A stretch of 64,000 nt of DNA from Bacillota bacterium. GTDB lineage: Bacteria; Bacillota; Clostridia; Lachnospirales; Bianqueaceae. Made by a program: the position numbers and the translations under genes. The notes under the pieces are model-generated. The model did not search any database. It saw only the letters and a list, made by a program, of their open reading frames with translations, and had not been told where the DNA came from. Positions 1-64,000 of this stretch are shown here, one piece after another (position 1 is the stretch's first letter; every line of letters begins with the position of its first letter). Location of the stretch: the NCBI GenBank assembly GCA_017442535.1, contig JAFRZL010000051.1, forward strand, positions 1-64,000, read 5' to 3'.

Positions 1-2
1 TC

Positions 3-758
3 GGCAAGACGGAACTGGCCAAAACCCTTGCTGCCACGCTCTTCGATGACGAGAAGAACCTGATCCGTATCGACATGAGCGAATATATGGACAAGTATTC
101 TGTCAGCCGGCTGATCGGCGCGCCTCCCGGATACATCGGCTATGATGAAGGCGGCCAGCTGACCGAGGCCGTCCGCCGCCATCCTTACAGCGTGGTGCTT
201 TTTGACGAAATCGAAAAAGCCCATCCGGATGTCTTTAACGTCCTGCTGCAGGTCCTGGACGACGGCCGCATTACCGACTCCCAGGGACATACGGTTGACT
301 TCAAGAATACGATGATCATCCTGACGTCCAACCTGGGCTCGCAGTACCTGCTGGAAGGCATCGAGCCGAACGGCGAGATCTCGGAAGCCGCCAGAGCCAG
401 CGTGGAAATGCTGCTGAAGCAGACCTTCCGTCCCGAGTTCCTGAACCGCTTGGACGAAATCGTCTTCTACAAGCCGCTCACCAAGACCGAGATCCGCAGC
501 ATCGTGGACCTGATGGTGGGGAGCCTGGACAAACGGCTGAAGGATCAGCGCCTGCACGTGGAGCTGACCGAAGCAGCCAAGGACTATATCGTTGACAACG
601 GCTATGACCCGGTATACGGCGCCCGCCCGCTGAAGCGTTTCATCCAGACCCACGTGGAAAATCCGATCGCCCGTATCATCATCCAGGGCGACCTGCACGA
701 AGGCGACACCCTGCAGGTGGACGCCGACGCAAACGGCCTGCAGATCAGGGCGAAGTAA
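3..758 (+). CDS. clpB: ATP-dependent disaggregase ClpB, C-terminal part (5' truncated by window)
   Basis: This is the C-terminal 251 residues of a Hsp100 AAA+ disaggregase that works with DnaK to resolubilise aggregated protein in the cytoplasm. The reading frame is open to the window edge, starting inside the Walker A motif of the second AAA+ module (GKTELAK). It continues with the pore loop region ([17 protein letters not shown]), Walker B ([11 protein letters not shown]), sensor 1 (ILTSN) and sensor 2 (GARPLKR). The [10 protein letters not shown] stretch and the short C-terminal D2-small domain fit ClpB better than ClpC, but without the middle domain ClpC cannot be fully excluded. A strong hairpin terminator follows 31 bases after the stop, so clpB ends its own transcript. 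Confidence 0.9.
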
Positions 759-788
759 GGTTAAAGCACTCGTTTGAATATGATTTAC

Positions 789-824
789 AGCGGCACAGCC
801 AGAGAGGCTGTGCCGCTGGTTTTT
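789..824 (+). terminator. Rho-independent terminator of clpB
   Basis: A perfect 12-bp stem (AGCGGCACAGCC / GGCTGTGCCGCT) with a 5-base loop is followed by GGTTTTT. It sits directly behind clpB. Confidence 0.9.
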
Positions 825-1177
825 GGTAGTGTGATGGAGGAGGGGGGGCGGAAGACCAGGTGTTTGTTTGAAAATAGAATGTTTTGACGATGTAATTTTG
901 AAAAGAGGATGCTGTCTCCAAGCATGTCTTGCATTTGTTTTTTTAATGATAATGTAGTAAAAAAGGGGATAGTACGGCCTAACATTTGTTGTATTCTGAC
1001 AGCTCGGGTAGTAGCTGAGAATGAGGTTGGAACCTCGTCGAATTTGGGACCAATAGCACGCTGATTGGGATTCTGACGCCGTTTATTTCCTCGTTTCACC
1101 ACCAAAAGAATTCCTTTTCCGCTCTTCCCAAATCCCGCATAATGGTGTATAATAAGCCTGTAACTATATCGCAGATT
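825..1177. other. Intergenic stretch without a supported gene
   Basis: No frame here has both a plausible RBS and protein-like composition. A TATAAT at 1148-1153 with a weak TTCCCA 17 bases upstream is the likely promoter of the following large gene. The GGAGGT that begins at 1178 is that gene's Shine-Dalgarno site. Confidence 0.5.
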
Positions 1178-1191
1178 GGAGGTCACAAAAT

Positions 1192-4100
1192 ATGGACTGT
1201 AAAAACAATCCGGCTCTTCTTTTCTACCTGTCAGGTCAGCAGACGACCGCGGATTACGCGGTTGGGCCTGCGGAGCCTATGTTTGACGAGGGGATCGAGG
1301 TCGCGGAAGGCGGAGTCAAGGATAAGTATCTGATTTTTGACGGGCGTGATGTTCTGGCCTGGAAGGCGGAGCAGAATATCTATGCCGAGAGAGGAACGAT
1401 TTCGTTCTGGTGGCGCAGCGCTTATCCGGTCGGCCCCACGGCTTTCCCGATTTTCCGTGTAGGTTATGCGGATCATTCCAGCTGGGATCAGAGCTTCCTT
1501 CGAATTGATTATAACGGAGAGGGCATCGAGGCCTATGTGTCCGATATCAACCTGGCCAGGGCGCGCGTCTGGTATACGCCTGATGTTTTCCCGGCACCGG
1601 ATGAGTGGATGCATATCGTGGTGTCCTGGGACGAACTCTGGGGACTGAAGCTATATTTCAACGGTAAGCCTGTCGCGTGCGAGGAGCGTCCGGCTGTCTA
1701 TTATGCGGGCCTGTACGGCTTTGGACCGCATTCGCGTATCATCGGCGCCTGGCATGTGCAGACGGACTATAACTTTGTCCGCGGCGGCGAGCTCTGCGAG
1801 CTCTCCATCTGGGACCAGATGCTGAGTGATGAGGAGGTCGCCACACTGCATGAAGTGAGGCTCCCCGAAGTGCCTGCTTATACGGTGCAGACTGAGACCT
1901 GGGCGGATGCCAAGGAAGAAGTGCGCGATGATTTCCTGTTCCGAAACGGCATGAATGGCTATATTCCGCGGATCCCCGAGACGGCTGCGGCCCGCAAGGT
2001 CGAGGTGACCGACGCCTACGATCTGAAGCGCTGGTGGTACAAGGGCATGGACGGCATCCGCGAGACGACCTGGCCGGGCGTTTACAACCGCTCCCGCCTC
2101 AAAGGACGCAACGACTATTTCCAGCTGCCTGACTGGGACTGCTATTCACTCTCGGGCAAGGCGATCACCTTCCACCTGCCTTACGAGCCCTACAACCATA
2201 TCGAGATCAGCGGCAGCGCCTACGGCAAAGTCGAGATCGTGGACGATGACGGCTCGGTAAAGGAAGAGCTGTTTGAGCGTGCACCCGGACAGGAGCGCAC
2301 CGTGGAAGCCGTTCCGAACGGGATCGGCGACAAGATCCGCTTCACCAATGTGGAGAAAGAAGAGCCGATCGGCGACTTCTCCGTTTTTAATGTATATGAA
2401 GGCCGTGCGCCGAAGGGCGCCAAGTCCGTGACCTATAAGGTGCTTCCCGGACGGGACACTTCCTGTGAAGGTGCGGAGAGCCTGTACCGCTTTATCGACG
2501 GGCGTTTCACCCGCTATGAGCGGAATGTCTATACCGCAGTTCCGGAAGGCGCTGATGCGCAGCTGACCGGTGCGGCGGTGGAGGGGTATCCCTTCTACAA
2601 TATCGTGATCCCTTACGAGGCTGACGACGCGTATGGCCTGGACGGCGTGGAGCTTTGCTTCGATACGCTTGAAGGCGCGGACGCGGTCTATTCCGTGCAG
2701 GTTAAGGATCCGCTCTGGTACTTCCGCAATTTGGCGCAGTTCACCTTCCGCGCCAATCCCGGCAAAGTCCAGAAGCTCTGGCTGGATACGCGTGACCGCA
2801 TTCTGCCGGTCAAGCGTTCGATGTATCTGACGATCGCGGTTTCCTGCCCCAAGGCGGCGGCAAAACTGATGGAGACCCTGCAGATTCGCACGGTCTTCAA
2901 GAAAGCCGAGGACGCCAAGGCGGAGCATGTGCATGACCGTTTTACGCAGGTCAGAGACATCACCGGCCATATGACCGAGGAGAGTCCGTTCGACAACCGT
3001 TATTACACATGGAACCGTTTCCAGAGAGATATTCTGGATCTGCTCAAAGTCGAGCCCGGGCATAATCCCGGCTGCATGTATTATGCGATGATGCTGGGCC
3101 GTACCTTTATGCGCAAAGCGGCCGAACTGCCGGATTATCTGGGCAATCCGATGCCGCCCGCGGTAGTGCCGGATCTGACCGAGCCCGTTCCGGAAGGCGT
3201 TCCGGCCTGGGCTTACAAGCAGGTCGAATATCTGCGCCACTACAAGAAGATCATTCAGTTCTACATTGATAAACGCCAGATCGCGAACGGCGAGCTGGGC
3301 GGCGGCCTGTCCGATGACGGCGATTTCGTCGCGACCTGGGGCGCCATGGCGCTGATGGATTCCTTTGGCGAGAAGGTGGCCAAGGCGATGGAAGCGAACG
3401 AGCAGGCTTTCTATGATCAGGGAATGTTTACGAACGGCCTCTGCTCGATCCAGGCCGATGAGCTGCACTCCTCTGAGGAAGGCCAGGTCAGTCTGGCGGC
3501 CTGCCTGAATATCCGTCCCGGCAGCCCCCACTGGCTGGAGAACGCGATGGAGACGGCCCGTCAGATCGAATGGGTCACCGGCGTCAACTCCGCCGGACAC
3601 CGTCATCTGCTGTCCTGCTATTACAGCGGCTCCGTGATCGCGCGTGAGGATCCCTGGGGCAGCCAGCAGTCCTGCGGCAATATCTCCCTGGAAGTGGCCT
3701 GGCAGATCGCCCAGTTCAACGGCAATCCCAAGCTCCTGGCACTCCTCAAAGAGATGGCTGATTCGCTGGCGGCACATTATCACGAGGATGAGGACTATGT
3801 CCACTCCTATATCCGTTTTGATGATGATTACGAAGTGCCCACCATCAGCCGCCGCCGCAATGGTGACCGCGCGCTGCTGATGCCCGCTGCCGTACTGCTT
3901 GGGGATGACAAGTACCGCAAGGTCATGGTCAAAGGCGATCTCGGCGGCATGACCGAAAGAGATTCCGGCTATCCGCTGCATCCCTTTAAGCCCGGTACAG
4001 ATATCATCGACAAGGATCAGATCGCGAAGCGCTACGACGTGCTGAATCAGAAGGCCGCGATCAAGGAATACTACTGCACTGACGGCCATCCGTGGATCGA

Positions 4101-4863
4101 CCGCGTGTACTGCGAGCCCTGCGCGCTGTACTGCGACCGCCTGGCGGATCCCTCCGACGTACAGGTCCGCTGCACCTTCCCGATGAACCGCATCGCCTGG
4201 AAGTTCACCAACTGGGGCGATGATGAGCGTGTCGCCATCATTTCTCCGATCTGCGAAGAAGACCATCTGCGCATCGTGGCGCACAACCTGTCCGACCGTG
4301 ACGTGCTGGCCGATCTGTACGGCTGGACCATCAAGCCCGGCGTATGGGAAGTCACCTACGGCGTGGATACCGATGATGACGACCGTCCGAACGAGCAGAT
4401 CGTCACCCATCGTCAGGTCTTCGAGAATACCGTTCCGACCCGCGTGGTCTTCCCGGCGGGCGAGACCAGCGTCGTCGAGCTGAAGCTTGTCGAAGAGGGC
4501 CTGCCTTACTGGCAGCGTCCCGATCTGGGTGTCTCCGAACATGATGTGATGGTCTTCGATCATGGCATCAATGTACGGATCCACAGCCTTGGCGCCGTTG
4601 CCTCCCCCGAGGTGGATGTGGTGCTCAAGGACGCGGACGGCAAGGTGCTGAAGCGTGCGACGCTTCCGAGCCTGGAGGCTCCGGCCGACCTGCTGCCCAG
4701 AACCCGCGAAGTGATCTTCTACCTGCATCATCTGACCGAAAAGGATCTGAAGGGCGCTTATGTCGAGATCGATCCCGATCATAAGCTTCACGAGATCACG
4801 CGTATGAACAACATTGTCAAGATTGACAAAGCCATCCGCGCGCGCAAGCCGATCCTTTCATAA
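1192..4863 (+). CDS. Large LamG/concanavalin-like domain protein with a helical-barrel core, function unknown
   Basis: A 1223-residue protein with no signal peptide, transmembrane segment or sortase motif, so it appears cytoplasmic. The first ~215 residues look like a LamG/concanavalin A-like jelly roll (GTISFWWRSAYP, WMHIVVSWDELWGLKLYFNG, RIIGAW). A beta-rich stretch follows to about residue 560. Residues ~600-960 are helix-rich with aromatic and acidic patches (GGGLSDDGDFVATWG near 704, NSAGHRHLLSCYY, PWGSQQSCGN) of the kind seen in alpha/alpha-toroid polysaccharide lyases and glycoside hydrolases. The C-terminal ~230 residues are beta-rich again. GGAGGT lies 8 bases before the ATG. It is a single-gene transcript with its own terminator. 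A carbohydrate-active role is inference; no catalytic residues could be assigned. Confidence 0.75.
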   Translation: MDCKNNPALLFYLSGQQTTADYAVGPAEPMFDEGIEVAEGGVKDKYLIFDGRDVLAWKAEQNIYAERGTISFWWRSAYPVGPTAFPIFRVGYADHSSWDQSFLRIDYNGEGIEAYVSDINLARARVWYTPDVFPAPDEWMHIVVSWDELWGLKLYFNGKPVACEERPAVYYAGLYGFGPHSRIIGAWHVQTDYNFVRGGELCELSIWDQMLSDEEVATLHEVRLPEVPAYTVQTETWADAKEEVRDDFLFRNGMNGYIPRIPETAAARKVEVTDAYDLKRWWYKGMDGIRETTWPGVYNRSRLKGRNDYFQLPDWDCYSLSGKAITFHLPYEPYNHIEISGSAYGKVEIVDDDGSVKEELFERAPGQERTVEAVPNGIGDKIRFTNVEKEEPIGDFSVFNVYEGRAPKGAKSVTYKVLPGRDTSCEGAESLYRFIDGRFTRYERNVYTAVPEGADAQLTGAAVEGYPFYNIVIPYEADDAYGLDGVELCFDTLEGADAVYSVQVKDPLWYFRNLAQFTFRANPGKVQKLWLDTRDRILPVKRSMYLTIAVSCPKAAAKLMETLQIRTVFKKAEDAKAEHVHDRFTQVRDITGHMTEESPFDNRYYTWNRFQRDILDLLKVEPGHNPGCMYYAMMLGRTFMRKAAELPDYLGNPMPPAVVPDLTEPVPEGVPAWAYKQVEYLRHYKKIIQFYIDKRQIANGELGGGLSDDGDFVATWGAMALMDSFGEKVAKAMEANEQAFYDQGMFTNGLCSIQADELHSSEEGQVSLAACLNIRPGSPHWLENAMETARQIEWVTGVNSAGHRHLLSCYYSGSVIAREDPWGSQQSCGNISLEVAWQIAQFNGNPKLLALLKEMADSLAAHYHEDEDYVHSYIRFDDDYEVPTISRRRNGDRALLMPAAVLLGDDKYRKVMVKGDLGGMTERDSGYPLHPFKPGTDIIDKDQIAKRYDVLNQKAAIKEYYCTDGHPWIDRVYCEPCALYCDRLADPSDVQVRCTFPMNRIAWKFTNWGDDERVAIISPICEEDHLRIVAHNLSDRDVLADLYGWTIKPGVWEVTYGVDTDDDDRPNEQIVTHRQVFENTVPTRVVFPAGETSVVELKLVEEGLPYWQRPDLGVSEHDVMVFDHGINVRIHSLGAVASPEVDVVLKDADGKVLKRATLPSLEAPADLLPRTREVIFYLHHLTEKDLKGAYVEIDPDHKLHEITRMNNIVKIDKAIRARKPILS

Positions 4864-4883
4864 AGAATTTCGATAGCGGATCA

Positions 4884-4917
4884 AACCGCTCTGCACGCCA
4901 TGTGCAGAGCGGTTTTT
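4884..4917 (+). terminator. Rho-independent terminator of the LamG gene
   Basis: A 13-bp stem (AACCGCTCTGCAC / GTGCAGAGCGGTT) followed by a short T-run lies 20 bases behind the stop codon. Confidence 0.9.
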
Positions 4918-4950
4918 CTAAATATATATGGAAAAAGAGGCATAATTCAG

Positions 4951-5679
4951 ATGAAAAAATGGATCTGCTGCGTCATAGCAGCCGTGATTTTACTGATGGC
5001 AGCCTGCCAAGATACAAAACCTGACGCGCAGAAATCCGGTATTGACTATATGGCACTTGTCAACAAGCTGAACGCCCTGCCGGAAGGCTGGGAGGATGCA
5101 CTTGAAACCGTCAAACTCACCAATTCGGTCGGAGACGAAGTCGAGGTGGAGAAGAAGGCCTACGATGCCTACCTGCTCCTCAAAGCTGACCTGGAGAAAA
5201 ACGAAGGCATCTATCTGGAACTTGATTCCGCCCGCCGCAGCATCGCCGCCCAGCAGGATATTATGGACCGTTTTATCGAAAAATACGGTATCGAATATGC
5301 ACTTAAAACCGTGGCTCAGCCGGGTTATTCCGAGCATCACACCGGACTCGCACTCGATTTGTATTTCAGACTGAAAGGCGAGGACGGCACCTTCACGGAC
5401 GTCTATTATAACGAAGACATGGTGCAGTATCCTGAGATCTGGGCCAAAATCCACGCCAAACTCGCTGATTACGGATTCATTCTGCGCTATCTGGAAGGTG
5501 CGGAGCACATTACCGGCTACGGTTATGAGCCCTGGCACCTGCGTTACATTGATGATGTCAAGACCGCTCAGGAAATCACGGCCAAAGGCATTACCTTCGA
5601 AGAGTATCTGGGTAAGGTCAAACATACCGATGTCGTCATCGATTACGGGACCTCTGAAGCCTATTCTCAGGAAGAATAA
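4951..5679 (+). CDS. M15-family (VanY/LdcB-like) D,D- or L,D-carboxypeptidase lipoprotein
   Basis: A 242-residue predicted lipoprotein: MKKW start, hydrophobic segment and lipobox ending at Cys19 (LMAAC). The start at 4951 is chosen because the N-terminal extension from an upstream ATG would bury the signal peptide. The peptidase M15B core carries SEHHTGLALDL (zinc ligands His129 and Asp136) and EPWHLRY (His196), the complete zinc site of VanY/LdcB enzymes that trim stem peptides of peptidoglycan outside the membrane. Whether it removes D-Ala or cleaves an L,D bond cannot be read from the sequence. The frame stays open for another 96 codons after the TAA stop (see next entry), so the gene may once have been longer. 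Confidence 0.88.
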   Translation: MKKWICCVIAAVILLMAACQDTKPDAQKSGIDYMALVNKLNALPEGWEDALETVKLTNSVGDEVEVEKKAYDAYLLLKADLEKNEGIYLELDSARRSIAAQQDIMDRFIEKYGIEYALKTVAQPGYSEHHTGLALDLYFRLKGEDGTFTDVYYNEDMVQYPEIWAKIHAKLADYGFILRYLEGAEHITGYGYEPWHLRYIDDVKTAQEITAKGITFEEYLGKVKHTDVVIDYGTSEAYSQEE

Positions 5680-5970
5680 AAAGACGCCCTCGTCCAGATC
5701 AAGTGCAAATTCGCCGCATGGGCAGAGTGCGAACTCCACGCCATCCGCTATGCAGGAGACGAGGCGGGCAGCGAAAACCTTCAGGATATCATTGAAAAGA
5801 ACCCGGACGCAGGCTATATACAGGCCGCAGTTTTCCTGATCGATTTTCACGCAGGCGCAGGCAATAACCAGAAGCTTGACCCTGACCGTGACTACAGGGA
5901 CTACCGGTGGAGACTGGCCCGCAAAGCGGAAGGCGGCTGGGAGATCATCGACTGGGGCGAGCAGCCGTAA
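5680..5970 (+). pseudogene. In-frame remnant domain behind the M15 carboxypeptidase stop codon
   Basis: Directly behind the TAA of the carboxypeptidase the same frame stays open for 96 residues with a protein-like sequence (KDALVQIKCKFAAWAE ... RDYRWRLARKAEGGWEIIDWGEQP) and ends in TAA. It contains no ATG, GTG or TTG with an RBS near its beginning. The WxLxRxxxGGWxIxDWG ending resembles small NTF2-like/DUF4829-type domains that occur at the C-termini of secreted clostridial proteins; that assignment is inference. Either a nonsense mutation has split a two-domain protein, or a deletion has fused the 3' end of another gene here. Stop-codon readthrough is possible but has no recognisable signal. 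Confidence 0.6.
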
Positions 5971-5984
5971 ACAGACAAAAAAAG

Positions 5985-6056
5985 AGCGCGAGACGGGATT
6001 CGGACCCGCGACCCTCGCCTTGGCAAGGCGATGCTCTACCCCTGAGCCACTCGCGC
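5985..6056 (-). tRNA. tRNA-Gly (anticodon GCC)
   Basis: The reverse strand folds into a complete 72-base cloverleaf: acceptor GCGCGAG/CTCGCGC, D-arm GCTC-AGGGGTA-GAGC, anticodon arm TCGCC-TTGCCAA-GGCGA, T-arm GCGGG-TCCGAAT-CCCGT and discriminator U. The anticodon GCC reads GGC/GGT glycine codons. CCA is not encoded; a T-run follows as terminator. Confidence 0.97.
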
Positions 6057-6078
6057 ATGTTCCTAACAGAACAGGTAT

Positions 6079-6107
6079 ATTATACACTATCATCGGACAG
6101 AATGCAA
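6079..6107 (-). promoter_or_regulatory. Sigma-A promoter of tRNA-Gly
   Basis: On the minus strand TTGCAT and TATAAT are separated by exactly 17 bases. The -10 box lies 22 bases upstream of the mature tRNA 5' end. Confidence 0.85.
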
Positions 6108-6165
6108 GTGTTTTTGAAAACTTTTTGAGAGACTCCCGCCAGGCGCGTCCTGCACAAGGGAGTTC

Positions 6166-6194
6166 TTGACTTTGAAGGGGATCTGTGGTAGGAT
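6166..6194 (+). promoter_or_regulatory. Promoter of the lipoprotein-DUF5711-cvpA operon
   Basis: TTGACT, a 17-base spacer ending in TGG (extended -10), then TAGGAT. The first gene starts 32 bases downstream behind GGAGGAGG. Confidence 0.7.
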
Positions 6195-6226
6195 GATTAC
6201 ATCCGGTGATGGAGGAGGAACTAATT

Positions 6227-7558
6227 ATGAAGAAGTATTTAGTGATTTGGCTGCTGATAATTGCACTGCTTGGTATGTCCGCGTGTAAGCCCATTTCTTT
6301 GGACGATTTTACATCGGGGACCGGCAGGAATTCCTCCGCCGCACAGGAAAACCAGTCCAAAGCGGCATCAAAGCCTGAGTCCAGAGTAGAGTCCAAGGCT
6401 GAGTCTAAAGAAGAATCCAGGCCTGAATCCAAGCCGGAGTCCCAAGAGGAGTCCGTGCCTCAGGAATCATCTGCTTCGGTCATTCCCCCGCAGGAGTCTT
6501 CGGCCGCAGCCCCGGGTGGTTCCGATGACATTCAGCTGCCTGAGCCGCAGACGACCGGCGAATTCGTGTCGGATTTTGACGTCCGTTCGCTGAATACCAG
6601 GAGCCTCGGACACTATTCCTTTAAGGTTCCGGCTCAGTGGAACGAATTGGCCCAGAGCAATTCGTATTCATATTCGCAGGAGGATCAGGGCATTGTCGCG
6701 GGACAGATCGTCATCCAGACGATTTCAACGCCCGGCATTGAGAATGAGCCAAACTGGGAATTCAACTTTATCGGCGGATTCATGGGCAGTTTCTCGGATT
6801 CCGTCCTCAAAGGCGGTACGCAGTTCAAAGTTAACGGGATGGAAGCCTTCCTCTTTGTCATTGAGGGGACGAATGCCGCCGGAATCAGGATCCATATTTA
6901 TACAACGGTCATGGAAGAAAACGGAGAGCTGCTGGCGCTGACACTGACCGAGATGGGAGACGGCTATGTCAGCCATCTGCCTGATTATATGCATATTCTG
7001 TATTCGATCACCTGTTCCGGCACCATCAGTCGCAAAGCGGAAAAGCTTGATTTTGCCTCTCAGTCCGATCTGGGGGCGGATTCGCTGCTGCAGAGCCGCA
7101 CCCTGGACTATAATGAGTTTGCACGGACGCAGTACAAGATGGATCATTACTGCTGGTATTATCCCACCGACTGGAAACTGGTATCCTCGGATCAGGATGT
7201 TCTTAATTTCATGATGTGTGATCAGGGCGATACGGCACTGCTGCAGCGTATCGGCCTCACCGAACTGGATCTCTATACCATGACGGACGGGTGGCAGTCC
7301 GATTACATCACCAGTTTTATGGGCGCTTTTGAAAGCCCGGAGCTTCTGTGGGCGCATGTGCTGGATATCGGGGGCGATGTCTATGAATTTGCTTTCAAGA
7401 CGACGTTCAGCGATGTCGAAACGATCGTGATCGTGGATTTCTATGTTCGCGGGACGGCGATCTATGACAGTGCTTTCCTGAACTACAGCCTGACCGATGA
7501 CCTGCATATGATGGACTACTACCATATGGTTTATTCCATGGAGGAATTAAAAGAGTGA
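6227..7558 (+). CDS. Lipoprotein with Ser/Glu/Lys linker and duplicated domain, function unknown
   Basis: A 443-residue predicted lipoprotein: lipobox LLGMSAC with Cys20, then a low-complexity linker of SKPES/KEES-type repeats to about residue 100, typical of clostridial surface lipoproteins. Two related domains of ~150 residues follow. Each has a hydrophobic opening with PxxW (PAQWNE; YPTDWKL), then F(M)G(S/A)F, and ends in a related segment (YMHILYSI; YYHMVYSM), suggesting an internal duplication. The start at ATG 6227 follows GGAGGAGGAACTA. It overlaps the next gene by four bases (GTGA), so translation is probably coupled. I cannot assign a named function. Confidence 0.8.
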   Translation: MKKYLVIWLLIIALLGMSACKPISLDDFTSGTGRNSSAAQENQSKAASKPESRVESKAESKEESRPESKPESQEESVPQESSASVIPPQESSAAAPGGSDDIQLPEPQTTGEFVSDFDVRSLNTRSLGHYSFKVPAQWNELAQSNSYSYSQEDQGIVAGQIVIQTISTPGIENEPNWEFNFIGGFMGSFSDSVLKGGTQFKVNGMEAFLFVIEGTNAAGIRIHIYTTVMEENGELLALTLTEMGDGYVSHLPDYMHILYSITCSGTISRKAEKLDFASQSDLGADSLLQSRTLDYNEFARTQYKMDHYCWYYPTDWKLVSSDQDVLNFMMCDQGDTALLQRIGLTELDLYTMTDGWQSDYITSFMGAFESPELLWAHVLDIGGDVYEFAFKTTFSDVETIVIVDFYVRGTAIYDSAFLNYSLTDDLHMMDYYHMVYSMEELKE

Positions 7559-9030
7559 GCAAAAAAATAATCACGATCGTCCGGGATACGGATGATTTTT
7601 CCTGGGAAAACGATTCCGGCACCGACGGGAACGAACTCAGGAATGACGATTTCTTCGCGGAAGAACAGGAAGCGGACGAGCTTTTCGGCCCGGAGCTGGG
7701 GAAGGACTTGCGTGGGAGAAATATCCGGCAGGAGAATCCTCCTCTGGAACTGATCTATCCGGACCGCGTGCCGGAGGAGGTTGAAGAGCCGGATGAGCCG
7801 GATGAATATGAGGAATACGAAGAAGATCCGGCTCCGGAGGGACGCCGCAGGATCAGTGCCAAAGCCTGGATTACCGCCGTGCTTTTCGTTCTGGCACTCG
7901 CTGCGCTGGCCTATGTGGTGACGGACGGTTTCGGCGGGCTCTTCGGCGGCAGCAAAACCCGGATCCTGTGGGAGAGCAATGAACCAATCAGCTTTGAAGG
8001 TACCGACATTACCCTGAGCTCCTGCATCGGAGAGCATAATCTGCTCCTTGCCGGCAGCACGGAGGGGCTTTCCGCCTATTCTGCCGAACGGGTGATGCAG
8101 TGGAGTATTCCCTTTCAAATGAATGACCCTCAGATGCTCCGCAACGGCGACTATTTTGCCGTGCTGGATGTGGGTGAGCGCCAGGCCGTGGTCGGCAATT
8201 CCGCAGGCCGCGCGTATCAGGTACAGTCGCAGTATACGATCGTAAGCGGATTTCTGACGGCACGGGGTCAGCTCGTGCTGATGGCCCAGAACGGCTTGTC
8301 CGACGAGATTCTGGTCTATGGTAAAGACGGCAGTCAGGTGTTGCGCCGCGTCACACATTCGTCGCGGAACGGTAAGCCGGTGCAGGCCGTGCTCAGTGAG
8401 GACGGTAGCGTGCTTGCCACAGCCTATATCGTCTACAACGGCAGTGAAATGGCTTCTTACATCACTTTCTTTGATCTTTCCGCGGCGGGCGGCGCGTATA
8501 CGGACCGGATCTCCGCCAATTTCTACTATCCGGACACGATTTTCGGCGACCTCTGGATCAGCGGAGGCAGCTGTTTTGCCGTCGGTGACAATAAGATCCT
8601 GCGCTACAATATCTCGGGAGTGCCGGAGCTTGCGGACACACAGTCCCTGTCCAACCAGATTTATCTGGAGGACCATTCGGACAGCCTGTATGCTGTGATC
8701 TTTGGAACGGACCGCATGATGGCGGAGGACTCGATGAAAGATTATCTGGTCGTCTACAACACCTCCGGACAGGAGATCCTGCGCCGCAGGCTGGAGAACC
8801 CGACCTATCTTCAAGTCAGCGGAGAACGCCTGATCTATGGAGAAGGGTATCAGTATACCTGTCTGGATGCCAAGGGCAAGGAAGTCTGGCATGAAAGCGC
8901 CCGGCAGAGAACCCTGTATTACGGCCTGCGTCCGGGCGGCCGCCAGGTCATCAAAATGGCGGAAGACGGTTATCATCTGATGGACATTTTAACGGTTGAG
9001 GAGGAAAAAAATGAGCGTGGGACTGATTAA
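7555..9030 (+). CDS. DUF5711 family membrane-anchored beta-propeller-like protein
   Basis: 491 residues starting at a GTG that overlaps the stop of the upstream lipoprotein. An acidic cytoplasmic N-terminus (residues 1-100, Asp/Glu/Pro-rich) precedes one transmembrane helix at about 104-123. A large extracytoplasmic domain with WD-like repeating strands follows (ILWESNEPISF, VMQWSIPF, FFDLS, LRYNISG, LVVYNTSGQEILRR, CLDAKGKEVWHES). This matches the DUF5711 family of Firmicutes, whose role is not established. Operon context with a lipoprotein and CvpA suggests a cell-envelope function, which is inference. Confidence 0.8.
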   Translation: MSKKIITIVRDTDDFSWENDSGTDGNELRNDDFFAEEQEADELFGPELGKDLRGRNIRQENPPLELIYPDRVPEEVEEPDEPDEYEEYEEDPAPEGRRRISAKAWITAVLFVLALAALAYVVTDGFGGLFGGSKTRILWESNEPISFEGTDITLSSCIGEHNLLLAGSTEGLSAYSAERVMQWSIPFQMNDPQMLRNGDYFAVLDVGERQAVVGNSAGRAYQVQSQYTIVSGFLTARGQLVLMAQNGLSDEILVYGKDGSQVLRRVTHSSRNGKPVQAVLSEDGSVLATAYIVYNGSEMASYITFFDLSAAGGAYTDRISANFYYPDTIFGDLWISGGSCFAVGDNKILRYNISGVPELADTQSLSNQIYLEDHSDSLYAVIFGTDRMMAEDSMKDYLVVYNTSGQEILRRRLENPTYLQVSGERLIYGEGYQYTCLDAKGKEVWHESARQRTLYYGLRPGGRQVIKMAEDGYHLMDILTVEEEKNERGTD

Positions 9031-9697
9031 GATCCTGCTGGATTTCGGCGTAGCCGTCATACTGATCCTGGCAGTGATCGTAGGCTGGAAGAGAGGCTTT
9101 GTACAGACGATTTACCAGGCATTCCGCTGGCTGATCTGCATCATCCTTGCCCAGCTGCTGTATCCGTATGTTTCGGATTTGCTCAAGAGCACCGGCCTGG
9201 AAACGACGATCCGGGAGAGCATCATCACCGCACTGGGAGGCAGCCAGAGCGGAGGGGATATCCAGTCTCTTAAGCTTCCGGGTTTTCTGAAAGATCTGCT
9301 GATCAAAAATGACAACACCACCATTTATGAGATGCTTCATGTCAAAACGGCCACCGAGTATGTGAGCGCCTATCTGGCGCAGCTCGCGATCAATGTGATT
9401 TCCGTGCTGCTGCTCATCATCGTCCTGCTGATCGGAACACATCTGCTCGGCGTGGCGCTGAACATTCTGACCAGACTGCCGGTTCTGAACTCGCTGAATT
9501 CCTTCCTGGGCGGCCTGGGAGGCATTGTGCTCGGCATCCTGTATATCTGGATCTTCGGTCTGGTAGTCTATCTGGTCGCCATCCTCGGACACTTGACTTC
9601 GCTTGGTGAAGCGGCAGAGCAGACATGGCTGCTGAATCTGGCTAATCAGTATAATCCGCTGCTGCACTTTGCCATGAATTTCCTGCCAAAGACTTGA
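9011..9697 (+). CDS. CvpA family membrane protein
   Basis: 228 residues with four predicted membrane helices: residues ~5-25 (LLDFGVAVILILAVIVGW, then KRG as in CvpA), ~30-50, ~120-145 and ~165-195 with a glycine-rich turn (GGLGGIVLGILYIW). The family is tied to colicin V production and envelope homeostasis. The ATG at 9011 follows GAGGAGGAAAAAA inside the 3' end of the DUF5711 gene, giving a 20-base overlap. A promoter for the next transcript overlaps the stop codon. Confidence 0.85.
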   Translation: MSVGLIKILLDFGVAVILILAVIVGWKRGFVQTIYQAFRWLICIILAQLLYPYVSDLLKSTGLETTIRESIITALGGSQSGGDIQSLKLPGFLKDLLIKNDNTTIYEMLHVKTATEYVSAYLAQLAINVISVLLLIIVLLIGTHLLGVALNILTRLPVLNSLNSFLGGLGGIVLGILYIWIFGLVVYLVAILGHLTSLGEAAEQTWLLNLANQYNPLLHFAMNFLPKT

Positions 9698-9722
9698 CAG
9701 CAGGTTTTTAAAAGAGTATAAT
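9694..9722 (+). promoter_or_regulatory. Promoter of the TPP-riboswitch-thiT transcript
   Basis: TTGACA - 17 bases - TATAAT, both perfect consensus. The -35 box overlaps the cvpA stop codon and transcription would start just before the riboswitch. Confidence 0.92.
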
Positions 9723-9732
9723 AAGGGCGTAT

Positions 9733-9818
9733 TGCTAGGGGAGTCGTGGGACTGAGAAAGCGGCGCGAGCTGCTGACCCTTTGTACCTGATCCGGATCAT
9801 ACCGGCGTAGGGAAGCAT
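9733..9818 (+). ncRNA. TPP (thi-box) riboswitch
   Basis: The hallmark thi-box segments are present in order: AGGGGAGTC, ACTGAGA, a variable P3a stem, CTGACCCTTTG, ACCTGATCCGGATCATACC and GGCGTAGGGAA. It binds thiamine pyrophosphate and lies between a perfect promoter and the thiamine transporter gene. Downstream, CCTCC (9851-9855) can pair with the Shine-Dalgarno GGAGG (9866-9870), and no strong U-tailed terminator is visible. Translational control is therefore likely, by inference. Confidence 0.95.
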
Positions 9819-9878
9819 GTGCCCTTTTTTCATAGGGCCACCCATCATCTCCTCCAAATTTTATAGGAGGTATTTTTT

Positions 9879-10520
9879 ATGCAAGCATTCTTTGAAAACT
9901 GGTACGGACAGCTGACCGCAGCCGCGGCCGCCGTACTGCTGATCCTGATCGGCATCGGCTTAACCAAAGCTTTCAGCAAGGACAGCCCCCATAAAACGGC
10001 TAAAATGCTGGTCTTTTCGGCCATGGCCGTTGCGATTGCCGTAGTGCTCAGCATGCTGAAAATCATCCGCATGCCTCAGGGCGGCAGTATCACCCTTTTC
10101 AGCATGTTCGTGATTACACTGATCGGCTATTTCTACGGACCCGCTCAGGGCATCCTCTGCGGTATGTCCTACGGCATGATCCAGCTGCTGATCGATCCCT
10201 ATATCATCTCTCCCGTGCAGATGCTGGTGGATTATCCGCTCGCCTTCGCGATGCTCGGACTCTCCGGCTTCTTCCGCAACAGGAGCGACGGCCTGATCAC
10301 CGGTTATGCAGTCAGCTGCTTCGGAAGGCTTATCATGTCCGTTCTTTCCGGCGTCATCTTCTTCTCCGAATATGCCGGTGAGATGAATCCCTGGGCTTAC
10401 TCCATCGGTTACAACATCGCCTATATCGGCGGTGAAGCACTGCTGACGGTAGTCGTCTTCATGGTCGTAACGCCCGTCCGCAACATGGTCGAGCGCATCA
10501 AACGCATGGCTTTAAGCTAA
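9879..10520 (+). CDS. thiT: Thiamine ECF transporter S component ThiT
   Basis: 213 residues and six predicted membrane helices. The KIIRMPQGGSITLFSMF signature and the following IGYFYGPAQGI segment are the thiamine-binding loop region of the ThiT/YuaJ family. These S components bind thiamine and pair with a shared EcfAA'T module, not present in this window. The TPP riboswitch in its leader independently supports the substrate. AGGAGGT lies 8 bases before the ATG and is predicted to be masked by an upstream CCTCC. A strong terminator follows. Confidence 0.94.
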   Translation: MQAFFENWYGQLTAAAAAVLLILIGIGLTKAFSKDSPHKTAKMLVFSAMAVAIAVVLSMLKIIRMPQGGSITLFSMFVITLIGYFYGPAQGILCGMSYGMIQLLIDPYIISPVQMLVDYPLAFAMLGLSGFFRNRSDGLITGYAVSCFGRLIMSVLSGVIFFSEYAGEMNPWAYSIGYNIAYIGGEALLTVVVFMVVTPVRNMVERIKRMALS

Positions 10521-10526
10521 AAAAAC

Positions 10527-10602
10527 GGCCCGCGTCCCACTTTTGCTTCACCCGGTTGCGCTGCGCGCAAAGGGTTCCGCAAAAGGAGGCGCGGGCCTTT
10601 GC
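10527..10602 (+). terminator. Long-stem terminator behind thiT
   Basis: GGCCCGCG-CC...CTTTTGC pairs with GCAAAAG-GG..CGCGGGCC across a 30-base apical region, followed by CTTTGCTTG. The stem is long and contains further internal complementarity (GTTGCGCTGCGCGCAA). Confidence 0.75.
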
Positions 10603-11105
10603 TTGTTGTGAGAGATTGGGCTGGGCAAGGGGCGTGGAGGGTTGTGAGGTTGGTGGGTGTGTATTGGCCGGTTTTAGATGGAGGTCGGAGAGATTTGGTG
10701 GATGGAGTTGGTCTGCGTCCCCGGTGTAACTTTTTATCCAGCACTTTCCTCTAAAACGATCTGTTTTATGGGGTGGATGTCGAAAGTGCTGAATAGAACG
10801 CCGGTTTATCCAGTACTTTCGTTATAATGAGCGTTATTATTGACCTGATATTTAAATGTGCTGGATAGCATATATTAAAGCGGATGGTCTGCGTCCCCAC
10901 GGTCACATGAGCATCCGAGTTTTTAATGGAAAACGGCTTTTTCTAGGCCTTTCGCGCTGAAACACGGATAAAAAATGCACTTTTAAACCGTGTTTGGCGG
11001 TGAAGGCGGTTGTGATGAAGCGGTTCACATCAAATCACGGATAAGAAGGTGATGACTGGGACGGAGACGCGCGAAATTATCAATCAAACCCGCAGATCTA
11101 TCGCG

Positions 11106-11136
11106 AAAACCCGCTGGCTTGGCCAGCGGGTTTTTT
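11106..11136 (+). terminator. Isolated hairpin terminator in non-coding region
   Basis: AAACCCGCTGG / CCAGCGGGTTT stem followed by TTTTTT. No gene is visible immediately upstream, so it may end an unidentified small transcript. Confidence 0.7.
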
Positions 11137-11286
11137 CGTCTCACTCCAGCGGATTTTCGCTTCTCAGGTCATGCGTCTCACTTCAGCGGCTTTTCATCTG
11201 TCTCCGTCCCTCGTCACGTGCATTTATATAGCTCTAGCACCATCAATTGCATTTATAAAGCTCCGTCCCCATCACCCATTTCCATA

Positions 11287-11325
11287 TTGCCCGAATACGG
11301 GTCTTACCAATTAGACCACGCCCTC
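11287..11325 (-). pseudogene. Possible 5' fragment of a tRNA gene
   Basis: On the minus strand a GGGCGTG-like acceptor half is followed by GTCT-AATTGGTA-AGAC, a normal D-arm with the conserved GG and A positions. No anticodon or T-arm can be formed afterwards (CCCG-TATT-CGGG instead). It looks like a degraded or truncated tRNA, perhaps Gly-type. Confidence 0.35.
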
Positions 11326-11354
11326 TTGACAAATCAAATCTAATGTATTAGACT
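11326..11354 (+). promoter_or_regulatory. Promoter and operator of the BlaI-M56 pair
   Basis: TTGACA, 17 bases, TAGACT. Inside it lies the dyad TCTAAT-GT-ATTAGA (11339-11352), overlapping spacer and -10 box. This is a good candidate autoregulatory operator for the BlaI-type repressor encoded next. Confidence 0.7.
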
Positions 11355-11387
11355 TTAAGCAGATAACAGGAGAGAGGAGCGGTCGAC

Positions 11388-11750
11388 ATGACGGATGGAC
11401 GAGTTTCGGCGGGGGAATGGAGGTTTCTCAATATTATCTGGAGGAATGAGCCGGTCGGGTCAGGCAGGTTGGTGGAGCTTTGCCAGCAGGAGCTGGGATG
11501 GGCCAAGTCGACGACCTATACCAGGCTTCACATTCTGATTGCAAAAGGGATGGTGGAGAACAAGCAGACGATCGTTACGAGCCTCATTTCACGCGAGCAA
11601 GTGCAGGCTTCGGAGAGCGCGTATGTGGTGAACGAAACGTTTGAAGGGTCGCTGCCGGGGTTTGTGGCGGCTTTTCTGGGTGAACGCAAGTTGACCGAAG
11701 AGGAGGCCGACGCACTCAGAAAGCTGATCGACGGTTACAGGGAGGGGTGA
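11388..11750 (+). CDS. BlaI/MecI/CopY family transcriptional repressor
   Basis: 120 residues, the normal length for the family. A winged helix-turn-helix occupies residues ~5-75 (SAGEWRFLNIIWRNEPV, AKSTTYTRLHILIAKGMV) and a helical dimerisation region follows (FVAAFLGERKLTEEEADALRKLIDGY). BlaI-type repressors are usually cleaved or released when a cognate M56 membrane protease senses a signal. That partner follows immediately, overlapping by four bases if its GTG start is used. A dyad in its own promoter points to autorepression. Confidence 0.92.
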   Translation: MTDGRVSAGEWRFLNIIWRNEPVGSGRLVELCQQELGWAKSTTYTRLHILIAKGMVENKQTIVTSLISREQVQASESAYVVNETFEGSLPGFVAAFLGERKLTEEEADALRKLIDGYREG

Positions 11751-13156
11751 CGATGACGGCTCTGTTTTTGCAGATTCTGAACATGAGTCTTGCGGGCGGC
11801 GTGATTATTCTTGCGGTTGTGGTGATGAGGGCCTTGCTGTGGAGAGCGCCGCGCAAGTGGGTGATGTTGCTCTGGATTGCGCCGGCGGTGCGGCTGGTCT
11901 GCCCGGTGGGGCTGACCGCAGTTTTCAGTTTTTTTGCAGCGATGAGGGCTCCGCAGACAGCCTTGAGGACGGGGAATTTCACTAACCTGGACTTGGGCGG
12001 CGCCGTGATGGAGTCCGTGGGAAATATCCTTCCTGCGGAGACTCCCGCCGGGAGCGTGAATCACCTTCAGACGATAGAAAATGTTGCGGGTATCATGTGG
12101 CTTGCGGGGATGGCAGTGCTGCTGGCTATTGAAACGTTTCGATATCTCAAGATGAAGGCGCTGGTGTCGGACGCTTATGTTACGGAGAGCGGTGCGTATG
12201 AGACCGACAGGATCAGTTCGCCCTTTATCCTGGGGATCATCAGGCCGCGGATCTATCTGCCGCTGGAAATGGGGGCAGATACGAGAAAGCTTGTCCTGGC
12301 TCATGAACGGTATCATCTTAGAAAAAGGGATTCTCTGATCAAGCTGGCCGCGAGAGCGATTTTGTTGGTCCACTGGTTCAATCCACTGGCCTGGCTGGCG
12401 TACCGGCTGATGAGCGAGGACATAGAGATGCGTTGCGACGAAGCTGTGCTTGCAGAGCTTTGCCGCGGTGAGGCGAACGACAGCATTCGAAAAGCCTACA
12501 GTTATGCCCTGGTGTCGATGGCCTCGGAGAAAACACAAATGCACAGTTCGCTGGCATTTGGCGAAAGAAAGGTAAGGAGACGAATTATGAACGTACTACG
12601 ATGGAAGGAACCAAAGAAATGGCTGTCAGCCGTGCTGGCAGCGGTTTGCCTGATCTTCGTGGTGGGGTGTGTAACCAATCCTGCGGGAGCTCCTCAAAAC
12701 GTTTCTTTTGAAGAACGCCTGGAGCGAATGCAGGAACTGTCAGGAAAAAAAGAATTGGATGCACTGAAGCTTATGGGGGTCGCAGCTTCAAGTCTAACGT
12801 CTTCAACGGAAGTGCCGGGCAGTGACGGAAATTCGTACACAAAGAATCAGTACGACACCGCCGAGCTGCAGTTAATTCTTGAATGTAATGGCGGTACGAT
12901 CACCAACTACACAGTTTTGCTTTACTGCACAACGGAAGAAGAACTGGTTGCAAATTATCGAAAAGTTGACGAAGCCCTTCGGAAGAATCACGAATATATG
13001 ATACATGGGCCTTATCAGTATCGGACAAAAGATGGAAGATCGATTTCGTGGAGCTTTGTTGACAACCAGCAGACCACAGCAGAAGGAATGCCGAGGTTTA
13101 TTCTCTCTTATCGTTCTGCCCTGATGCCGGACGATGTTGTACAGCAGTTGAGGTAA
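11747..13156 (+). CDS. M56 (BlaR1-like) membrane metalloprotease sensor
   Basis: About 469 residues. An alternative ATG lies six bases downstream of the overlapping GTG. The N-terminal half has predicted membrane helices and the zinc site HERYH (His184, Glu185, His188 counted from the ATG), followed by the conserved HWFNPLAWLAY and DIEMRCDEAV motifs of M56 proteases. A further membrane helix (WLSAVLAAVCLIFVVGC) near 300 leads to a ~160-residue extracytoplasmic tail that is not a penicillin-binding domain, so the inducer is probably not a beta-lactam. It should transmit an outside signal to the BlaI repressor. Its region around 12428-12680 is repeated downstream. Confidence 0.9.
   Translation: MTMTALFLQILNMSLAGGVIILAVVVMRALLWRAPRKWVMLLWIAPAVRLVCPVGLTAVFSFFAAMRAPQTALRTGNFTNLDLGGAVMESVGNILPAETPAGSVNHLQTIENVAGIMWLAGMAVLLAIETFRYLKMKALVSDAYVTESGAYETDRISSPFILGIIRPRIYLPLEMGADTRKLVLAHERYHLRKRDSLIKLAARAILLVHWFNPLAWLAYRLMSEDIEMRCDEAVLAELCRGEANDSIRKAYSYALVSMASEKTQMHSSLAFGERKVRRRIMNVLRWKEPKKWLSAVLAAVCLIFVVGCVTNPAGAPQNVSFEERLERMQELSGKKELDALKLMGVAASSLTSSTEVPGSDGNSYTKNQYDTAELQLILECNGGTITNYTVLLYCTTEEELVANYRKVDEALRKNHEYMIHGPYQYRTKDGRSISWSFVDNQQTTAEGMPRFILSYRSALMPDDVVQQLR
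12428..12680 (+). repeat. Direct repeat copy 1 within the M56 gene
   Basis: About 253 bases encoding MRCDEAVLAELCRGEAN through VVGCVTNP. Copy 2 lies 752 bases downstream and is nearly identical at the nucleotide level. Confidence 0.9.
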
Positions 13157-13179
13157 GGTACCCAAAAGGCACTGGAAAG

Positions 13180-13432
13180 ATGCGATGCGACGAAGCTGTG
13201 CTTGCAGAGCTTTGCCGCGGTGAGGCGAACGACAGCATCCGGAAAGCTTACAGCTATGCTCTGGTGTCGATGGCCTCGGAGAAAACACAAATGCACAGTT
13301 CGCTGGCATTTGGCGAAAGAAAGGTAAGGAGACGAATTATGAACGTACTACGATGGAAGGAGCCCAGGAAATGGCTGTCAGCCGTGCTGGCAGCGGTCTG
13401 CCTGATCTTCGTGGTGGGGTGTGTCACAAATC
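13180..13432 (+). repeat. Direct repeat copy 2
   Basis: Counterpart of 12428-12680. Differences are scattered single bases (for example GCGATGCGAC for GCGTTGCGAC), indicating a fairly recent duplication. Confidence 0.9.
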
Positions 13433-13881
13433 CGGTGAGAAGCAGCCCTGCAGATGTCAAGCCTTTGGAACATATCCAGGATTTATACCAGATGACCAAG
13501 ACAGAAGCCTTAAAGACGATGGGGCTGACTACAGATGATTTAGTCGCTGACAGAGAGGAAAAAGGTCCCGGTTATACTCTTCAAAGAGAGGATTATTCAT
13601 CTAAAGCAATTGATCTGCGGCTGTATCTGACAGCAGATAAAAAGGTCGCGGCCTATCAAGTTAATATCTGGTATGATCAAGCAGACCTGATGAGAACGGA
13701 TTATGATAAGCTGCATGATGAATTAGTGTCCCAATATGGTGGATCAGTGCAGCAGGATAGTTTTATCACAAAGGAGAATGCGGAGATCACTTTGGGAGTA
13801 GGAGCTGATCCAACAGAGACCAACACCAGCGCGCCACAGAGGTATTATATTCACTATCAGTTTTGGAAGGCGCCGGCGTAA
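13180..13881 (+). pseudogene. Truncated M56 paralogue: repeated core plus a different sensor tail
   Basis: 233 codons beginning exactly at the MRCDEAV motif, so the protease zinc site and N-terminal helices are missing. The first ~84 residues nearly duplicate the preceding gene, including the last membrane helix. The ~150-residue tail after VGCVTNP is different in sequence but similar in style (MTKTEALKTMGLTTDDLV against LDALKLMGVAASSLT). No good ribosome binding site precedes its ATG, so it may be silent. Homologous recombination between the repeats would exchange the sensor tails. It could alternatively be translated as a membrane-anchored accessory protein. Confidence 0.7.
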
Positions 13882-13912
13882 TAAAAGAAATCTTCCGCAC
13901 CGTGAATTCTCC

Positions 13913-13941
13913 TTGCATTTTGAGGGGGTATGTGGTACAAT
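13913..13941 (+). promoter_or_regulatory. Promoter of the ectB-like gene
   Basis: TTGCAT, 17 bases ending in TGG (extended -10), TACAAT. The coding start is 59 bases downstream. Confidence 0.85.
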
Positions 13942-13999
13942 AATAATGGCTTTTTGTTGAAAGCACTATTGTACTGGGCAAAGGAGAACTTGTAAGGAG

Positions 14000-15262
14000 A
14001 TGGCAAAGGAAGTTTTTGAAACCTATGAGTCTGAGGTGCGGTCCTACTGCAGGAAGTTTACTTCTGTTTTTCAGACGGCAAAGGGTTCTAAAATTTGGGA
14101 CGAAGAAGGCCGGGAATTTATCGATTTCTTTAACGGCGCTGGCGCGTGTAACTATGGCCATAACAATGATTATATCAAAGAGCGGGTCATTGATTATCTC
14201 CAGCATGACGGGATTCTTCATGCGCTGGATATGTATACCGGCGCAAAGGGTGAATTCATTGAGACTTTTCAGAATAAGATCCTGAAGCCGCGCGGCTTGG
14301 ATTATAAAATGATGTTTACGGGTCCCACCGGGACCAATGCCAATGAGGCGGCGCTTAAACTGGCGCGCAAGGTGACCGGACGGACGAATGTATTCGCGAT
14401 GATGGGTGCTTTCCATGGCATGACCCTGGGTGCGCTGGCGCTGACGACGGATACGTCTTCACGCGCGGGCGCCGCGGTGCCCCTGCATGATGTGACGCAT
14501 ATTCCGGCGCCGTACATGTTCCCCGAGCTTGACACGGTGGCCTATATGGAGCGTCTGGTGACGGATGATCACTCCGGCGTGGATATGCCGGCGGCACTCT
14601 TCCTCGAGACGGTACAGGCCGAGGGTGGCATCTATGTATTTGAGCCCGAGTGGCTGCGCAGAGTCGCAGATTTCTGCCACAAATACGGCATTCTGCTGGT
14701 GGTGGATGACATCCAGGTAGGATGCGGACGCAGCGGCAATTTCTTCTCCTTTGAGAGAGCCGGGATCCATCCCGATATGGTAACACTGTCCAAGTCCATC
14801 GGCGGATACGGGCTGCCCATGGCGCTGCTGCTGCTTCGTCCGGAGCTCGATATCTGGAAGCCCGGTGAGCACAACGGCACATTCCGCGGCAACAATCTGG
14901 CTTTTGTAGCGGCTAAGGCGGCGATCGATTTCGCAACTTCCACGGGACTGTATGGAGATGTGAAACGCAAGAGCGCAATCATTCGCGAGTATCTGGAGAA
15001 AGAGGTCAAACCTCTGCATCCCGGGATCGAGATCCGCGGGATCGGCATGATTTGGGGAATTGACTTCGGTAAGGCCGGCGCACCCGGACTTTGCCGCAAA
15101 GTCGTGACGGAGTGCTTTAAGAACGGGCTGATGATCGAACAGGCCGGGCGCGAGGATTGCGTGCTCAAGCCGATGCCCGCGCTGACGATTCCGGATGACG
15201 AACTGCTCAAGGGGCTGGAGATCATTAAGAAATCAGCCCAGGCGGTTCTCGCGGCGCAGTAA
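14000..15262 (+). CDS. Diaminobutyrate-2-oxoglutarate transaminase (EctB type)
   Basis: 420 residues, class-III PLP aminotransferase. FTGPTGTNANEAALKLAR binds the cofactor phosphate, VVDDIQVGCGRSG (Asp236/237) contacts the pyridine nitrogen, and SKSIGGYG holds the Schiff-base Lys265. The N-terminal TYESEVRSYCRKFT and YGHNNDYIKE segments are characteristic of EctB/diaminobutyrate aminotransferases, which make L-2,4-diaminobutyrate from aspartate semialdehyde and glutamate. No ectA or ectC is next to it, so ectoine synthesis is not supported here; diaminobutyrate for another product is possible. It has its own promoter and an AAGGAG site. Confidence 0.88.
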   Translation: MAKEVFETYESEVRSYCRKFTSVFQTAKGSKIWDEEGREFIDFFNGAGACNYGHNNDYIKERVIDYLQHDGILHALDMYTGAKGEFIETFQNKILKPRGLDYKMMFTGPTGTNANEAALKLARKVTGRTNVFAMMGAFHGMTLGALALTTDTSSRAGAAVPLHDVTHIPAPYMFPELDTVAYMERLVTDDHSGVDMPAALFLETVQAEGGIYVFEPEWLRRVADFCHKYGILLVVDDIQVGCGRSGNFFSFERAGIHPDMVTLSKSIGGYGLPMALLLLRPELDIWKPGEHNGTFRGNNLAFVAAKAAIDFATSTGLYGDVKRKSAIIREYLEKEVKPLHPGIEIRGIGMIWGIDFGKAGAPGLCRKVVTECFKNGLMIEQAGREDCVLKPMPALTIPDDELLKGLEIIKKSAQAVLAAQ

Positions 15263-15278
15263 ATAACGATTAACAGGC

Positions 15279-15325
15279 AGAGGCATCCATTTGAAAGCAT
15301 AAATCAGGTGGATGTCTCTTTCGTA
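15279..15325 (+). terminator. Weak terminator behind the ectB-like gene
   Basis: AGAGGCATCCA pairs imperfectly with TGGATGTCTCT and is followed by TTTCG. The stem is adequate but the T-run is short. Confidence 0.45.
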
Positions 15326-15388
15326 ACTTAATTCTTAAAAAACATCTTTGCCGCAATGGCGGAGGAACGGATCGAGGTGAGGGACCGG

Positions 15389-16348
15389 ATGAAAGAGGTA
15401 TCACTACAGCAGCTGTCGGATTATTTCGCACTGGAGAATCTGACGCCGGAGATTCCGCTTAAACATGTCTATATCAAGCATCAGGAGATCAACCGGCCTG
15501 CGCTGCAGCTGACAGGCTTCTATCAGCACTTTGATAATGAACGGATCCAGCTGGTGGGTAAAGTGGAATATGCCTATATGCAGGAGCGTACGCCGGAGGA
15601 GAAAGAACAGATCTGGGACAGTCTGTTCCGGACCCGGATCCCCTGTCTGGTAATTTGCCGTGCGCTGGAATGCGGCCCCGAGATCCTTTATAAAGCCCGG
15701 GAATACGGGACTCCGATCCTGAGGACACCCAGCTCGACGACCGAATTCATGGGGAGACTGATCCAATATCTCCGCACGGTGCTGGCGCCGCAGATCTCCA
15801 TGCACGGAGTCCTGGTCGATATCTACGGCGAGGGCGTGCTGATCATGGGAGACAGCGGCATCGGCAAGAGCGAGACGGCTCTGGAGCTGGTCCGCCGCGG
15901 GCACCGCCTGGTTGCGGACGATATCGTCGAGATCCGCAAACTGGGAGACGAAGAACTTCTGGGTTCCAGCCCGCAGGTGTTGCGGCATTTTGTGGAGCTG
16001 CGCGGCATCGGCATCGTCAATGTCAAAGAGATCTACGGTGTGGAGGCCGTAAAAGAGACCCAGAAGATCGATATGGTGATCCAGCTGGAGCCCTGGGACC
16101 GCGAGAAGGTCTACGACCGTGAAGGCATGGTGAACGAGTCAACCATGATCCTGGGCAGCAAAGTGATCTGCTACACGATCCCGATCCAGCCCGGACGGAA
16201 TCTGGCCATCATCATCGAAACGGCTACGATCAATCACCGCAGCCGCAAATTGGGCTACAATGCCGCCGAGGAGCTGAACCGCCAGGTAAATGAGAATATC
16301 CGGCGGCGTCAGAAAGAGCGGGAAGAACGCGAGAGGAGAAAAAGCTGA
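15389..16348 (+). CDS. hprK: HPr kinase/phosphorylase
   Basis: 319 residues. The start at 15389 is preferred because GAGGTGAGG precedes it and MKEVSLQQLSDYFALENL begins like other HprK proteins; an ATG 33 bases upstream lacks an RBS. The N-terminal MurF-like domain is followed by the P-loop GDSGIGKSE (residues 154-162), the conserved LVADDIVEIRK, and the family signature around HFVELRGIGIVNVKEIYG. The enzyme phosphorylates Ser46 of HPr/Crh in response to glycolytic intermediates and drives CcpA-type carbon catabolite control. A Crh-like target is encoded at the end of the same operon. Its stop overlaps the next start (ATGA). Confidence 0.96.
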   Translation: MKEVSLQQLSDYFALENLTPEIPLKHVYIKHQEINRPALQLTGFYQHFDNERIQLVGKVEYAYMQERTPEEKEQIWDSLFRTRIPCLVICRALECGPEILYKAREYGTPILRTPSSTTEFMGRLIQYLRTVLAPQISMHGVLVDIYGEGVLIMGDSGIGKSETALELVRRGHRLVADDIVEIRKLGDEELLGSSPQVLRHFVELRGIGIVNVKEIYGVEAVKETQKIDMVIQLEPWDREKVYDREGMVNESTMILGSKVICYTIPIQPGRNLAIIIETATINHRSRKLGYNAAEELNRQVNENIRRRQKEREERERRKS

Positions 16349-17307
16349 TGTATTACGCCGGGATAGATTTGGGAGGAACCGGGATCAAGGCCGCGCTGGT
16401 CACCCGGGAAGGTGAAATCCTTCAGAAAGAGACCGTGCCCACCGGAGCTGACAGGCACTGGACGGCGATCATGGCCGATATGGTGGAGCTGATCTGGACA
16501 CTTGCCGCACGGCAGGGGATCGATATCAGCGAGATCCGAGGGGTGGGCCTTGGCGTACCTGGTTCCGTGGATCCCGAGCACGGCAAATTGCTTTACGCGG
16601 CAAATCTCCCCAACTGCGCGGATATGGACGCCCGCACCTTCATGCAGAGGGAGCTGGGCCTTCCGCTGTATATTGACAACGACGCGAATGTGGCTGCGCT
16701 CGGCGAGAGCCTTTTCGGGGCAGGCAAGGGGAATGACCGCTGCTGTGTCATGATCACGCTCGGAACCGGTGTGGGCGGCGGCGTAATCATCAATGGACGG
16801 ATTTTTGCCGGAGCCTATTATGGCGGAGCCGAGCTGAGGCATACGGTGATCGTAGAGAACGGCCGTCCCTGCAACTGCGGCAGGCGCGGCTGCTGGGAGA
16901 CTTACAGTTCCGCGACCGGACTGATCCGGAGCGCCCGTGAAGCGGCCGCACAGGACCTGGATTCGCTCCTTTGGAATGTTTGCGATCACGATCTGTCCAA
17001 ACTGACTGCCAGAAAGGTATGTGAAGCCGTGGATGAAGGCGACCCTACCGCCAACCGAATCATGGATGAATATCTGCATCACCTTGCGGTCGGACTGGGC
17101 AATATCTATAACATCTTCCAGCCAGAGATCCTGATCCTAGGCGGAGGCGTTTCCGGACGCGGCGAAAAGCTTCTCGTGCCGCTGCGCGGACTGATCCGGT
17201 CGGAAATATACGGACATGATATGAGCAAAGTGGATATCCGCATCGCGACCCGCGGCAATGATGCCGGGGTGCTCGGTGCGGCAGCCCTGGTCATGCAGGA
17301 GGAATAA
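16348..17307 (+). CDS. ROK-family glucokinase
   Basis: 319 residues. ATP-binding motif AGIDLGGTGIKAALV at the N-terminus, sugar-binding IDNDANVAALGE, the second phosphate loop LGTGVGGG, and the ROK zinc motif CNCGRRGCWE (Cys175, Cys177, Cys182). The length and the motif set fit the glucokinase branch of ROK proteins rather than the HTH-bearing repressors, because no N-terminal DNA-binding domain is present. It overlaps hprK by the ATGA coupling and leads directly into murB, linking sugar phosphorylation to carbon regulation. Confidence 0.92.
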   Translation: MYYAGIDLGGTGIKAALVTREGEILQKETVPTGADRHWTAIMADMVELIWTLAARQGIDISEIRGVGLGVPGSVDPEHGKLLYAANLPNCADMDARTFMQRELGLPLYIDNDANVAALGESLFGAGKGNDRCCVMITLGTGVGGGVIINGRIFAGAYYGGAELRHTVIVENGRPCNCGRRGCWETYSSATGLIRSAREAAAQDLDSLLWNVCDHDLSKLTARKVCEAVDEGDPTANRIMDEYLHHLAVGLGNIYNIFQPEILILGGGVSGRGEKLLVPLRGLIRSEIYGHDMSKVDIRIATRGNDAGVLGAAALVMQEE

Positions 17308-17308
17308 A

Positions 17309-18229
17309 ATGGAATGGCAGTCCATGCTGCGCAAGCAGGATTTTACACATATTTGTTTTGATGAACCGCTTTCGGAGCATACGACGTTTCGCGTGGGCGG
17401 GCCGGCTGACGTCATGGTTTTCCCGCACAACCGCGAGGAGCTGGGACGGGTGCTGGCGATCTGCCGTGAAGCGGGAAGCCCGTGGTTTTTCCTTGGGAAA
17501 GGCAGTAATCTGCTGGTGAATGACGAAGGCTTCAGAGGCGTTGTCATCTGTCCGGAGGGGGAGCTTGCCGAGGTCCGCACGGAAGGGTGCGTCCTGACCG
17601 CCGGATGCGCGGTTTCGCTTGCACACCTCGCGGCTGAAGCCCAGCAGCAGGGCCTCACCGGTCTGGAGTTCGCTTCAGGGATCCCCGGCACTTTCGGCGG
17701 AGGCATTTATATGAACGCGGGTGCCTATGGAGGCGAGATGTGCCAGGTGCTCACCGACATCGTCTATCTGGATGAGGACGGCGAGCATCATATCGCGCCG
17801 GAGGACGCGGGCCTCGGATACCGCACCAGCTGCTTTCAGCAGCGAGGCGGGCTGATCCTGGGCGGATCCGTTACGCTGCAGCCGGGCGATCGCGAGCAGA
17901 TCATGGCCCGTATGAAGGAATTAAACGGTCTCCGCAGGGCCAAGCAGCCTCTGGAATATCCCAGCGCCGGCAGCATGTTTAAGCGGCCTGAGGGGTATTT
18001 TGCGGGGAAACTGATTCAGGATGCCGGCCTCGCGGGCTTTACCGTGGGCGGCGCGCAGGTTTCTTCCAAACACTGCGGCTTTGTCATTAACCGTGGTGGG
18101 GCAACGGCTGCCGATATTACAAGTCTTGTGCATCAGGTGACGGATCGCGTCTATCAGACATTCGGCGTCCGCATGCAGCCTGAAGTACGGTATCTGGGTC
18201 CTTACGGGCTGTGCCCCTGGCAGGAATAG
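17309..18229 (+). CDS. murB: UDP-N-acetylenolpyruvoylglucosamine reductase
   Basis: 306 residues. FAD-binding PCMH-type domain with TTFRVGGPAD, FLGKGSNLLV and SGIPGTFGGGIYMNAGAYG. The catalytic serine lies in PSAGSMFKRP and the catalytic glutamate near the C-terminus in QPEVRYLG. The lack of the extra C-terminal loop fits the type II MurB of Gram-positive bacteria. It reduces UDP-GlcNAc-enolpyruvate to UDP-MurNAc in the cytoplasm. AGGAGG overlapping the glucokinase stop precedes the ATG at 17309. Confidence 0.96.
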   Translation: MEWQSMLRKQDFTHICFDEPLSEHTTFRVGGPADVMVFPHNREELGRVLAICREAGSPWFFLGKGSNLLVNDEGFRGVVICPEGELAEVRTEGCVLTAGCAVSLAHLAAEAQQQGLTGLEFASGIPGTFGGGIYMNAGAYGGEMCQVLTDIVYLDEDGEHHIAPEDAGLGYRTSCFQQRGGLILGGSVTLQPGDREQIMARMKELNGLRRAKQPLEYPSAGSMFKRPEGYFAGKLIQDAGLAGFTVGGAQVSSKHCGFVINRGGATAADITSLVHQVTDRVYQTFGVRMQPEVRYLGPYGLCPWQE

Positions 18230-18236
18230 GAGTAAA

Positions 18237-19118
18237 ATGGACTATCTGATTGTAACAGGTATGAGCGGAGCGGGCCGTACGACCTGTATTCACGCGCTGG
18301 AAGATCTGGGGTATTACTGCATCGATAATTTACCGCCGGAACTGATCCCCAAAACGATTGAACTGTGGCAGCAGACCAAGGGCATCGACCGGGCGGCTTT
18401 TGGCGTGGACATCCGAAGCCGCCAGTATTTCCGCAAGCTTTCCCACGTGCTGGATGAGCTGAAGGAGAAAGAGATCGGCGTCAGTATCGTTTTTCTGGAT
18501 TGCCGCGATGAAGAGCTGATCCGCCGCTTCAAGACCACCCGCAGGGAGCATCCGCTGCAGAAATACGGCCGCAAGAGGCGCATGCTGGAGGACGCGCTCG
18601 CCGAAGAGCGCAGCTATCTGCAGCCTCTTCGGAACCGTGCGGATTATCTGCTGGATACATCCGACACCAATATCTGGCAGAGCCGCAACAGAATCCGCCA
18701 GCTTTTCGGAGAGGATCAGGAAGACGAGAGGATGAGGCTGCAGTTCGTCTCGTTCGGCTATTCCCGGGGCATCCCCGCAGACTGTGATCTGGTCTTTGAC
18801 GTACGGTTCCTTCCCAATCCCCACTATGTGGAGAGCCTGCGCGCGTTTACCGGGATGGATCCCGACGTGCAGGACTATGTGATGCGGGACGGGCTCGGTG
18901 CGGAGTTTATCGCGCGGGTGGATGAAATGCTGCAGTTCCTGATTCCTCTTTATGAGAAAGAGGGTAAGCTGCAGCTGACGGTGGGCGTCGGATGTACCGG
19001 AGGCCGCCACCGTTCGGTCACGATCGCCGAGAAACTTTTCGAAGTCTACGCGGCGCGCGGCGCGGACGCGGCTGTCTATCACCGCGACATGGGAGAACCG
19101 CATAAGCCGACCGGCTGA
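18237..19118 (+). CDS. rapZ: RapZ-family nucleotide-binding RNase adapter protein
   Basis: 293 residues. Walker A near the start (GMSGAGRTT, residues 8-16), CIDNLPPELIP, and the conserved C-terminal segments FVSFGYSRGIP, DLVFDVRFLPNPHYV and VGVGCTGGRHRSVTIAEKL. The family binds nucleotides or amino-sugar phosphates; in Proteobacteria it steers small-RNA decay, and in Firmicutes its role is less clear. It lies 7 bases behind murB and 17 bases before whiA. The yvcK/mgfK gene that often separates rapZ and whiA in Firmicutes is absent here. Confidence 0.94.
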   Translation: MDYLIVTGMSGAGRTTCIHALEDLGYYCIDNLPPELIPKTIELWQQTKGIDRAAFGVDIRSRQYFRKLSHVLDELKEKEIGVSIVFLDCRDEELIRRFKTTRREHPLQKYGRKRRMLEDALAEERSYLQPLRNRADYLLDTSDTNIWQSRNRIRQLFGEDQEDERMRLQFVSFGYSRGIPADCDLVFDVRFLPNPHYVESLRAFTGMDPDVQDYVMRDGLGAEFIARVDEMLQFLIPLYEKEGKLQLTVGVGCTGGRHRSVTIAEKLFEVYAARGADAAVYHRDMGEPHKPTG

Positions 19119-19135
19119 GGACACGGGAGCAGTGT

Positions 19136-20068
19136 ATGAGCAGGATTTCTTTTTCAGCAGGCGTCAAGAGCGAGCTCTGCAAGAAAACAGGGCCCGACCG
19201 TGACAGCCGCAAAGCGGAGCTGGCCGCGCTGGTTAATACCCTGGGCAAAGTCAATGAGGAACCGCTGACGATCTTCTTTGGACATGAGCAGCAGGGAATT
19301 ATCAAAAAGGTCTTTACATTGACCGAAAAATTGTTTACAATAGAATTGCTGCTCGGAGAGGGGTCCGGTGTTTATACGGCCTCGCTGGAGGATCCGGATC
19401 AAGTGCGGCGGATGCTCGAACAGCTCGGCCTCTGGCAGCATGGCCATTATGTCCGGCGCGTCCCGACGGAGTGGCTTGGGACTATCCCCGGCCAACAGGC
19501 CTATGTGCGCGGTGCTTTTCTGGGAGCCGGATCCATCACCAATCCCAAGAAAACCTACCACATCGAATTCCTCAGTACCGATCCGGGGCATCTGGAAGAA
19601 CTGCAGGATCTGATGCACAACTTCGATCTGGACATGCGCCTGACCGAACGCAGCACGCGTCAGACCTATGTCCTGTATCTTAAAAACAGCGACCAGATCC
19701 TGGATCTCCTGAATGTCATGCAGGCCTATACCGCCTTGATGGATCTGGCCAATGTCCAGATCGAGAAACGCGTACGCAACGAGATCAACCGGTCCGTGAA
19801 CTGCGAGGCCGCCAATCTGCAGAAAGTCGTCTCCGCCGCCCTTAAGCAGGTGGATGACATCAACTATCTGGTTTCTCACCTGGGTTGGGAGGGCCTGCCC
19901 GCCCCCCTTGCCACGATCGCCAGGTTGCGTCTGCAGAATCAGGACGCCAGCCTGCAGGAGCTTGGCGAGATGCTGGATCCCCCTGTCGGGCGGTCCGGCG
20001 TCAACCACCGATTGCGAAAACTGTCGCAGATGGCGGAGGAAGTCCGCCGTGCGGCTCATGATTTATAG
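19136..20068 (+). CDS. whiA: Sporulation/cell-division regulator WhiA
   Basis: 310 residues. The N-terminal two thirds resemble a LAGLIDADG homing-endonuclease fold (FSAGVKSELCKK, RGAFLGAGSITNPKKTYHIEF) without catalytic function in this family. A C-terminal helix-turn-helix follows (LQELGEMLDPPVGRSGVNHRLRKL). WhiA is a DNA-binding protein involved in chromosome segregation, division and, in sporulating actinobacteria, sporulation. Position between rapZ and the Crh-like gene is the classical Firmicutes order. Confidence 0.95.
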   Translation: MSRISFSAGVKSELCKKTGPDRDSRKAELAALVNTLGKVNEEPLTIFFGHEQQGIIKKVFTLTEKLFTIELLLGEGSGVYTASLEDPDQVRRMLEQLGLWQHGHYVRRVPTEWLGTIPGQQAYVRGAFLGAGSITNPKKTYHIEFLSTDPGHLEELQDLMHNFDLDMRLTERSTRQTYVLYLKNSDQILDLLNVMQAYTALMDLANVQIEKRVRNEINRSVNCEAANLQKVVSAALKQVDDINYLVSHLGWEGLPAPLATIARLRLQNQDASLQELGEMLDPPVGRSGVNHRLRKLSQMAEEVRRAAHDL

Positions 20069-20085
20069 AGAAGGAGGAGTCAGAA

Positions 20086-20334
20086 ATGACAGAGAAAAAA
20101 ATCACCGTAACGCTGGAGGAGGGACTGGAATCCCGCCAGGCCGCCATCTTTGTACAGGTGGCGAACAAATATGCTTCCCACATTTATCTTATTCTGGAGG
20201 ACAGACGGGTAAATGCCAAGAGCATCATGGGTATCATTTCTCTCGGCATGCTCAAGGATGAAGAAGTCATCCTGCAGGCGGACGGCCCGGATGAAGCGGA
20301 AGCCGTCGAGGAGCTCTCCGGGATGATCGGCTGA
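20086..20334 (+). CDS. HPr-like regulatory protein with Ser46 but no His15 (Crh-like)
   Basis: 82 residues with the HPr fold. The regulatory site KSIMGIISLGM is intact with Ser46 at the canonical position. The PTS phosphoryl-accepting histidine is replaced: GLESRQAA has Glu15 where HPr has GLHARPA, and Pro18 is lost too. It therefore cannot carry phosphate from enzyme I to sugar permeases but should still be a substrate of HprK, whose gene opens this operon. This is the pattern known for Crh (which has Gln15), a CcpA co-effector. AAGGAGGAG precedes the start; a strong terminator follows. Confidence 0.88.
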   Translation: MTEKKITVTLEEGLESRQAAIFVQVANKYASHIYLILEDRRVNAKSIMGIISLGMLKDEEVILQADGPDEAEAVEELSGMIG

Positions 20335-20350
20335 CTACCGCAAAACAAAT

Positions 20351-20412
20351 AGCGGGAGGGTGGATGGTCTGCCATTTGCGCAGACGATCCGCCCTCCCGT
20401 TTTATTGTTTTT
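20351..20412 (+). terminator. Terminator of the hprK-crh operon
   Basis: GCGGGAGGGTGGAT-GTCTGC pairs with GCAGAC-ATCCGCCCTCCCG, followed by TTTTATTGTTTTT. Transcription from the opposite strand converges here. Confidence 0.9.
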
Positions 20413-20429
20413 GCGAATGAATTGACTTA

Positions 20430-22019
20430 TTACTTGCTCCCGCCAAGCAATCCGCGGAAAATGCGGTTGCCAAGCTGCCGCCCAAAGGAATTGGAGAAGC
20501 CTCTCGCAGCGGAGGAGACCATATTGCTCAATTCGCGCTGGCGGCGCTCCTCGGCCTTGCGCTTTTCCTCGGCAAGGCGGCGCAGCTCTTTCTGGCGTTC
20601 CCGCTCGGCCGCGGCGAGTTCGGCCGCCTGACGGCGCTCTTCAGCAATACGGGCTTTTTCCGCTTCTTTATCCAGCCGCGCCTGCTCCGCCTCGAGTGCT
20701 TTGCGTTCTTCCTGCAGCTTCTGCCGCTCCAGCGCCAGCTGATCCTGATCCGCCAGGTTTTCATAGGCGGAATAGCGGTCGATTACGGCGTCATATTTGG
20801 CGCCCATTTCGCTGACAGCCATGACGGACTGGCGGATGTCTTCGCTGACCGTACCGATCAGGCTCTGCGGCGGCAGGATCATGGCTTTTTCCACCACGGA
20901 CGGACGCCCGTCCTCATCCAGCATCGAAATCAGCGCTTCACCGGTCCGCAGCTCGGAAATAGCCGTCGCAGTGTCAAAAGCGGGGTTCGGGCGGAAGGAT
21001 TCCGCCGCGGTCCGGACAGCCTTCTGATCCTTCGGCGTATAGGCATGCAGCGCGTGCTGAATTTTGTTGGACAGCTGTGCCAGAATATTATCCGGAATAT
21101 CCGCCGGTGTCTGCGTGATAAAATAGACTCCGATGCCCTTAGAGCGGATCAGCCGGATCACCTGCTCCAGCTTGGTAATGATCGCCCGGGGCATGGTCTC
21201 GAACAGCAGATGCGCCTCGTCAAAGAAGAAGACCAGCCGGGGTTTCTCGGGGTCACCGATCTCCGGCATCGTCTCGTAGAGCGCGTTCAGCAGCCAGATC
21301 ATAAAGGTCGCATACATGGTCGGATGCAGGAAGAGCTCCGTGCAGTCCAGCACATTGATATAGCCCCGGCCTGCGAGGTCGTACTTCATCCAGTCACGGA
21401 TATCCAGAGCGGGCTCGCCAAAGAAAAGGCCGCCGCCATTATCTTCCAGCACGAGGACTTTACGCTGCAGCGCGCCCAGACTCTGCGGCGTCATATTGCC
21501 GTACTCCGCGAGATACTCAGCCCGGTGTTCGGACGCATAGCGGATCATGGAACGCAGATCCTTCATATCAAGGAGAAGCAAACCCTTGTCGTCCGCGATG
21601 CGGAAAAGCATCTCCAGAACACTTTGCTGCACATCCGTGAGCTCCATCAGGCGGGAGAGCAGGATCGGTCCGAAATCGGAAACCGTCGTACGGATTGGAT
21701 GACCTTTCTGCCCATACAGATCCCAGAAACAGGTGGGGAACTCCTGATAGGGAAAATCGGCCAGGCCAAAGAACTCCAGCCGCTTCTCAAGCGCGCTTGT
21801 CACCTCGCCCGCCCGGCACATGCCGGCCAGATCACCCTTCACATCCGCCAGAAAAACCGGAACGCCAATGGCGCTGAAAGACTCCGCCAGCACCTTCAGG
21901 CTGATAGTTTTGCCGGTACCGGTGGCGCCCGTGATCAGACCATGCCGATTGGCCATGGAGGGCAGCAGATAACAGTCCTCACCGCCTCGTCCGATCCAGA
22001 TTTTACCGTCTTTAAGCAT
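20430..22019 (-). CDS. HerA-like DUF853 family ATPase/helicase
   Basis: 529 residues from the ATG at 22019, preceded by AAGGAGAAAC. RecA/FtsK-HerA fold with Walker A GATGTGKT near the N-terminus and Walker B LVFFFDEAHLLF near residue 270; STFMIWLLNALYE-type and FITQTPADIPDNILAQLSNK segments are typical of DUF853. The C-terminal ~100 residues form a charged Ala/Glu/Arg coiled coil (from about 415), then a Gly/Ser-rich end FGRQLGNRIFRGLLGG. DUF853 proteins are widespread, and a DNA-translocation role is inferred from HerA. No NurA nuclease partner is adjacent. Confidence 0.88.
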   Translation of the reverse strand: MLKDGKIWIGRGGEDCYLLPSMANRHGLITGATGTGKTISLKVLAESFSAIGVPVFLADVKGDLAGMCRAGEVTSALEKRLEFFGLADFPYQEFPTCFWDLYGQKGHPIRTTVSDFGPILLSRLMELTDVQQSVLEMLFRIADDKGLLLLDMKDLRSMIRYASEHRAEYLAEYGNMTPQSLGALQRKVLVLEDNGGGLFFGEPALDIRDWMKYDLAGRGYINVLDCTELFLHPTMYATFMIWLLNALYETMPEIGDPEKPRLVFFFDEAHLLFETMPRAIITKLEQVIRLIRSKGIGVYFITQTPADIPDNILAQLSNKIQHALHAYTPKDQKAVRTAAESFRPNPAFDTATAISELRTGEALISMLDEDGRPSVVEKAMILPPQSLIGTVSEDIRQSVMAVSEMGAKYDAVIDRYSAYENLADQDQLALERQKLQEERKALEAEQARLDKEAEKARIAEERRQAAELAAAERERQKELRRLAEEKRKAEERRQRELSNMVSSAARGFSNSFGRQLGNRIFRGLLGGSK

Positions 22020-22061
22020 AATTGTTTCTCCTTGCAGATTTTTACGCGGTATATCTAATAA

Positions 22062-22089
22062 AACGGACATCCCCGCGAGGATGTCCGTT
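22062..22089 (-). terminator. Terminator of the DUF308 gene
   Basis: Read on the minus strand: AACGGACATCC stem, 6-base loop, GGATGTCCGTT, then TTATTAG. Confidence 0.85.
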
Positions 22090-22107
22090 CCGGTTAACCA
22101 TTATAAA

Positions 22108-22731
22108 TCAGGAATTGAAGCTGTCCAGATCGACGGGAGCCTCATCGGCTTCCTTCAGAAAATCATCTTCCACGGGAGCGGGTGCAGCGGGCTCCGTAAC
22201 AGGAGACTCAACTTTACCGGTAACGATCTGAATAAAGATCTCGGAGGCGATCACAGCGACCGCGGCAAAGATCAGGGACAGACCGATCAGCACACGACTG
22301 CGGAAAATCAGTACGAGGATCGCGAGAATCACGATGACCAGAGCGCCGATTCCATGCATCCACCATTCGGCCACATGGGACTTGACAAGATCATAGGTGC
22401 GCTGGATCAGAATACAGGCGGCCAGAACAACCAGCAGCATCAGCACAAGCGTAAAGAGTGAACGGAGGTACTTGTTCTCGGCAATCACGGTGATGCCGGC
22501 AATGATCAGGAACAGCCCGAGTGCCAGATTCAGAGGAGGCATACCGGGGTTCTTGACCTCGTTCAGATAAGTACGGGTGCGCAGAATACCGACGGCGATC
22601 AGAGCGGCTCCGCAGAGCACGCACATCACAACAACGGTAAAGGACGGCCAAATCAGGAACAGCAGTCCGATCACGGCAGCAACAGCGGTTGAAATTTTGA
22701 CAGCCATTTTGACTGAATTGAAGTAATTCAT
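22108..22731 (-). CDS. HdeD/DUF308-type membrane protein
   Basis: 207 residues with six predicted membrane helices arranged as hairpins, including the repeated acidic/aromatic boundary pattern (AVIGLLFLIWPSFTVVVMC; LALGLFLIIAGITVIAENKY; IGALVIVILAILVLIF). The C-terminal 35 residues are acidic and Pro/Ala-rich and likely cytoplasmic. This matches the DUF308/HdeD superfamily, whose E. coli member is linked to acid stress. It is monocistronic, with AGGATTATT before the start and a good terminator behind. Function here is not known. Confidence 0.82.
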   Translation of the reverse strand: MNYFNSVKMAVKISTAVAAVIGLLFLIWPSFTVVVMCVLCGAALIAVGILRTRTYLNEVKNPGMPPLNLALGLFLIIAGITVIAENKYLRSLFTLVLMLLVVLAACILIQRTYDLVKSHVAEWWMHGIGALVIVILAILVLIFRSRVLIGLSLIFAAVAVIASEIFIQIVTGKVESPVTEPAAPAPVEDDFLKEADEAPVDLDSFNS

Positions 22732-22858
22732 AATAATCCTCTCCTTAGACAGAATTCGTTTATACTATTGTATCACGAAATGCCTTTTTTGTAAATAACC
22801 TATCGGGATTTCCGCAAAATATTTGCGCGTACAGCGGCGTGCCGAATCCGCAGCGGAT

Positions 22859-24274
22859 TTATTCCCTGCCGTTCCAGCAGTAGGTGCAGAGCCGGTCCGG
22901 ATCGATTCCCACAGCCTGCAGCATATCATCCAGCCTCTGATAGCGGAGGGTCGTAAAATGATTCTGCTTGCGGATCTCGTCCAGCATGGCCTGGTATTCC
23001 GGCGTATCCGGGTTATAGAAGAGGGACAGATCGGGATCGTCTCCGGCAAGGCGCTGGATCATCCGGCGTGTGATCAGATCCATCGGAGAAGTGGAGCGTG
23101 AGAAGTTCAGATATCTGCAGCTGAACATGACGGGAGGACAGGCGGGACGTACATGCACCTCGCGGGCTCCGTTGTTAAAGAGATATTCCGTCGTCTCACG
23201 CAGCTGCGTGCCCCTGACAATGGAGTCATCGATCAGAAGCAGACGCCGGTTATCGATCAGCTCACGGATCGGGATCAGCTTCATACGGGCGATCAGATCA
23301 CGCTGGCTCTGGATCGTGGGCATAAAGGAACGGGGCCAGGTGGGCGTGTATTTGATAAAGGGCCTGGAGAACGGAATGCCCGACTCATTGGCATAGCCAA
23401 TAGCGTGCGCGGTTCCGGAATCCGGAACACCCGCAACCACATGCGGCTTGACAAAGGACGGATCCGCCTTGTCACGGCGTGCCAGGGCAACGCCGCAGCG
23501 GTTGCGCATATCCTCGACATTGACGTTTTCGTACGTCGAGGAGGGATAACCGTAATACACCCAGAGGAAAGTGCAGATCTTTAATTTCTTGCCGGGTGCG
23601 GAAAGGACCTGAACGCCTTCGGGCGTAATGATATCGATTTCGCCTGGGCCAAGCGCTTTATAGTCGGTGAAGCCAAGGTTCAGATAGGCAAAGCTCTCAA
23701 GCGAGACGCAGAACGCGCTCTCCTTGCGGCCGATGACAACGGGGGTGCGCCCGTATTTGTCACGTGCGGCATAAATGCCTTTGGCAGTAAGCAGCATAAT
23801 GGACATGGAGCCGTCGATGACATCGAGCGCGTAGCGCAGACCATCGATCAGATTGTCACAGGAATTGATCAGAGCCGCAACCAGCTCGGTGGCGTTGATC
23901 TCGCCCCCGCTCATCTCCAGGAAATGCGTATGTCCGGAACGGAAGATATTCATCACCAGCTCTTCGGTATTATTGATCCTGCCGACGGTTACGATGGAAT
24001 AGGTGTCATGATGCGAACGGACCAGCAGAGGCTGGGGCTCATAATCCGAAATACTTCCGATTCCCATGGTTCCCATCATTTCATTGACATCCTTGTCAAA
24101 TTTCGTGCGGAAAGGGGCATTTTCGATATTATGAATCGCCCGTTCAAAGCCATTTTCTCTGGACCAGATCGACATACCCGCGCGGCGTGTGCCGAGGTGG
24201 GAATGATAATCCGTCCCGAAAAACAGATCGAATACACAATCCTCTTTTGAAGCGACTCCAAAAAATCCACCCAT
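22859..24274 (-). CDS. Amidophosphoribosyltransferase-like (PurF-like) protein lacking the glutaminase cysteine
   Basis: 471 residues with the two-domain PurF layout: an Ntn-hydrolase glutaminase-like domain (residues 1 to ~250; TRRAGMSIWS, SGEINATELVAAL, DGSMSIMLL) and a type I phosphoribosyltransferase domain with LLIDDSIVRGTQLRE around 345. The N-terminus reads MGGFFG instead of the usual MCG(I/V)FG, so the Cys nucleophile that releases ammonia from glutamine is a glycine. The PRPP-binding loop is intact. This is a recognised divergent branch in gut Firmicutes and Bacteroidetes. It may use free ammonia or have another role; a canonical purF elsewhere in the genome would be expected. Confidence 0.85.
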   Translation of the reverse strand: MGGFFGVASKEDCVFDLFFGTDYHSHLGTRRAGMSIWSRENGFERAIHNIENAPFRTKFDKDVNEMMGTMGIGSISDYEPQPLLVRSHHDTYSIVTVGRINNTEELVMNIFRSGHTHFLEMSGGEINATELVAALINSCDNLIDGLRYALDVIDGSMSIMLLTAKGIYAARDKYGRTPVVIGRKESAFCVSLESFAYLNLGFTDYKALGPGEIDIITPEGVQVLSAPGKKLKICTFLWVYYGYPSSTYENVNVEDMRNRCGVALARRDKADPSFVKPHVVAGVPDSGTAHAIGYANESGIPFSRPFIKYTPTWPRSFMPTIQSQRDLIARMKLIPIRELIDNRRLLLIDDSIVRGTQLRETTEYLFNNGAREVHVRPACPPVMFSCRYLNFSRSTSPMDLITRRMIQRLAGDDPDLSLFYNPDTPEYQAMLDEIRKQNHFTTLRYQRLDDMLQAVGIDPDRLCTYCWNGRE

Positions 24275-24325
24275 ATAGTTCCCTCCTATTTATGTTTTAT
24301 ACGATGAATCCGCCTGCGAAAAATC

Positions 24326-25081
24326 TTATTCGCCTGCGGGTTTGGAAAGATCCAGAAAAACCGATACTTCCTCCGCACTGAACTGTCCGGGTGCGGAAGA
24401 GGGCCCCGCTGTTGCAAATGTCAGGCAGCTGCCGGTGAAGCGGCACGCGACGCGGGAACTTTTGCCGAGCTCTCCCATGGAGACCGAAATCAGCGGCCGG
24501 TCGGCATAATTCCAGGCCATGGTATGGGAAGCTCCGATCAGTGCCGCCACATCTTCCTTTGTCTGGGGCATGACGGCGATTTTGCAGATGTCCGCGCCTG
24601 ACTCCTGCATCGCGGTAAAGAGCCGGATGATTTCGTCATGAGGAGGTGTCGATTCAAAATTATGGTAGGACATGACCACGTACGCGCCGTGATCATGAGC
24701 TTTTTGAATCATAAGGTCACGGATCCCTTCAGGCTGCTGCATTTCCACATCGATCAGATCCGTCCCCAGGGCGAGGATCCCGTCATACGCATGCACGTAT
24801 TCATCCGGATCTATCTCGCGCATTCCACCCTCACGGGCGGAGCGGAAAGTCGCAAGCAACGGTTTGCTCCTGATTTCCTGCCGGATCATGGCATGCATAA
24901 CGGCCGGGACAGAATCATCTGCCAGATAGTCCAGGCGCCACTCCACCAGATCATAGGGAGCACCGCGCAGCAGAAGAAGCTGCTTCTGCAGTGCCTCCGT
25001 GTCGGCTGACAGAATGGGGACGCAGATCTTGGGCCTTCCACGGCCAAGCACCGTATCCCGTATAATCACCGGACTAATCAT
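24326..25081 (-). CDS. aroD: Type I 3-dehydroquinate dehydratase
   Basis: 251 residues, normal length for the type I enzyme. Active-site motifs: VEWRLDYL, SYHNFESTP (catalytic His) and DICKIAVMP (Schiff-base Lys). It converts 3-dehydroquinate to 3-dehydroshikimate in the shikimate pathway in the cytoplasm. The C-terminus carries the substrate-lid QFSAEEV. GAGGGGTTCAA precedes the ATG. No other aromatic-biosynthesis gene is nearby, so it appears to be a stand-alone locus. Confidence 0.95.
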   Translation of the reverse strand: MISPVIIRDTVLGRGRPKICVPILSADTEALQKQLLLLRGAPYDLVEWRLDYLADDSVPAVMHAMIRQEIRSKPLLATFRSAREGGMREIDPDEYVHAYDGILALGTDLIDVEMQQPEGIRDLMIQKAHDHGAYVVMSYHNFESTPPHDEIIRLFTAMQESGADICKIAVMPQTKEDVAALIGASHTMAWNYADRPLISVSMGELGKSSRVACRFTGSCLTFATAGPSSAPGQFSAEEVSVFLDLSKPAGE

Positions 25082-25122
25082 TTGAACCCCTCCCGGACTG
25101 GCGTTTCATACTCCTAACAAAC

Positions 25123-25149
25123 AAGACAGTACCTTGTGAGTACTGTCTT
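25123..25149 (-). terminator. Hairpin behind the CheY-like gene, upstream of aroD
   Basis: A perfect 10-bp inverted repeat AAGACAGTAC / GTACTGTCTT with a 7-base loop. On the minus strand TGTTTGTT follows. It probably ends the upstream transcript; a role in the aroD leader is possible. Confidence 0.65.
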
Positions 25150-25252
25150 ATTATACATGAAAAAAACCGCTGATTCAAGCCTTTGAAATGCCAAATCCCG
25201 TGAAACAAAACCACCACATCAAGTGGAAAGTGCACAAAAGCGCGCAGAATCC

Positions 25253-25648
25253 TTACAAAGACTCCAATAAAGAGGCGGCATATCCGGGCGGCATAGAGGT
25301 ATAGATATACGCGTCGATCTGATACGTATCCCGTGCGTGCTGCACTTCCCGGACCAGCTCAGAGGGCACGCCCTCATGCGGTTCTTCGCAGAAAAAGACC
25401 ATGCGGCAGGACGGCAGCTGTCCTCGGACCGCCTCGACCGCGGCCAGGCGCTCCGGCACTGTTAATCCCGGCTTATCTTTCACATCCATCAATAATAACT
25501 CAGCTCTCATGATCTTGCAGGTCGTCAGAAGCTCCCGCAATGTTGATGCATAAGAGCGGTACACCTTAAACTGCCCGGCGTCCTGCAGTGTCCGGCCGAT
25601 CGCCCCCGCCAGTTCTCCGTCACTGATGCTAAGGACTACATTTCTCAC
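25253..25648 (-). CDS. CheY-like (degenerate receiver) protein
   Basis: 131 residues from a GTG at 25648 preceded by AGGGGGTG; an upstream ATG would add a 40-residue extension that does not look like protein. The sequence has the alternating strand/helix layout of a response-regulator receiver domain: NVVLSISDGELAGAIGRTL, then LLLMDVKDKPG with the candidate phospho-acceptor Asp, and CRMVFFCEEP. No DNA-binding output domain and no kinase gene are nearby. The acidic pocket is weak (SDGE in place of DD/ED), so phosphorylation is uncertain. A perfect palindrome CCCCCATATGGGGG lies about 70 bases upstream. Confidence 0.55.
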   Translation of the reverse strand: MRNVVLSISDGELAGAIGRTLQDAGQFKVYRSYASTLRELLTTCKIMRAELLLMDVKDKPGLTVPERLAAVEAVRGQLPSCRMVFFCEEPHEGVPSELVREVQHARDTYQIDAYIYTSMPPGYAASLLESL

Positions 25649-25717
25649 GGTTTTACACCCCCTATGTCTACCGTAATACACTACAATTATCATAACGCGA
25701 AAACGTGTACATATCAT

Positions 25718-25731
25718 CCCCCATATGGGGG
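25718..25731. promoter_or_regulatory. Perfect 14-bp palindrome CCCCCATATGGGGG
   Basis: It lies between the divergent CheY-like gene and the infC promoter, 66 bases before the -35 box of infC. It could be an operator for either. No known regulator is assigned. Confidence 0.4.
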
Positions 25732-25796
25732 GCAGTACGGAAATGAATTGATGCATTCTCCCAAGCATTTTTCCTGAAAAATATTTTCAAAAAGGC

Positions 25797-25825
25797 TTGA
25801 CAAACAGGAGACGGCGTAGTATAAT
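25797..25825 (+). promoter_or_regulatory. Promoter of infC-rpmI-rplT
   Basis: TTGACA, 17 bases, TATAAT: perfect consensus boxes and spacing. It produces a ~200-base leader before infC. Confidence 0.95.
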
Positions 25826-25831
25826 ATTATG

Positions 25832-26013
25832 CGTATGTAATAAGTAGAAGTTACCGCTTCTCACCTTCACATTGGGATATGCAGAGGGTTTATAGAGATC
25901 ATAACAGAGGCAGACTCTGTTTTTGCGGCGGACTTCTTATGCAGTCCGCATTTTTATGCGGCAAGCCCGGCAAGTCATGTGCACGCCATGCGGCACCGGC
26001 CGGGGACTATAAG
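25832..26013 (+). ncRNA. infC-rpmI-rplT leader with intrinsic attenuator
   Basis: A long untranslated leader carries a 7-bp hairpin GCGGACT / AGTCCGC (25928-25949) followed by ATTTTT, a typical premature terminator. Further complementary segments lie on both sides (for example ATAGAGATC, CAGAGGCAGACTCTG). In Firmicutes this operon is controlled by L20 binding to its leader. The arrangement fits that, but I cannot confirm the L20-binding fold. Confidence 0.7.
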
Positions 26014-26029
26014 TTGGAGGTGTCCTACT

Positions 26030-26536
26030 ATTAACGAAGTATTGATCAATGAGGAGATTCGGGACCGTGAAGTACGTGTGATCGATTCTGACGGAACTCA
26101 GTTGGGCATTATGCCTACGCGTGATGCTCTCAGACTGGCTCAGGAGAAGGAGCTGGATCTGATCAATATTGCCCCGCAGGCGACGCCGCCTGTCTGCAAG
26201 ATCCTGGACTTCGGCAAATACCGTTTCGAGCAGACCAAGCGGGAAAAAGAAGCCAAGAAAAAGCAAAAGGTGATCGAGATCAAAGAGGTGCGCCTGTCAC
26301 CCAATATCGATGATCACGACATGGAGACCAAGGCCAAGAGCGCAGCCAAATTCCTGCAGAACGGGGATAAGGTCAAAGTATCCGTCCGTTTCCGCGGACG
26401 TGAGCTTTCGCGCACCGAGATCGGCAAGAAGGTGCTGGATGATTTTGTCGAGAGTATCTCCGACGTGGCCACGGTGGAGAAGCCTGCCCGGATGGAAGGG
26501 CGCAGTATGGTAATGTTTTTGATGCCCAAGCGCTAA
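26030..26536 (+). CDS. infC: Translation initiation factor IF-3, ATT start
   Basis: 168 residues. IF3-N and IF3-C domains are complete: NEVLINEEIRDREVRVID, linker KREKEAKKKQKVIEIKEVRLSP, and the C-terminal VSVRFRGRELS. The start codon is ATT at 26030, 7 bases behind TTGGAGGTG. The next upstream ATG in frame would add a 17-residue extension of unrelated sequence. Starting at a non-canonical codon that IF3 itself rejects is the classic autoregulation of infC. IF3 binds the 30S subunit and proofreads start codons. rpmI and rplT follow. Confidence 0.97.
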   Translation: MNEVLINEEIRDREVRVIDSDGTQLGIMPTRDALRLAQEKELDLINIAPQATPPVCKILDFGKYRFEQTKREKEAKKKQKVIEIKEVRLSPNIDDHDMETKAKSAAKFLQNGDKVKVSVRFRGRELSRTEIGKKVLDDFVESISDVATVEKPARMEGRSMVMFLMPKR

Positions 26537-26617
26537 AGATTTTGATGATCGAATGCGTTTAGCATATACTCCCGGTCTGCGGGAGAGGCGATAGCAAGTA
26601 ATAAGGAGGATTATATC

Positions 26618-26815
26618 ATGCCTAAGATGAAGTCTAAGAGAGCTGCCGCTAAGCGGTTCAGCGTTACCGGTACCGGAAAGCTGAAGAGATTCAAGGCCTA
26701 CAAGAGCCATATTCTGACCAAGAAGACCACCAAGAGAAAGCGCAACCTTCGTAAGGCGACCATGATGGACGCTACCAACGAGAAGGTAATGAAGAAAGTA
26801 CTGCCGTATCTTTAA
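26618..26815 (+). CDS. rpmI: 50S ribosomal protein L35
   Basis: 65 residues, very basic: [29 protein letters not shown] and [11 protein letters not shown] are diagnostic of bL35. AAGGAGGATTATATC precedes the ATG. Standard position between infC and rplT. Confidence 0.98.
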
Positions 26816-26861
26816 TCGGTCAGCCGGAACAACGAGTTAATTATTTGAGGAGGAACAGATC

Positions 26862-27218
26862 ATGGCAAGAGTTAAAGGAGCATTAAATGCCCGCAAGAGA
26901 CATAAGAGAACACTGAAGCTGGCGAAGGGCTATTTCGGTGCCCGTTCCACACAGTACCGCAGCGCTAAGGCTGCTGTTATGCGCGCACAGCGCTTTGCCT
27001 ATGTAGGCCGCCGTCTTAAGAAGAGAGATTTCCGCAAGCTGTGGATCGCCCGTATCAACGCTGCCTGCCATTTGAACGACATTTCTTACAGCCGCTTCAT
27101 GTATGGACTGAAGCTCGCCGAAGTTAAGCTGGACCGCAAGGTTCTGGCTGACATTGCCGTTAATGATCCCAACGGTTTCACCAAGCTGGTCGAGACCGCC
27201 AAGGAGAAGCTGGCCTGA
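26862..27218 (+). CDS. rplT: 50S ribosomal protein L20
   Basis: 118 residues. [38 protein letters not shown] and the basic N-terminal extension identify bL20, an early 50S assembly protein and the presumed repressor acting on its own leader. TTGAGGAGGAACA precedes the start and a terminator follows 21 bases behind the stop. Confidence 0.98.
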
Positions 27219-27239
27219 TTGTCTGATTGCATATAATAG

Positions 27240-27268
27240 CCCGGAGTCCGTGAGGACCCCGGGTTTTT
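27240..27268 (+). terminator. Terminator of infC-rpmI-rplT
   Basis: CCCGG-A-GTCC / GGAC-C-CCGGG around a GTGA tetraloop, then TTTTT. Confidence 0.92.
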
Positions 27269-27298
27269 ATACGGCCTTGGCCGGTCCCAAGCTTTATC

Positions 27299-27327
27299 TT
27301 GACTTTTTATGAAAAGAACGGTATGAT
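27299..27327 (+). promoter_or_regulatory. Promoter of the acyl-ACP thioesterase gene
   Basis: TTGACT, 17 bases, TATGAT. It leaves a ~140-base untranslated leader in which I see no clear riboswitch. Confidence 0.75.
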
Positions 27328-27469
27328 CTAAGGGCGGGCCGGGAGATCACGGCCAAACAGATCTCCCGGACGATCAGGCGTATGAAACGGCAGATAGAAG
27401 AGATCGGTTATCGTCTAAAAAGAGCTGATTTTCGAGTGATGCGATTCTTCGAAGAGAAAGGAAACGATT

Positions 27470-28183
27470 ATGTTTACAGAGTCTTTCAGAGTGCGCTACG
27501 CGGACCTTGGGCCGGATGCCTATGTGCGTCCGACAGCCATACTGGAGTATCTCCAGGAAATTGCGACAGATCATTCCGGCGAAGTCGGGTATGACCTGTA
27601 CAGGATGCGGTCCGAGTACATGGGCTGGGCCATTCTGTGCTGGGATGTGAGGCTTGGCCGGCCGATCCGCTGGGCGGAGAAACTGACGGCGCGTACCTGG
27701 CCCTACAGCTTCAGCGGGGCGATCGGTAAGCGCCGGCTCGAATTGTGGTCAGAGAACGAAGAATTGCTTGTCCAGGCGGATTCCTGGTGGGCCCTGATCG
27801 ATCTGCGCACACATCAGACGCGAAATATCCCGCCCGAAATGAAAGAAGCGTTCCGGACGGATGGAGAAGCTCCTTTCCACCTTCGCCGGCCGCGGGGCAA
27901 AGCCTCCGAACAGCTTGGGGAGTACCCAGTCAGAGAAATGGATTTTGATACCAACGGGCACGTCAACAATATACGCTTCGCCGAAATGGCTTTTTCGGCT
28001 CTGCCGCCGGCGGAGCCCGGAAAAATCAGTGAATTCATGGTGGAATACAAGCGCCAGGGCATGCGCGGCGACCGGATCATGCCCGCGCGCAGCCTCGAGG
28101 AAGGCGGAGCCTATGTGGAGCTCGCCAATCCTGAAGGCCTGGTTTTTGTGAAGCTGCAGGTATTACAGGAGACTCAGTCGTAA
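27470..28183 (+). CDS. Acyl-ACP thioesterase (FatA/FatB family)
   Basis: 237 residues, tandem hot-dog fold. The first half opens FTESFRVRYADLGPDAYVRPTAILEYLQEIATDHS. The catalytic segment in the second half is DFDTNGHVNNIRFAEM (Asn and His of the active site). The enzyme hydrolyses acyl-ACP to release free fatty acids in the cytoplasm, as in other Clostridia. GAAAGGAAACG precedes the ATG. Its last ten bases overlap the convergent SseB-like gene, leaving no room for a terminator between them. Confidence 0.9.
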   Translation: MFTESFRVRYADLGPDAYVRPTAILEYLQEIATDHSGEVGYDLYRMRSEYMGWAILCWDVRLGRPIRWAEKLTARTWPYSFSGAIGKRRLELWSENEELLVQADSWWALIDLRTHQTRNIPPEMKEAFRTDGEAPFHLRRPRGKASEQLGEYPVREMDFDTNGHVNNIRFAEMAFSALPPAEPGKISEFMVEYKRQGMRGDRIMPARSLEEGGAYVELANPEGLVFVKLQVLQETQS

Positions 28184-29325
28184 GCGAAGAACTGATACAG
28201 GATATTGCCGTTCGCAAGCATTTTGCGGACGGCATTTTCTATTTGTGCAGGCTCCTGCAGAACAGGAGACAGATACAGCTGAACCAGTTTGATGAAGTCT
28301 GTTTCTTCGGTTTGGAGAGTCTGGCGGAGTTTCTGCGTCAGACGGGCAGCCTCGTCCGCACAGATTTGATAATGACAGTCATCCGCCCTTTCAAAATCCA
28401 GACTGTAGGAGAGTGTCCATCCGTCCTCACCGCGGAATTCCGAAACCTGAAACAGCCTGGTCTGCTCAAGCGGTTCCTGCCGATACAGATGGCTCCCGAA
28501 TTGATTATAGTAAAAGGGTGCGATCCCCTGTTCCCGCAACTGATCCTTCATCGCGGGGAACATGACATAATCCAGAGGCCGGACAGGCTTCAGTGGCTGC
28601 AGCTTCGCGTTAAGATCCGCAAATAATTCTTTGGGGTCCGGAACCTGTCCATCGATCACGATCAGGAAGCTCTGTTCCCCCTTCTGCTGCATCAGTGCCA
28701 TAAAGGCCTTGTTGATTGTGCGATTTTTCCTGAATTCATTGATCATCAGATCTTTCAGCGGCCGGACGGTGTGATTCAGATTGCTCAGAATGACCTGCGT
28801 CCCGGCCTCGAGCACATGATCCACGACGCGTTTTTCGGCCAGATCCATGGCCTGCCTCGTCAGCGTCAGCGGATCGGAAAAAGCGTTGATCACAAGGCCT
28901 TCAAGGTCGGTGCGGGCCGCACAGAATTCGAGCACTTGCTTACCGCTCATCTGGATCCACGAAAATCTGCTGCGATAGTTCTCGGGGCTTTCTTCGCTGG
29001 AGGTAAATACCGGGAAGAAGAGGCCTCCATTTCCGCCTTTCAGAATATCCGGCTTCATGTGGAGCGGCGATTTTAACTGGATCTGATCGCCCTGCTTGAC
29101 ATTCTTCAATGTTTCCAGGTCCTCCGCGGAGGGCTCAATCGACATGGGGACCCAGAAGATGCTCCCCTGGAAGCTCTGAATGATCGAAAGCAGAGGCGCG
29201 TTAACGGACGGATCCGCTTTGTACCGGCTGATCAGTTCTTTGACGGAATGCTCCACCGGTTCGGCAGCGGCTTTGGAAACAGCCGGTCCGGCGGCGGGAA
29301 TGGTGCGTTTCTTTTTGAAAATCAT
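28174..29325 (-). CDS. SseB family protein
   Basis: 383 residues. Residues ~28-150 resemble the SseB N-terminal domain (VPMSIEPSA, FPVFTSSEE, LEGLVINAFSDPLTLTRQ). The rest matches the partner SseB C-terminal domain, with LIVIDG and FFAYD at the end. SseB was named for enhanced serine sensitivity in E. coli; its biochemical role is unknown. The basic/Ala-rich N-terminus (KKKRTIPAAGP) has no signal peptide. It is the last gene of a three-gene minus-strand unit with a zinc-ribbon protein and another unknown. AAAGGAATACCT precedes the ATG. Confidence 0.8.
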   Translation of the reverse strand: MIFKKKRTIPAAGPAVSKAAAEPVEHSVKELISRYKADPSVNAPLLSIIQSFQGSIFWVPMSIEPSAEDLETLKNVKQGDQIQLKSPLHMKPDILKGGNGGLFFPVFTSSEESPENYRSRFSWIQMSGKQVLEFCAARTDLEGLVINAFSDPLTLTRQAMDLAEKRVVDHVLEAGTQVILSNLNHTVRPLKDLMINEFRKNRTINKAFMALMQQKGEQSFLIVIDGQVPDPKELFADLNAKLQPLKPVRPLDYVMFPAMKDQLREQGIAPFYYNQFGSHLYRQEPLEQTRLFQVSEFRGEDGWTLSYSLDFERADDCHYQICADEAARLTQKLRQTLQTEETDFIKLVQLYLSPVLQEPAQIENAVRKMLANGNILYQFFAYD

Positions 29326-29355
29326 AGGTATTCCTTTCTATGACGGAGCGGACCG

Positions 29356-30690
29356 TCAGATCCAGAGCGTTCCGTAGCCGACACGCTCCGGCGGATCGTA
29401 ATTTTCGATATAGGGGCCTTCCTCCAGGACTTCAATCACAGCGGAATTGGGAACAATACCCTTGATCAGCTCCTGGTGAAGCGTATACAGATTGCTGATC
29501 CGCGTGAGATTCAAGGCATTTTCTTTGGTCAGGACGGGATAAGAGACATCGTAGCCATGATAATAATTGCCGTCCACAAGGCAGGAGAAGAACACTTTCG
29601 CCCTCGGATCATAGTAGCATTGACTTGAAAAAGAATAGATAGTACTCTTGCGGATTTCATCGGCCTTCTGTTCGATCTGCCCGGGAGTGATCACAGCCTT
29701 GATCATCCGGTCGGCTTCCTGCACCGGGTCGAAAAGGGAAAATGGGGTTATGGAAGGATTTTCGGACAGAACATATCCGCCCATGGTCAGATAATAAAGA
29801 TACTCCCCGTCTGAGCGGAGTGCAAGAATATAGGATGAGCTTCGGATAGTATTCCTGGAGGCCGGCTCCTTCAAATCCGGGTGCTTGCCAAGCGCGGCCG
29901 GATCATGGGCGGTAATATAGCGGATCCCGATCATCGAATCAGGGATGGCAAAGAGGTCGCCCCGGCAGTTGACGGTATAGAGTGCCCGCTCCTGATTTAT
30001 GCCTAACTTCTCGCGGAGAGGGAGCAGGTTGCAGGAGGATAGCTCGGGGACGGGGACCAGCGCGCGTCCGTATGGATCTATCCCTTCGAAAGCGGATTGC
30101 TGCGGATGAATACCGTGCTCACGCAGGGCCGCGTCAAATCTTTCCCCGTAGGGCTTGATAAACTGGCGGACATCTTCCAGATGGTGCAGAAAACAATCCC
30201 TGCATTTTCCTTGAACGGACTCTGCATATGGAATGGTCTGGCCGCAGTCCTTGCATTCCAAAGTGGCCTGGGGCAGGAGTACCTCATAGCATTTCCGGCA
30301 ATAATTGATCCCAAGGATATGTTCACAGGTACTGAAGCTTTCAAGCCTTGTGCCGCAGGACTGGCAGAATAGCCCGTGGCCGCTTGCGTGAGAACTGCTG
30401 CGCAGCGCGGGCTTGCAGCCGCGTGCACGATATTCAGCCGCGATGTAGGGATCTTCCGTCACTTCCTTAGGAGCTGCATTAGATGAAGAAGTAAGGTAGG
30501 AGGGAAGGATGGGCTTTGCAGAAGCCCTGGAATCCGGCTCAGGTCTAGACGATGAGCCCTCGTTTGAAACACTGACAGGAACGGATGAATCAGGCCATTC
30601 CGGCCCGGCAGCCGGAGCCGACGCGGGTCGAATATGCTTCAGAGCCTCTTTTCCGCCCGGAATGGACCGCGGAAACAAATATCTTTTCAA
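29356..30690 (-). CDS. Zinc-ribbon protein with disordered N-terminus, unknown function
   Basis: 444 residues. Residues 1-90 are Ser/Pro/Ala-rich and probably disordered. About 108-170 hold four CxxC knuckles (CQSC, CRKC, CKDC, CRDC, with an additional Cys/His pair CEHILG between), enough for two zinc ribbons reminiscent of LIM-type arrangements. The remaining ~270 residues are a mixed alpha/beta domain (ALYTVNCRGDLFAIPDSMIG, SSYILALRSDGEYLYYLTMGG) without a recognised catalytic motif. GGAGG precedes the start. It lies 30 bases before the SseB gene, so the two are probably co-transcribed. Confidence 0.65.
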   Translation of the reverse strand: MKRYLFPRSIPGGKEALKHIRPASAPAAGPEWPDSSVPVSVSNEGSSSRPEPDSRASAKPILPSYLTSSSNAAPKEVTEDPYIAAEYRARGCKPALRSSSHASGHGLFCQSCGTRLESFSTCEHILGINYCRKCYEVLLPQATLECKDCGQTIPYAESVQGKCRDCFLHHLEDVRQFIKPYGERFDAALREHGIHPQQSAFEGIDPYGRALVPVPELSSCNLLPLREKLGINQERALYTVNCRGDLFAIPDSMIGIRYITAHDPAALGKHPDLKEPASRNTIRSSSYILALRSDGEYLYYLTMGGYVLSENPSITPFSLFDPVQEADRMIKAVITPGQIEQKADEIRKSTIYSFSSQCYYDPRAKVFFSCLVDGNYYHGYDVSYPVLTKENALNLTRISNLYTLHQELIKGIVPNSAVIEVLEEGPYIENYDPPERVGYGTLWI

Positions 30691-30769
30691 TGGATCAGCC
30701 TCCTGAAAGGGCGCCCCGCGCAGGGCGCCGGGTTATCAATACGTCTGCCTTTACGACAAAAAGCAAAAA

Positions 30770-30789
30770 CCCTGAGAGTGATCTCAGGG
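30770..30789 (-). terminator. Terminator or attenuator between two unknown genes
   Basis: On the minus strand CCCTGAGA-TCAC-TCTCAGGG is followed by TTTTTGC. A second GC-rich inverted repeat (GGCGCCC / GGGCGCC) lies nearer the next gene at about 30711-30729. Confidence 0.75.
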
Positions 30790-30804
30790 GAGGGAATAGT
30801 CGGG

Positions 30805-31464
30805 TTATTTTTTACCGAACAGACGGGCAAAAAACCCCTTCTTCTGCGGCTCTGCCGCCTGTTCGGGAGCCTTGGCCGGCTGTGCGGAAGGAGCAGTCTT
30901 CGCAGGCGCGTTCTGACCGGCCGGAGCGGTGCGCTTCGAGACAGCAGCGGGAGCCGATGCTTTCGGAGGCATGACAACCAGCTGGAAGTTTTCGTACATG
31001 GAGTCCAGCTCCAGAACCTTACGGCGGAAAGTATTCCAGTCCTCATTGCCGACATCAAGTGGCTGGATATAATAATTCATGACTTCATCCGGGTTGCGTT
31101 TGTAAAGTCCCGACTGGTACAGGCCTTCCACGCCGCCCTGAATGCAAATGCAGATCGAATTGATAAAACGCGGATCGTAGGTCAGAGAAATCATATAGCC
31201 GATCCCGCCCGAATGAAGCGGCACGGGAGAGGAGCTTTTGATAAATTGATGATAGGCAAAATCCTTGGCCACAGCGGTCTTGTAATGGATGCGTGTCTCC
31301 GGATCTTTGTCATGGATTTTTTCCTGCAGATCCGCGGGAAGTGTACTGAAAACACCATTATTATGCATTTCATTGATGGCATTATCCATCATAACCGTCA
31401 GACGCATCTGATTTTCGGAACCTTTTTCCAGACGATCGGACAGAGCTTTGATATATTGGTCCAT
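30805..31464 (-). CDS. Unknown protein with Ala/Pro linker and amphipathic KKGFFARLFGKK tail
   Basis: 219 residues. An alpha/beta N-terminal domain (1-165: YIKALSDRLEKG, HSGGIGYMISLTYDPRF, ICICIQGGVEGLY) is followed by a low-complexity Ala/Pro/Lys linker and the short amphipathic ending KKGFFARLFGKK. Such an ending could contact membrane or a partner protein (inference). The domain is not recognised. It is the first gene of the SseB/zinc-ribbon unit, with a consensus promoter and AAAGGAGG upstream. Confidence 0.6.
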   Translation of the reverse strand: MDQYIKALSDRLEKGSENQMRLTVMMDNAINEMHNNGVFSTLPADLQEKIHDKDPETRIHYKTAVAKDFAYHQFIKSSSPVPLHSGGIGYMISLTYDPRFINSICICIQGGVEGLYQSGLYKRNPDEVMNYYIQPLDVGNEDWNTFRRKVLELDSMYENFQLVVMPPKASAPAAVSKRTAPAGQNAPAKTAPSAQPAKAPEQAAEPQKKGFFARLFGKK

Positions 31465-31501
31465 GAGAGAACCTCCTTTAATTACGCATTTTTACATATG
31501 G

Positions 31502-31530
31502 ATTATAACATGCACATCGCTCGCTGTCAA
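31502..31530 (-). promoter_or_regulatory. Promoter of the SseB/zinc-ribbon unit
   Basis: On the minus strand TTGACA, 17 bases, TATAAT: perfect consensus boxes and spacing. Confidence 0.9.
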
Positions 31531-31618
31531 GGCCGGAGCCGTGGCGGGGATTTCACTCTTGACAGATCAGGCTTTCTATGCAACTTTAATCTTACAAGAA
31601 GCAAACGGAGTGTCGACC

Positions 31619-31765
31619 ATGAATGAGGACAGAATCGTCCCGGTAGAATTTCAGGTCCTCCCGGAACATTAGAATCCATCGGAATATTCTCCCATATACT
31701 GCGAGGTGAAGCTGGCATTTGATGAAAACAAAACGGAGCCTCCCGTACAGGAAACTCCGCAATAA
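31619..31765 (+). pseudogene. Short plus-strand frame interrupted by an in-frame TAG
   Basis: ATG at 31619 behind CGGAG encodes MNEDRIVPVEFQVLPEH, then TAG, then a further 30 in-frame codons (NPSEYSPIYCEVKLAFDEN ... QETPQ) to TAA. The stretch is flanked downstream by a strong plus-strand terminator. It may be a decayed small gene or chance; nothing identifies its family. Confidence 0.3.
31727..31765 (-). terminator. Terminator of the GDPD gene
   Basis: On the minus strand CGGAG-TTTCC / GGGAGG-CTCCG around TGTAC, followed by TTTTGTTTTC. Confidence 0.65.
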
Positions 31766-31779
31766 CGATCATTTTCCCG

Positions 31780-31812
31780 GGCAGGGGCGGCGATCCGTTC
31801 CCTGCCTTTTTT
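31780..31812 (+). terminator. Plus-strand terminator
   Basis: GGCAGGG / CCCTGCC stem followed by TTTTTT, overlapping the stop codon of the convergent GDPD gene. It implies a plus-strand transcript from the 31.5 kb region. Confidence 0.65.
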
Positions 31813-32518
31813 AGTGCATATTCCCAAGCAACATATACTCGTGCAGTTTATCCGGGAAATTAACGGTCATCCCGTCAACACCTGCATCAAAGACAGACTT
31901 CATAAGCATCTCGTCTTTAATACCGTATGCTCTCACGTTAAAACCTTCCGCATGCAGATGCCGGACTAGTTCCGGTGTAACAATGTTCGCATTGGGGCAG
32001 ACTTCGGTTATTCCGATGGTCCGCATGACGGGGAGCGTCAATTCATTGACATCTTTGGTCAGATAACCGAGCCGGAATTCGGGCCCATACAGGCGCGCCC
32101 TCATCAGGCAGTTCAGATTAAACGATGTAAGCACGGTTTTCCGGGCGAGGTTAAACTCACGCAGCATGTCAATGGTTTCCCGCTCGGTAAACTCCTGCTT
32201 GAATTCAATGGCAAAGGTAATATCCCTGTCCGCGAACTCCGTCAGAAAATCCCGAAGCCGCGGGATTCTGCCGCTTTTTCCCTGCACATTGACATTCAGA
32301 ACCGACAGCTCGTCATACGTATAATCCTGTACACGGCCAGGCGCACCGGTGACACGCATCAGCGTATCATCGTGAAAAAGGACCAGCACACCGTCTTTGG
32401 TGCGGTGAATATCCGTCTCAATGCCATTCGCCCCCATCTCAAGGCCCAGACGGAAGGACTCTATGGTGTTTTCGGGCTCGTATGCACTGGCGCCCCTGTG
32501 GGCGTAATTGATGAACAT
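31811..32518 (-). CDS. Glycerophosphodiester phosphodiesterase
   Basis: 235 residues with a complete GDPD TIM-barrel signature: AHRGASAYEPENTIESF, GIETDIHRTKDGVLVLFHDDTL and AIEFKQEF, with the metal-binding Glu/Asp and the two catalytic histidines. It has no signal peptide, so the enzyme is cytoplasmic and would release glycerol-3-phosphate from glycerophosphodiesters. AGAAGGATTATTA precedes the ATG. It is separated by 88 bases from the AT-rich metallophosphoesterase gene upstream and regains the base composition of the rest of the chromosome. Confidence 0.93.
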   Translation of the reverse strand: MFINYAHRGASAYEPENTIESFRLGLEMGANGIETDIHRTKDGVLVLFHDDTLMRVTGAPGRVQDYTYDELSVLNVNVQGKSGRIPRLRDFLTEFADRDITFAIEFKQEFTERETIDMLREFNLARKTVLTSFNLNCLMRARLYGPEFRLGYLTKDVNELTLPVMRTIGITEVCPNANIVTPELVRHLHAEGFNVRAYGIKDEMLMKSVFDAGVDGMTVNFPDKLHEYMLLGNMH

Positions 32519-32606
32519 TAATAATCCTTCTTTCTACTGATTTGTGTAATGGGGTTGATATTGTGTTGCAGTCTGATGTTACCAAGAGATTATTATGTCT
32601 ATCTGT

Positions 32607-35600
32607 TTACTTTGAGGACTCTAATGATTTAGGCTTTCTTTTTTGCTTGGGCAGTTTATCAGGCCAAAGCGAAAGAATATGGTAATCTAGCTTTTGCAAC
32701 TTATTTACTTGTCTGGAGATACGATATAAATCCGTTTTATAATAAGGAACAGGGGCCTTAATACGAGGATTTGTTTTTGAAGAAGAAAGAGCAGGAAGAT
32801 CGTTTTTTGAACCATAGCTTAGCAGTTTATTATATGTGATAAAAAGCTTGGGACACTCTGCTTCCAATAAATCAGGAATAGAAGGATAGACTACCTTATC
32901 AATCATATCTTTTGCCCTATATGCCGTTATGGAAGCATCATCCGGATTTAGATAAATATGATTATAAAAATCAATATTTATAATGCATCCATGGATTGTA
33001 CCGCTACCCCCTATTTTTCGGATGTCTTCAGCTATTTTCTTCTGTAAGGAAGAGTATTTCTCTAAGATCCTGTGGCTGATTGCAATGACATAATCCATGT
33101 TATCGTAATAATACTTAATGTCTTTATTAGCCAATTTTTTTAGTGCACCACCATTCAAGATACTGAGGTCCTTAGTCTTTGATTGGTGAATAAAGCAATA
33201 ATACCCATTTTTCTTGAGCATATAGAGGACATTAATATCCCGATAAAATGTAGCCATTTTGTTCATTCCGCTAAGAAAGTGCCGGTATTCATCGGCTGTT
33301 ATCTCGAATATCCCATCCTCGTAGTCAGAGAAATAGTCATAGGAAACACACATTTCAAAACTTTTCAAATGTGGCATTGCGCTTGGTCTGCTTTTTTGAT
33401 ATCCAAATTGATTATCTGAATAGACTCTCACTACATTATCATCAAAAAACATGTTTCGATGATTATGACCACTTACATAAACAAATCTAGGATGGTAACA
33501 ATTATATGCAGGAAATCCAATTTCGTTTTGGGTTTCCTTTTCTTTGGCAGCTCGTTCATACCAATCAGATAAAGGCATATGAGTCATGACAATAACATTT
33601 TTGTCAGTAAAAGATTTGCAGACTTTATCATATAGCTTTTCAAACTTCATCGTCTCGGCAATCTCAAAAGTTCTGCTATAGCCAATGGTGTTATTATATC
33701 GGTATAAACCATTTAATGCATTGAACTCTTCGTTATACCCAGAAAAACCTATCCCTCCAAATAGAATAAGAGATGCGTTCCTAACTCGACTTCGCAGGTC
33801 TTCAATGGTCAATTCAACGATCTCACTTTCAGAAATATGTTGAACAGGGGAGTAGTCGTCTTCCAGATACCAAATATCGTTCTGAAGCAAGAACATGCCA
33901 TTATCCTTTAACAGCATTCGATAAGTATTCACAATTTGATCAAAAGAAGAGCGTGGCAGACTCCAGAGGTCATGATTTCCAAGGGTAAAAAAGATTTTCC
34001 TCCTGTTACCCATCTGAGAAGACAATTCTTTAACAAACAAATTAAAGACTGTATAATCCAGACAAGTATCCCCATTAATCAAAATGCAATGGTTATACTT
34101 GCTTTCATCAAGAATAGTATGGACAATTCTGCGTATAATCAACAGAATGTCTGCCTGCGATTCAACTCCATGGTTATTAAGCAGATGATACAAATGAATG
34201 TCTGAAATATAGTAGATATCTTTTATAAATGGATCGATTGGTTCTATTTTTGATATGCAATCATCATCTTCCTCAGTAATCAAACAATCATTCATCTCGT
34301 CAGAAAAAGAAGAGAGAAGAGGATAATCTGTTTCATTTTTCTCTGTATATTTAAAAGAAGCGTCCTCTATAAACGGAATCTGGATATGCCTATATGATAG
34401 TCCGAGCTTTTTACAAATAGAGCTTGGTATAAGTGCATTCCTAAGATCAATCCCATTAAGGTTTTGAAGATGGATCAACCCGGTACAATCCAACAAATCT
34501 GATTCAGACAAATCGCCATTTAAAAAGGCAACAAAATCACAAAAATAATCGAAATGATGAACAAACTGCTTTATTATCAGCCGATTATTAGTCCATGTTT
34601 GAGCTACGTGAAAGCTTCCATTATAGAACCGTTTCGTTACAGTGTAATCTAGGCTATCATAACTTGTGTATGGAAGCTTTGTGTTTTCATTGGTTATATA
34701 TTTAGTGAAATCTCTTTTCAAATTGAAATCATTGGATAAGTCCGTATCAGATAAATCACCATCTCTATATTCAATGAATTTATCAAAGGAATCAAAATAT
34801 CTATATGAATAACACCATTCACCCATTCCTTGTTCTAACGTATATGTACTTCCTATAAGACGGTACTTCGATTCTTCCCAGTAGTAATGGGTTAATGTAT
34901 CGAAAAAAGCTCTCTTACTATCAAATGCTATCAATCCTTTTTCAACGCCTTTTGCAAAATTCTTTAAACGACGTTGCTGGCTTCTACTATTATTTTTGTA
35001 AGCATTAACAACCATGTTTGGATTATAAACCATACATAGTTGACGAACAACACTGCTAAAACAAGATAACTTGGATAAAAAGGACATTATTATTCTAAAT
35101 CTTTGATTTCGACGGGTTTCCTTGTAAATGAGATCCCAGATATACCAAGTATTAAAACGCCTTGAGTTGAATTCGCGATGTTTTATGAGATAATCATGAA
35201 TGGGGGAGCTATAATATGAATCTACAGTTCTTTGAAATTCGCTTATTGTAGTACAAGAATCGAATGAAGCAAGTAAAAGCTGTATTTCTTTTTTTCTGAC
35301 CTCACCTTCCTCATATTCAATCAATTCAGACTCTGTTGGAGAAAGAGTATAGCTGTCGATGGTTTCTGATAACGATGGTTTCCTGTTTAGAATTTTATTG
35401 ATATCAACGTTATCAGAAAGCGTTGATGGATCTATCTGATAATAGCATGAGTTTTCATATATATCACCATTAACATATGAACAATAACTACTAAAGTCGT
35501 TGAAAGTAGTATGGTTTTTATATCCATCAATTACTTCGTCAACAAAAAAGCAATCTTCTATAACGTCATAGCCCTTAAAAACATAAGATCTTTTTTTGGA

Positions 35601-35714
35601 TTGCTGTTTAGGCTGAATGTTACTGTATATGCCTTCTCGTTCCTCAGGTGTTACATTTGATAAATATGAACTATCTTTTGATAGTAAAAAAGTGTTTCCT
35701 TGTTCTTTTTCCAT
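32607..35714 (-). CDS. AT-rich 1035-aa calcineurin-like metallophosphoesterase with large novel N-terminal region
   Basis: The metallophosphoesterase core lies at about 498-760 with all five motifs: SDIHLYH (Asp505, His507), NGDTCLDY (Asp549), LGNHDLW (579-584), MTHMPLSDW (His712) and SGHNHR (His750, His752). The ~495-residue N-terminal region is not recognised. It holds a repeated motif F-x-x-F-x-x-(F/Y)-x-x-(F/Y)-x-x-GD(L/I) at 71-85, 307-326 and 388-407, twice completed as GDLS-x-x-DL. The C-terminal ~275 residues are alpha/beta with a basic tail. No signal peptide or membrane helix. Codon choice is strongly AT-biased compared with both neighbours, indicating transfer. Its start lies only 8 bases behind the preceding gene, with AAGGG as RBS. 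A nuclease or nucleotide-hydrolase role in defence is possible but is inference. Confidence 0.8.
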   Translation of the reverse strand: MEKEQGNTFLLSKDSSYLSNVTPEEREGIYSNIQPKQQSKKRSYVFKGYDVIEDCFFVDEVIDGYKNHTTFNDFSSYCSYVNGDIYENSCYYQIDPSTLSDNVDINKILNRKPSLSETIDSYTLSPTESELIEYEEGEVRKKEIQLLLASFDSCTTISEFQRTVDSYYSSPIHDYLIKHREFNSRRFNTWYIWDLIYKETRRNQRFRIIMSFLSKLSCFSSVVRQLCMVYNPNMVVNAYKNNSRSQQRRLKNFAKGVEKGLIAFDSKRAFFDTLTHYYWEESKYRLIGSTYTLEQGMGEWCYSYRYFDSFDKFIEYRDGDLSDTDLSNDFNLKRDFTKYITNENTKLPYTSYDSLDYTVTKRFYNGSFHVAQTWTNNRLIIKQFVHHFDYFCDFVAFLNGDLSESDLLDCTGLIHLQNLNGIDLRNALIPSSICKKLGLSYRHIQIPFIEDASFKYTEKNETDYPLLSSFSDEMNDCLITEEDDDCISKIEPIDPFIKDIYYISDIHLYHLLNNHGVESQADILLIIRRIVHTILDESKYNHCILINGDTCLDYTVFNLFVKELSSQMGNRRKIFFTLGNHDLWSLPRSSFDQIVNTYRMLLKDNGMFLLQNDIWYLEDDYSPVQHISESEIVELTIEDLRSRVRNASLILFGGIGFSGYNEEFNALNGLYRYNNTIGYSRTFEIAETMKFEKLYDKVCKSFTDKNVIVMTHMPLSDWYERAAKEKETQNEIGFPAYNCYHPRFVYVSGHNHRNMFFDDNVVRVYSDNQFGYQKSRPSAMPHLKSFEMCVSYDYFSDYEDGIFEITADEYRHFLSGMNKMATFYRDINVLYMLKKNGYYCFIHQSKTKDLSILNGGALKKLANKDIKYYYDNMDYVIAISHRILEKYSSLQKKIAEDIRKIGGSGTIHGCIINIDFYNHIYLNPDDASITAYRAKDMIDKVVYPSIPDLLEAECPKLFITYNKLLSYGSKNDLPALSSSKTNPRIKAPVPYYKTDLYRISRQVNKLQKLDYHILSLWPDKLPKQKRKPKSLESSK

Positions 35715-35722
35715 TTTTTCCC

Positions 35723-36244
35723 TTACTCTGCGGCAGCCTTCTTGCGTACCGAATAAACGAAGCTGCGTTCCTCATCGATCTCCGTACTGCAGTGGAAGTA
35801 ATGGTAATCGGTCTTTCCGTACTTCCGGCCATCCGTCAGCAATACCCCCAGCCCTTGGTCGTTATGGACGGCCATACCGTAACTGGACGTGCTTTCCAGC
35901 TTGAGAACGTAGCCTGCAAAATGACCCTGATCCAGCAGATAGCCGCCGCGGACCTGATTGGAAACATAATGTCCATCCAGAAAACTTGCCAGCAGTGAAT
36001 CCGTGATGATCCTCTCGCCTGAACCGGAGCTTTCGTCGTTGTAAGACAGGTCTTCATAATGCCACCGATAGGTGTCCACCAGCTCCCAGCCTTCGATTTC
36101 TTCCATGATACGCGCGGATTCTTCGGGCGGGAGTTCAACGGGGCTGAACATAATCACATCAGATCCGCCTTCTTCACAAACGCGGAATACGGAATCGTCA
36201 CCGGGAAGCGGCTTTTCGAACTTGCTATAGAATTTGGTTTTCAT
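35723..36244 (-). CDS. Unknown 173-residue protein
   Basis: A soluble protein with a beta-rich pattern (RVCEEGGSDVIMFSPVELP, GWELVDTYRWHYEDLSYND, GHFAGYVLKLESTSSYGMAVHND, DYHYFHCSTEID). No signal peptide, membrane helix or catalytic motif recognised. The start lies one base behind the DUF523 stop, so it belongs to the same operon. The AT-rich metallophosphoesterase gene has apparently been inserted directly behind its stop codon. Confidence 0.6.
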   Translation of the reverse strand: MKTKFYSKFEKPLPGDDSVFRVCEEGGSDVIMFSPVELPPEESARIMEEIEGWELVDTYRWHYEDLSYNDESSGSGERIITDSLLASFLDGHYVSNQVRGGYLLDQGHFAGYVLKLESTSSYGMAVHNDQGLGVLLTDGRKYGKTDYHYFHCSTEIDEERSFVYSVRKKAAAE

Positions 36245-36245
36245 G

Positions 36246-36707
36246 TTATTGAGACTCCTTTTCGATTGTTTTTAAGGCGATGGATTCACTGTCCAGATCC
36301 TCGACATCGACGACTCTGAACCCATTCTCCCTGAGCAGCGCGGCGAATACGCCGGAACCCTCGGTCAGATGGCCCGTGAAAGTACCGTCATAGACCTGAT
36401 TTACGCCGCAGGAGGGGCTCCTGGACTGCAAAATGGCCAGATCGATCCCATTCTCCTGCGCTCTCCGCAGGCAGATGACGGCACCTTCACTGAATTCTCT
36501 GTCTTTATCTTCGCCTGCGGTATTCACGACACGGCCGTGAACGATCTCGCAGGAGAGGCGGGGAGTGGGCAAGCCGCCCTCCATCTCGGGACAGACGGGG
36601 ATGACCTCATGGCCGCGGATGAATGCGGCGACTTTTTCACTGTAGTTATTTCCGCCGTTATATTTGCAATTCTGCCCCAGCAGGCAGGCGCTGACCATAA
36701 TTTTCAT
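36246..36707 (-). CDS. DUF523 family protein
   Basis: 153 residues. SACLLGQNCKYNGG at the N-terminus, VCPEMEGGLPTPR and LQSRSPSCGVNQVYDG are the conserved Cys/Arg motifs of DUF523 (YbbK-like). The family is conserved but of unknown chemistry; the conserved cysteines suggest metal or thiol reactivity. Start overlaps the stop of the upstream double acetyltransferase by four bases, implying coupled translation. Confidence 0.88.
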   Translation of the reverse strand: MKIMVSACLLGQNCKYNGGNNYSEKVAAFIRGHEVIPVCPEMEGGLPTPRLSCEIVHGRVVNTAGEDKDREFSEGAVICLRRAQENGIDLAILQSRSPSCGVNQVYDGTFTGHLTEGSGVFAALLRENGFRVVDVEDLDSESIALKTIEKESQ

Positions 36708-37771
36708 GACATTATCCTCTGATAAGCGAATCGAGGTGAACCGTCCTCCACATAGATGATGCCGCAGCGGATGAAGCCATTCTGCTCAATGAGGTGCTGC
36801 ATGGTTTTATTATCCGCATGGGTATCGATCCGGATGTTTCCGGAGAGGCCCCTGCAGTAATCGACGGCGCATTTTAATAGGCCGTGCACCTGCCCGTCGC
36901 CCGCGATGCGGTGGATGGTTACATAGGGTTCATCGTTAAGCCAGTGGCCGTCCTCGATATACTCATAGGTCGGCTCCGCACCTTCAAAGAGGGCAAACAC
37001 CCCGTGGATCTCAGTTTTGCCGCAGATCACAAGGCAGCGGCCCAGCTGGATGTCTTCGCGGATCAGGTCTCCGGTCGGGTAAAAATGTCCCCACTGGGTG
37101 GGATTTCCGTTCCGGATCATATACTCCTGTGCATACCGGTAGATCGCCATGATCCGCTCAAAATCAGCCTCACAGGCTTTTCTGACGCTGAGAGGGGGAT
37201 GGACATCGTTTTTTCCGGAGGACTGCATTGCCATCCATTCTTCTCTCGTCAGCAGATTCACGTGGCCGCGTCTTGTCTCGCCCATCTGCGGGACGGGAAC
37301 GTTCTCCGTCGTCCACTGATACCGGAAGCCCAGTTTCTCCTGCACGCGCCGGGACCTGACATTACCGTCATAATAGCCGCACCAGAGGCGAGTAAGCTTC
37401 AGATCTTCAAAGGCATGACGGATCAGTTCACGCGCCGCTTCCGGCATGATGCCGCGCCCCCAGCAGGGGACACCCAGCCAGTAACCCAGTTCAGCCTCGT
37501 CGTCCGCGGTGGCCAGATCGCTGTGAAAATGCAGGCTGATGCTGCCGACGGGGAGCCCGGTCTCCTTCGGCACGATCGCATAGGTTTCCGGCACCATGAG
37601 GATATTCCGGATCACTTGGCGCGTATGATCCACATCGGTATGCACCGGCCAGCCGGCGACAGGACCCACGCGCGGATCCTTCGCATAGCGAAAGCATTCT
37701 TCCGCATCTGACTCCATCCAGGGCCGGAGAATCAGCCTTTCCGTCGTTAAAATCAAATTCTGAGATTCCAT
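36704..37771 (-). CDS. Tandem GNAT acetyltransferase (RimJ/RimL domain fused to a second GNAT domain)
   Basis: 355 residues. The first ~180 form a RimJ/RimL-type GNAT domain (LILRPWMESDAEECFRYAKDP, LGYWLGVPCWGRGIMPEAARELIRHAF with the acetyl-CoA loop, VQEKLGFRY). Residues ~197-355 form a second GNAT domain (MAIYRYAQEYMIRNGNPTQWG, VTIHRIAGDGQVHGLLKCAVDYC, RIDTHADNKTMQHLIEQNGF), resembling small-molecule acetyltransferases. The substrates are unknown. It begins the operon with DUF523, the 173-residue unknown and the metallophosphoesterase. Confidence 0.85.
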   Translation of the reverse strand: MESQNLILTTERLILRPWMESDAEECFRYAKDPRVGPVAGWPVHTDVDHTRQVIRNILMVPETYAIVPKETGLPVGSISLHFHSDLATADDEAELGYWLGVPCWGRGIMPEAARELIRHAFEDLKLTRLWCGYYDGNVRSRRVQEKLGFRYQWTTENVPVPQMGETRRGHVNLLTREEWMAMQSSGKNDVHPPLSVRKACEADFERIMAIYRYAQEYMIRNGNPTQWGHFYPTGDLIREDIQLGRCLVICGKTEIHGVFALFEGAEPTYEYIEDGHWLNDEPYVTIHRIAGDGQVHGLLKCAVDYCRGLSGNIRIDTHADNKTMQHLIEQNGFIRCGIIYVEDGSPRFAYQRIMS

Positions 37772-37835
37772 AGGTTAAAGCCCCTCTCCACGCTTCAGAT
37801 CCGGCCTCGGTCCGGATAATGCAGCCGTAAAACAA

Positions 37836-37898
37836 ACACACATTGCGAATCTACTATATCACATCTTCAGCCGATTCGCAATGTGTGTTCTTTTTTTT
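37836..37898. terminator. Bidirectional-looking terminator between two minus-strand units
   Basis: A perfect 16-bp inverted repeat (ACACACATTGCGAATC / GATTCGCAATGTGTGT) with a 21-base loop, flanked by TCTTTTTTTT on the plus side. On the minus strand it lies directly behind the permease gene and is followed by TTGTTTTACGG. Confidence 0.8.
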
Positions 37899-37919
37899 CT
37901 TTTAGACGGCCGCCTGGCG

Positions 37920-38831
37920 TCAGAACAGCCGGTTGATCAGCAGGCCGGAAACAAGCGAATAAACCAGGACATAAAGGATATAAAGCGCAAAACGTTTCCA
38001 TCCCATACAGATTTTAAGCGCACCGAGATTGGTGATTTTGGTGGCCGGACCAGTGATCATAAAAGCTGCCGCACTGCCAAGACTCATTCCATCCGACAGC
38101 CAGCTCCTGAGAAGAGGAATCGTCCCGCCGCCGCATGCATAAAGGGGCACACCGATCGTGGCAGCCATCAGGACTCCCCAGGCTTTGTTTCCGCCAAAGA
38201 GGTCCACCATCAGATCCTGAGGAATATATCTCTGGAACAAGGCCGATAAGAGGATGCCAAGCAGAAAATATCCTCCGGTCGTTTTCACGTTTCTCCAGAA
38301 ATTAAGTAAATACCGTATCAGCAGGTTCGGATGCGTATCACGGCTCTCCCTTTCGGTGAATCCGGTGAAATTAAAAAACTCTCTGTCCTTGAAAAATACA
38401 TGGATCAGGATCCCTGCGCATATACCGCAAAGGAAGCAGGTGATAAGGCGGACCGCGAGTGCCGCCGGCCCGAGCGCGGCACTGTAAATGATGAGCTGAG
38501 GATTCAAAAGAACAGAAGCCATCATGAAAGCCGCCAGCCAATCTTCACGCATGCCCTGCTTTCGAAAAGAAGCCGCAATGGGAATCGTCCCGTACATACA
38601 CAAGGGTGAAGCTATTCCGAGAAGACACGCCGGAATGATTCCAAGCAGCCCCCATTTTTTCTTTTGCATGCCGGCAAAAAGCTTGTGGATCCGGTCCTTG
38701 GCAAAAACAGAAACCAGGGAACCAATGGCCATGCCAATGATCCAGTACAGGAAGATCTGGCCGAGCTGGAGCTCAAAGTAATACCAGATATAGACGATCT
38801 CGCGGCATATGATTGTCCAGAGCTCACGCAT
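37920..38831 (-). CDS. Permease of the DUF318/ArsP type
   Basis: 303 residues with about eight membrane helices in two related halves. The conserved signatures SPLCMYGTIPIAASFRKQGM and YACGGGTIPLLRSWLSDGMSLGSAAAFMITGPATKI match the DUF318/SO_0444 permeases, which include ArsP methyl-arsenite exporters. The substrate here is unknown. It is the last gene of the TetR-controlled redox operon, overlaps the DUF362 gene by eight bases, and is followed by the strong terminator. Confidence 0.88.
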   Translation of the reverse strand: MRELWTIICREIVYIWYYFELQLGQIFLYWIIGMAIGSLVSVFAKDRIHKLFAGMQKKKWGLLGIIPACLLGIASPLCMYGTIPIAASFRKQGMREDWLAAFMMASVLLNPQLIIYSAALGPAALAVRLITCFLCGICAGILIHVFFKDREFFNFTGFTERESRDTHPNLLIRYLLNFWRNVKTTGGYFLLGILLSALFQRYIPQDLMVDLFGGNKAWGVLMAATIGVPLYACGGGTIPLLRSWLSDGMSLGSAAAFMITGPATKITNLGALKICMGWKRFALYILYVLVYSLVSGLLINRLF

Positions 38832-39912
38832 CGATATCTACCAGTTCATACGTCCTGCTGCCCAGACCGATTTCTTCAGCATGTTCAAGCGTATGAATGC
38901 CGTTTTGCCTTTCGATCCTTCTGATCAGGGAAGCACTGTCCGGAGCCTGATACACAAGATCAATGCATGCCTGATCCAGCGCTACGGGATCCATGGAAGC
39001 CAGAATCCCAATATCATGCATATCCGGTTCCGCCGGAGTTCCGTCACAGTCGCAATCCACTGACAGACGGTTCATGACATTGATATAGATAATATGATCC
39101 GCGCCGACATGATCACGCACACCCGTTACCATTTCACCGAGCGCTTCCAGCCAGGCATCCTGATCACTGTACCAGATACTGCCGCTCGTTTTGGTCCCGG
39201 CCGTATGGACATATACTTTACCGCTCGGCGAAGACATCCCGATGGCAACATTTTTGATCGCTCCCCCGAAGCCGGCCATGGCATGGCCCTTAAAGTGGGA
39301 AAGGATCACCCAGTCGGTATAGTTTTCCGCATGACTCCCGACGATCGAGCGGGTTAAGCGGGTTCCTCCCGTAACCGGCCATTCCACTTCGCCTTCTTCG
39401 TCCAGCAGATCGAAATCAGCAATGTCCGTGAAACCGTGATCTTTGGCAACCTGCTTATGCATGGCGGCGCTGGAGCGGGAGCCGCCATATGCCGTATTGC
39501 ATTCCACAATGGTGCCATGCAGCATCTGCACCAGGTCCTTAATGAGCTCGGGACGCAGATAATTGCTGGCAGGAGGCTCCCCGGTCGATATTTTTACAGC
39601 AACTTTACCCGACGGCCTCCAGCCGAGCCGCTCGTAAATCCTGACGAGGCCTTCCGCGGAAATATCGGAAGTAAAGTAGACAACGGACGGAGTCCCGGTA
39701 CTGTCCGTATCCTCTCTGTCTGATTCTTCCGTACCCGAGGAAGCCGCAGAAGAATCAGCAGCAGACGATGCAGTCTGGGCTTTTGACTCAGCCACGGACT
39801 CTTTGGCGGGTGAATTCGTCCATGCAGAAGATTCCGGCGGGTTCGATCCGCAGGAGGAGAGAAACAAGATCAAAAGCAAAGGAATGGTGATAAACAGAGA
39901 ATACTTTTTCAT
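38824..39912 (-). CDS. DUF362 domain lipoprotein
   Basis: 362 residues. Lipobox LFLSSC with Cys21, then a Ser/Ala/Glu-rich linker to ~residue 70, then a DUF362 domain (VAVKISTGEPPASNYLRPELIKDLVQ, CNTAYGGSR, DWVILSHFKGHAMAGFGGAIKNVAIG, DPVALDQACIDLVYQ). DUF362 proteins often carry a ferredoxin domain; this one does not. It is predicted to sit on the outer face of the membrane. Function is unknown, and the operon context (two flavodoxin modules) suggests redox or metal handling. It lies nine bases behind the triple-fusion gene. Confidence 0.85.
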   Translation of the reverse strand: MKKYSLFITIPLLLILFLSSCGSNPPESSAWTNSPAKESVAESKAQTASSAADSSAASSGTEESDREDTDSTGTPSVVYFTSDISAEGLVRIYERLGWRPSGKVAVKISTGEPPASNYLRPELIKDLVQMLHGTIVECNTAYGGSRSSAAMHKQVAKDHGFTDIADFDLLDEEGEVEWPVTGGTRLTRSIVGSHAENYTDWVILSHFKGHAMAGFGGAIKNVAIGMSSPSGKVYVHTAGTKTSGSIWYSDQDAWLEALGEMVTGVRDHVGADHIIYINVMNRLSVDCDCDGTPAEPDMHDIGILASMDPVALDQACIDLVYQAPDSASLIRRIERQNGIHTLEHAEEIGLGSRTYELVDIDA

Positions 39913-39921
39913 CTGATGACC

Positions 39922-42120
39922 TCACTTTCGCTGTATACCGTTCGCATCAAGCCAGGCGGACACATCGCCGGGCAGGGCCGACCCGCCCGAATAATGGACG
40001 GAGAGTCCTTCCCCCATCATCGCTTCCGGCGCAAGTTTGGCGATTGCCGTCAGGCTCTGACCAAAACGCCCGCCGCCGTGCGAACAGAAGGGGATGATCG
40101 TCTTGCCTGAAAAATCGTACATTTCTAGGAAAGAAGCAATCGGCATGGGGATCGATGCCCACCAGTTCGGATATCCAAGCAGGATCACATCGTAATCATC
40201 AATGTTTTCCGAAGGATTCGAGATCTCCGGTCTCGCCTGCCGGTGCTGGTCCTCCTGGGCCTCCATCAGAACCGTATTATAGTTTGTGGAATAGGGATGG
40301 ACCGGCTTGATTTCAAACAGATCAGCTCCTGTCTGGTTCTGAATTTCTCGGGCAATGCCTCGTGTATTTCCGCCCCATGAGAAGAAAGCAATCAGTATCC
40401 GTCCGCCAGAGTGTGCAGAACGAACTGTTTCGGCTGCAGTGACGGTCTCAGCCAATCCCTGACCGGCATTCCGGACAAGGCGAACTCCAAGATTTGCGGC
40501 TTTCAGGTCCGATTGCCCTGCGGCGCGGTAGGCACTCCGCATGTTCTTGCCAAAATCATTCCAGCCGCCTCCGCGGTAAACATGCCTGGTGCCGTCAGGT
40601 GCCCCGGTAGGGTCAGAACTGTTCTGCAGGTCATATTCGCCGTAATAATCCCAGCACCATTCATTGACATTGCCGTGCATATCATACAAGCCCCATCTGC
40701 TTGCATAAAAGCTCCCGATCGCGACGGTCGTCTGACGGTAAACGCCAGGCCTCGCCTCCAGAACGGAATCATTGAAGTAGTTTTCTTCGATTTCATAAGG
40801 ATAGTGGCCATAGAAGTTGGCATCGTCCGCGTCAAGGGATTTTTCTGCATTAAAGGGAGTCACTGTTCCGGCACGGCAGGCATATTCCCACTCTGCTTCC
40901 GTAGGAAGCCGGTATCCATTGGCTGAACGATCCCAGACCACTCCGGTATCCGAAACCGTATAAACAGGGTCCAGGCCGGCATCAAGGCTTTTGGCATTGG
41001 AGAAGAGGATCGCATCCAGCCATGAGATGTTCTCCACAGGCAGGCCGGTTCCCGAAAATGTACTGGGATTAAGCCCCATCAGACGTTCGTATTCTTTCTG
41101 AGTCGTTTCATAGGGATCCATGTAGAAGGATGAAATGGTGATGTTATGCTGTATTTCATCACTGATTCTCCAGTTTTCATCTTCCGGACTGCCCATGAGA
41201 AAGCTGCCGCCCTGGATCAGGACATACCCGTCATTGATTTCGACAGGAATCTGTGGATCCGGAGTGCTGATAACGGTGTTTTCCTTACTGTCAGCGGAGA
41301 TGAAAGAGTTTGCTTCTTCATGAGAAACCTCTGTTTGCTGTGAGGGGCTCCATCCCGAATCCGAGGTCTTTTCCGTTTGAATCAGCAACAAGCCCATCCC
41401 GATCAGAATGGCGGACAGGATGCAGAGCACAGCGATCATGGGAGAATTCGAATCGCCCTTCTCACCCTTCAGGCTGCGGATCAGGCGAACGGTATTGGCT
41501 CCGGCAAAAGCGAAAAAGAAGAGTTCGGCCAGATTTTCCAGAAAGACAAGAACACCGCTCTTATCGTAGTCAAAGAAGGCAAAGGGCGAGAGAAAGAAGA
41601 GATAGTCCGGGATCCGGCTCCGAAGGAAGAACAGGAAGCCTAAGCCTGCCGCTATGGTGAAAAGACAGGTCAGCAGAGCTTTAGCCGTTTTGCCTGGCCT
41701 GATCTTTGCCGTCATGGCAGGCAGGTGCAGGCCCAGATGCAGCCCCATCAGGATAAAAGCCCAGTAAGACATGGACAAATGAAAGCGCCTTGCAAATGAG
41801 ACAGGGAGCAGCCCGTATAAAAACGGGACTGCGTGAGCGCTCATGCTCATGCCGCAGACGGCCGTCAGCGCGATCGATGCCAGCAGCAGAGTATTTATCA
41901 CCGTACTCAGAATTCGGTAAGTATTGTACTTTCCTTTGAACAGAGCCCCATACCACCGTATATTCAGCGCGTGATGGAGGATCAGCAGAACGGTCATACC
42001 GATCCCGAACCATTCATGCAGAGTATCGCCGGTTACCTGATAAGCCATCAGGCAGAGCAGCAGGGCAGTCATGCATGCGTCGACGGTCATTCTGAGCATG
42101 TTTTTCTGTTTGGCTTGCAT
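39922..42120 (-). CDS. Triple fusion: DUF4405 membrane domain - SUMF1-like domain - flavodoxin
   Basis: 732 residues. Residues ~8-250 have seven predicted membrane helices with paired histidines (LILHHALN, LHLGLHL), resembling DUF4405 and suggestive of haem b. Residues ~300-560 form a formylglycine-generating-enzyme/SUMF1-like lectin fold (VLIQGGSFLMGSPED, YRLPTEAEWEYACRAG, YDMHGNVNEWCWD, VYRGGGWNDFGKNMRSAYRAA). The catalytic cysteine pair of FGE is absent. Residues ~575-730 are a flavodoxin with phosphate loop FFSWGGNTRGIA and LLGYPNWWASIPMP. Seven helices would put both C-terminal domains outside the cell. AAGGAGACGG precedes the start. It lies 15 bases behind the flavodoxin lipoprotein. 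Confidence 0.85.
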   Translation of the reverse strand: MQAKQKNMLRMTVDACMTALLLCLMAYQVTGDTLHEWFGIGMTVLLILHHALNIRWYGALFKGKYNTYRILSTVINTLLLASIALTAVCGMSMSAHAVPFLYGLLPVSFARRFHLSMSYWAFILMGLHLGLHLPAMTAKIRPGKTAKALLTCLFTIAAGLGFLFFLRSRIPDYLFFLSPFAFFDYDKSGVLVFLENLAELFFFAFAGANTVRLIRSLKGEKGDSNSPMIAVLCILSAILIGMGLLLIQTEKTSDSGWSPSQQTEVSHEEANSFISADSKENTVISTPDPQIPVEINDGYVLIQGGSFLMGSPEDENWRISDEIQHNITISSFYMDPYETTQKEYERLMGLNPSTFSGTGLPVENISWLDAILFSNAKSLDAGLDPVYTVSDTGVVWDRSANGYRLPTEAEWEYACRAGTVTPFNAEKSLDADDANFYGHYPYEIEENYFNDSVLEARPGVYRQTTVAIGSFYASRWGLYDMHGNVNEWCWDYYGEYDLQNSSDPTGAPDGTRHVYRGGGWNDFGKNMRSAYRAAGQSDLKAANLGVRLVRNAGQGLAETVTAAETVRSAHSGGRILIAFFSWGGNTRGIAREIQNQTGADLFEIKPVHPYSTNYNTVLMEAQEDQHRQARPEISNPSENIDDYDVILLGYPNWWASIPMPIASFLEMYDFSGKTIIPFCSHGGGRFGQSLTAIAKLAPEAMMGEGLSVHYSGGSALPGDVSAWLDANGIQRK

Positions 42121-42135
42121 ATTCCGTCTCCTTGA

Positions 42136-42852
42136 TTATTTCAGCCCGTCGATCCAGGACTGAAGATCCGCCTCGGATACGTTCCCGCCAAAGCGCTTTC
42201 CGTCCAGCCAGGTGCCGCTCCCCGCAAGCGCCTCCATATTGGGGCCGCTCCGGCCGATCCCGCTGCTCGCAGACGTACAGAACGGAATCAGAGTAATCCC
42301 TTCAAAACTGTACTTCTCAACAAAAGTATCCAGGATACGCGGCTCTTCACCCCACCAGATCGGGAAGCCCAGATAGATGGTCGTGTAGCCTTCCAGCGAA
42401 AGATCCTCGCTGCCGATCTCCGGCCGGGCGTTCTTATCGTTCTGTTCTTTGGTGGAACGGCTGTTACGATCATTATAATTCAGGTCGGCGCTGGAATAGG
42501 GCTCCTTCGCCGTGATCTCATACAGATCCGCATTGGTCAAACCGGCAATCTTCTCCGCAACTCCCTTTGTGGTACCGGTGGCAGAGAAAAAGACGACCAG
42601 AACATCGCTGTGGTCCACTGCCGAATCTACAGGCGTGGAATCTTCCGGTACGGCAGAGGATTCTACAGCGGAGGATTCCGCCTCCGCCTTTGACGCTGCT
42701 GAAGAATCCTCTGCCGCAGGCTGCTTGGAAGATTCCGCGGGCGCTGCTTTAGAAGAATCGTCTTTCACGGATCCGGTGTCCCCGGTGCTTCCGCACGCGG
42801 CAATCCCGATTACAAGGAGCACCGCAGCCAATAACGCAATCAGTCTTTTCAT
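42136..42852 (-). CDS. Flavodoxin lipoprotein
   Basis: 238 residues. Signal peptide with lipobox ending at Cys20 (IGIAAC), a Ser/Ala/Glu-rich linker to ~80, then a flavodoxin_4-type domain: FMN-phosphate loop FFSATGTTKGVAEKI, LNYNDRNSRST, and IYLGFPIWWGEEPRILDTF. Anchoring a flavodoxin outside the membrane is unusual because free FMN must be supplied there. AGGAGAAAGACT precedes the ATG. It lies in the operon between the aldo/keto reductase and the triple fusion, whose own flavodoxin domain is clearly related. Confidence 0.9.
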   Translation of the reverse strand: MKRLIALLAAVLLVIGIAACGSTGDTGSVKDDSSKAAPAESSKQPAAEDSSAASKAEAESSAVESSAVPEDSTPVDSAVDHSDVLVVFFSATGTTKGVAEKIAGLTNADLYEITAKEPYSSADLNYNDRNSRSTKEQNDKNARPEIGSEDLSLEGYTTIYLGFPIWWGEEPRILDTFVEKYSFEGITLIPFCTSASSGIGRSGPNMEALAGSGTWLDGKRFGGNVSEADLQSWIDGLK

Positions 42853-42870
42853 AGTCTTTCTCCTATCATT

Positions 42871-43911
42871 TCAGATTTTTTGGTCCCCGGTGGACCATAC
42901 ATGTTTTTCTTTCGAGTTCGAGGGCTTGTTTTGTGCCATGACTCCTGCGAGCGGATGAGGAGAGTAGGGCTCCTCCAGATAGGCCAGTTCATCATCGCTT
43001 AATGCCATTTCCACCGATTTGACCGCGCCTTCGATGTGGTGGAGCTTTGTTGCTCCGACGACCGGCGCTGTTACTTTGGTGAGCAGCCATGCGAGCGAGA
43101 CTTCCGTCATGGTAACCCCCAGCTTTTCTGCCAGTTCCGCCACCCGGGAGATGATCACATTATCCTGTACGGCAGTGGCATCATATTTGAATTTCGCATA
43201 TGTATCTTCTTCGGCACGCTTTGTACCGCCCGGTCCGGGAAGCCGGGAGAGTCTGCCGCTCGCCAGAGCACTGTAAGGGGTAAGAGCGATGTTTTCTTCA
43301 TGACAGTACGGAACCATCTCACGCTCCTCCTCGCGGAAGATCAGATTGTAATGTCCCTGTACGGAAACGAATTTGGCAAAGCCCTCTTTCTCCGCAAGGC
43401 AGTTTGCCTTGGCGATCTGCCAGGCGAAGCAGTTGGAGATGCCGATGTACCTGACCTTGCCGGCGGTTACGACCCGGTTCAGCCCATCCATAATGTCATA
43501 AACCGGCGTGTTCCAGTCCCACATGTGATAGATGTACAGATCCACATAGTCCATGCCGAGGTTCTTCAGGCTCGTGTCGATCATCTTACCGATGTGTTCC
43601 TGCCCGCTGACACCGCGCTCCATCTCTTCCGGTGTACGGGGAAGAAACTTGGTTGCGACAACCACCTCGTCACGCTTTGCATAATCCCTGAGGGCCCGTC
43701 CCACATACTGCTCACTTGTTCCGCTCTGATAGGCGATGGCGGTATCAAAGAAATTGACGCCAAGCTCAAGGGCGCGCCGGATGATCTCTCGGGAGTGCTC
43801 TTCATCGATTGTCCAGCTGTGCTGGCCGCGTCCCGGATCGCCAAAGCCCATGCACCCCAGACAGATGCGCGAAACATTCAAATCAGAATGGCCGAGTTTT
43901 GTGTATCTCAT
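42871..43911 (-). CDS. Aldo/keto reductase
   Basis: 346 residues, TIM-barrel AKR with the full catalytic tetrad visible: FFDTAIAYQSG (Asp and Tyr), VVVATKF (Lys) and YIYHMWDW (His), plus the NADPH-binding C-terminal region KVTAPVVGATKLHHIEGAVKS. The SRICLGCMGFGDP start is typical of the YghZ/Tas-like AKR branch. It is cytoplasmic, in contrast to the lipoproteins that follow, and first after the TetR gene with 18 bases between them. AAGGAGATTCAAGAA precedes the ATG. Confidence 0.93.
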   Translation of the reverse strand: MRYTKLGHSDLNVSRICLGCMGFGDPGRGQHSWTIDEEHSREIIRRALELGVNFFDTAIAYQSGTSEQYVGRALRDYAKRDEVVVATKFLPRTPEEMERGVSGQEHIGKMIDTSLKNLGMDYVDLYIYHMWDWNTPVYDIMDGLNRVVTAGKVRYIGISNCFAWQIAKANCLAEKEGFAKFVSVQGHYNLIFREEEREMVPYCHEENIALTPYSALASGRLSRLPGPGGTKRAEEDTYAKFKYDATAVQDNVIISRVAELAEKLGVTMTEVSLAWLLTKVTAPVVGATKLHHIEGAVKSVEMALSDDELAYLEEPYSPHPLAGVMAQNKPSNSKEKHVWSTGDQKI

Positions 43912-43929
43912 TTCTTGAATCTCCTTTGT

Positions 43930-44553
43930 TTATGCCTTCAGAAGCCGGATCAGGCAGTTATAGACGACATCATAAACGGATTGATAGACAAAGCGGACAT
44001 TCGCATCCACCATCGCTGCCCGTTGCTTTTCGGTGACCGATGTATAAGGATGGATGCCGAACATGAATGGGAAGAAGACGTAGATGACACTTTGAATTTC
44101 CGCCGCCGACATTCCAGAGCAGAATTTTTCAAGCAACGCCCTGAACAGGTGCAAAGACCGCCCGTAAGAGGTCTTAAACGCTGTCAGAAGCTCCCTGCGG
44201 CTTTCTGCCTCCATATCATAATTATTCATGGAGAGGAGTTTTAAGAGCTGAGGCCGGTTCTCAAGAGAACGCGCGACTGCGTCTGCCAGTTCCTCTCCGG
44301 TCATAGAATCGTGCCTTTGCAGAATGGACTCCAGTTCTTCATTCCAACGGTCGTATTCACGCTCAAAAAGGGCGAGGAAGATCTCTTCCTTGGTCTGAAA
44401 GTAATTATAGATCGTCGGCCGGGAGAAGGGGAGGAGCTTACCGATCTCCATAAGCGTGATCTCCTTAAAACTCATTGTCTGATAGAGCGTTTCGCAGGCG
44501 TTGATGATAGTCTCCCGGCGTCCCGCGATCAGCTCCGGCGTTCCCTTAATCAT
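43930..44553 (-). CDS. TetR/AcrR family regulator of the redox operon
   Basis: 207 residues from the ATG at 44553 (AAAGGAGCCTCT ahead; an ATG 15 bases upstream lies inside that SD region). The N-terminal helix-turn-helix is TETR-type: RRETIINACETLYQTMSFKEITLMEIGKLL followed by SRPTIYNYFQTKEEIFLALF. The C-terminal ~140 residues form the helical ligand pocket. Two matching 13-bp palindromes flank its promoter, strongly suggesting autorepression and control of the five downstream genes. The inducer is not known. Confidence 0.93.
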   Translation of the reverse strand: MIKGTPELIAGRRETIINACETLYQTMSFKEITLMEIGKLLPFSRPTIYNYFQTKEEIFLALFEREYDRWNEELESILQRHDSMTGEELADAVARSLENRPQLLKLLSMNNYDMEAESRRELLTAFKTSYGRSLHLFRALLEKFCSGMSAAEIQSVIYVFFPFMFGIHPYTSVTEKQRAAMVDANVRFVYQSVYDVVYNCLIRLLKA

Positions 44554-44581
44554 AGAGGCTCCTTTCATGCCGGCACGCTAT

Positions 44582-44594
44582 TGACACAGTGTCA
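44582..44594. promoter_or_regulatory. Operator 1 for the TetR regulator
   Basis: TGACAC-A-GTGTCA, a perfect palindrome around one central base, just downstream of the -10 box. Confidence 0.85.
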
Positions 44595-44602
44595 GCATTG
44601 TT

Positions 44603-44631
44603 ATTATAACCGGCCGCTGACACTGTGTCAA
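44603..44631 (-). promoter_or_regulatory. Promoter of the TetR redox operon
   Basis: On the minus strand TTGACA, 17 bases, TATAAT: full consensus. The -35 box lies inside operator 2, so a bound TetR dimer would exclude RNA polymerase. Confidence 0.93.
44618..44630. promoter_or_regulatory. Operator 2 for the TetR regulator
   Basis: TGACAC-T-GTGTCA, identical to operator 1 apart from the central base; centre-to-centre distance is 36 bases. It overlaps the -35 box. Confidence 0.85.
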
Positions 44632-44647
44632 TACATTTTCGAAAAAA

Positions 44648-44674
44648 AACCACAATGTTTTTCACATTGCGGTT
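44648..44674 (-). terminator. Terminator of the GNAT gene
   Basis: On the minus strand AACCGCAATGT-GAAAA-ACATTGTGGTT followed by TTTTTTTTC. It separates the transcript from the TetR promoter region. Confidence 0.92.
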
Positions 44675-44686
44675 ATCTGATGCGGC

Positions 44687-45154
44687 CTAGCGCTTTACCA
44701 GCAGCGGCATATCATACTCGTCTTTACCATTCTCTACAAAGCCCATGGATTTCCAGAAGCGTATCGAATCTTCTTTTGTACTGTTCAGCTCATAGTATTT
44801 TGCACCGTCGGCTTTCGTATACTGCATGAGCGCTTCAAAACAACAGTGTCCGGTACCGTTCCCGCGGAACTCGGGAAAAACCCAGAAATCCAGGACAAAG
44901 CATTTTCCGTCTTCGCTCAGGTAGGTGCAGTAGGAAGCGGCTCCGATCCGATTTCCGTCCCTGATGAAATAGACCATGTGATGTCTGTCCTTGCAGCGGA
45001 GCATATGATCTTTCAGGATCCCGCGATACTCATTCCCTGTAAAATAGGCGATATCTTCTTTGTCCTCGATAATGCCGTCCTCGATAAGGTAACGGATATG
45101 GAGCTCCCAGAACTCATCCAGTTCCGCCACAGGGATTTCTTCAATGCTTATCAT
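44687..45154 (-). CDS. GNAT family N-acetyltransferase
   Basis: 155 residues from the ATG at 45154, behind GGAGGAAAATC. Acetyl-CoA-binding motif A is present (VLDFWVFPEFRGNGTGHCCFEALM) and motif B follows (YYELNSTKEDSIRFWKSMGFVENG). The N-terminal EIPVAELDEFWELHIRYLIEDGI is typical of small clostridial GNATs. Substrate unknown. Its start overlaps the end of the preceding membrane protein gene by 14 bases. Confidence 0.88.
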   Translation of the reverse strand: MISIEEIPVAELDEFWELHIRYLIEDGIIEDKEDIAYFTGNEYRGILKDHMLRCKDRHHMVYFIRDGNRIGAASYCTYLSEDGKCFVLDFWVFPEFRGNGTGHCCFEALMQYTKADGAKYYELNSTKEDSIRFWKSMGFVENGKDEYDMPLLVKR

Positions 45155-45905
45155 GATTTTCCTCCGGAATCGCAGCATCTGTCTGCTCAGTGAACGGCTG
45201 GATTTGGCTTTGGCCCGTTTGAGATAACTGCTTGGAGTCTTTTACAAAGCCCAGTACGCTTACGGTGATCATGAGGATCAGAATCACAGAACTCGACGCG
45301 GCGGAAACGATCATCATTTCCCGGTTTCCACCTCCTGAATTAACCATGATCAGCGTATTCTGCAAAACGATGATCGATAGAAGCGCATCTATGAAATTGA
45401 TGGTCCTGAGTTCCTTAACCAGTATATTATCCGTTGTTTTTCTCTTTTTCATATTGAACGATGCGATAATGATTTTATAGGTTGTATAAGTAGCCATCGC
45501 TATGGCGGGGATCAGCGTCATTTCCACGGGCTTCATCATCCTCGCCATCAAAGAGATCGGAACAATAAGAGACAGATTGAGGAGCAGAAGGATCGCATTG
45601 GTCAGAAGGAAGATGATTCTCCGCTTCTTTTTTGAAAGATCCCGGTCTTTCCCTGCCAGCCTGAGATTCGAAATGATCAGGATAGCGCGCAGAACGGAAA
45701 GAAGAAGATAGTAAACACAGATACTCCCATACCAGAGAGACTGATAATGAGCTCCCAGATAGCCATTGTAAATCGCAAAGACAACGGATACCAGAAACGA
45801 TCCGGAGGAAAATGTGATAGTTTTCCGGTCATAGTCGCCGAAAAACAGTTCTTTTATAGCGCCGGATTCTATGATGTCCCCCTCCTTAATCTCAGAATCA
45901 TCCAT
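45141..45905 (-). CDS. Polytopic membrane protein, function unknown
   Basis: 254 residues if it starts at the ATG at 45905, 16 bases behind the upstream flavoprotein stop; no strong SD is visible there. A 35-residue acidic N-terminus precedes six or seven membrane helices (SFLVSVVFAIYNGYLG, CVYYLLLSVLRAILIISNL, IIFLLTNAILLLLNLSLIVPISLM, LIPAIAMATYTTYKIIIASF, INFIDALLSIIVLQNTLIM, MMIVSAASSSVILILMITVSVLGF). The C-terminus is polar. I do not recognise the family. Confidence 0.65.
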   Translation of the reverse strand: MDDSEIKEGDIIESGAIKELFFGDYDRKTITFSSGSFLVSVVFAIYNGYLGAHYQSLWYGSICVYYLLLSVLRAILIISNLRLAGKDRDLSKKKRRIIFLLTNAILLLLNLSLIVPISLMARMMKPVEMTLIPAIAMATYTTYKIIIASFNMKKRKTTDNILVKELRTINFIDALLSIIVLQNTLIMVNSGGGNREMMIVSAASSSVILILMITVSVLGFVKDSKQLSQTGQSQIQPFTEQTDAAIPEENHDKH

Positions 45906-45921
45906 CGGAAAGATAAGCCGC

Positions 45922-46578
45922 TTACAATGAATGCCACTGACCGCCGGCAAGCAGTGCGCCTTTTTCAAAAGCAGCCCTGCACTCCATCGGAAAAACGGTT
46001 TCATGCCGTTCCTGCTTGGCCTTGGGGTCGAACATGGACCATTCCCAGTCGGTTTTACTGTAATCCCTCAACTGAAGCGTGTTGCCGCTGATGAGAATGT
46101 CTGTCGGACCGACAAAACGGCTCAGCGTCTGCTGATAGCCGCGGATCAGATCGGCATACATGGTGTCCTGGGCATTACTCGTCATAATCAGCAGCACGGG
46201 GACCGGATGCTCGTTGCAGCACGGATTCTCACGATTATACGTCAGATTCTGAAAAATCAGCCTCTCGTACAATGCGCGGAACGAGGCGGTCAGTTCGCTC
46301 AGATAATTGGGCGAACCGATGATCAGACCATCGCTCTCGCGGATGGCATCAAGAACGGGCGTCAGTCCGTCACGGCAGATGCAGCGGCCCTTGTTCTTCT
46401 CCCTCTTGCAGCCGAAGCATGAGATGCAGCCTGTGTATCGCTCCAGGCGAAACAGGTCATAACGCTCCACGATGGCTCCGGCCGATTCCGCGCCTTTTGA
46501 CGCCTCAGTGATCAGCGTATCGGTATTCCATCCTTTTCTTGGTCCTGCATTGACGGCGATAATTCTCTTGCTCATGGA
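45922..46578 (-). CDS. Iron-sulfur flavoprotein / NAD(P)H-dependent FMN reductase family
   Basis: 218 residues from the ATG at 46578 behind AAGGAGAGG. Flavodoxin-like fold with the FMN-binding AVNAGPRKGWNTDTLI and GLIIGSPNYLSELTASFRALYERL. A cysteine cluster CISCFGCKREKNKGRCIC after strand 2 resembles the compact [4Fe-4S] motif of archaeal/clostridial Isf flavoproteins. It is probably a cytoplasmic electron carrier. Only a short gap separates it from the membrane protein downstream. Confidence 0.85.
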   Translation of the reverse strand, partial: SMSKRIIAVNAGPRKGWNTDTLITEASKGAESAGAIVERYDLFRLERYTGCISCFGCKREKNKGRCICRDGLTPVLDAIRESDGLIIGSPNYLSELTASFRALYERLIFQNLTYNRENPCCNEHPVPVLLIMTSNAQDTMYADLIRGYQQTLSRFVGPTDILISGNTLQLRDYSKTDWEWSMFDPKAKQERHETVFPMECRAAFEKGALLAGGQWHSL

Positions 46579-46695
46579 TTTCCTCTCCTTTATTACAGAT
46601 TTTGATTTGACAGTGTCTTTCCCCGGCTGTCTCTCCGGCATAGATCCGTTCCCGGATACTTTATTCATTTCCACAGACCGGAGTGGATTGGCGTA

Positions 46696-47124
46696 CTAAT
46701 CCTTTCCGGCCTTCTTTAAGGAATCATTTGTTTCCGAAAGCCACTCATGATAGTGATCATAGGGGGACTGGGTCCACCAGTTTAACAGATTATTCAGGGA
46801 ATCGATGTCTTCTTCGATGGCGGTGCACTTATACTGCTCCGGATCGCGGTTGACTGTCACGATATGATGATTATCCTCTTTGAAATCGATCTTGTAGATA
46901 CAGTATCCGGTCCAGCTGCGGTGTGCCCAGAGAGTTGATCCTTCCATATACCAGAACCATTTATCCTCCATAGCCTGTGGAATATTGCCGCAGCGGAGCA
47001 CAGCCATCTCTGTATCACTGATTGACCTGTCAAGCACAAAAGTCTCATGCTGCCCGGGCATGGGCTTTGTTTTCCAATCGTTGTGGCGGGCAATTCTTGG
47101 CTCGATATGATGATCTTTTGTCAT
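46696..47124 (-). CDS. Unknown Trp/His-rich small protein
   Basis: 142 residues from the ATG at 47124 behind AGGAGGAATCT. A compact sequence rich in aromatic residues (DKWFWYMEGSTLWAHRSWTGYCIYKIDF, LLNWWTQSPYDHYHEWL). No signal peptide or membrane helix. The pattern of a short beta sheet with conserved Trp/Tyr is seen in several hypothetical clostridial proteins, but I cannot name a family. It lies 28 bases behind the next unknown gene and is likely co-transcribed. Confidence 0.6.
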   Translation of the reverse strand: MTKDHHIEPRIARHNDWKTKPMPGQHETFVLDRSISDTEMAVLRCGNIPQAMEDKWFWYMEGSTLWAHRSWTGYCIYKIDFKEDNHHIVTVNRDPEQYKCTAIEEDIDSLNNLLNWWTQSPYDHYHEWLSETNDSLKKAGKD

Positions 47125-47152
47125 AGATTCCTCCTGTTCTGACCGTGAAGCA

Positions 47153-47785
47153 TCAGTCCGTTGCCGATACAAGCATGACGACATATCTGTTCAGGCTCCT
47201 GTCATAGAGGCTCCAGCAGCAGGACCCATACCATTCGTGCCCGGCGTCAAAATAATCCGACCAGTCCGTCGTCCATTCATAGATGTCAAGCGCATCCGTA
47301 CCATTTGGAAACAGAGCCTCGTTTACCTTTTTGAAGTCCTCGGGTTTGTTTCTCTTGCCGAATACCGGTTCCATTATCGCATACCAGTAGGGGACAGTCG
47401 TTCCGAAGTTTTCGTCATTTGGTGTCCAGTCGGCATCATAATCAACATTGCCGTAGTAGTCGATCTTAACTATATTCGGACAGTAGAAGAACGCCTGAGG
47501 ATCAAGCGGAGCGGCCTGCGCCTGATAGATATCATAAACAAGGGGAGTCAATTGATCTGCAACGCTGTCATCAAACATGTTTTTGGCTTTTTCCTTGTTC
47601 TCCAGTTCCTCTGTCAGCAGTGAGTCGAAAACAGCAAGCAAGGCTTGTCTGTGGGATTTCATCCCCTCATAAGGCATTTCGTCACTTAACAGATGATACA
47701 TGACCTCGCCGACGCTGTGATATTCGCTATTCGGGTCATATTGCCGTATGAAATCGAAGAAAGGGTCAGTTTTAATTTCTTGCAT
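47153..47785 (-). CDS. Unknown 210-residue cytosolic protein
   Basis: AGGAGGATATC precedes the ATG. A helical first half (FFDFIRQYDPNSEYHSVGEVMYHLLSDEMPYEG) and an acidic, aromatic second half (NIVKIDYYGNVDYDADWTPNDENFG, WTTDWSDYFDAGHEWYGSCCWSLYD). No secretion signal. It shares the aromatic-rich style of its neighbour, and both look like immunity- or SMI1/KNR4-type small proteins; that comparison is a guess and no family is assigned. Confidence 0.6.
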   Translation of the reverse strand: MQEIKTDPFFDFIRQYDPNSEYHSVGEVMYHLLSDEMPYEGMKSHRQALLAVFDSLLTEELENKEKAKNMFDDSVADQLTPLVYDIYQAQAAPLDPQAFFYCPNIVKIDYYGNVDYDADWTPNDENFGTTVPYWYAIMEPVFGKRNKPEDFKKVNEALFPNGTDALDIYEWTTDWSDYFDAGHEWYGSCCWSLYDRSLNRYVVMLVSATD

Positions 47786-47797
47786 GATATCCTCCTT

Positions 47798-48091
47798 TTA
47801 TGGTGATGCCGGTCCGGTCTGCTCACCTGATTCCTGCGAATCTGTTCGATACAGCCAACCGGACAGATCCTGGCGATTGATCACATACATCTGTAGTATT
47901 TCGCCATAATGAGCACTGTATGATTCGTATTTCAGAATCCCCCCGCAGTTTTTGATGACGCCGGCAGAGGCCGGATTGCTTTTGTCACATGAAACCAAAA
48001 CTTCTTTGATCCCGACTCTATCACAGACTTTAAGTGCTGCAGAGAGCATCTCCGTTGCATAATGTCTACGTCTTTCAGTCGGCCGGACCGT
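47798..48091 (-). pseudogene. C-terminal GNAT acetyltransferase fragment in frame behind another GNAT gene
   Basis: The frame continues directly behind the TAA of the upstream GNAT gene and encodes the last ~95 residues of a different acetyltransferase: RPTERRRHYATEMLSAALKV is motif A, and SNPASAGVIKNCGGILKYES is motif B. The N-terminal half is missing. The internal ATG at 48049 lacks a convincing RBS and would begin behind the CoA-binding loop. Most simply a deletion removed the 5' half of a second GNAT gene and joined the rest to its neighbour. Confidence 0.7.
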
Positions 48092-48613
48092 TTATTCTCC
48101 CGGATACCGGTATTCCAGACCGAAATCATGATCATCCGCCTCTTCGTTAAGGTAATCATATCCTTCATCCGATACGATCCGGACTCCGCATTTTTCATGG
48201 ACTTTCAAAGAAGCTGCGTTCTTCTTGCTGACGCAATCACAGAGCCGGAAAGGACCATCCCTCTTCAAAGATTCCAATACACCGGAAAGAAGCAGAGTAG
48301 CATATCCTTTTCCTCTCCGGTCCGGCCGGGTCTCAAGCGCCTCCAGATAGTACAGATCGGATTGGATTCTGTTCAGCCTTAAAGCACTGACCCAGATACC
48401 GTTTTCCTCCAGGACCCGGTAAGAGGCTCCGGGCTGCGTGAAAAAACCGTTCTTCAGATAATCCAGAAAGCCTTCTTCAACCATCCGAACTGCAACATCT
48501 TTGTCCGGTTCGTCCGGGAAAAAGTAATCCGTGTTTTCATAATTGCTCTCGGCATAGATGTCCATCAGTTTTCTTGCATCGACATCTTCAAATTCAGTTA
48601 TGGTTATCATCAT
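48092..48613 (-). CDS. GNAT family N-acetyltransferase
   Basis: 173 residues, starting at ATG 48613 or the adjacent ATG 48610 behind GAGGATAATGATC. Complete GNAT fold: ITITEFEDVDARKLMDIYAES, GIWVSALRLNRIQSDLYYLEALETRPDRRGKGYATLLL (motif A) and CDCVSKKNAASLKVHEKCGVRI (motif B). The start overlaps the 3' end of the preceding unknown gene by about 20 bases. Confidence 0.85.
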   Translation of the reverse strand: MMITITEFEDVDARKLMDIYAESNYENTDYFFPDEPDKDVAVRMVEEGFLDYLKNGFFTQPGASYRVLEENGIWVSALRLNRIQSDLYYLEALETRPDRRGKGYATLLLSGVLESLKRDGPFRLCDCVSKKNAASLKVHEKCGVRIVSDEGYDYLNEEADDHDFGLEYRYPGE

Positions 48614-49037
48614 GATCATTATCCTCGCAAAAACCGATTTTAGGCTCCTTCTTTTTCCTGGCTGCTTTCCTGGCACGGCGCTGCTCTCTGTTTTTTTCCT
48701 CAGAAGCGAAAATCTCAACGGCCGCATCGGTCAGCTCGTCAGGCCAGACCCTTCCGGAGGAGACGATATTCGCCCATGGACAGAGTTCTGCGTAATGATC
48801 GTCAAAGATGATCGTATACGGCGGACCGCAGCGATCATTTACGTCCATATACAGATGCCGTCCTTCATGGATATGTTCGTATGTTTCACTGTCGCTCATG
48901 CCGTCTTTAAGAAAATCGAATATCTCCTTTGTGATTTCGAAAAGATGATAAGAACCAGCTCCGCCGCGTTCAGCCGTGTATTTTCCGGTCTTTTCATCAT
49001 AGCAGGCTTTCCAGCCATTACCTTCCTTAAACTGCAT
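48594..49037 (-). CDS. Unknown small protein with basic/acidic tail
   Basis: 147 residues. An N-terminal beta-hairpin start (GWKACYDEKTGKYTAERGGAGSYHLFEITKE) and GRVWPDELTDAAVEIFASEEKNREQ are followed by a strongly basic stretch (RRARKAARKKKE) and an Asp/His/Asn end. AAGGAAGG precedes the ATG. No family recognised; the charged C-terminal end overlaps the start of the GNAT gene, so the end sequence may be shaped by that overlap. Confidence 0.6.
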   Translation of the reverse strand: MQFKEGNGWKACYDEKTGKYTAERGGAGSYHLFEITKEIFDFLKDGMSDSETYEHIHEGRHLYMDVNDRCGPPYTIIFDDHYAELCPWANIVSSGRVWPDELTDAAVEIFASEEKNREQRRARKAARKKKEPKIGFCEDNDHDDNHN

Positions 49038-49093
49038 TTTGCCGCCTCCAAAACCGAGCTTTAAAATCCATCTGCAATACTATGCCATTCGCT

Positions 49094-49957
49094 TCAGATC
49101 ATTTTGTAGAGCTCATAGCAATCGTGTCCTTTGGGAACGTCTTTAAGTTCACCTCTGAGCAGATAACCGTTCTTCTTAAAGAAACCGACGTTCCAGTCTC
49201 CGGCAGTTGTCAGAATCATGGAAGTGCCATTTTCCTTTGTCAGTTTTTCCACTTCCTGCATCAGATACGTACCCAAGCCTTGATGCCTGAGAGGCTCCTC
49301 CACAAACACTGCGTCGACAAAAGCATAGGCGCCTTTGTCTATGTCCGCGATCACGCCTGCCGCAAACTTACCGTCTTTGTCCGCAAGTTTCCTGTAAAAA
49401 CCGACACTCTCGTATTCCGGCTCATACGCCTCGCTGTAGGTTTCGATACCGTTATTGATAACCTCCGCATCGGCCTCATCACCGAATGAAACCCTGAACC
49501 GCGCGCCGCTGTTGTCTGTCGGCACATATTCCGGTGTGTCCCTGTCAAGATATTTGACCAGAGAATAACTGATATAGCCGTTTGTCTTTTTCAGCGTCGT
49601 GAAAACCGTGTAGCCGTGTTTTTCATAGAACGGTTTTGCCATATAGCTGGCGGTGCCGAGCGTCACGACTCTGCAGCCTTTCTCTCTTGCAATACGCTCC
49701 ACCTCGCGGATGATCATGGAGCCAACCCCGTGATGCCGATAACGTTCATCCACCCAGAGAGTATCAAGAAACATTCTCGACCAGTGGTATTCGTATGCTT
49801 CCGCAATACATCCGCCGATAATCTCTCCGTTTTCGTTCTCGATCTTAAGGACGAATTCTTCCGGATCCGCATCCACTTCATGCGGCACGATCTCATTGAT
49901 CTTTTCACCGATATATCCGGCTTCCTCTTTTGTCAGGTCCTCGATTCTGTATTCCAT
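49094..49957 (-). CDS. Tandem GNAT acetyltransferase
   Basis: 287 residues with two GNAT domains. Domain 1 covers residues 1-140 (MFLDTLWVDERYRHHGVGSMIIREVERIA, KPFYEKHGYTVF) and domain 2 residues ~150-287 (YAFVDAVFVEEPLRHQGLGTYLMQEVEKLT, VGFFKKNGYLLRGEL). Both keep the R/Q-x-x-G-x-G/A acetyl-CoA loop. Substrates unknown. GGAGGAAACCTAA precedes the ATG. It is the upstream end of an accessory run of small genes reaching to 44.7 kb. Confidence 0.86.
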   Translation of the reverse strand: MEYRIEDLTKEEAGYIGEKINEIVPHEVDADPEEFVLKIENENGEIIGGCIAEAYEYHWSRMFLDTLWVDERYRHHGVGSMIIREVERIAREKGCRVVTLGTASYMAKPFYEKHGYTVFTTLKKTNGYISYSLVKYLDRDTPEYVPTDNSGARFRVSFGDEADAEVINNGIETYSEAYEPEYESVGFYRKLADKDGKFAAGVIADIDKGAYAFVDAVFVEEPLRHQGLGTYLMQEVEKLTKENGTSMILTTAGDWNVGFFKKNGYLLRGELKDVPKGHDCYELYKMI

Positions 49958-50090
49958 TTAGGTTTCCTCCGGAGCTTTGATTTGTTTTTCAATAATGCGG
50001 CTAATTCAACCAAACAGCCGTTAAATAAATAGATCTAGCCCAAATAGTTCGATATAACGCTTTATCTGTGATAACCTGCATTGCCTTCTC

Positions 50091-51263
50091 CTATCTTACA
50101 CCTAACCTGTAGTCACGCTCGGCTCGAGTGATCAACGTGACTGTCTCAATATGTTCCGTAAAAGGAAACATGTCGACCGGCTGGATCTTCTCCGCGCGAT
50201 ATCCCTGTGCTTCGAATAATTCAAGGTCGCGGGCAAGAGTGGCCGGATTGCAGGAGACATAGACGACGCGGGGAGGTGAGAGACGACACACAGCCTGTAT
50301 AAATCCCGGAGTGGTCCCCGCGCGGGGCGGATCCAGGAAGACAGCGTCAAAGGAAGCGCCTTCTGATGAGGCCTGCAGGATCCATTCGGTTGCGTCTGCC
50401 TGTACAAAAGAGGCGCCGGCAATCCGGTTCTCGCGGGCATTGATCCGTGCGTCCCGGACGCCTTCAGGTGATAGTTCCACCCCGACGATCCTTGCGGCGC
50501 GTTCGGCGGCTGCGAGACCGATGGTTCCGATGCCGCAGTAGGCATCCAGAATCGATTCACTGCCGGTAAGGCCGGCCATCTCAATCGCAGTGCGGTAGAG
50601 GACTTCTGTCTGTTTCGGATTGACCTGATAGAAAGAGCCGGGGGACAGGCGGAATGTGAGGCCGCAGAGGCGGTCGCTGATCCAGCCTTTACCGTAAAGG
50701 GGAATATTGCGGTCGCCAAGGATCATATTGGTCTTACGCGAATTGACATTCAGGATCAGAGTACTGATCTCCGGATGCAGGTCCAGCAGCGCTTTTACAA
50801 AATTCTTGCGGGATGGAAGAACGGGAGAAGCGGAGACGATGACGACCATGATTTCGCCGGTCGAAAAACCGCGGCGCACCAGGAGGTGACGGATCAGTCC
50901 GGTCCGGCGGTCCTCATCATAGACCGGCAGGCGGAAGGATTGCAGCAGCTTGGCAAGATCATCCAGAATCAGCTGGCTGGAAAGGTCTTCGATCAGACAG
51001 CGCCTGACAGGAACGACCCGGTGGGTCCCTGCTTCATAATTGCCGCAGATGATCTGTCCCTGCCTAGTACGGCTCACGACGCGGTGGACTTTATTCCGGT
51101 AATACAGAGGATTATCCATACCCAGGATGGGTTCCACCGGAGCAAAGCGGGAGAGGAGCGATTGAACCTGTGCTTGTTTGGCGGCAAGCTGCTTTTCGTA
51201 TGATATTCCGAGCAGAGAACACCCTCCACACAGGGCTTCCGCAGAACATTTATAGTCAGTCAT
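50091..51263 (-). CDS. RlmD/TrmA-family RNA (uracil-5-)-methyltransferase
   Basis: 390 residues from ATG 51263, behind AGGAGGTCTCCT. A short N-terminal cysteine cluster (KCSAEALCGGCS, with a later RRC) fits the [4Fe-4S] site of RlmD/RlmCD-type enzymes; the N-terminal TRAM domain is missing, as in some short family members. SAM-binding DAYCGIGTIGLAAA, FLDPPRAGT, and the catalytic nucleophile VSCNPATLARDL are intact, followed by PVDMFPFTEHIETV. It methylates U in 23S rRNA (or tRNA, as TrmFO-independent paralogues do); which position cannot be decided. Its start overlaps the upstream GNAT gene by eight bases. Confidence 0.93.
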   Translation of the reverse strand: MTDYKCSAEALCGGCSLLGISYEKQLAAKQAQVQSLLSRFAPVEPILGMDNPLYYRNKVHRVVSRTRQGQIICGNYEAGTHRVVPVRRCLIEDLSSQLILDDLAKLLQSFRLPVYDEDRRTGLIRHLLVRRGFSTGEIMVVIVSASPVLPSRKNFVKALLDLHPEISTLILNVNSRKTNMILGDRNIPLYGKGWISDRLCGLTFRLSPGSFYQVNPKQTEVLYRTAIEMAGLTGSESILDAYCGIGTIGLAAAERAARIVGVELSPEGVRDARINARENRIAGASFVQADATEWILQASSEGASFDAVFLDPPRAGTTPGFIQAVCRLSPPRVVYVSCNPATLARDLELFEAQGYRAEKIQPVDMFPFTEHIETVTLITRAERDYRLGVR

Positions 51264-51837
51264 AGGAGACCTCCTGATGGCCCGCAAGCCAGGTATCCCG
51301 GTCCAGAATATTCAGTACAGCGGTCTCCGTCGTACCGATCCGGGTCTCGGAGATGACCGTCTTATAGTAGCGGAAGCCGCATTTTTCCTGAACACGGGCG
51401 GATTGCCGGTTCCAGATATAGTGGGCGCATAGAATCGCGTCCAGTTTGACGTCGGTAAAGAGATAGCGGATGACTTCGTTCACAGCCTCCGGCATCAGGC
51501 CCTGCCCCCAGTATTCTTTGGCAAGGACAAAACCGATCTCACGGCATTTCCAATCGTCCAGCTCCGGAGAATCTTTCTGTTTATAACGTTCGACACCGAT
51601 GGAGCCGATACAGCGGCCCCGGTATTCCAGGGCAAAGGTTTTCCTGCCCATAATAAAAGAGGTCAGGATCTGCCTGGACTCCTCGATGGATTCGTGCGGC
51701 TTCCAGCCCGCCATCTGGCCCACACCGTCCACCGAAGCATAATCATAGAAATCCTGCAGATCGGTTTCGCGCCAGGGGCGCAGGGTCATACGGGGCGTAT
51801 GCAGAACGACGCCGGAGAGATCGATCATCTTATTCAT
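51256..51837 (-). CDS. RimJ/RimL-like GNAT acetyltransferase
   Basis: 193 residues: HTPRMTLRPWRETDLQDFYDYASVDGVG, EIGFVLAKEYWGQGLMPEAVNEVIRYLF (acetyl-CoA loop), and SARVQEKCGFRYYK. This is the same branch as the first domain of the fused acetyltransferase at 36.7-37.8 kb (shared LRPW...D and RVQEK.GFRY signatures). AAAGGATTTATC precedes the ATG. Part of the CoA-transferase-to-methyltransferase gene row. Confidence 0.92.
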   Translation of the reverse strand: MNKMIDLSGVVLHTPRMTLRPWRETDLQDFYDYASVDGVGQMAGWKPHESIEESRQILTSFIMGRKTFALEYRGRCIGSIGVERYKQKDSPELDDWKCREIGFVLAKEYWGQGLMPEAVNEVIRYLFTDVKLDAILCAHYIWNRQSARVQEKCGFRYYKTVISETRIGTTETAVLNILDRDTWLAGHQEVSYD

Positions 51838-51850
51838 GATAAATCCTTTC

Positions 51851-52585
51851 TTAGAAGCCGTATCCGACAGTCAGCATCCGGATCAGATACAGAATGAGCA
51901 TATGACAAGGATAAAAAGCATAAAACAGATATTTGAGAACCCTGCCGCGGATAAAACCGCGTTCCCCGTTATACATATTGATGGGGATAAAGGCAAGGCC
52001 TGCTTTCCAGGTGCTCGAGAGCATGACGCAGCCAAAGAGGACCTGAAGGTGACGATAATCCCGTAGAATATAGATCATCAGAATAAAGCCGAACCCTGTG
52101 ATACCGTAATCACAGCGCAGAAGCAGAGACAGAAGGGCCAGCAGCAGCAGACTCCCAAGCTGCGGGAGCCATTTTCCCGCGAAGTGCTCAAGGGCGCATA
52201 ATCCCAGAAAACCCAGCAGCAGTGTCACCATGACATTCTGGCTGTATCGAAAGAAGACTTTTCCGAGATGCATCAGATTCCAGGGAATCTCTGATATGAG
52301 CGCGAAAATAAACAGATTCAGGCCGTAATTGCGCCGGCTGCGGGTATGCAGGAAGCCTTCCACCAGCAGAAAAGCGTAGATGGGGAAGGCGATTCTCCCG
52401 ACAAAACGCATGACCTCATAGAGCGTCACTGCACGGGAAAAGACCTTAAAAAGAATTATCTGATTCTCCGCGAAAAACACCGCGCCAATATGATCAATCA
52501 ACATTGCCGTAACTGCGATCACTTTGAGTGCACTGCCGCTGAGGATCTGCCAGCGTTTCGGAAAGAGCGCATGAACTTCCTGCAT
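51851..52585 (-). CDS. TraX family membrane protein
   Basis: 244 residues with about seven membrane helices. LKVIAVTAMLIDHIGAVFF, FVGRIAFPIYAFLLVEGFLHTRSRRNY and the FALISEIPWNLM segment are TraX signatures. In the F plasmid TraX acetylates pilin; chromosomal homologues in Firmicutes are of unknown role. It starts two bases behind the stop of the adenosine-deaminase-like gene, and GGGTGA within that gene's end serves as RBS, so the two are translationally coupled. Confidence 0.9.
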   Translation of the reverse strand: MQEVHALFPKRWQILSGSALKVIAVTAMLIDHIGAVFFAENQIILFKVFSRAVTLYEVMRFVGRIAFPIYAFLLVEGFLHTRSRRNYGLNLFIFALISEIPWNLMHLGKVFFRYSQNVMVTLLLGFLGLCALEHFAGKWLPQLGSLLLLALLSLLLRCDYGITGFGFILMIYILRDYRHLQVLFGCVMLSSTWKAGLAFIPINMYNGERGFIRGRVLKYLFYAFYPCHMLILYLIRMLTVGYGF

Positions 52586-52587
52586 GA

Positions 52588-55026
52588 CTATTCACCCAGA
52601 ATAACAGAAGCGTGTGTGTCCTCGGGCCGGAAAAGCACGGCATACCCCTGTAGTGTGGCAGCCTTTGCCCTCAACATGGCGGCATGTGCATTGACATAGA
52701 TGCGGCTGCGGTAACGGCCGTTCTTGGCCTCCTGGATAGTATTGGCTCCCGCGGAGTTGCCGTCGAGGGCAATCAGAATACTCGGACGGTTCTTGAAAAC
52801 CTCGTAGGAAATGCTCTTATAGACACCCATGCCGGAGCTTTCGATCGCGATCCTGATCGAGACGCCGCTTTCCAGGAGACGTCTTTTCTCGGCAGGTGTG
52901 ATCCTGGACGGGACGAAGGCAAAAATCCGGAAGCGTCCCTGATTCTGCTCGACAAGGTATTTCTCGTAGCCGCGGAGACGGTGCCCTATGATGAAGAAAT
53001 ACTTGTCGGGGTCCGCCTGCAGCAGCTGGTCGATCAGACGGAGCCCTGCGGGGGTCATACGGGTGCGGTGTGTATCATTGTTAAAGCTGCCGCCGACCAG
53101 AATGATCGGAGTACCTTCGCCGGGCAGCTCCTTGATCCGGCCGGAGAGGGCGGTCTCGGCGTCCAGCAGACCTTCCTGGAAGGGGAAAGACAGCTGCAGA
53201 GTTTCCGCCTGCCGGATGCATTCGGCAAGATAGTCTTCGGGCGTGCGTCCGCCGCGAAGCTCGTCAAAAATCCTCTTCTTATGCTCAAAGTCGCGGAGAC
53301 TGCAGGCGATCACCTCTTTTTCGGTAGCGCGCATGCGGAGCAGGTCCTCGTGCGTCAGATCCAGAAGTTTTTCGAGTGTCAGCTGTTCGTCAATGGAATC
53401 CGTCCCGTAGATCGCGCTTCCGTCCGTTCCCTGTACACAGCTGATCCCCGCGTGCAGATAGGCTTTGAGCGGGTGATGCTCCATGGAGCTCAGGTTGTTC
53501 AGACGTACATTGGACGAAATCTGAAATTCCAGTACGACATGATTGTCCAGAAGCAGCTGAATCAGCTGGCGTCCTTTTGGGGAGCGGAGATTCGATGTAT
53601 ACAGGCCGTGTCCGATCCGCAGATGGGGCATGCTCTGCCCGGGGGCCAGGCTTTCCGCGACACAGCGGATACTGTTCGCGACATTGTCGCGCAGACTGTC
53701 ATTCTCGCCTGCGTGGATACGGATGACAAATGTCGGATCCTTCGCGGCCATGCGGACGAGCTCGCGGATGGCCGGCTGCAGATCCAGGATATTATTGATT
53801 TCTTCACCGATGATATCACAGCCCGCCACGTAGGGATCCTGCATCGTGGCGTGCAGCACCCGCAGATTCTCCAGCAGATAATCCGCAGAAGGAATATGGT
53901 CTTTGATCAGAGTGAGCGGGATACGCCGGATACCCGCCAGAAAACGGATGACAACACCGGTCTCACGGTAAATCGCGGGCATGACGCGATGCACCTGTGC
54001 GAGCATCTCGATCGAAGCGTCGGGCTTAACCAGAGTCGTATCGGAGATCTCTACATAGTCAATACCATGCCGACGGTAGCCGCGGGCGATCCACAGCAGC
54101 TTATCCTGAAAGAGCGTATTGCTGCGGTATGTCTCGGAAGCATGATCCCTGATCATCTGCAGCAGGTAATTGATAATGTCCGCGTCGGGAATTCGTTCGG
54201 GCTCTTCGAGAACGATGGGATTGTCTGCCGGGACCCCTTTGGTAAAGACATACCGGTACAGATAGACCTTCTCCAGATTGGTAAAAACAGCCTGGCCATC
54301 CTTCAGAATGGCAAGCGATGTGCGGATGCGCGACAGGTTGTAGGCTGCGTCCCGGATATTGTTCAGGATCAGATCGGCAAAATTAATAATGGTATTATCA
54401 TCAATACGGCGCTCCAGATATTTGCCGGTCAGAGGCGAATCCGCGTATCGCAGGGCGACCTCGGCCCGCTGCGCATCCAGCATGGCCTGTTGGCGGTCGG
54501 AACATCTGAGTCCGAGCTTTTTGATATAATAAAGCGGATAACGGATCTGGTGGAGGATGCCGAGTGCGATCAGAACATCCGGCTCCAGGTTGGCATTCAT
54601 GTGCGTGTGCAGGTCGGAGCGGAACTTACAGTCTTCAAGGATATAGGTTTTAATGATGGTTTCTTTGATGTCAAGACGGTAATCCTTGGTCTGGCTCATC
54701 AGCGTCTTGGAGATGGAGGGAATGGACGCCTTCATTTCGATGGACCCGTCGGGGAAAATATTGGCGATCTTTGTATTGCCCATCCGGAAAATATACATCT
54801 TCTGATTATAACCGTCGATATAGCAGGGAATGGTGCCGCGGATCACCTTGAGACCGTCCTCGTCAAATGAGAGGGGCAGATCGCAAAGCTTGGCAAGATT
54901 AGTGATCAGATTGCCCGAATTGTGATTGGGTGTTCTGAGCACATAGCGAAGCGCATCGTCCTCTTTATACAGGTTGACGATGATGTCTTTTTCCTTGTCC
55001 AGATAGAAGCGTCTGAAATAAGTCAT
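52588..55026 (-). CDS. Adenosine-deaminase-like protein fused to a C-terminal Rossmann-like (SLOG-type) domain
   Basis: 812 residues. The first ~130 are unrecognised. An ADA-type TIM barrel spans ~135-620 with an insertion: metal site LHTHMN (His140, His142), IRIHAGEND (His438, Glu441), RIGHGLY (His473) and QGTDGS (Asp535). The second Asp of the usual DD pair is Gly536. The C-terminal ~170 residues (from ~640) are a separate alpha/beta domain: TPIILVGGSFNND, YFFIIGHRLRGYEKYL, ESSGMGVYKSISYEVF and ALDGNSAGANTIQEAKNG, resembling SLOG/TIR-like nucleotide-binding folds (inference). Cytosolic, host-like base composition. CAGGAGGG precedes the ATG. A purine-nucleotide metabolism or signalling role is likely. 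Confidence 0.8.
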   Translation of the reverse strand: MTYFRRFYLDKEKDIIVNLYKEDDALRYVLRTPNHNSGNLITNLAKLCDLPLSFDEDGLKVIRGTIPCYIDGYNQKMYIFRMGNTKIANIFPDGSIEMKASIPSISKTLMSQTKDYRLDIKETIIKTYILEDCKFRSDLHTHMNANLEPDVLIALGILHQIRYPLYYIKKLGLRCSDRQQAMLDAQRAEVALRYADSPLTGKYLERRIDDNTIINFADLILNNIRDAAYNLSRIRTSLAILKDGQAVFTNLEKVYLYRYVFTKGVPADNPIVLEEPERIPDADIINYLLQMIRDHASETYRSNTLFQDKLLWIARGYRRHGIDYVEISDTTLVKPDASIEMLAQVHRVMPAIYRETGVVIRFLAGIRRIPLTLIKDHIPSADYLLENLRVLHATMQDPYVAGCDIIGEEINNILDLQPAIRELVRMAAKDPTFVIRIHAGENDSLRDNVANSIRCVAESLAPGQSMPHLRIGHGLYTSNLRSPKGRQLIQLLLDNHVVLEFQISSNVRLNNLSSMEHHPLKAYLHAGISCVQGTDGSAIYGTDSIDEQLTLEKLLDLTHEDLLRMRATEKEVIACSLRDFEHKKRIFDELRGGRTPEDYLAECIRQAETLQLSFPFQEGLLDAETALSGRIKELPGEGTPIILVGGSFNNDTHRTRMTPAGLRLIDQLLQADPDKYFFIIGHRLRGYEKYLVEQNQGRFRIFAFVPSRITPAEKRRLLESGVSIRIAIESSGMGVYKSISYEVFKNRPSILIALDGNSAGANTIQEAKNGRYRSRIYVNAHAAMLRAKAATLQGYAVLFRPEDTHASVILGE

Positions 55027-55080
55027 ACGTAGGCCCTCCTGTCAGACTGTAAAATGATTATGCCGGGTGCGTCCCGGCGG

Positions 55081-56592
55081 TTATTCCGCCAAGGGGAAAG
55101 AAAGCTGTGCCAGGATATCCCGCTCCATGTCGATGCCCGGGTAGACTTCCAAGAGCTTCAGCCCGTTCGGGGTCAGTTCAAAGACGCAGCGTTCGGTCAC
55201 GTAGAGGACGTGCTGGCCGTTCTGAATGGCCCGCTTGGCAGAGAAGCTGACGGACTGCACTTCATCTACGAATTTGGGGATGCTGCCCTCCTGCAGGATG
55301 GTGACGCGGCCGTCTTTTTCCGCAACGTCCAGCCCTTTGGCATTAAAGGAAAGGCAAAAGACAACGGTAGGAGTGCGGGAGGTGATATTGGCAAATCCGC
55401 CGATCCCCGCATAGGCGCCGGGTCCGCGGTGCGAATTGACATTGCCGTGGCGGTCCACCTCAAGGGCGCCCATGAAGCAGATGTTCAAGCCACCGTTGTC
55501 ATACAGATCGAACTGGTTGGACATATCATAGACCGAGGCCGCGCCGATCATGGCGCCGAAAACCGGGCCGGAGGCCGGAAAACCGCCCACGCCGCCGGAT
55601 TCGACCGTGAGAGTGATCTTATCAAGCATGCCGTTGGCTTTGGCATAGCGGCCGATGGTCTCGGGAATGCCGATCCCGATATTGACGATATCTTCTTCGT
55701 GCAATTCCGCGGTCGCACGGCGTCCGATAATATTCGCGATCGTGTTGTTAACACGTTTTTTGGATGTCAGACGGTCGATGATCTCGACCCACATGGACCA
55801 CTCGCCGGGCGGGATCTCAAAGCTGCCGGTCAGGGCCTCGTAACCGCTCTTCTGGATATCGGGTTTGACCACGACGATCGCGTCCACCAGACAGCCGGGA
55901 ATAATGGCGTTACGGGGACGGGACGGGACTTCTACCAGACGGTCCACCTGAACGATGACCTTGCCGTGATTGGCTTTGGTAGCCTGGCAGATGGACAGAG
56001 CGTCACCGGACATATACATGTCGTCGAAGGAAATATTGCCGCGGGGATCCGCTGCGGTCCCTTTGATCAGGGCGACCGTGATCTTTGGCAGCTGATAATA
56101 CAGGAACTCTTCACCCTCGACAACAACGGGGCGGATCAGGTTGTCATCATGGGAAATATGGTTGATGCCGGGACCTTCCATACGGGGATCCACGAAAATA
56201 TCCAGACCCACTTTGGACAGTGCACCCGGAATGCCGCCGGCCTGCGCGCGGATCGCGTGGGAAATGCATCCGAGTGGTAGATTATAAGCCTCAAAACGAT
56301 CCTCCAACACCAGCTTTTTGGTGCTCAGCATGGCGCCGAAATGTCCGCAGATCAGCTTATCCACCGCACCTTCACGAATATAGCTTTCGGCATTGCGGTT
56401 TTCATCCCATACGCCGAAGCCCGCGCTCGAAACCATGGTCAGGTGAGCAGGTGAACCTGTGGAATGATAACGCCGGTAGATCGCTTCGTGCAGTTCGACC
56501 GGGTTCTCGATCCCTACAAAGGAATTGACACAGATACAGTCATGATCCCTGATCAGCAGGGCTGCCTCATCTGCCGTCATAATCTGGTACAT
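55081..56592 (-). CDS. Acetate/propionate CoA-transferase (YdiF-like, fused alpha-beta subunits)
   Basis: 503 residues: an N-terminal alpha-type domain (CVNSFVGIENPVELHEAIYRRY, GALSKVGLDIFVDPRMEG) and a C-terminal beta-type domain (VNIGIGIPETIGRYAK) whose catalytic glutamate lies in TVESGGVGGFP. Single-chain enzymes of this family transfer CoA between short-chain acyl-CoAs and acetate or propionate, a fermentative reaction in Clostridia. AGAGGAGATTAAGATT precedes the ATG. Spacing of ~50 bases to both neighbours leaves it unclear whether it is co-transcribed with the esterase upstream. Confidence 0.92.
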   Translation of the reverse strand: MYQIMTADEAALLIRDHDCICVNSFVGIENPVELHEAIYRRYHSTGSPAHLTMVSSAGFGVWDENRNAESYIREGAVDKLICGHFGAMLSTKKLVLEDRFEAYNLPLGCISHAIRAQAGGIPGALSKVGLDIFVDPRMEGPGINHISHDDNLIRPVVVEGEEFLYYQLPKITVALIKGTAADPRGNISFDDMYMSGDALSICQATKANHGKVIVQVDRLVEVPSRPRNAIIPGCLVDAIVVVKPDIQKSGYEALTGSFEIPPGEWSMWVEIIDRLTSKKRVNNTIANIIGRRATAELHEEDIVNIGIGIPETIGRYAKANGMLDKITLTVESGGVGGFPASGPVFGAMIGAASVYDMSNQFDLYDNGGLNICFMGALEVDRHGNVNSHRGPGAYAGIGGFANITSRTPTVVFCLSFNAKGLDVAEKDGRVTILQEGSIPKFVDEVQSVSFSAKRAIQNGQHVLYVTERCVFELTPNGLKLLEVYPGIDMERDILAQLSFPLAE

Positions 56593-56641
56593 AATCTTAA
56601 TCTCCTCTTATCTATGCTCTCTATAAATATATGTTGCGGAT

Positions 56642-58453
56642 TTATGGGCCTGAAACGGTAAAACCGTACATTTCATCCATGATGCGGTATAGGTCCTGAT
56701 ATGGAGCGGGAGTCTCCTTCACCTCGTCACCCAGTTCAAGGACGGTCGTTGCCGTACCGGATGACCAGTGCGGGAGCCCTTCGCCATTCGGGTCGCCGGT
56801 CCACATAAAGTTCAGTATATAGCCGGAGAAAATCTCGCTGAGCCTATGGTCGGCCTGCGTATACAAAGGTGAATCCGCCGGGATATTCCGGTAGAGATAA
56901 ACTTCTTCGCCGCTGTGCCAGGCACCAAGTCTGCCGTTATCCTTGACAAAATGATAGACGTAGACCGGTATCTGCTGTGCGATCGCCTGCCGCTCCCAGC
57001 AATAGTGGCCGTAGGTAAAGAGTAGGACCGAATCGATCTCGGCCCACCGGCTCCGAGCTTGTGCGTCGGTGGTGGCGGGGTAGAGTGCAAGTACCCGGTC
57101 GCCGTATTCGCCGGGGAAAATCCTCCGGATCCTGGATTCGTAGTTCTTCAGATTCGCCTGGGAGAAAAGCAGGAAGGGGGCGGACTCTTCCAGATTGAAT
57201 CCCTGCAGCTGGGCTTTTTCGTTATGGATGCCCTTGGCGTAGGATTCGTAAGGTGTTTCGGGGAGGACATAGCCGTCCACAGTGATGTGATGATGGACGG
57301 AGAGTTCGCCTGCGAGTGCCTCCGCGGGCATGGCCCGAAGCTCTTCGATCGTCGCGTCGCCCAGCCTTTTCCGGGTGTTTGCCGCTGCCTTATAGGCATC
57401 CTCCAGGCTCCTGAAAGAATGGGCCGGAACCGGGGCGGTAACGGTGGAGCTCTCTGCGATGACGCGTTCAAAGAGCCCTGCCGCGAGGGGCGAGGTGCAG
57501 AGAGCCGTCACACAGGCCGATCCGGCGGATTCACCGGAGAGCGTAATATTATCCGGATCTCCTCCAAAGGCGCTGATATTGTCCCGGACCCAGCGAAGCG
57601 CCGCGATCTGGTCCAGCAGCCCGTAATTCCCGGTCGTCCCGTTCGGGGATTCCGCGGCAAGCTCCGGATCGGCAAAGAACCCGAAGATGCCCAGACGGTA
57701 GCCCATGTTGACCACAATGACGCCTTCGCGTGCCAGTCCTTCGCCGCTGTAATCGGCGTACCAGGGCTGGCCGGTCTGGAGCGATCCTCCGTGAATATAG
57801 ACGAGGACCGGCAGGCCTGAGACATCGCCCGCAGGCTTCCAGATATTCAGATAGAGGGAATCTTCACTGGCGGGCTCACGGTACTGATCATCCAGCGAAA
57901 TGCTGTAGTCATGATAGCCGATGATCTGCGCGAGAGAATTATAGATGGGGAGGTTCTGCGTCTGCATGGACATCGGTGCGAAATGATCGGCCGCCAGGAT
58001 GCCTTCCCAGGGTTCGGCAGGCTGAGGCTCGCGCCAGCGGAGGTTACCTACCGGCGGGGCGGCATAGGGGATGCCTGCGTAGACTTCCACCTGATGATCC
58101 GCCGTATAGACGCCTGTCAGGTCGCCTTCACGCACATGCCGGACAGGTGTGATCTGCGGGTTTTTGACATTGACAGCAGGTACCGGACGAACCGGGGGCC
58201 AGGACAGCCACAGGATCAGTGCCCAGGCGGCCAGCAGACCGATCCAGCCAAGCAGCCGGACCCACGCGGAACGGCGGGCCAGGATGCCGCGGCGCAGCAG
58301 GATGAAACCGATCGTCAGTACGAGGGCGAGGCCCCAGCCGAGCAGTGTATGCTTGCCGAGCTCCAGTACGGCAAAAAGGATGAGCGTCAGGATGATGAGG
58401 AGCATGATCCAGCCCCTGCCTTTTTTGGCTTCGGAACGTTTTTTTTCAGCCAT
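56642..58453 (-). CDS. Membrane-anchored type B carboxylesterase
   Basis: 603 residues from ATG 58453 (GAGGAGGCGCAAA ahead). A Lys-rich start precedes three membrane helices within the first ~85 residues (GWIMLLIILTLILFAVLELG, LALVLTIGFILLRR, LGWIGLLAAWALILWLSW). A complete esterase/lipase type B domain follows: PYAAPPVGNLRW, EDSLYLNIWKP, GLLDQIAALRWVRDNISAFGGDPDNITLSGESAGS (catalytic Ser) and VYHFVKDNGRLGAWHSGEE (His). An odd number of helices would place the catalytic domain outside the membrane. Its first eight bases overlap the AAA_28 gene. Confidence 0.9.
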   Translation of the reverse strand: MAEKKRSEAKKGRGWIMLLIILTLILFAVLELGKHTLLGWGLALVLTIGFILLRRGILARRSAWVRLLGWIGLLAAWALILWLSWPPVRPVPAVNVKNPQITPVRHVREGDLTGVYTADHQVEVYAGIPYAAPPVGNLRWREPQPAEPWEGILAADHFAPMSMQTQNLPIYNSLAQIIGYHDYSISLDDQYREPASEDSLYLNIWKPAGDVSGLPVLVYIHGGSLQTGQPWYADYSGEGLAREGVIVVNMGYRLGIFGFFADPELAAESPNGTTGNYGLLDQIAALRWVRDNISAFGGDPDNITLSGESAGSACVTALCTSPLAAGLFERVIAESSTVTAPVPAHSFRSLEDAYKAAANTRKRLGDATIEELRAMPAEALAGELSVHHHITVDGYVLPETPYESYAKGIHNEKAQLQGFNLEESAPFLLFSQANLKNYESRIRRIFPGEYGDRVLALYPATTDAQARSRWAEIDSVLLFTYGHYCWERQAIAQQIPVYVYHFVKDNGRLGAWHSGEEVYLYRNIPADSPLYTQADHRLSEIFSGYILNFMWTGDPNGEGLPHWSSGTATTVLELGDEVKETPAPYQDLYRIMDEMYGFTVSGP

Positions 58454-59168
58454 TTTGCGCCTCCTCATCCTGTTTGGAATCCTCCTGGGTAAGGCGCGCA
58501 AGGTATGCGTTCAGTCGAGCCTCGTCCTGGCCGGCATCATGGGGAGCGGGAGCCGCAAACGGCTCGGACTCGCCCAGAAAAGCAGAGATCTCCATGATCA
58601 GACGCTTCATTTTGGATTCAAAATCCGTCGAGTTGTCGATGATGCACAGATGAGGATGCCCTGTCCAGGCGGCAATCAGGAGATTATCGAGCGCGATCGC
58701 CTGATCGGGCGTTTCCTTACGGGCATTATTATTGCCAAGGGTATAGTGCTCCGCGGCGCCGTTGGCCGCGGTGACCAGGTGAAAAATCGCGCCGTAGTTG
58801 TGGAGCAGAGAGACTTCATCGGTACCGAGAACCCGCATGCATTCGGCGAATTCATCGTCCGTCATATAGGCTTTGTTATCCATGACGCCGCGGTCGCAGA
58901 CGATCAGGATCTTCTCATCCTGCATGCTTCGGGCTGCTTCTTCGAAAACCGATTCCTTGGCAAGCTGAAGGCGTACCTGGCATTTCTGATAATCCAGATT
59001 GCAGCCGCATGTCCAGGGGGCGACGCCGCCGGAGATCAGCTCCGTGGCCGTTTCCGGTACAAAGAGGACGCGGTAGCCTTTCCGGGAGAAGGTATCCCGG
59101 ATCCAGTCCAGGGCTGTGGATTTGCCCCCGCAGGGTCCGCCCGTGATAACGATTTTAGTCATGCTCAT
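58446..59168 (-). CDS. AAA_28-type P-loop ATPase
   Basis: About 240 residues. Three ATGs lie close together; 59168 has the best spacing to AAAGG. Walker A GGPCGGKST at the start, PETATELISGGVAPWTCG, CDRGVMDNKAYM as the Walker B region, and a lid with TLGNNNARKETPDQAIALD and HPHLCIIDNS. This is the AAA_28/NadR-like kinase fold, thought to phosphorylate a small molecule; its substrate is unknown. The C-terminal 40 residues are acidic and low-complexity, ending in the overlap with the esterase gene. Confidence 0.85.
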   Translation of the reverse strand: MSMTKIVITGGPCGGKSTALDWIRDTFSRKGYRVLFVPETATELISGGVAPWTCGCNLDYQKCQVRLQLAKESVFEEAARSMQDEKILIVCDRGVMDNKAYMTDDEFAECMRVLGTDEVSLLHNYGAIFHLVTAANGAAEHYTLGNNNARKETPDQAIALDNLLIAAWTGHPHLCIIDNSTDFESKMKRLIMEISAFLGESEPFAAPAPHDAGQDEARLNAYLARLTQEDSKQDEEAQNG

Positions 59169-59196
59169 GCCCATGCCTTTCTGTCAAACCTGTAAT

Positions 59197-59388
59197 CTAT
59201 TTCCGTCCGCAGGGGGGCGATCCTGCCCCGGTGCGGCGGTTCCGGTCCCGGTTCGCGCAGCCGCTGCAGCCGGGACAATCGCTGCAGGAGCAGACGCCGG
59301 AACCGTTTTTGCGCCTGCGCAGGCTGTAAAACGCGCCTGTCGCGATCAGTACAATGATGGCGATAATCAGAATATCCCAGGGATTCAC
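59197..59388 (-). CDS. FeoB-associated Cys-rich membrane protein
   Basis: 63 residues: one N-terminal membrane helix (DILIIAIIVLIATGAFYSL), then RRRKNG and a dense cysteine patch (CSCSDCPGCSGC). This is the classical small partner encoded next to FeoB in Firmicutes, thought to help ferrous-iron uptake or maturation. It lies 12 bases behind the feoAB gene; GGGGGGACC is the RBS region. Confidence 0.92.
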   Translation of the reverse strand: MNPWDILIIAIIVLIATGAFYSLRRRKNGSGVCSCSDCPGCSGCANRDRNRRTGAGSPPCGRK

Positions 59389-59400
59389 GCCGGTCCCCCC

Positions 59401-61743
59401 TTATCCAAGGCCGAGCGCCAGGCCGATCAGGCGCACGAGGAGAGCCATGACCCATGCGATCACACATTGCCACAGGACGACGCCGGCAGACCAGCCGCGT
59501 CCGAGCTCCCGCCTGATTGCGGCGATGGCCGCCACACAGGGCGTGTAGAGAAGGCTGAAGACCAGCATGGACGCGGCCGCAAGCGGGCCGAGCGAGGCGA
59601 CACCGCCGGCAAAGAGCGTTTCCATGACGGATACAACGCTTTCCTTGGCCATGAATCCGCTGACGAGCGAGGTGACAATGCGCCAGTCGCCCAGGCCGAG
59701 AGGCTTCATGACGGGAGCCAGCAGCCCGGAAATCGCGGCCAGGATACTGTCGTACGAGTTTTCGACCAGGTTGAAGCGGAAATCAAAGCTGCTGAGGAAC
59801 CATACAACGATGGTCGCAATCAGGATCACCGAGAAAGCGCGGTGGAGGAAATCTTTGCTTTTCTCCCACAGAAGCTGCATAACATTGCGCGGACTCGGAA
59901 AACGATAATTGGGCAGCTCCATCACAAAGGGAACCGCTTCACCTTTGAACAGCGTGCTCTTGAACAGAAAAGCCGCGAGGATGCCGATCAGAATGCCCAG
60001 CACATATAATCCGGTGATGATGAGCCAGCTTTGGCGGGGGAAGAAAACGTTGACAAAGAAGCCGTAGATCGGGAGCTTTGCTGTGCAGGACATGAAGGGT
60101 GTCAGCAGGATGGTCATGCGGCGGTCACGTTCACTGGGGAGCGTGCGTGTGGACATGACGGCGGGCACCGTGCATCCGAATCCCAGCAGCATCGGAACGA
60201 TACTGCGCCCCGACAGGCCGATCTTTCGAAGCAGCTTATCCATGACAAAGGCGACGCGGGCGATGTAGCCGCTGTCTTCCAGCATGGATAAGAAGAAAAA
60301 GAGCAGAATGATGATGGGCAGGAAGCTGATGACGGTTCCTACGCCCTCGAAAATGCCCTCCAGCACCAGGCTCTGGATCACCTGATTCACATGAACAGCC
60401 TCCATGCCCTGACCGGCCAGTATCTTCAGCTCTTTGATGCCCTCTGCCAGAAGATCCTGCAGGAAGGGCCCGACCAGGAAGAAGGTCAGGTAGAAGACGA
60501 GTGCCATGATGCCGATAAACATCGGAATGGCGGTATAGCGGCCCGTCAGAAGCGAGTCGATCTTCTGGCTGCGGAGGTGTTCCTTGCTGGTGCGCGGCTT
60601 GATCACACAAGTATTGCAGACACGTTCGATGTAGTCGAAGCGCATTTCGGCGATGGCCGCACTGTGGTCCAGACCGCGTTCGCTCTCCATCTGCAGAATG
60701 ATGTGCTCGAGCATTTCTTTTTCGTTATCGTCCAGTGCCAGCTGCTCGGCAACCATTTGATCGCCCTCCAGCAGTTTGCTGGCTGAAAAGCGCAGCGGGA
60801 GTCCGGTCCGTTGTGCGTGATCCTCGATCAGATGTGAGACGGCATGCAGTGCGCGGTGGACAGCGCCTCCATGATCCTCCGCACCGCAGTAATCCTGCTC
60901 GACAGGACGTTCCTGGTATTTGGCAATGTGGATGGCATGACGGATCAGTTCGTCCACGCCTTCGTTCTTGGCAGCGGCGATGGGGACGACGGGGACGCCC
61001 AGCATGGCTTCCATCCGGTTGACGTCGACGGTGCCGCCGTTCCCGCGAAGTTCATCCATCATGTTGAGCGCGACGACCATGGGCGTATTCATTTCCAGAA
61101 GCTGCATGGTCAGATACAGATTACGCTCGATATTGGTCGCGTCGACGATGTTGATGATCGCGAGAGGCTTCTCATTCAGCACATGGTTGCGCGAAACCAG
61201 CTCCTCGCTGGAGTAGGGGGACATGGAATAGATGCCGGGCAGGTCCGTGATCAGCGTATCGCTGTGGCCGCGTATCACGCCGTCCTTGCGGTCAACCGTC
61301 ACACCGGGGAAATTCCCGACATGCTGATTAGAGCCGGTCAGCTGATTAAACAGCGTGGTTTTGCCGCTGTTCTGGTTGCCGACCAGTGCGAAAGTCAGCG
61401 TGGTATCCTTGGGCAGCGGATTGCCGCTTCCCTTGGGGTGGAAGCGCCCTTCCTCGCCGAGTCCGGGGTGCTCGGATTTCTTCGGCTCGTGCATATTCAA
61501 AGAAGCCTCCGGGAGAGCCTCGAGCAGATCCACATCGATTTTTTCGGCATCATCCAGGCGCAGAGTAAGCTCATAACCATGAATGCGGAGCTCCACTGGG
61601 TCACCCATCGGTGCGAATTTGATGATCTCAAGCTCCGCCCCGGGGATCACCCCCATATCCAGAAAATGCTGTCTGAGAGCGCCTTCGCCGCCCACCGAGC
61701 CGATCCTTGCGGACTGTCCCGGCTTTAGTAAACTTAGTTTCAT
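59401..61743 (-). CDS. Ferrous iron transporter FeoA-FeoB fusion
   Basis: 780 residues. Residues 1-75 are a FeoA SH3-like domain (SLLKPGQSARIGSVGGEGALRQHFLDMGVIPGAEL), joined by a linker to FeoB. The G domain shows G1 GNQNSGKTT, switch NFPGVTVDRK, G3 DLPGIYSMSPYSSEE and ALNMMDE for G4. The membrane part has FeoB signatures MLEDSGYIARVAFVMDKLLRKIGLSGRSIVPMLLGFGCTVPA and FMSCTAKLPIYGFF. Fe2+ import across the cytoplasmic membrane. A TATAAT lies 20 bases upstream of the start, but no -35 or clear Fur box is seen. Confidence 0.96.
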   Translation of the reverse strand: MKLSLLKPGQSARIGSVGGEGALRQHFLDMGVIPGAELEIIKFAPMGDPVELRIHGYELTLRLDDAEKIDVDLLEALPEASLNMHEPKKSEHPGLGEEGRFHPKGSGNPLPKDTTLTFALVGNQNSGKTTLFNQLTGSNQHVGNFPGVTVDRKDGVIRGHSDTLITDLPGIYSMSPYSSEELVSRNHVLNEKPLAIINIVDATNIERNLYLTMQLLEMNTPMVVALNMMDELRGNGGTVDVNRMEAMLGVPVVPIAAAKNEGVDELIRHAIHIAKYQERPVEQDYCGAEDHGGAVHRALHAVSHLIEDHAQRTGLPLRFSASKLLEGDQMVAEQLALDDNEKEMLEHIILQMESERGLDHSAAIAEMRFDYIERVCNTCVIKPRTSKEHLRSQKIDSLLTGRYTAIPMFIGIMALVFYLTFFLVGPFLQDLLAEGIKELKILAGQGMEAVHVNQVIQSLVLEGIFEGVGTVISFLPIIILLFFFLSMLEDSGYIARVAFVMDKLLRKIGLSGRSIVPMLLGFGCTVPAVMSTRTLPSERDRRMTILLTPFMSCTAKLPIYGFFVNVFFPRQSWLIITGLYVLGILIGILAAFLFKSTLFKGEAVPFVMELPNYRFPSPRNVMQLLWEKSKDFLHRAFSVILIATIVVWFLSSFDFRFNLVENSYDSILAAISGLLAPVMKPLGLGDWRIVTSLVSGFMAKESVVSVMETLFAGGVASLGPLAAASMLVFSLLYTPCVAAIAAIRRELGRGWSAGVVLWQCVIAWVMALLVRLIGLALGLG

Positions 61744-61905
61744 ATCTTGTCACCCATGTTATTATAAGTCTTTTGCTGCAAACTCCCTTAAAAACTGCCA
61801 TTGTGCGGCGCGGAGCAAGCCGGACGCATCAAGCTGCCCTCTATTGCCGTCAGGCCGGACTGTCCGGAATTGACGGGAGCCGCTAACGATCTTTGAGTCA
61901 GGGAA

Positions 61906-63123
61906 TCAGTCCTTCTCCACATCCATGTAAACGGCGCCCAGAATATCATTCTCCTGAGGGTCGTTATGAACGGCACCGATATAGTCCGCACCGAACATAT
62001 CCCCAAAATCTCCGCTGACTGTCAGAGCGGGCAGACGTCCGACCGGCTGACCATCCTCCATCAGAAAAGCCATCTGTACCGGTGTTGCGAAATGGCCGTC
62101 GGGCGTAGCATCTCCGCCGGAGGCGACGACGACATATACGGCTTTGCCGGGAACCAGTTCCTTTAGGCTCTTCGCGGTCGGATCCAGCCAGAAACGGTGG
62201 AAGCCGATCCCGGGAACGCCGTCATAGGCGGCCGACGCAGTCCCCAGATCGGGGAGACCATACTGTGTCGCGGTCTTTTTCGTGGTAAAGAGACCTTTCA
62301 GAACGCCGTTCTCGATGAGCGTGGGTCTGTAATCGGGCACGGTGTAACCTTCGGCATCGAAGAAACTGACGATGTAAGCGGAGGAGGGATTCATATCATC
62401 CCGAAGCGACAGTTTATCGGAAAAGATCTTCTGCCCAAGCTTTCCGCTGAGGAGAGAAGCTCCGGAAACATACATGTCCCCGATGAAATGCGGGAAAAAG
62501 CTGCCGAACAGACCGGAAACATCGGCGATCACAGGATAGCGGCCGGGCTCCAGTTCCACGGGCGTATAGAAAGCGTCATAATGCTTTTTGAAGTTGGAAA
62601 GAACGGTTTCTTCGTCAAAATGATTGCCCTGCCAGACCAGGAATGTATCGAACAGATTGCCTGAACCGCGGTTCTGCGCGATCAGCTCGATCGAGAAGAG
62701 CCTGCCGGAACTGACCAGATGTCGGCCTTCGGAATTACGGTATTCCGAACGGTTGTAGCTCAGATTGATCTTATTTGAAAACGCGAACTTCGGGCACATT
62801 TCGCAGAGACGGTCCAGGAAAGCCGTCATCATGGGGATAAAATCCGGGACCTTGATGATCTCTTCCTCATGAAGGTCCTCCAGAACCAGGTGACCATCCA
62901 AACGGCAGGGATAGGGGATCCCGAAGGCCAGCGCTTCAACAGCTTTGGCTGTCAGCTCTTCTTCATCCGGCTCCCCCAGACACCCGGCTACGCCGATGCA
63001 GCCGTTGTCATACACACGGACGGTGCCAGTGGTTTTTTCCAGTTCGCGGAAGCTGTCGATCTTTCCGGCAGTAACATTCAACGTGACGGAATGCTCTGTC
63101 TGTTTCAGAAATTCTTTTTTCAT
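61906..63123 (-). CDS. TldE/PmbA-like subunit of the TldD/TldE protease
   Basis: 405 residues starting at ATG 63123 behind GTGAGGTGCG. The TldD/PmbA fold is recognisable (TGTVRVYDNGCIGVAGCLG, NKINLSYNRSEYRNSEGR, PVIADVSGLFGSFFPHFIGDMYVSGASLLSGKLG, DGVPGIGFHRFWLDP) but the HExxxH zinc motif is absent, as expected of the TldE partner. With TldD it forms a heterodimeric metalloprotease that degrades unfolded or modified peptides, for example in microcin maturation. The start lies 10 bases behind tldD. Confidence 0.92.
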   Translation of the reverse strand: MKKEFLKQTEHSVTLNVTAGKIDSFRELEKTTGTVRVYDNGCIGVAGCLGEPDEEELTAKAVEALAFGIPYPCRLDGHLVLEDLHEEEIIKVPDFIPMMTAFLDRLCEMCPKFAFSNKINLSYNRSEYRNSEGRHLVSSGRLFSIELIAQNRGSGNLFDTFLVWQGNHFDEETVLSNFKKHYDAFYTPVELEPGRYPVIADVSGLFGSFFPHFIGDMYVSGASLLSGKLGQKIFSDKLSLRDDMNPSSAYIVSFFDAEGYTVPDYRPTLIENGVLKGLFTTKKTATQYGLPDLGTASAAYDGVPGIGFHRFWLDPTAKSLKELVPGKAVYVVVASGGDATPDGHFATPVQMAFLMEDGQPVGRLPALTVSGDFGDMFGADYIGAVHNDPQENDILGAVYMDVEKD

Positions 63124-63133
63124 CGTGCGCACC

Positions 63134-64000
63134 TCACTGAACATTCATGGAAGATACCCGGACATAGGGTCCGCCGAAGCCTACGGGAAGCCCCATCTGC
63201 TCCATCTTGCCGCAGCCGCCCGTAACAAAGGACAGCATGACAACATCCTTTGTCAATCCGTCGATCAGTCCGAGCGTCTCAAATACAGAACCGGTGAGGA
63301 CACTGATCTGTACCGGACGGCCGAGCTTGCCATCGATGATCTCGTAGGCAAGGCTCGGAGCAATCGTAAAGGTGCTCATACCGCTGCCATGCTTAATCGT
63401 TTTGATGAAGTATCCCTTTTTGATCGGGGCGATCAGCCGGTCAAAATCCAGATCTCCTCCCTCGATATAGGTGGTGGTCATACGGACGATCGGTTCGAAT
63501 GTGCAATCGATGGCGCGTGCATTGCCGGTCAGGCCTTCGTCGAGCGCGGCGGCTGTCTGCGTACTGTGCAGTCGGCCGGCCAGAATACCGTTTTTAATGA
63601 GATAATTCTTGCGGGCCCGGGTGCCTTCGTCGTCATAGGGAACGAAACCGCAGCCGGGGATCTCTCCGGAGTCCACGATCGAAAGGATCGGGGAAGCAAC
63701 GGTTTTACCAAGCTCCCATTCGTTCTTCATGGACTCGTCGGAGAGCATAAAGTCCGATTCGGACTTGTGGCCGAAGGATTCATGCGCAAAGACGCCTGCC
63801 GCCTCAGGGGAGAGGACAACGGGATATTTGCCGGGCTCAACCGGGACCGACTGGCGGAGGAAAGAGGTCTGTTCGGCGATTGCTCCGCGGATTTCTTCTT
63901 CAAGATTCGTGAGATCGTCAAAGCGGGTCCCGCCTTTCTGCCAATGGCCGCTAAACTTCTTTTCGCCTTCGGCCATGTCGCAGGAAACAGCGATGCCGCA
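63134..64000 (-). CDS. tldD: Zinc metalloprotease TldD, C-terminal part (5' end outside window)
   Basis: The visible 288 residues contain the zinc motif HESFGHKSESD (HExxxH) and the following conserved segments (ASPILSIVDSGEIPGCGFVPYDDEG, KNGILAGRLHSTQTAA, GGGCGKMEQMGLPVGFGGP-like ending). The frame is open to the window edge (CGIAVSCDMAEGEKK), so the N-terminal part lies beyond. TldD carries the active site of the TldD/TldE complex; its partner follows immediately downstream. Confidence 0.93.
   Translation of the reverse strand, partial: CGIAVSCDMAEGEKKFSGHWQKGGTRFDDLTNLEEEIRGAIAEQTSFLRQSVPVEPGKYPVVLSPEAAGVFAHESFGHKSESDFMLSDESMKNEWELGKTVASPILSIVDSGEIPGCGFVPYDDEGTRARKNYLIKNGILAGRLHSTQTAAALDEGLTGNARAIDCTFEPIVRMTTTYIEGGDLDFDRLIAPIKKGYFIKTIKHGSGMSTFTIAPSLAYEIIDGKLGRPVQISVLTGSVFETLGLIDGLTKDVVMLSFVTGGCGKMEQMGLPVGFGGPYVRVSSMNVQ

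Follow-up and report, generated by a model that had tools for sequence, protein, structure and literature searches.

Mre11/SbcD proteins and the nucleotidases of the metallophosphoesterase (MPE) superfamily are normal repair and metabolic enzymes, and class III cyclic-nucleotide phosphodiesterases belong to the same superfamily. MPE-based phage defence is already known: DS-8 (NACHT-metallophosphatase) and DS-9 protect against phages, require their MPE residues to do so, and are presumed to act on a cyclic-nucleotide substrate (PMC13092281, Science 2026). For the calcineurin-type effectors in conflict systems centred on GTPases or vWA, a nucleotidyl phosphodiesterase activity has been predicted (PMC7159879), and Gp48 of mycobacteriophage A10ZJ24 is an MPE with phosphodiesterase activity that harms the integrity of genomic DNA (PMC12287305). 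PDC-S61 of PADLOC, single-gene and PD-(D/E)XK-like, is itself only a phage-defence candidate.

The locus analysed here lies in a 64,000-nucleotide stretch of contig JAFRZL010000051.1 from a Bacillota bacterium (family Bianqueaceae), referred to as the window, and encodes a large protein centred on an MPE domain (Table 1). Like Mre11/SbcD, this protein has the complete MPE metal-site motifs, and Mre11 structures are its best PDB fold matches. However, its family has no recurrent neighbouring Rad50/SbcC gene, for which reason membership in Mre11/SbcD was rejected, and in place of the cap and HLH of Mre11 the window protein carries an N-terminal half of 490 residues together with a C-terminal module (C-module) of unmatched fold. 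DS-8 and DS-9 are, like the window family, MPE-containing proteins, and DS-8 is also single-gene; by their descriptions, however, DS-8 combines a NACHT ATPase with an SMPDL3A-like MPE and DS-9 has a HAD partner, whereas the window protein has neither an NTPase match nor a partner gene and carries a different C-module. The window family thus differs in make-up from the MPE-based defence systems reported in 2026, and is best read as related to them in kind. Compared by description, Gp48 differs in being a phage counter-defence protein, for which no such N- and C-terminal modules are described. Some relatives of the window protein carry DUF4116 repeats, whereas the window protein itself has no DUF4116 match.

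Table 1. Features of the MPE gene and its borders (positions in the window)
Feature	Position	Strand	Basis
Whole gene, 1035-aa metallophosphoesterase-centred protein, AT-rich	32607..35714	-	ORF, ATG start, Pfam, GC
8-base spacer GGGAAAAA, from the upstream gene's TAA (35723-35725) to the ATG (35714-35712)	35715..35722	-	Read from sequence
Repeat unit 1, residues 41-90: strands, helix F..F..Y, GDI	35445..35594	-	HMM-HMM, model
Helical domain, residues 100-258	34941..35417	-	AlphaFold2 model, pLDDT mostly 64-91
Repeat unit 2, residues 259-345: strands, helix FDKFIEY, GDLS	34680..34940	-	HMM-HMM
Repeat unit 3, residues 352-440	34395..34661	-	HMM-HMM
Metallophosphoesterase domain, residues 497-775, Mre11/SbcD-like fold, all metal-ligand motifs intact	33390..34226	-	Pfam PF00149, Foldseek, invariance in 46 sequences
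Conserved C-module, residues 790-1022, motif GxIHGxIIDxDxxNHxxxNPxD	32649..33347	-	Alignment, high-confidence model, no PDB match
AT-rich non-coding tail, gene's stop to downstream gene, 88 bases	32519..32606	.	Sequence, GC

The original prediction described an AT-rich gene between GC-rich flanks, with the transition within 8 bases of the preceding stop codon, and base composition agreed with it. The GC content of the reading frame was 34.1% (40/31/31% at the three codon positions; GC3 31%), compared with 53.8% for the window minus the gene, and 3.1-kb segments outside the gene averaged 53.9% (SD 2.8, minimum 47.4%), which places the gene 7 SD low. On the start side, the GC drop lies at most about 20 bases from the upstream gene's stop codon. 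On the other side, the change falls at 32519, directly after the start of a glycerophosphodiester phosphodiesterase gene (31811-32518), and the AT-rich block therefore takes in the 88-base spacer. Direct or inverted repeats of at least 8 bases common to both junctions were not found, nor was a tRNA or Rfam element near the gene.

The short spacer GGGAAAAA supplies a ribosome site, an AAGGG-type sequence that overlaps the upstream gene's TAA. Since the same 8 bases hold no promoter-like site, expression probably depends on transcription reading through from the upstream gene. The gene had also been placed at the end of an operon: its position 8 bases after the preceding stop is as described, but the glycerophosphodiester phosphodiesterase gene follows on the same strand 88 bases downstream, which leaves the operon end uncertain. 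The 88-base tail contained no terminator-like site.

The protein is modular: its N-terminal half varies, its MPE core has a complete metal site and its C-module is constant. The full-length AlphaFold2 model, built with 46 homologues, had a mean pLDDT of 80.6 and a pTM of 0.71. As predicted from the DNA, all MPE motifs were intact. Pfam Metallophos (PF00149) matched residues 500-753 (E 1.2e-9; 39.3 bits vs. a gathering cut-off of 21.5), the motifs DxH, GD, GNH(D/E), H and GHxH were complete, and the residues D505, H507, D549, N580, H581, H712, H750 and H752 were invariant in the 46 homologues. PHROGs returned generic phage phosphoesterases over the MPE region, and phmmer and hmmsearch against PDB sequences gave nothing reliable. 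In a Foldseek search of the PDB, the MPE matched Mre11 at ranks 1-7 (prob 0.98-1.00) and in 14 of the first 15 entries, the best match being modest (E 2.4e-3, prob 1.00, target TM about 0.4), and the phosphodiesterase GpdQ ranked 8. The confident PDB fold matches of the window protein included no P-loop NTPase, and Pfam gave no NTPase match. Among viral structures, the leading matches were phage and giant-virus MPEs.

Both termini had been described as unrecognisable, and indeed neither the N- nor the C-terminal region matched Pfam, NCBIfam or PADLOC, the latter two giving nothing for the whole protein. HMM-HMM comparison and the structure model nevertheless resolved the N-terminal half into three repeats and a helical domain, and the C-terminus proved to be a widely conserved module, although one without a PDB fold match. 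One unit (strands, followed by a helix bearing F..F..Y and by GDL) occurs three times in the N-terminal half, and the helical domain separates copy 1 from copy 2. HMM-HMM probabilities were 93.8 for units 1 and 2, 95.6 for units 2 and 3 and 74.6 for units 1 and 3, against less than 2 for controls. Unit 3 is also found in the DUF4116-type relatives, where it immediately precedes the MPE.

The C-module was modelled alone from 81 homologues, with one row from a plasmid record left out, and reached a pLDDT of 91.8 and a pTM of 0.83. The model matched no PDB fold (best E 0.81, prob 0.05, TM 0.14), so that, compared with PDB folds, the predicted fold may be new. A PARP-1 BRCT match to the C-module was set aside as chance, because its E-value went from 0.003 with 15 sequences to 0.09 with 82 and the fold search gave it no support. 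Residues K834, F841, G855, G905, H908, G909, I911, H919 and Y997 are invariant, and D913, D915, N923 and D926 nearly so. Among these residues is a His/Asp cluster that resembles a site for a ligand, for a metal or for catalysis. At position 913 the window copy, alone of the 81, has N in place of the conserved D, and this copy could be altered.

The family is held together by its C-module, which is the constant piece, while the N-terminus varies. In three loci (L014, L024 and L125) the C-module stands behind a domain matching PDC-S61 (E 9e-82, 6e-81 and 2.5e-61), without an MPE. These domains show a visible D-x-D ... (E/D)LK ... Q..xYY signature, and two of them also match RTasPDDEXK, a reverse-transcriptase-associated PD-(D/E)XK model (5.5e-9 and 2e-8). 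In addition, L022 keeps an intact MPE preceded by a degenerate PDC-S61 domain (E 1e-11) that has lost the signature. PDC-S61 also occurs stand-alone, in proteins of about 250 aa on plasmids, without the C-module; its profile had no match in the window protein (E<=1) and none in 46 family members. In L031-like relatives, DUF4116 repeats replace most of the N-terminal half. Moreover, some of the 46 full-length relatives carry additional tails, namely DUF4379 (zinc finger) in 7, CapR in 5 and NUMOD1 in 1, and PADLOC profiles gave only isolated matches in single members. The swapping of nuclease-like domains on a constant C-module, together with the occasional DNA-binding tails (DUF4379, NUMOD1), is the chief reason for regarding the MPE as a nuclease. 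Since the MPE takes the place of a nuclease-like domain and its nearest solved folds are Mre11, we infer a metal-dependent nuclease of the Mre11/SbcD type, probably using Mn2+.

To place the family, GTDB contigs were scanned. The single-sequence scan gave no match, and the alignment-based scan confirmed 114 relatives, of which 80 were kept. Their hosts comprise Lachnospiraceae, Oscillospiraceae, Erysipelotrichaceae, Christensenella-type MAGs, Bacillales and Izimaplasma. Close relatives are colinear, full length and about 40% identical, and fragments in two genomes (G009 and G306) look like decayed copies. Annotated phages held no close match, and no paper describing the family was found among the open-licence literature. 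The family is unnamed and uncatalogued, lying outside NCBIfam and PADLOC and, beyond the generic MPE match, outside Pfam.

Presence was patchy, in keeping with the predicted acquisition of a single-gene module. Comparison of relatives gave a match in 3 of 58 genomes, the source genome counted, and in neither of two congeners; more widely, 10 of 392 genomes in the order and 8 of 391 in the class carry a member (2-3%). Together with the foreign GC content, these counts clearly exclude a universal housekeeping gene kept at the same locus with the same composition. The relatives were also used to look for an empty site, but the upstream 173-aa gene had no homologue in seven of them, and the downstream gene's homologues (G002, G012) lay in other contexts.

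The AT-rich composition is a property of the whole family. Across 77 loci, the gene had a GC content of 32.4 ± 4.2% vs. 43 ± 9% for flanking genes, with a slope of 0.19 for GC and 0.19 for GC3, and homologues ranged from 22 to 45% whatever the host. Where the flanks exceeded 45% GC, the gene lay more than 8 points below them in 29 of 31 loci (mean deficit 18), the extremes being 34% in 62% (L060), 26% in 56% (L066) and 27% in 56% (L114).

Near-identical copies were found in different genera. Those of Neobacillus (L106, L115), Virgibacillus (L116) and Halalkalibacter (L108, L112) were 89-96% identical, with DNA identities of 92-94% between Neobacillus and Virgibacillus and 91.4% between Halalkalibacter and Virgibacillus. 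The Blautia luti copy (L047) and that of an Eisenbergiella MAG (L042) shared 97.7% DNA identity, and copies in MAGs assigned to Clostridiaceae and Erysipelotrichales were 99.6% identical. Blocks of similarity measured about 3.1 kb and ended within about 20-80 bases of the gene; for example, the block 8467-11569 of L045 aligned with 8468-11568 of L093, the genes lying at 8486-11530 and 8453-11530. In the pairs L045/L093, L016/L045 and L016/L093, DNA similarity covered only the gene and some tens of bases, and in another group of loci a preceding HTH-type gene co-travels. Carriage on larger elements was also seen: in L121 the gene lies in a prophage, between endolysin, holin and tail genes on one side and replication genes and a serine recombinase on the other, and in L101 it lies in an integrative element with a serine recombinase and, by sequence reading, RepA- and Mob-like genes. 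Omega values of 0.13-0.37 in 12 pairs indicated purifying selection, the N-terminal half usually evolving fastest. The cross-genus near-identity, the gene-sized blocks and the omega values together mark this as a functional and often moving gene and not debris. The same comparisons show that family members pass from one bacterial genus to another in units little larger than the gene and keep their own AT-rich composition.

Within about 10 kb, the clustered neighbourhoods contained no recurrent partner gene across loci; in particular, neither Rad50/SbcC nor a metabolic partner recurred. Many copies sit amid ordinary housekeeping genes, and neighbours differ between loci. Some immediate neighbours match models of GmrSD-type HEC-05, AriA, AbiLi, JetD, AIPR and PDC, or are conjugation genes, and locus L123 carries methyltransferase and recombinase genes. 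In a distance control, 63 PADLOC models were matched by 141 immediate neighbours vs. 85 by 141 genes 6-10 positions off, the latter figure being inflated by redundant methyltransferase models; near and far genes thus did not separate, and defence genes showed no clear enrichment beside the gene. The evidence for defence islands is suggestive only. A toxin-antitoxin reading was not favoured, as no small partner gene recurs.

On these data, we put at about even the chance that the family is a horizontally mobile one-gene defence effector that uses an Mre11-like nuclease against phages or other foreign DNA. The original prediction had named an anti-phage or toxin-type nuclease or nucleotide hydrolase. 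We infer an anti-phage, nuclease-type role from the exchange with a PADLOC candidate nuclease domain, the Mre11-like fold, the carriage in a prophage and an integrative element and the precedent of DS-8 and DS-9; for a toxin, no evidence was found. In such a mechanism, the resting protein would be held off until a foreign-element cue appears. The cue may be a phage protein or an unusual DNA or RNA structure that binds the N-terminal repeats, the C-module or both, and the activated MPE would then cleave nucleic acid, either the invader's or, in an abortive response, the cell's own. A bolder proposal, which we advance tentatively and at less than an even chance, is that the C-module has a new fold and serves, on an MPE in some proteins and on a PD-(D/E)XK nuclease in others, as a shared sensor or a second catalytic centre. 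The family would then be a new class of one-gene immune nucleases that spread through Bacillota by single-gene transfer and stayed AT-rich in every host.

Several observations count against the best explanation: the housekeeping neighbours, the modest Foldseek score, GpdQ at rank 8, the candidate-only standing of PDC-S61, the restriction of DNA-binding tails to a minority, N at position 913 and the PADLOC neighbour counts of 63 vs. 85.

The main rival, which we regard as rather unlikely, also assumes a mobile defence effector, but the substrate that its MPE hydrolyses would be a small nucleotide (cyclic nucleotide, dinucleotide or NTP) and not DNA or RNA. Such an activity has been proposed for DS-8/DS-9, and likewise for the MPE effectors found in systems centred on GTPases or vWA. 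The membership of class III cyclic-nucleotide phosphodiesterases in the MPE superfamily and the appearance of GpdQ among the fold matches are consistent with such an activity. So are the validated DS-8 and DS-9, with their presumed cyclic-nucleotide action (PMC13092281), and the nucleotidyl phosphodiesterase prediction for calcineurin-type conflict effectors (PMC7159879). However, Mre11 supplies the nearest folds, no SMPDL3A-type entry occurs among the 50 PDB matches listed, and neither a cyclase nor a NACHT partner was seen. Moreover, the MPE stands in for a PD-(D/E)XK nuclease-like domain within the same architecture, and relatives carry DNA-binding tails, all of which counts against this rival.

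It is improbable, in our estimate, that we are dealing with a selfish gene of the homing type, whose free-standing nuclease would carry it into new intergenic sites with no benefit to the host. Its single-gene unit between genes, patchy presence, foreign composition and nuclease-like core would suit such an element, and one of the 46 members matches the PADLOC 'HEase' model and I-HmuI NUMOD/NUMOD1. However, NUMOD is missing in the other 45, the window protein contains neither a homing catalytic domain nor a NUMOD module, and several copies belong to operons or occupy the cargo region of a prophage. Furthermore, each locus has unrelated neighbours and no one insertion site recurs, the usual free-standing homing nucleases are far smaller than about 1000 aa, and no homing nuclease is known to use an MPE.

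There is likewise little probability that this is an acquired gene which serves fitness or housekeeping, through repair of nucleic acids or turnover of nucleotides, with no role in conflict. Mre11/SbcD and MPE nucleotidases do serve normal cells, and the many housekeeping neighbours and the purifying selection are compatible with such a role, but a gene found in 2-3% of genomes, missing in congeners, turning over fast between genera, variable in its N-termini and with no conserved SbcC/Rad50 or metabolic partner does not fit it well. Finally, an assembly or binning artefact is very improbable: the source is a 2.25-Mb draft genome of 52 contigs, 79.7% complete, but the gene has an open frame, is situated deep within a 122-kb contig and has host-like flanks within 8 bases, and dozens of independent assemblies, isolates included, show the same pattern of an AT-rich gene.

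If the defence reading is true, the window gene would represent an uncatalogued one-gene defence nuclease family present in more than 100 genome assemblies of gut, rumen and soil Bacillota. Since its unmatched C-module is attached to two unrelated kinds of nuclease, that module would probably be a sensor or activating domain not described before. In addition, the family-wide gap between gene and host GC content makes the family well suited to studying why certain mobile genes fail to take on the base composition of their host.

In two relatives (L101, 5100-13830, and L054), the metallophosphoesterase (MPE) gene lies inside an integrative element that also contains a serine recombinase, HTH genes, and Mob- and RepA-like genes. 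Both loci share with L018, L042, L043, and L047 a conserved, probably non-coding segment of about 0.4 kb that lies directly downstream of the gene.

The conserved C-terminal module of the MPE protein (C-module, residues 790-1022) was also found joined to a nuclease-like domain of the PADLOC phage-defence candidate PDC-S61. These fusions occur on plasmids of Limosilactobacillus reuteri and also on a bacterial chromosome and a viral contig. The PADLOC model, spanning the N-terminal domain only, leaves the fused architecture undescribed.

Fusions and remnants of the C-module
Feature	Locus	Position
PDC-S61 nuclease-like domain joined to C-module	L014	1870-3579
PDC-S61 nuclease-like domain joined to C-module	L015	9170-10879
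PDC-S61 nuclease-like domain joined to C-module	L024	8114-10336
PDC-S61 nuclease-like domain joined to C-module	L125	9074-10930
Short degraded C-module remnant	L141	G009:C39:12263-12358
Short degraded C-module remnant	L140	G306:C53:28019-28171

Within the C-module motif, the window copy reads IHGCIINID in place of IHGxIIDID; residue 913 (32976-32978) is N, and D occupies this position in 80 of 81 homologues. Either this copy has possibly been altered, or N may be tolerated at residue 913. Elsewhere in the window, a 355-aa protein (36704-37771, minus strand) resembles by eye a tandem pair of GNAT acetyltransferases, and a 732-aa protein (39922-42120, minus strand) appears, likewise by eye, to combine a membrane region with FGE-sulfatase/SUMF1-like and flavodoxin-like domains, an unusual combination.

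The MPE gene is broken into two or three reading frames in L103, L052, L111, and L023, which points to some genomes having gained the gene and then let it decay, unless the breaks are errors in the draft sequences. The two C-module remnants are signs of gene loss.
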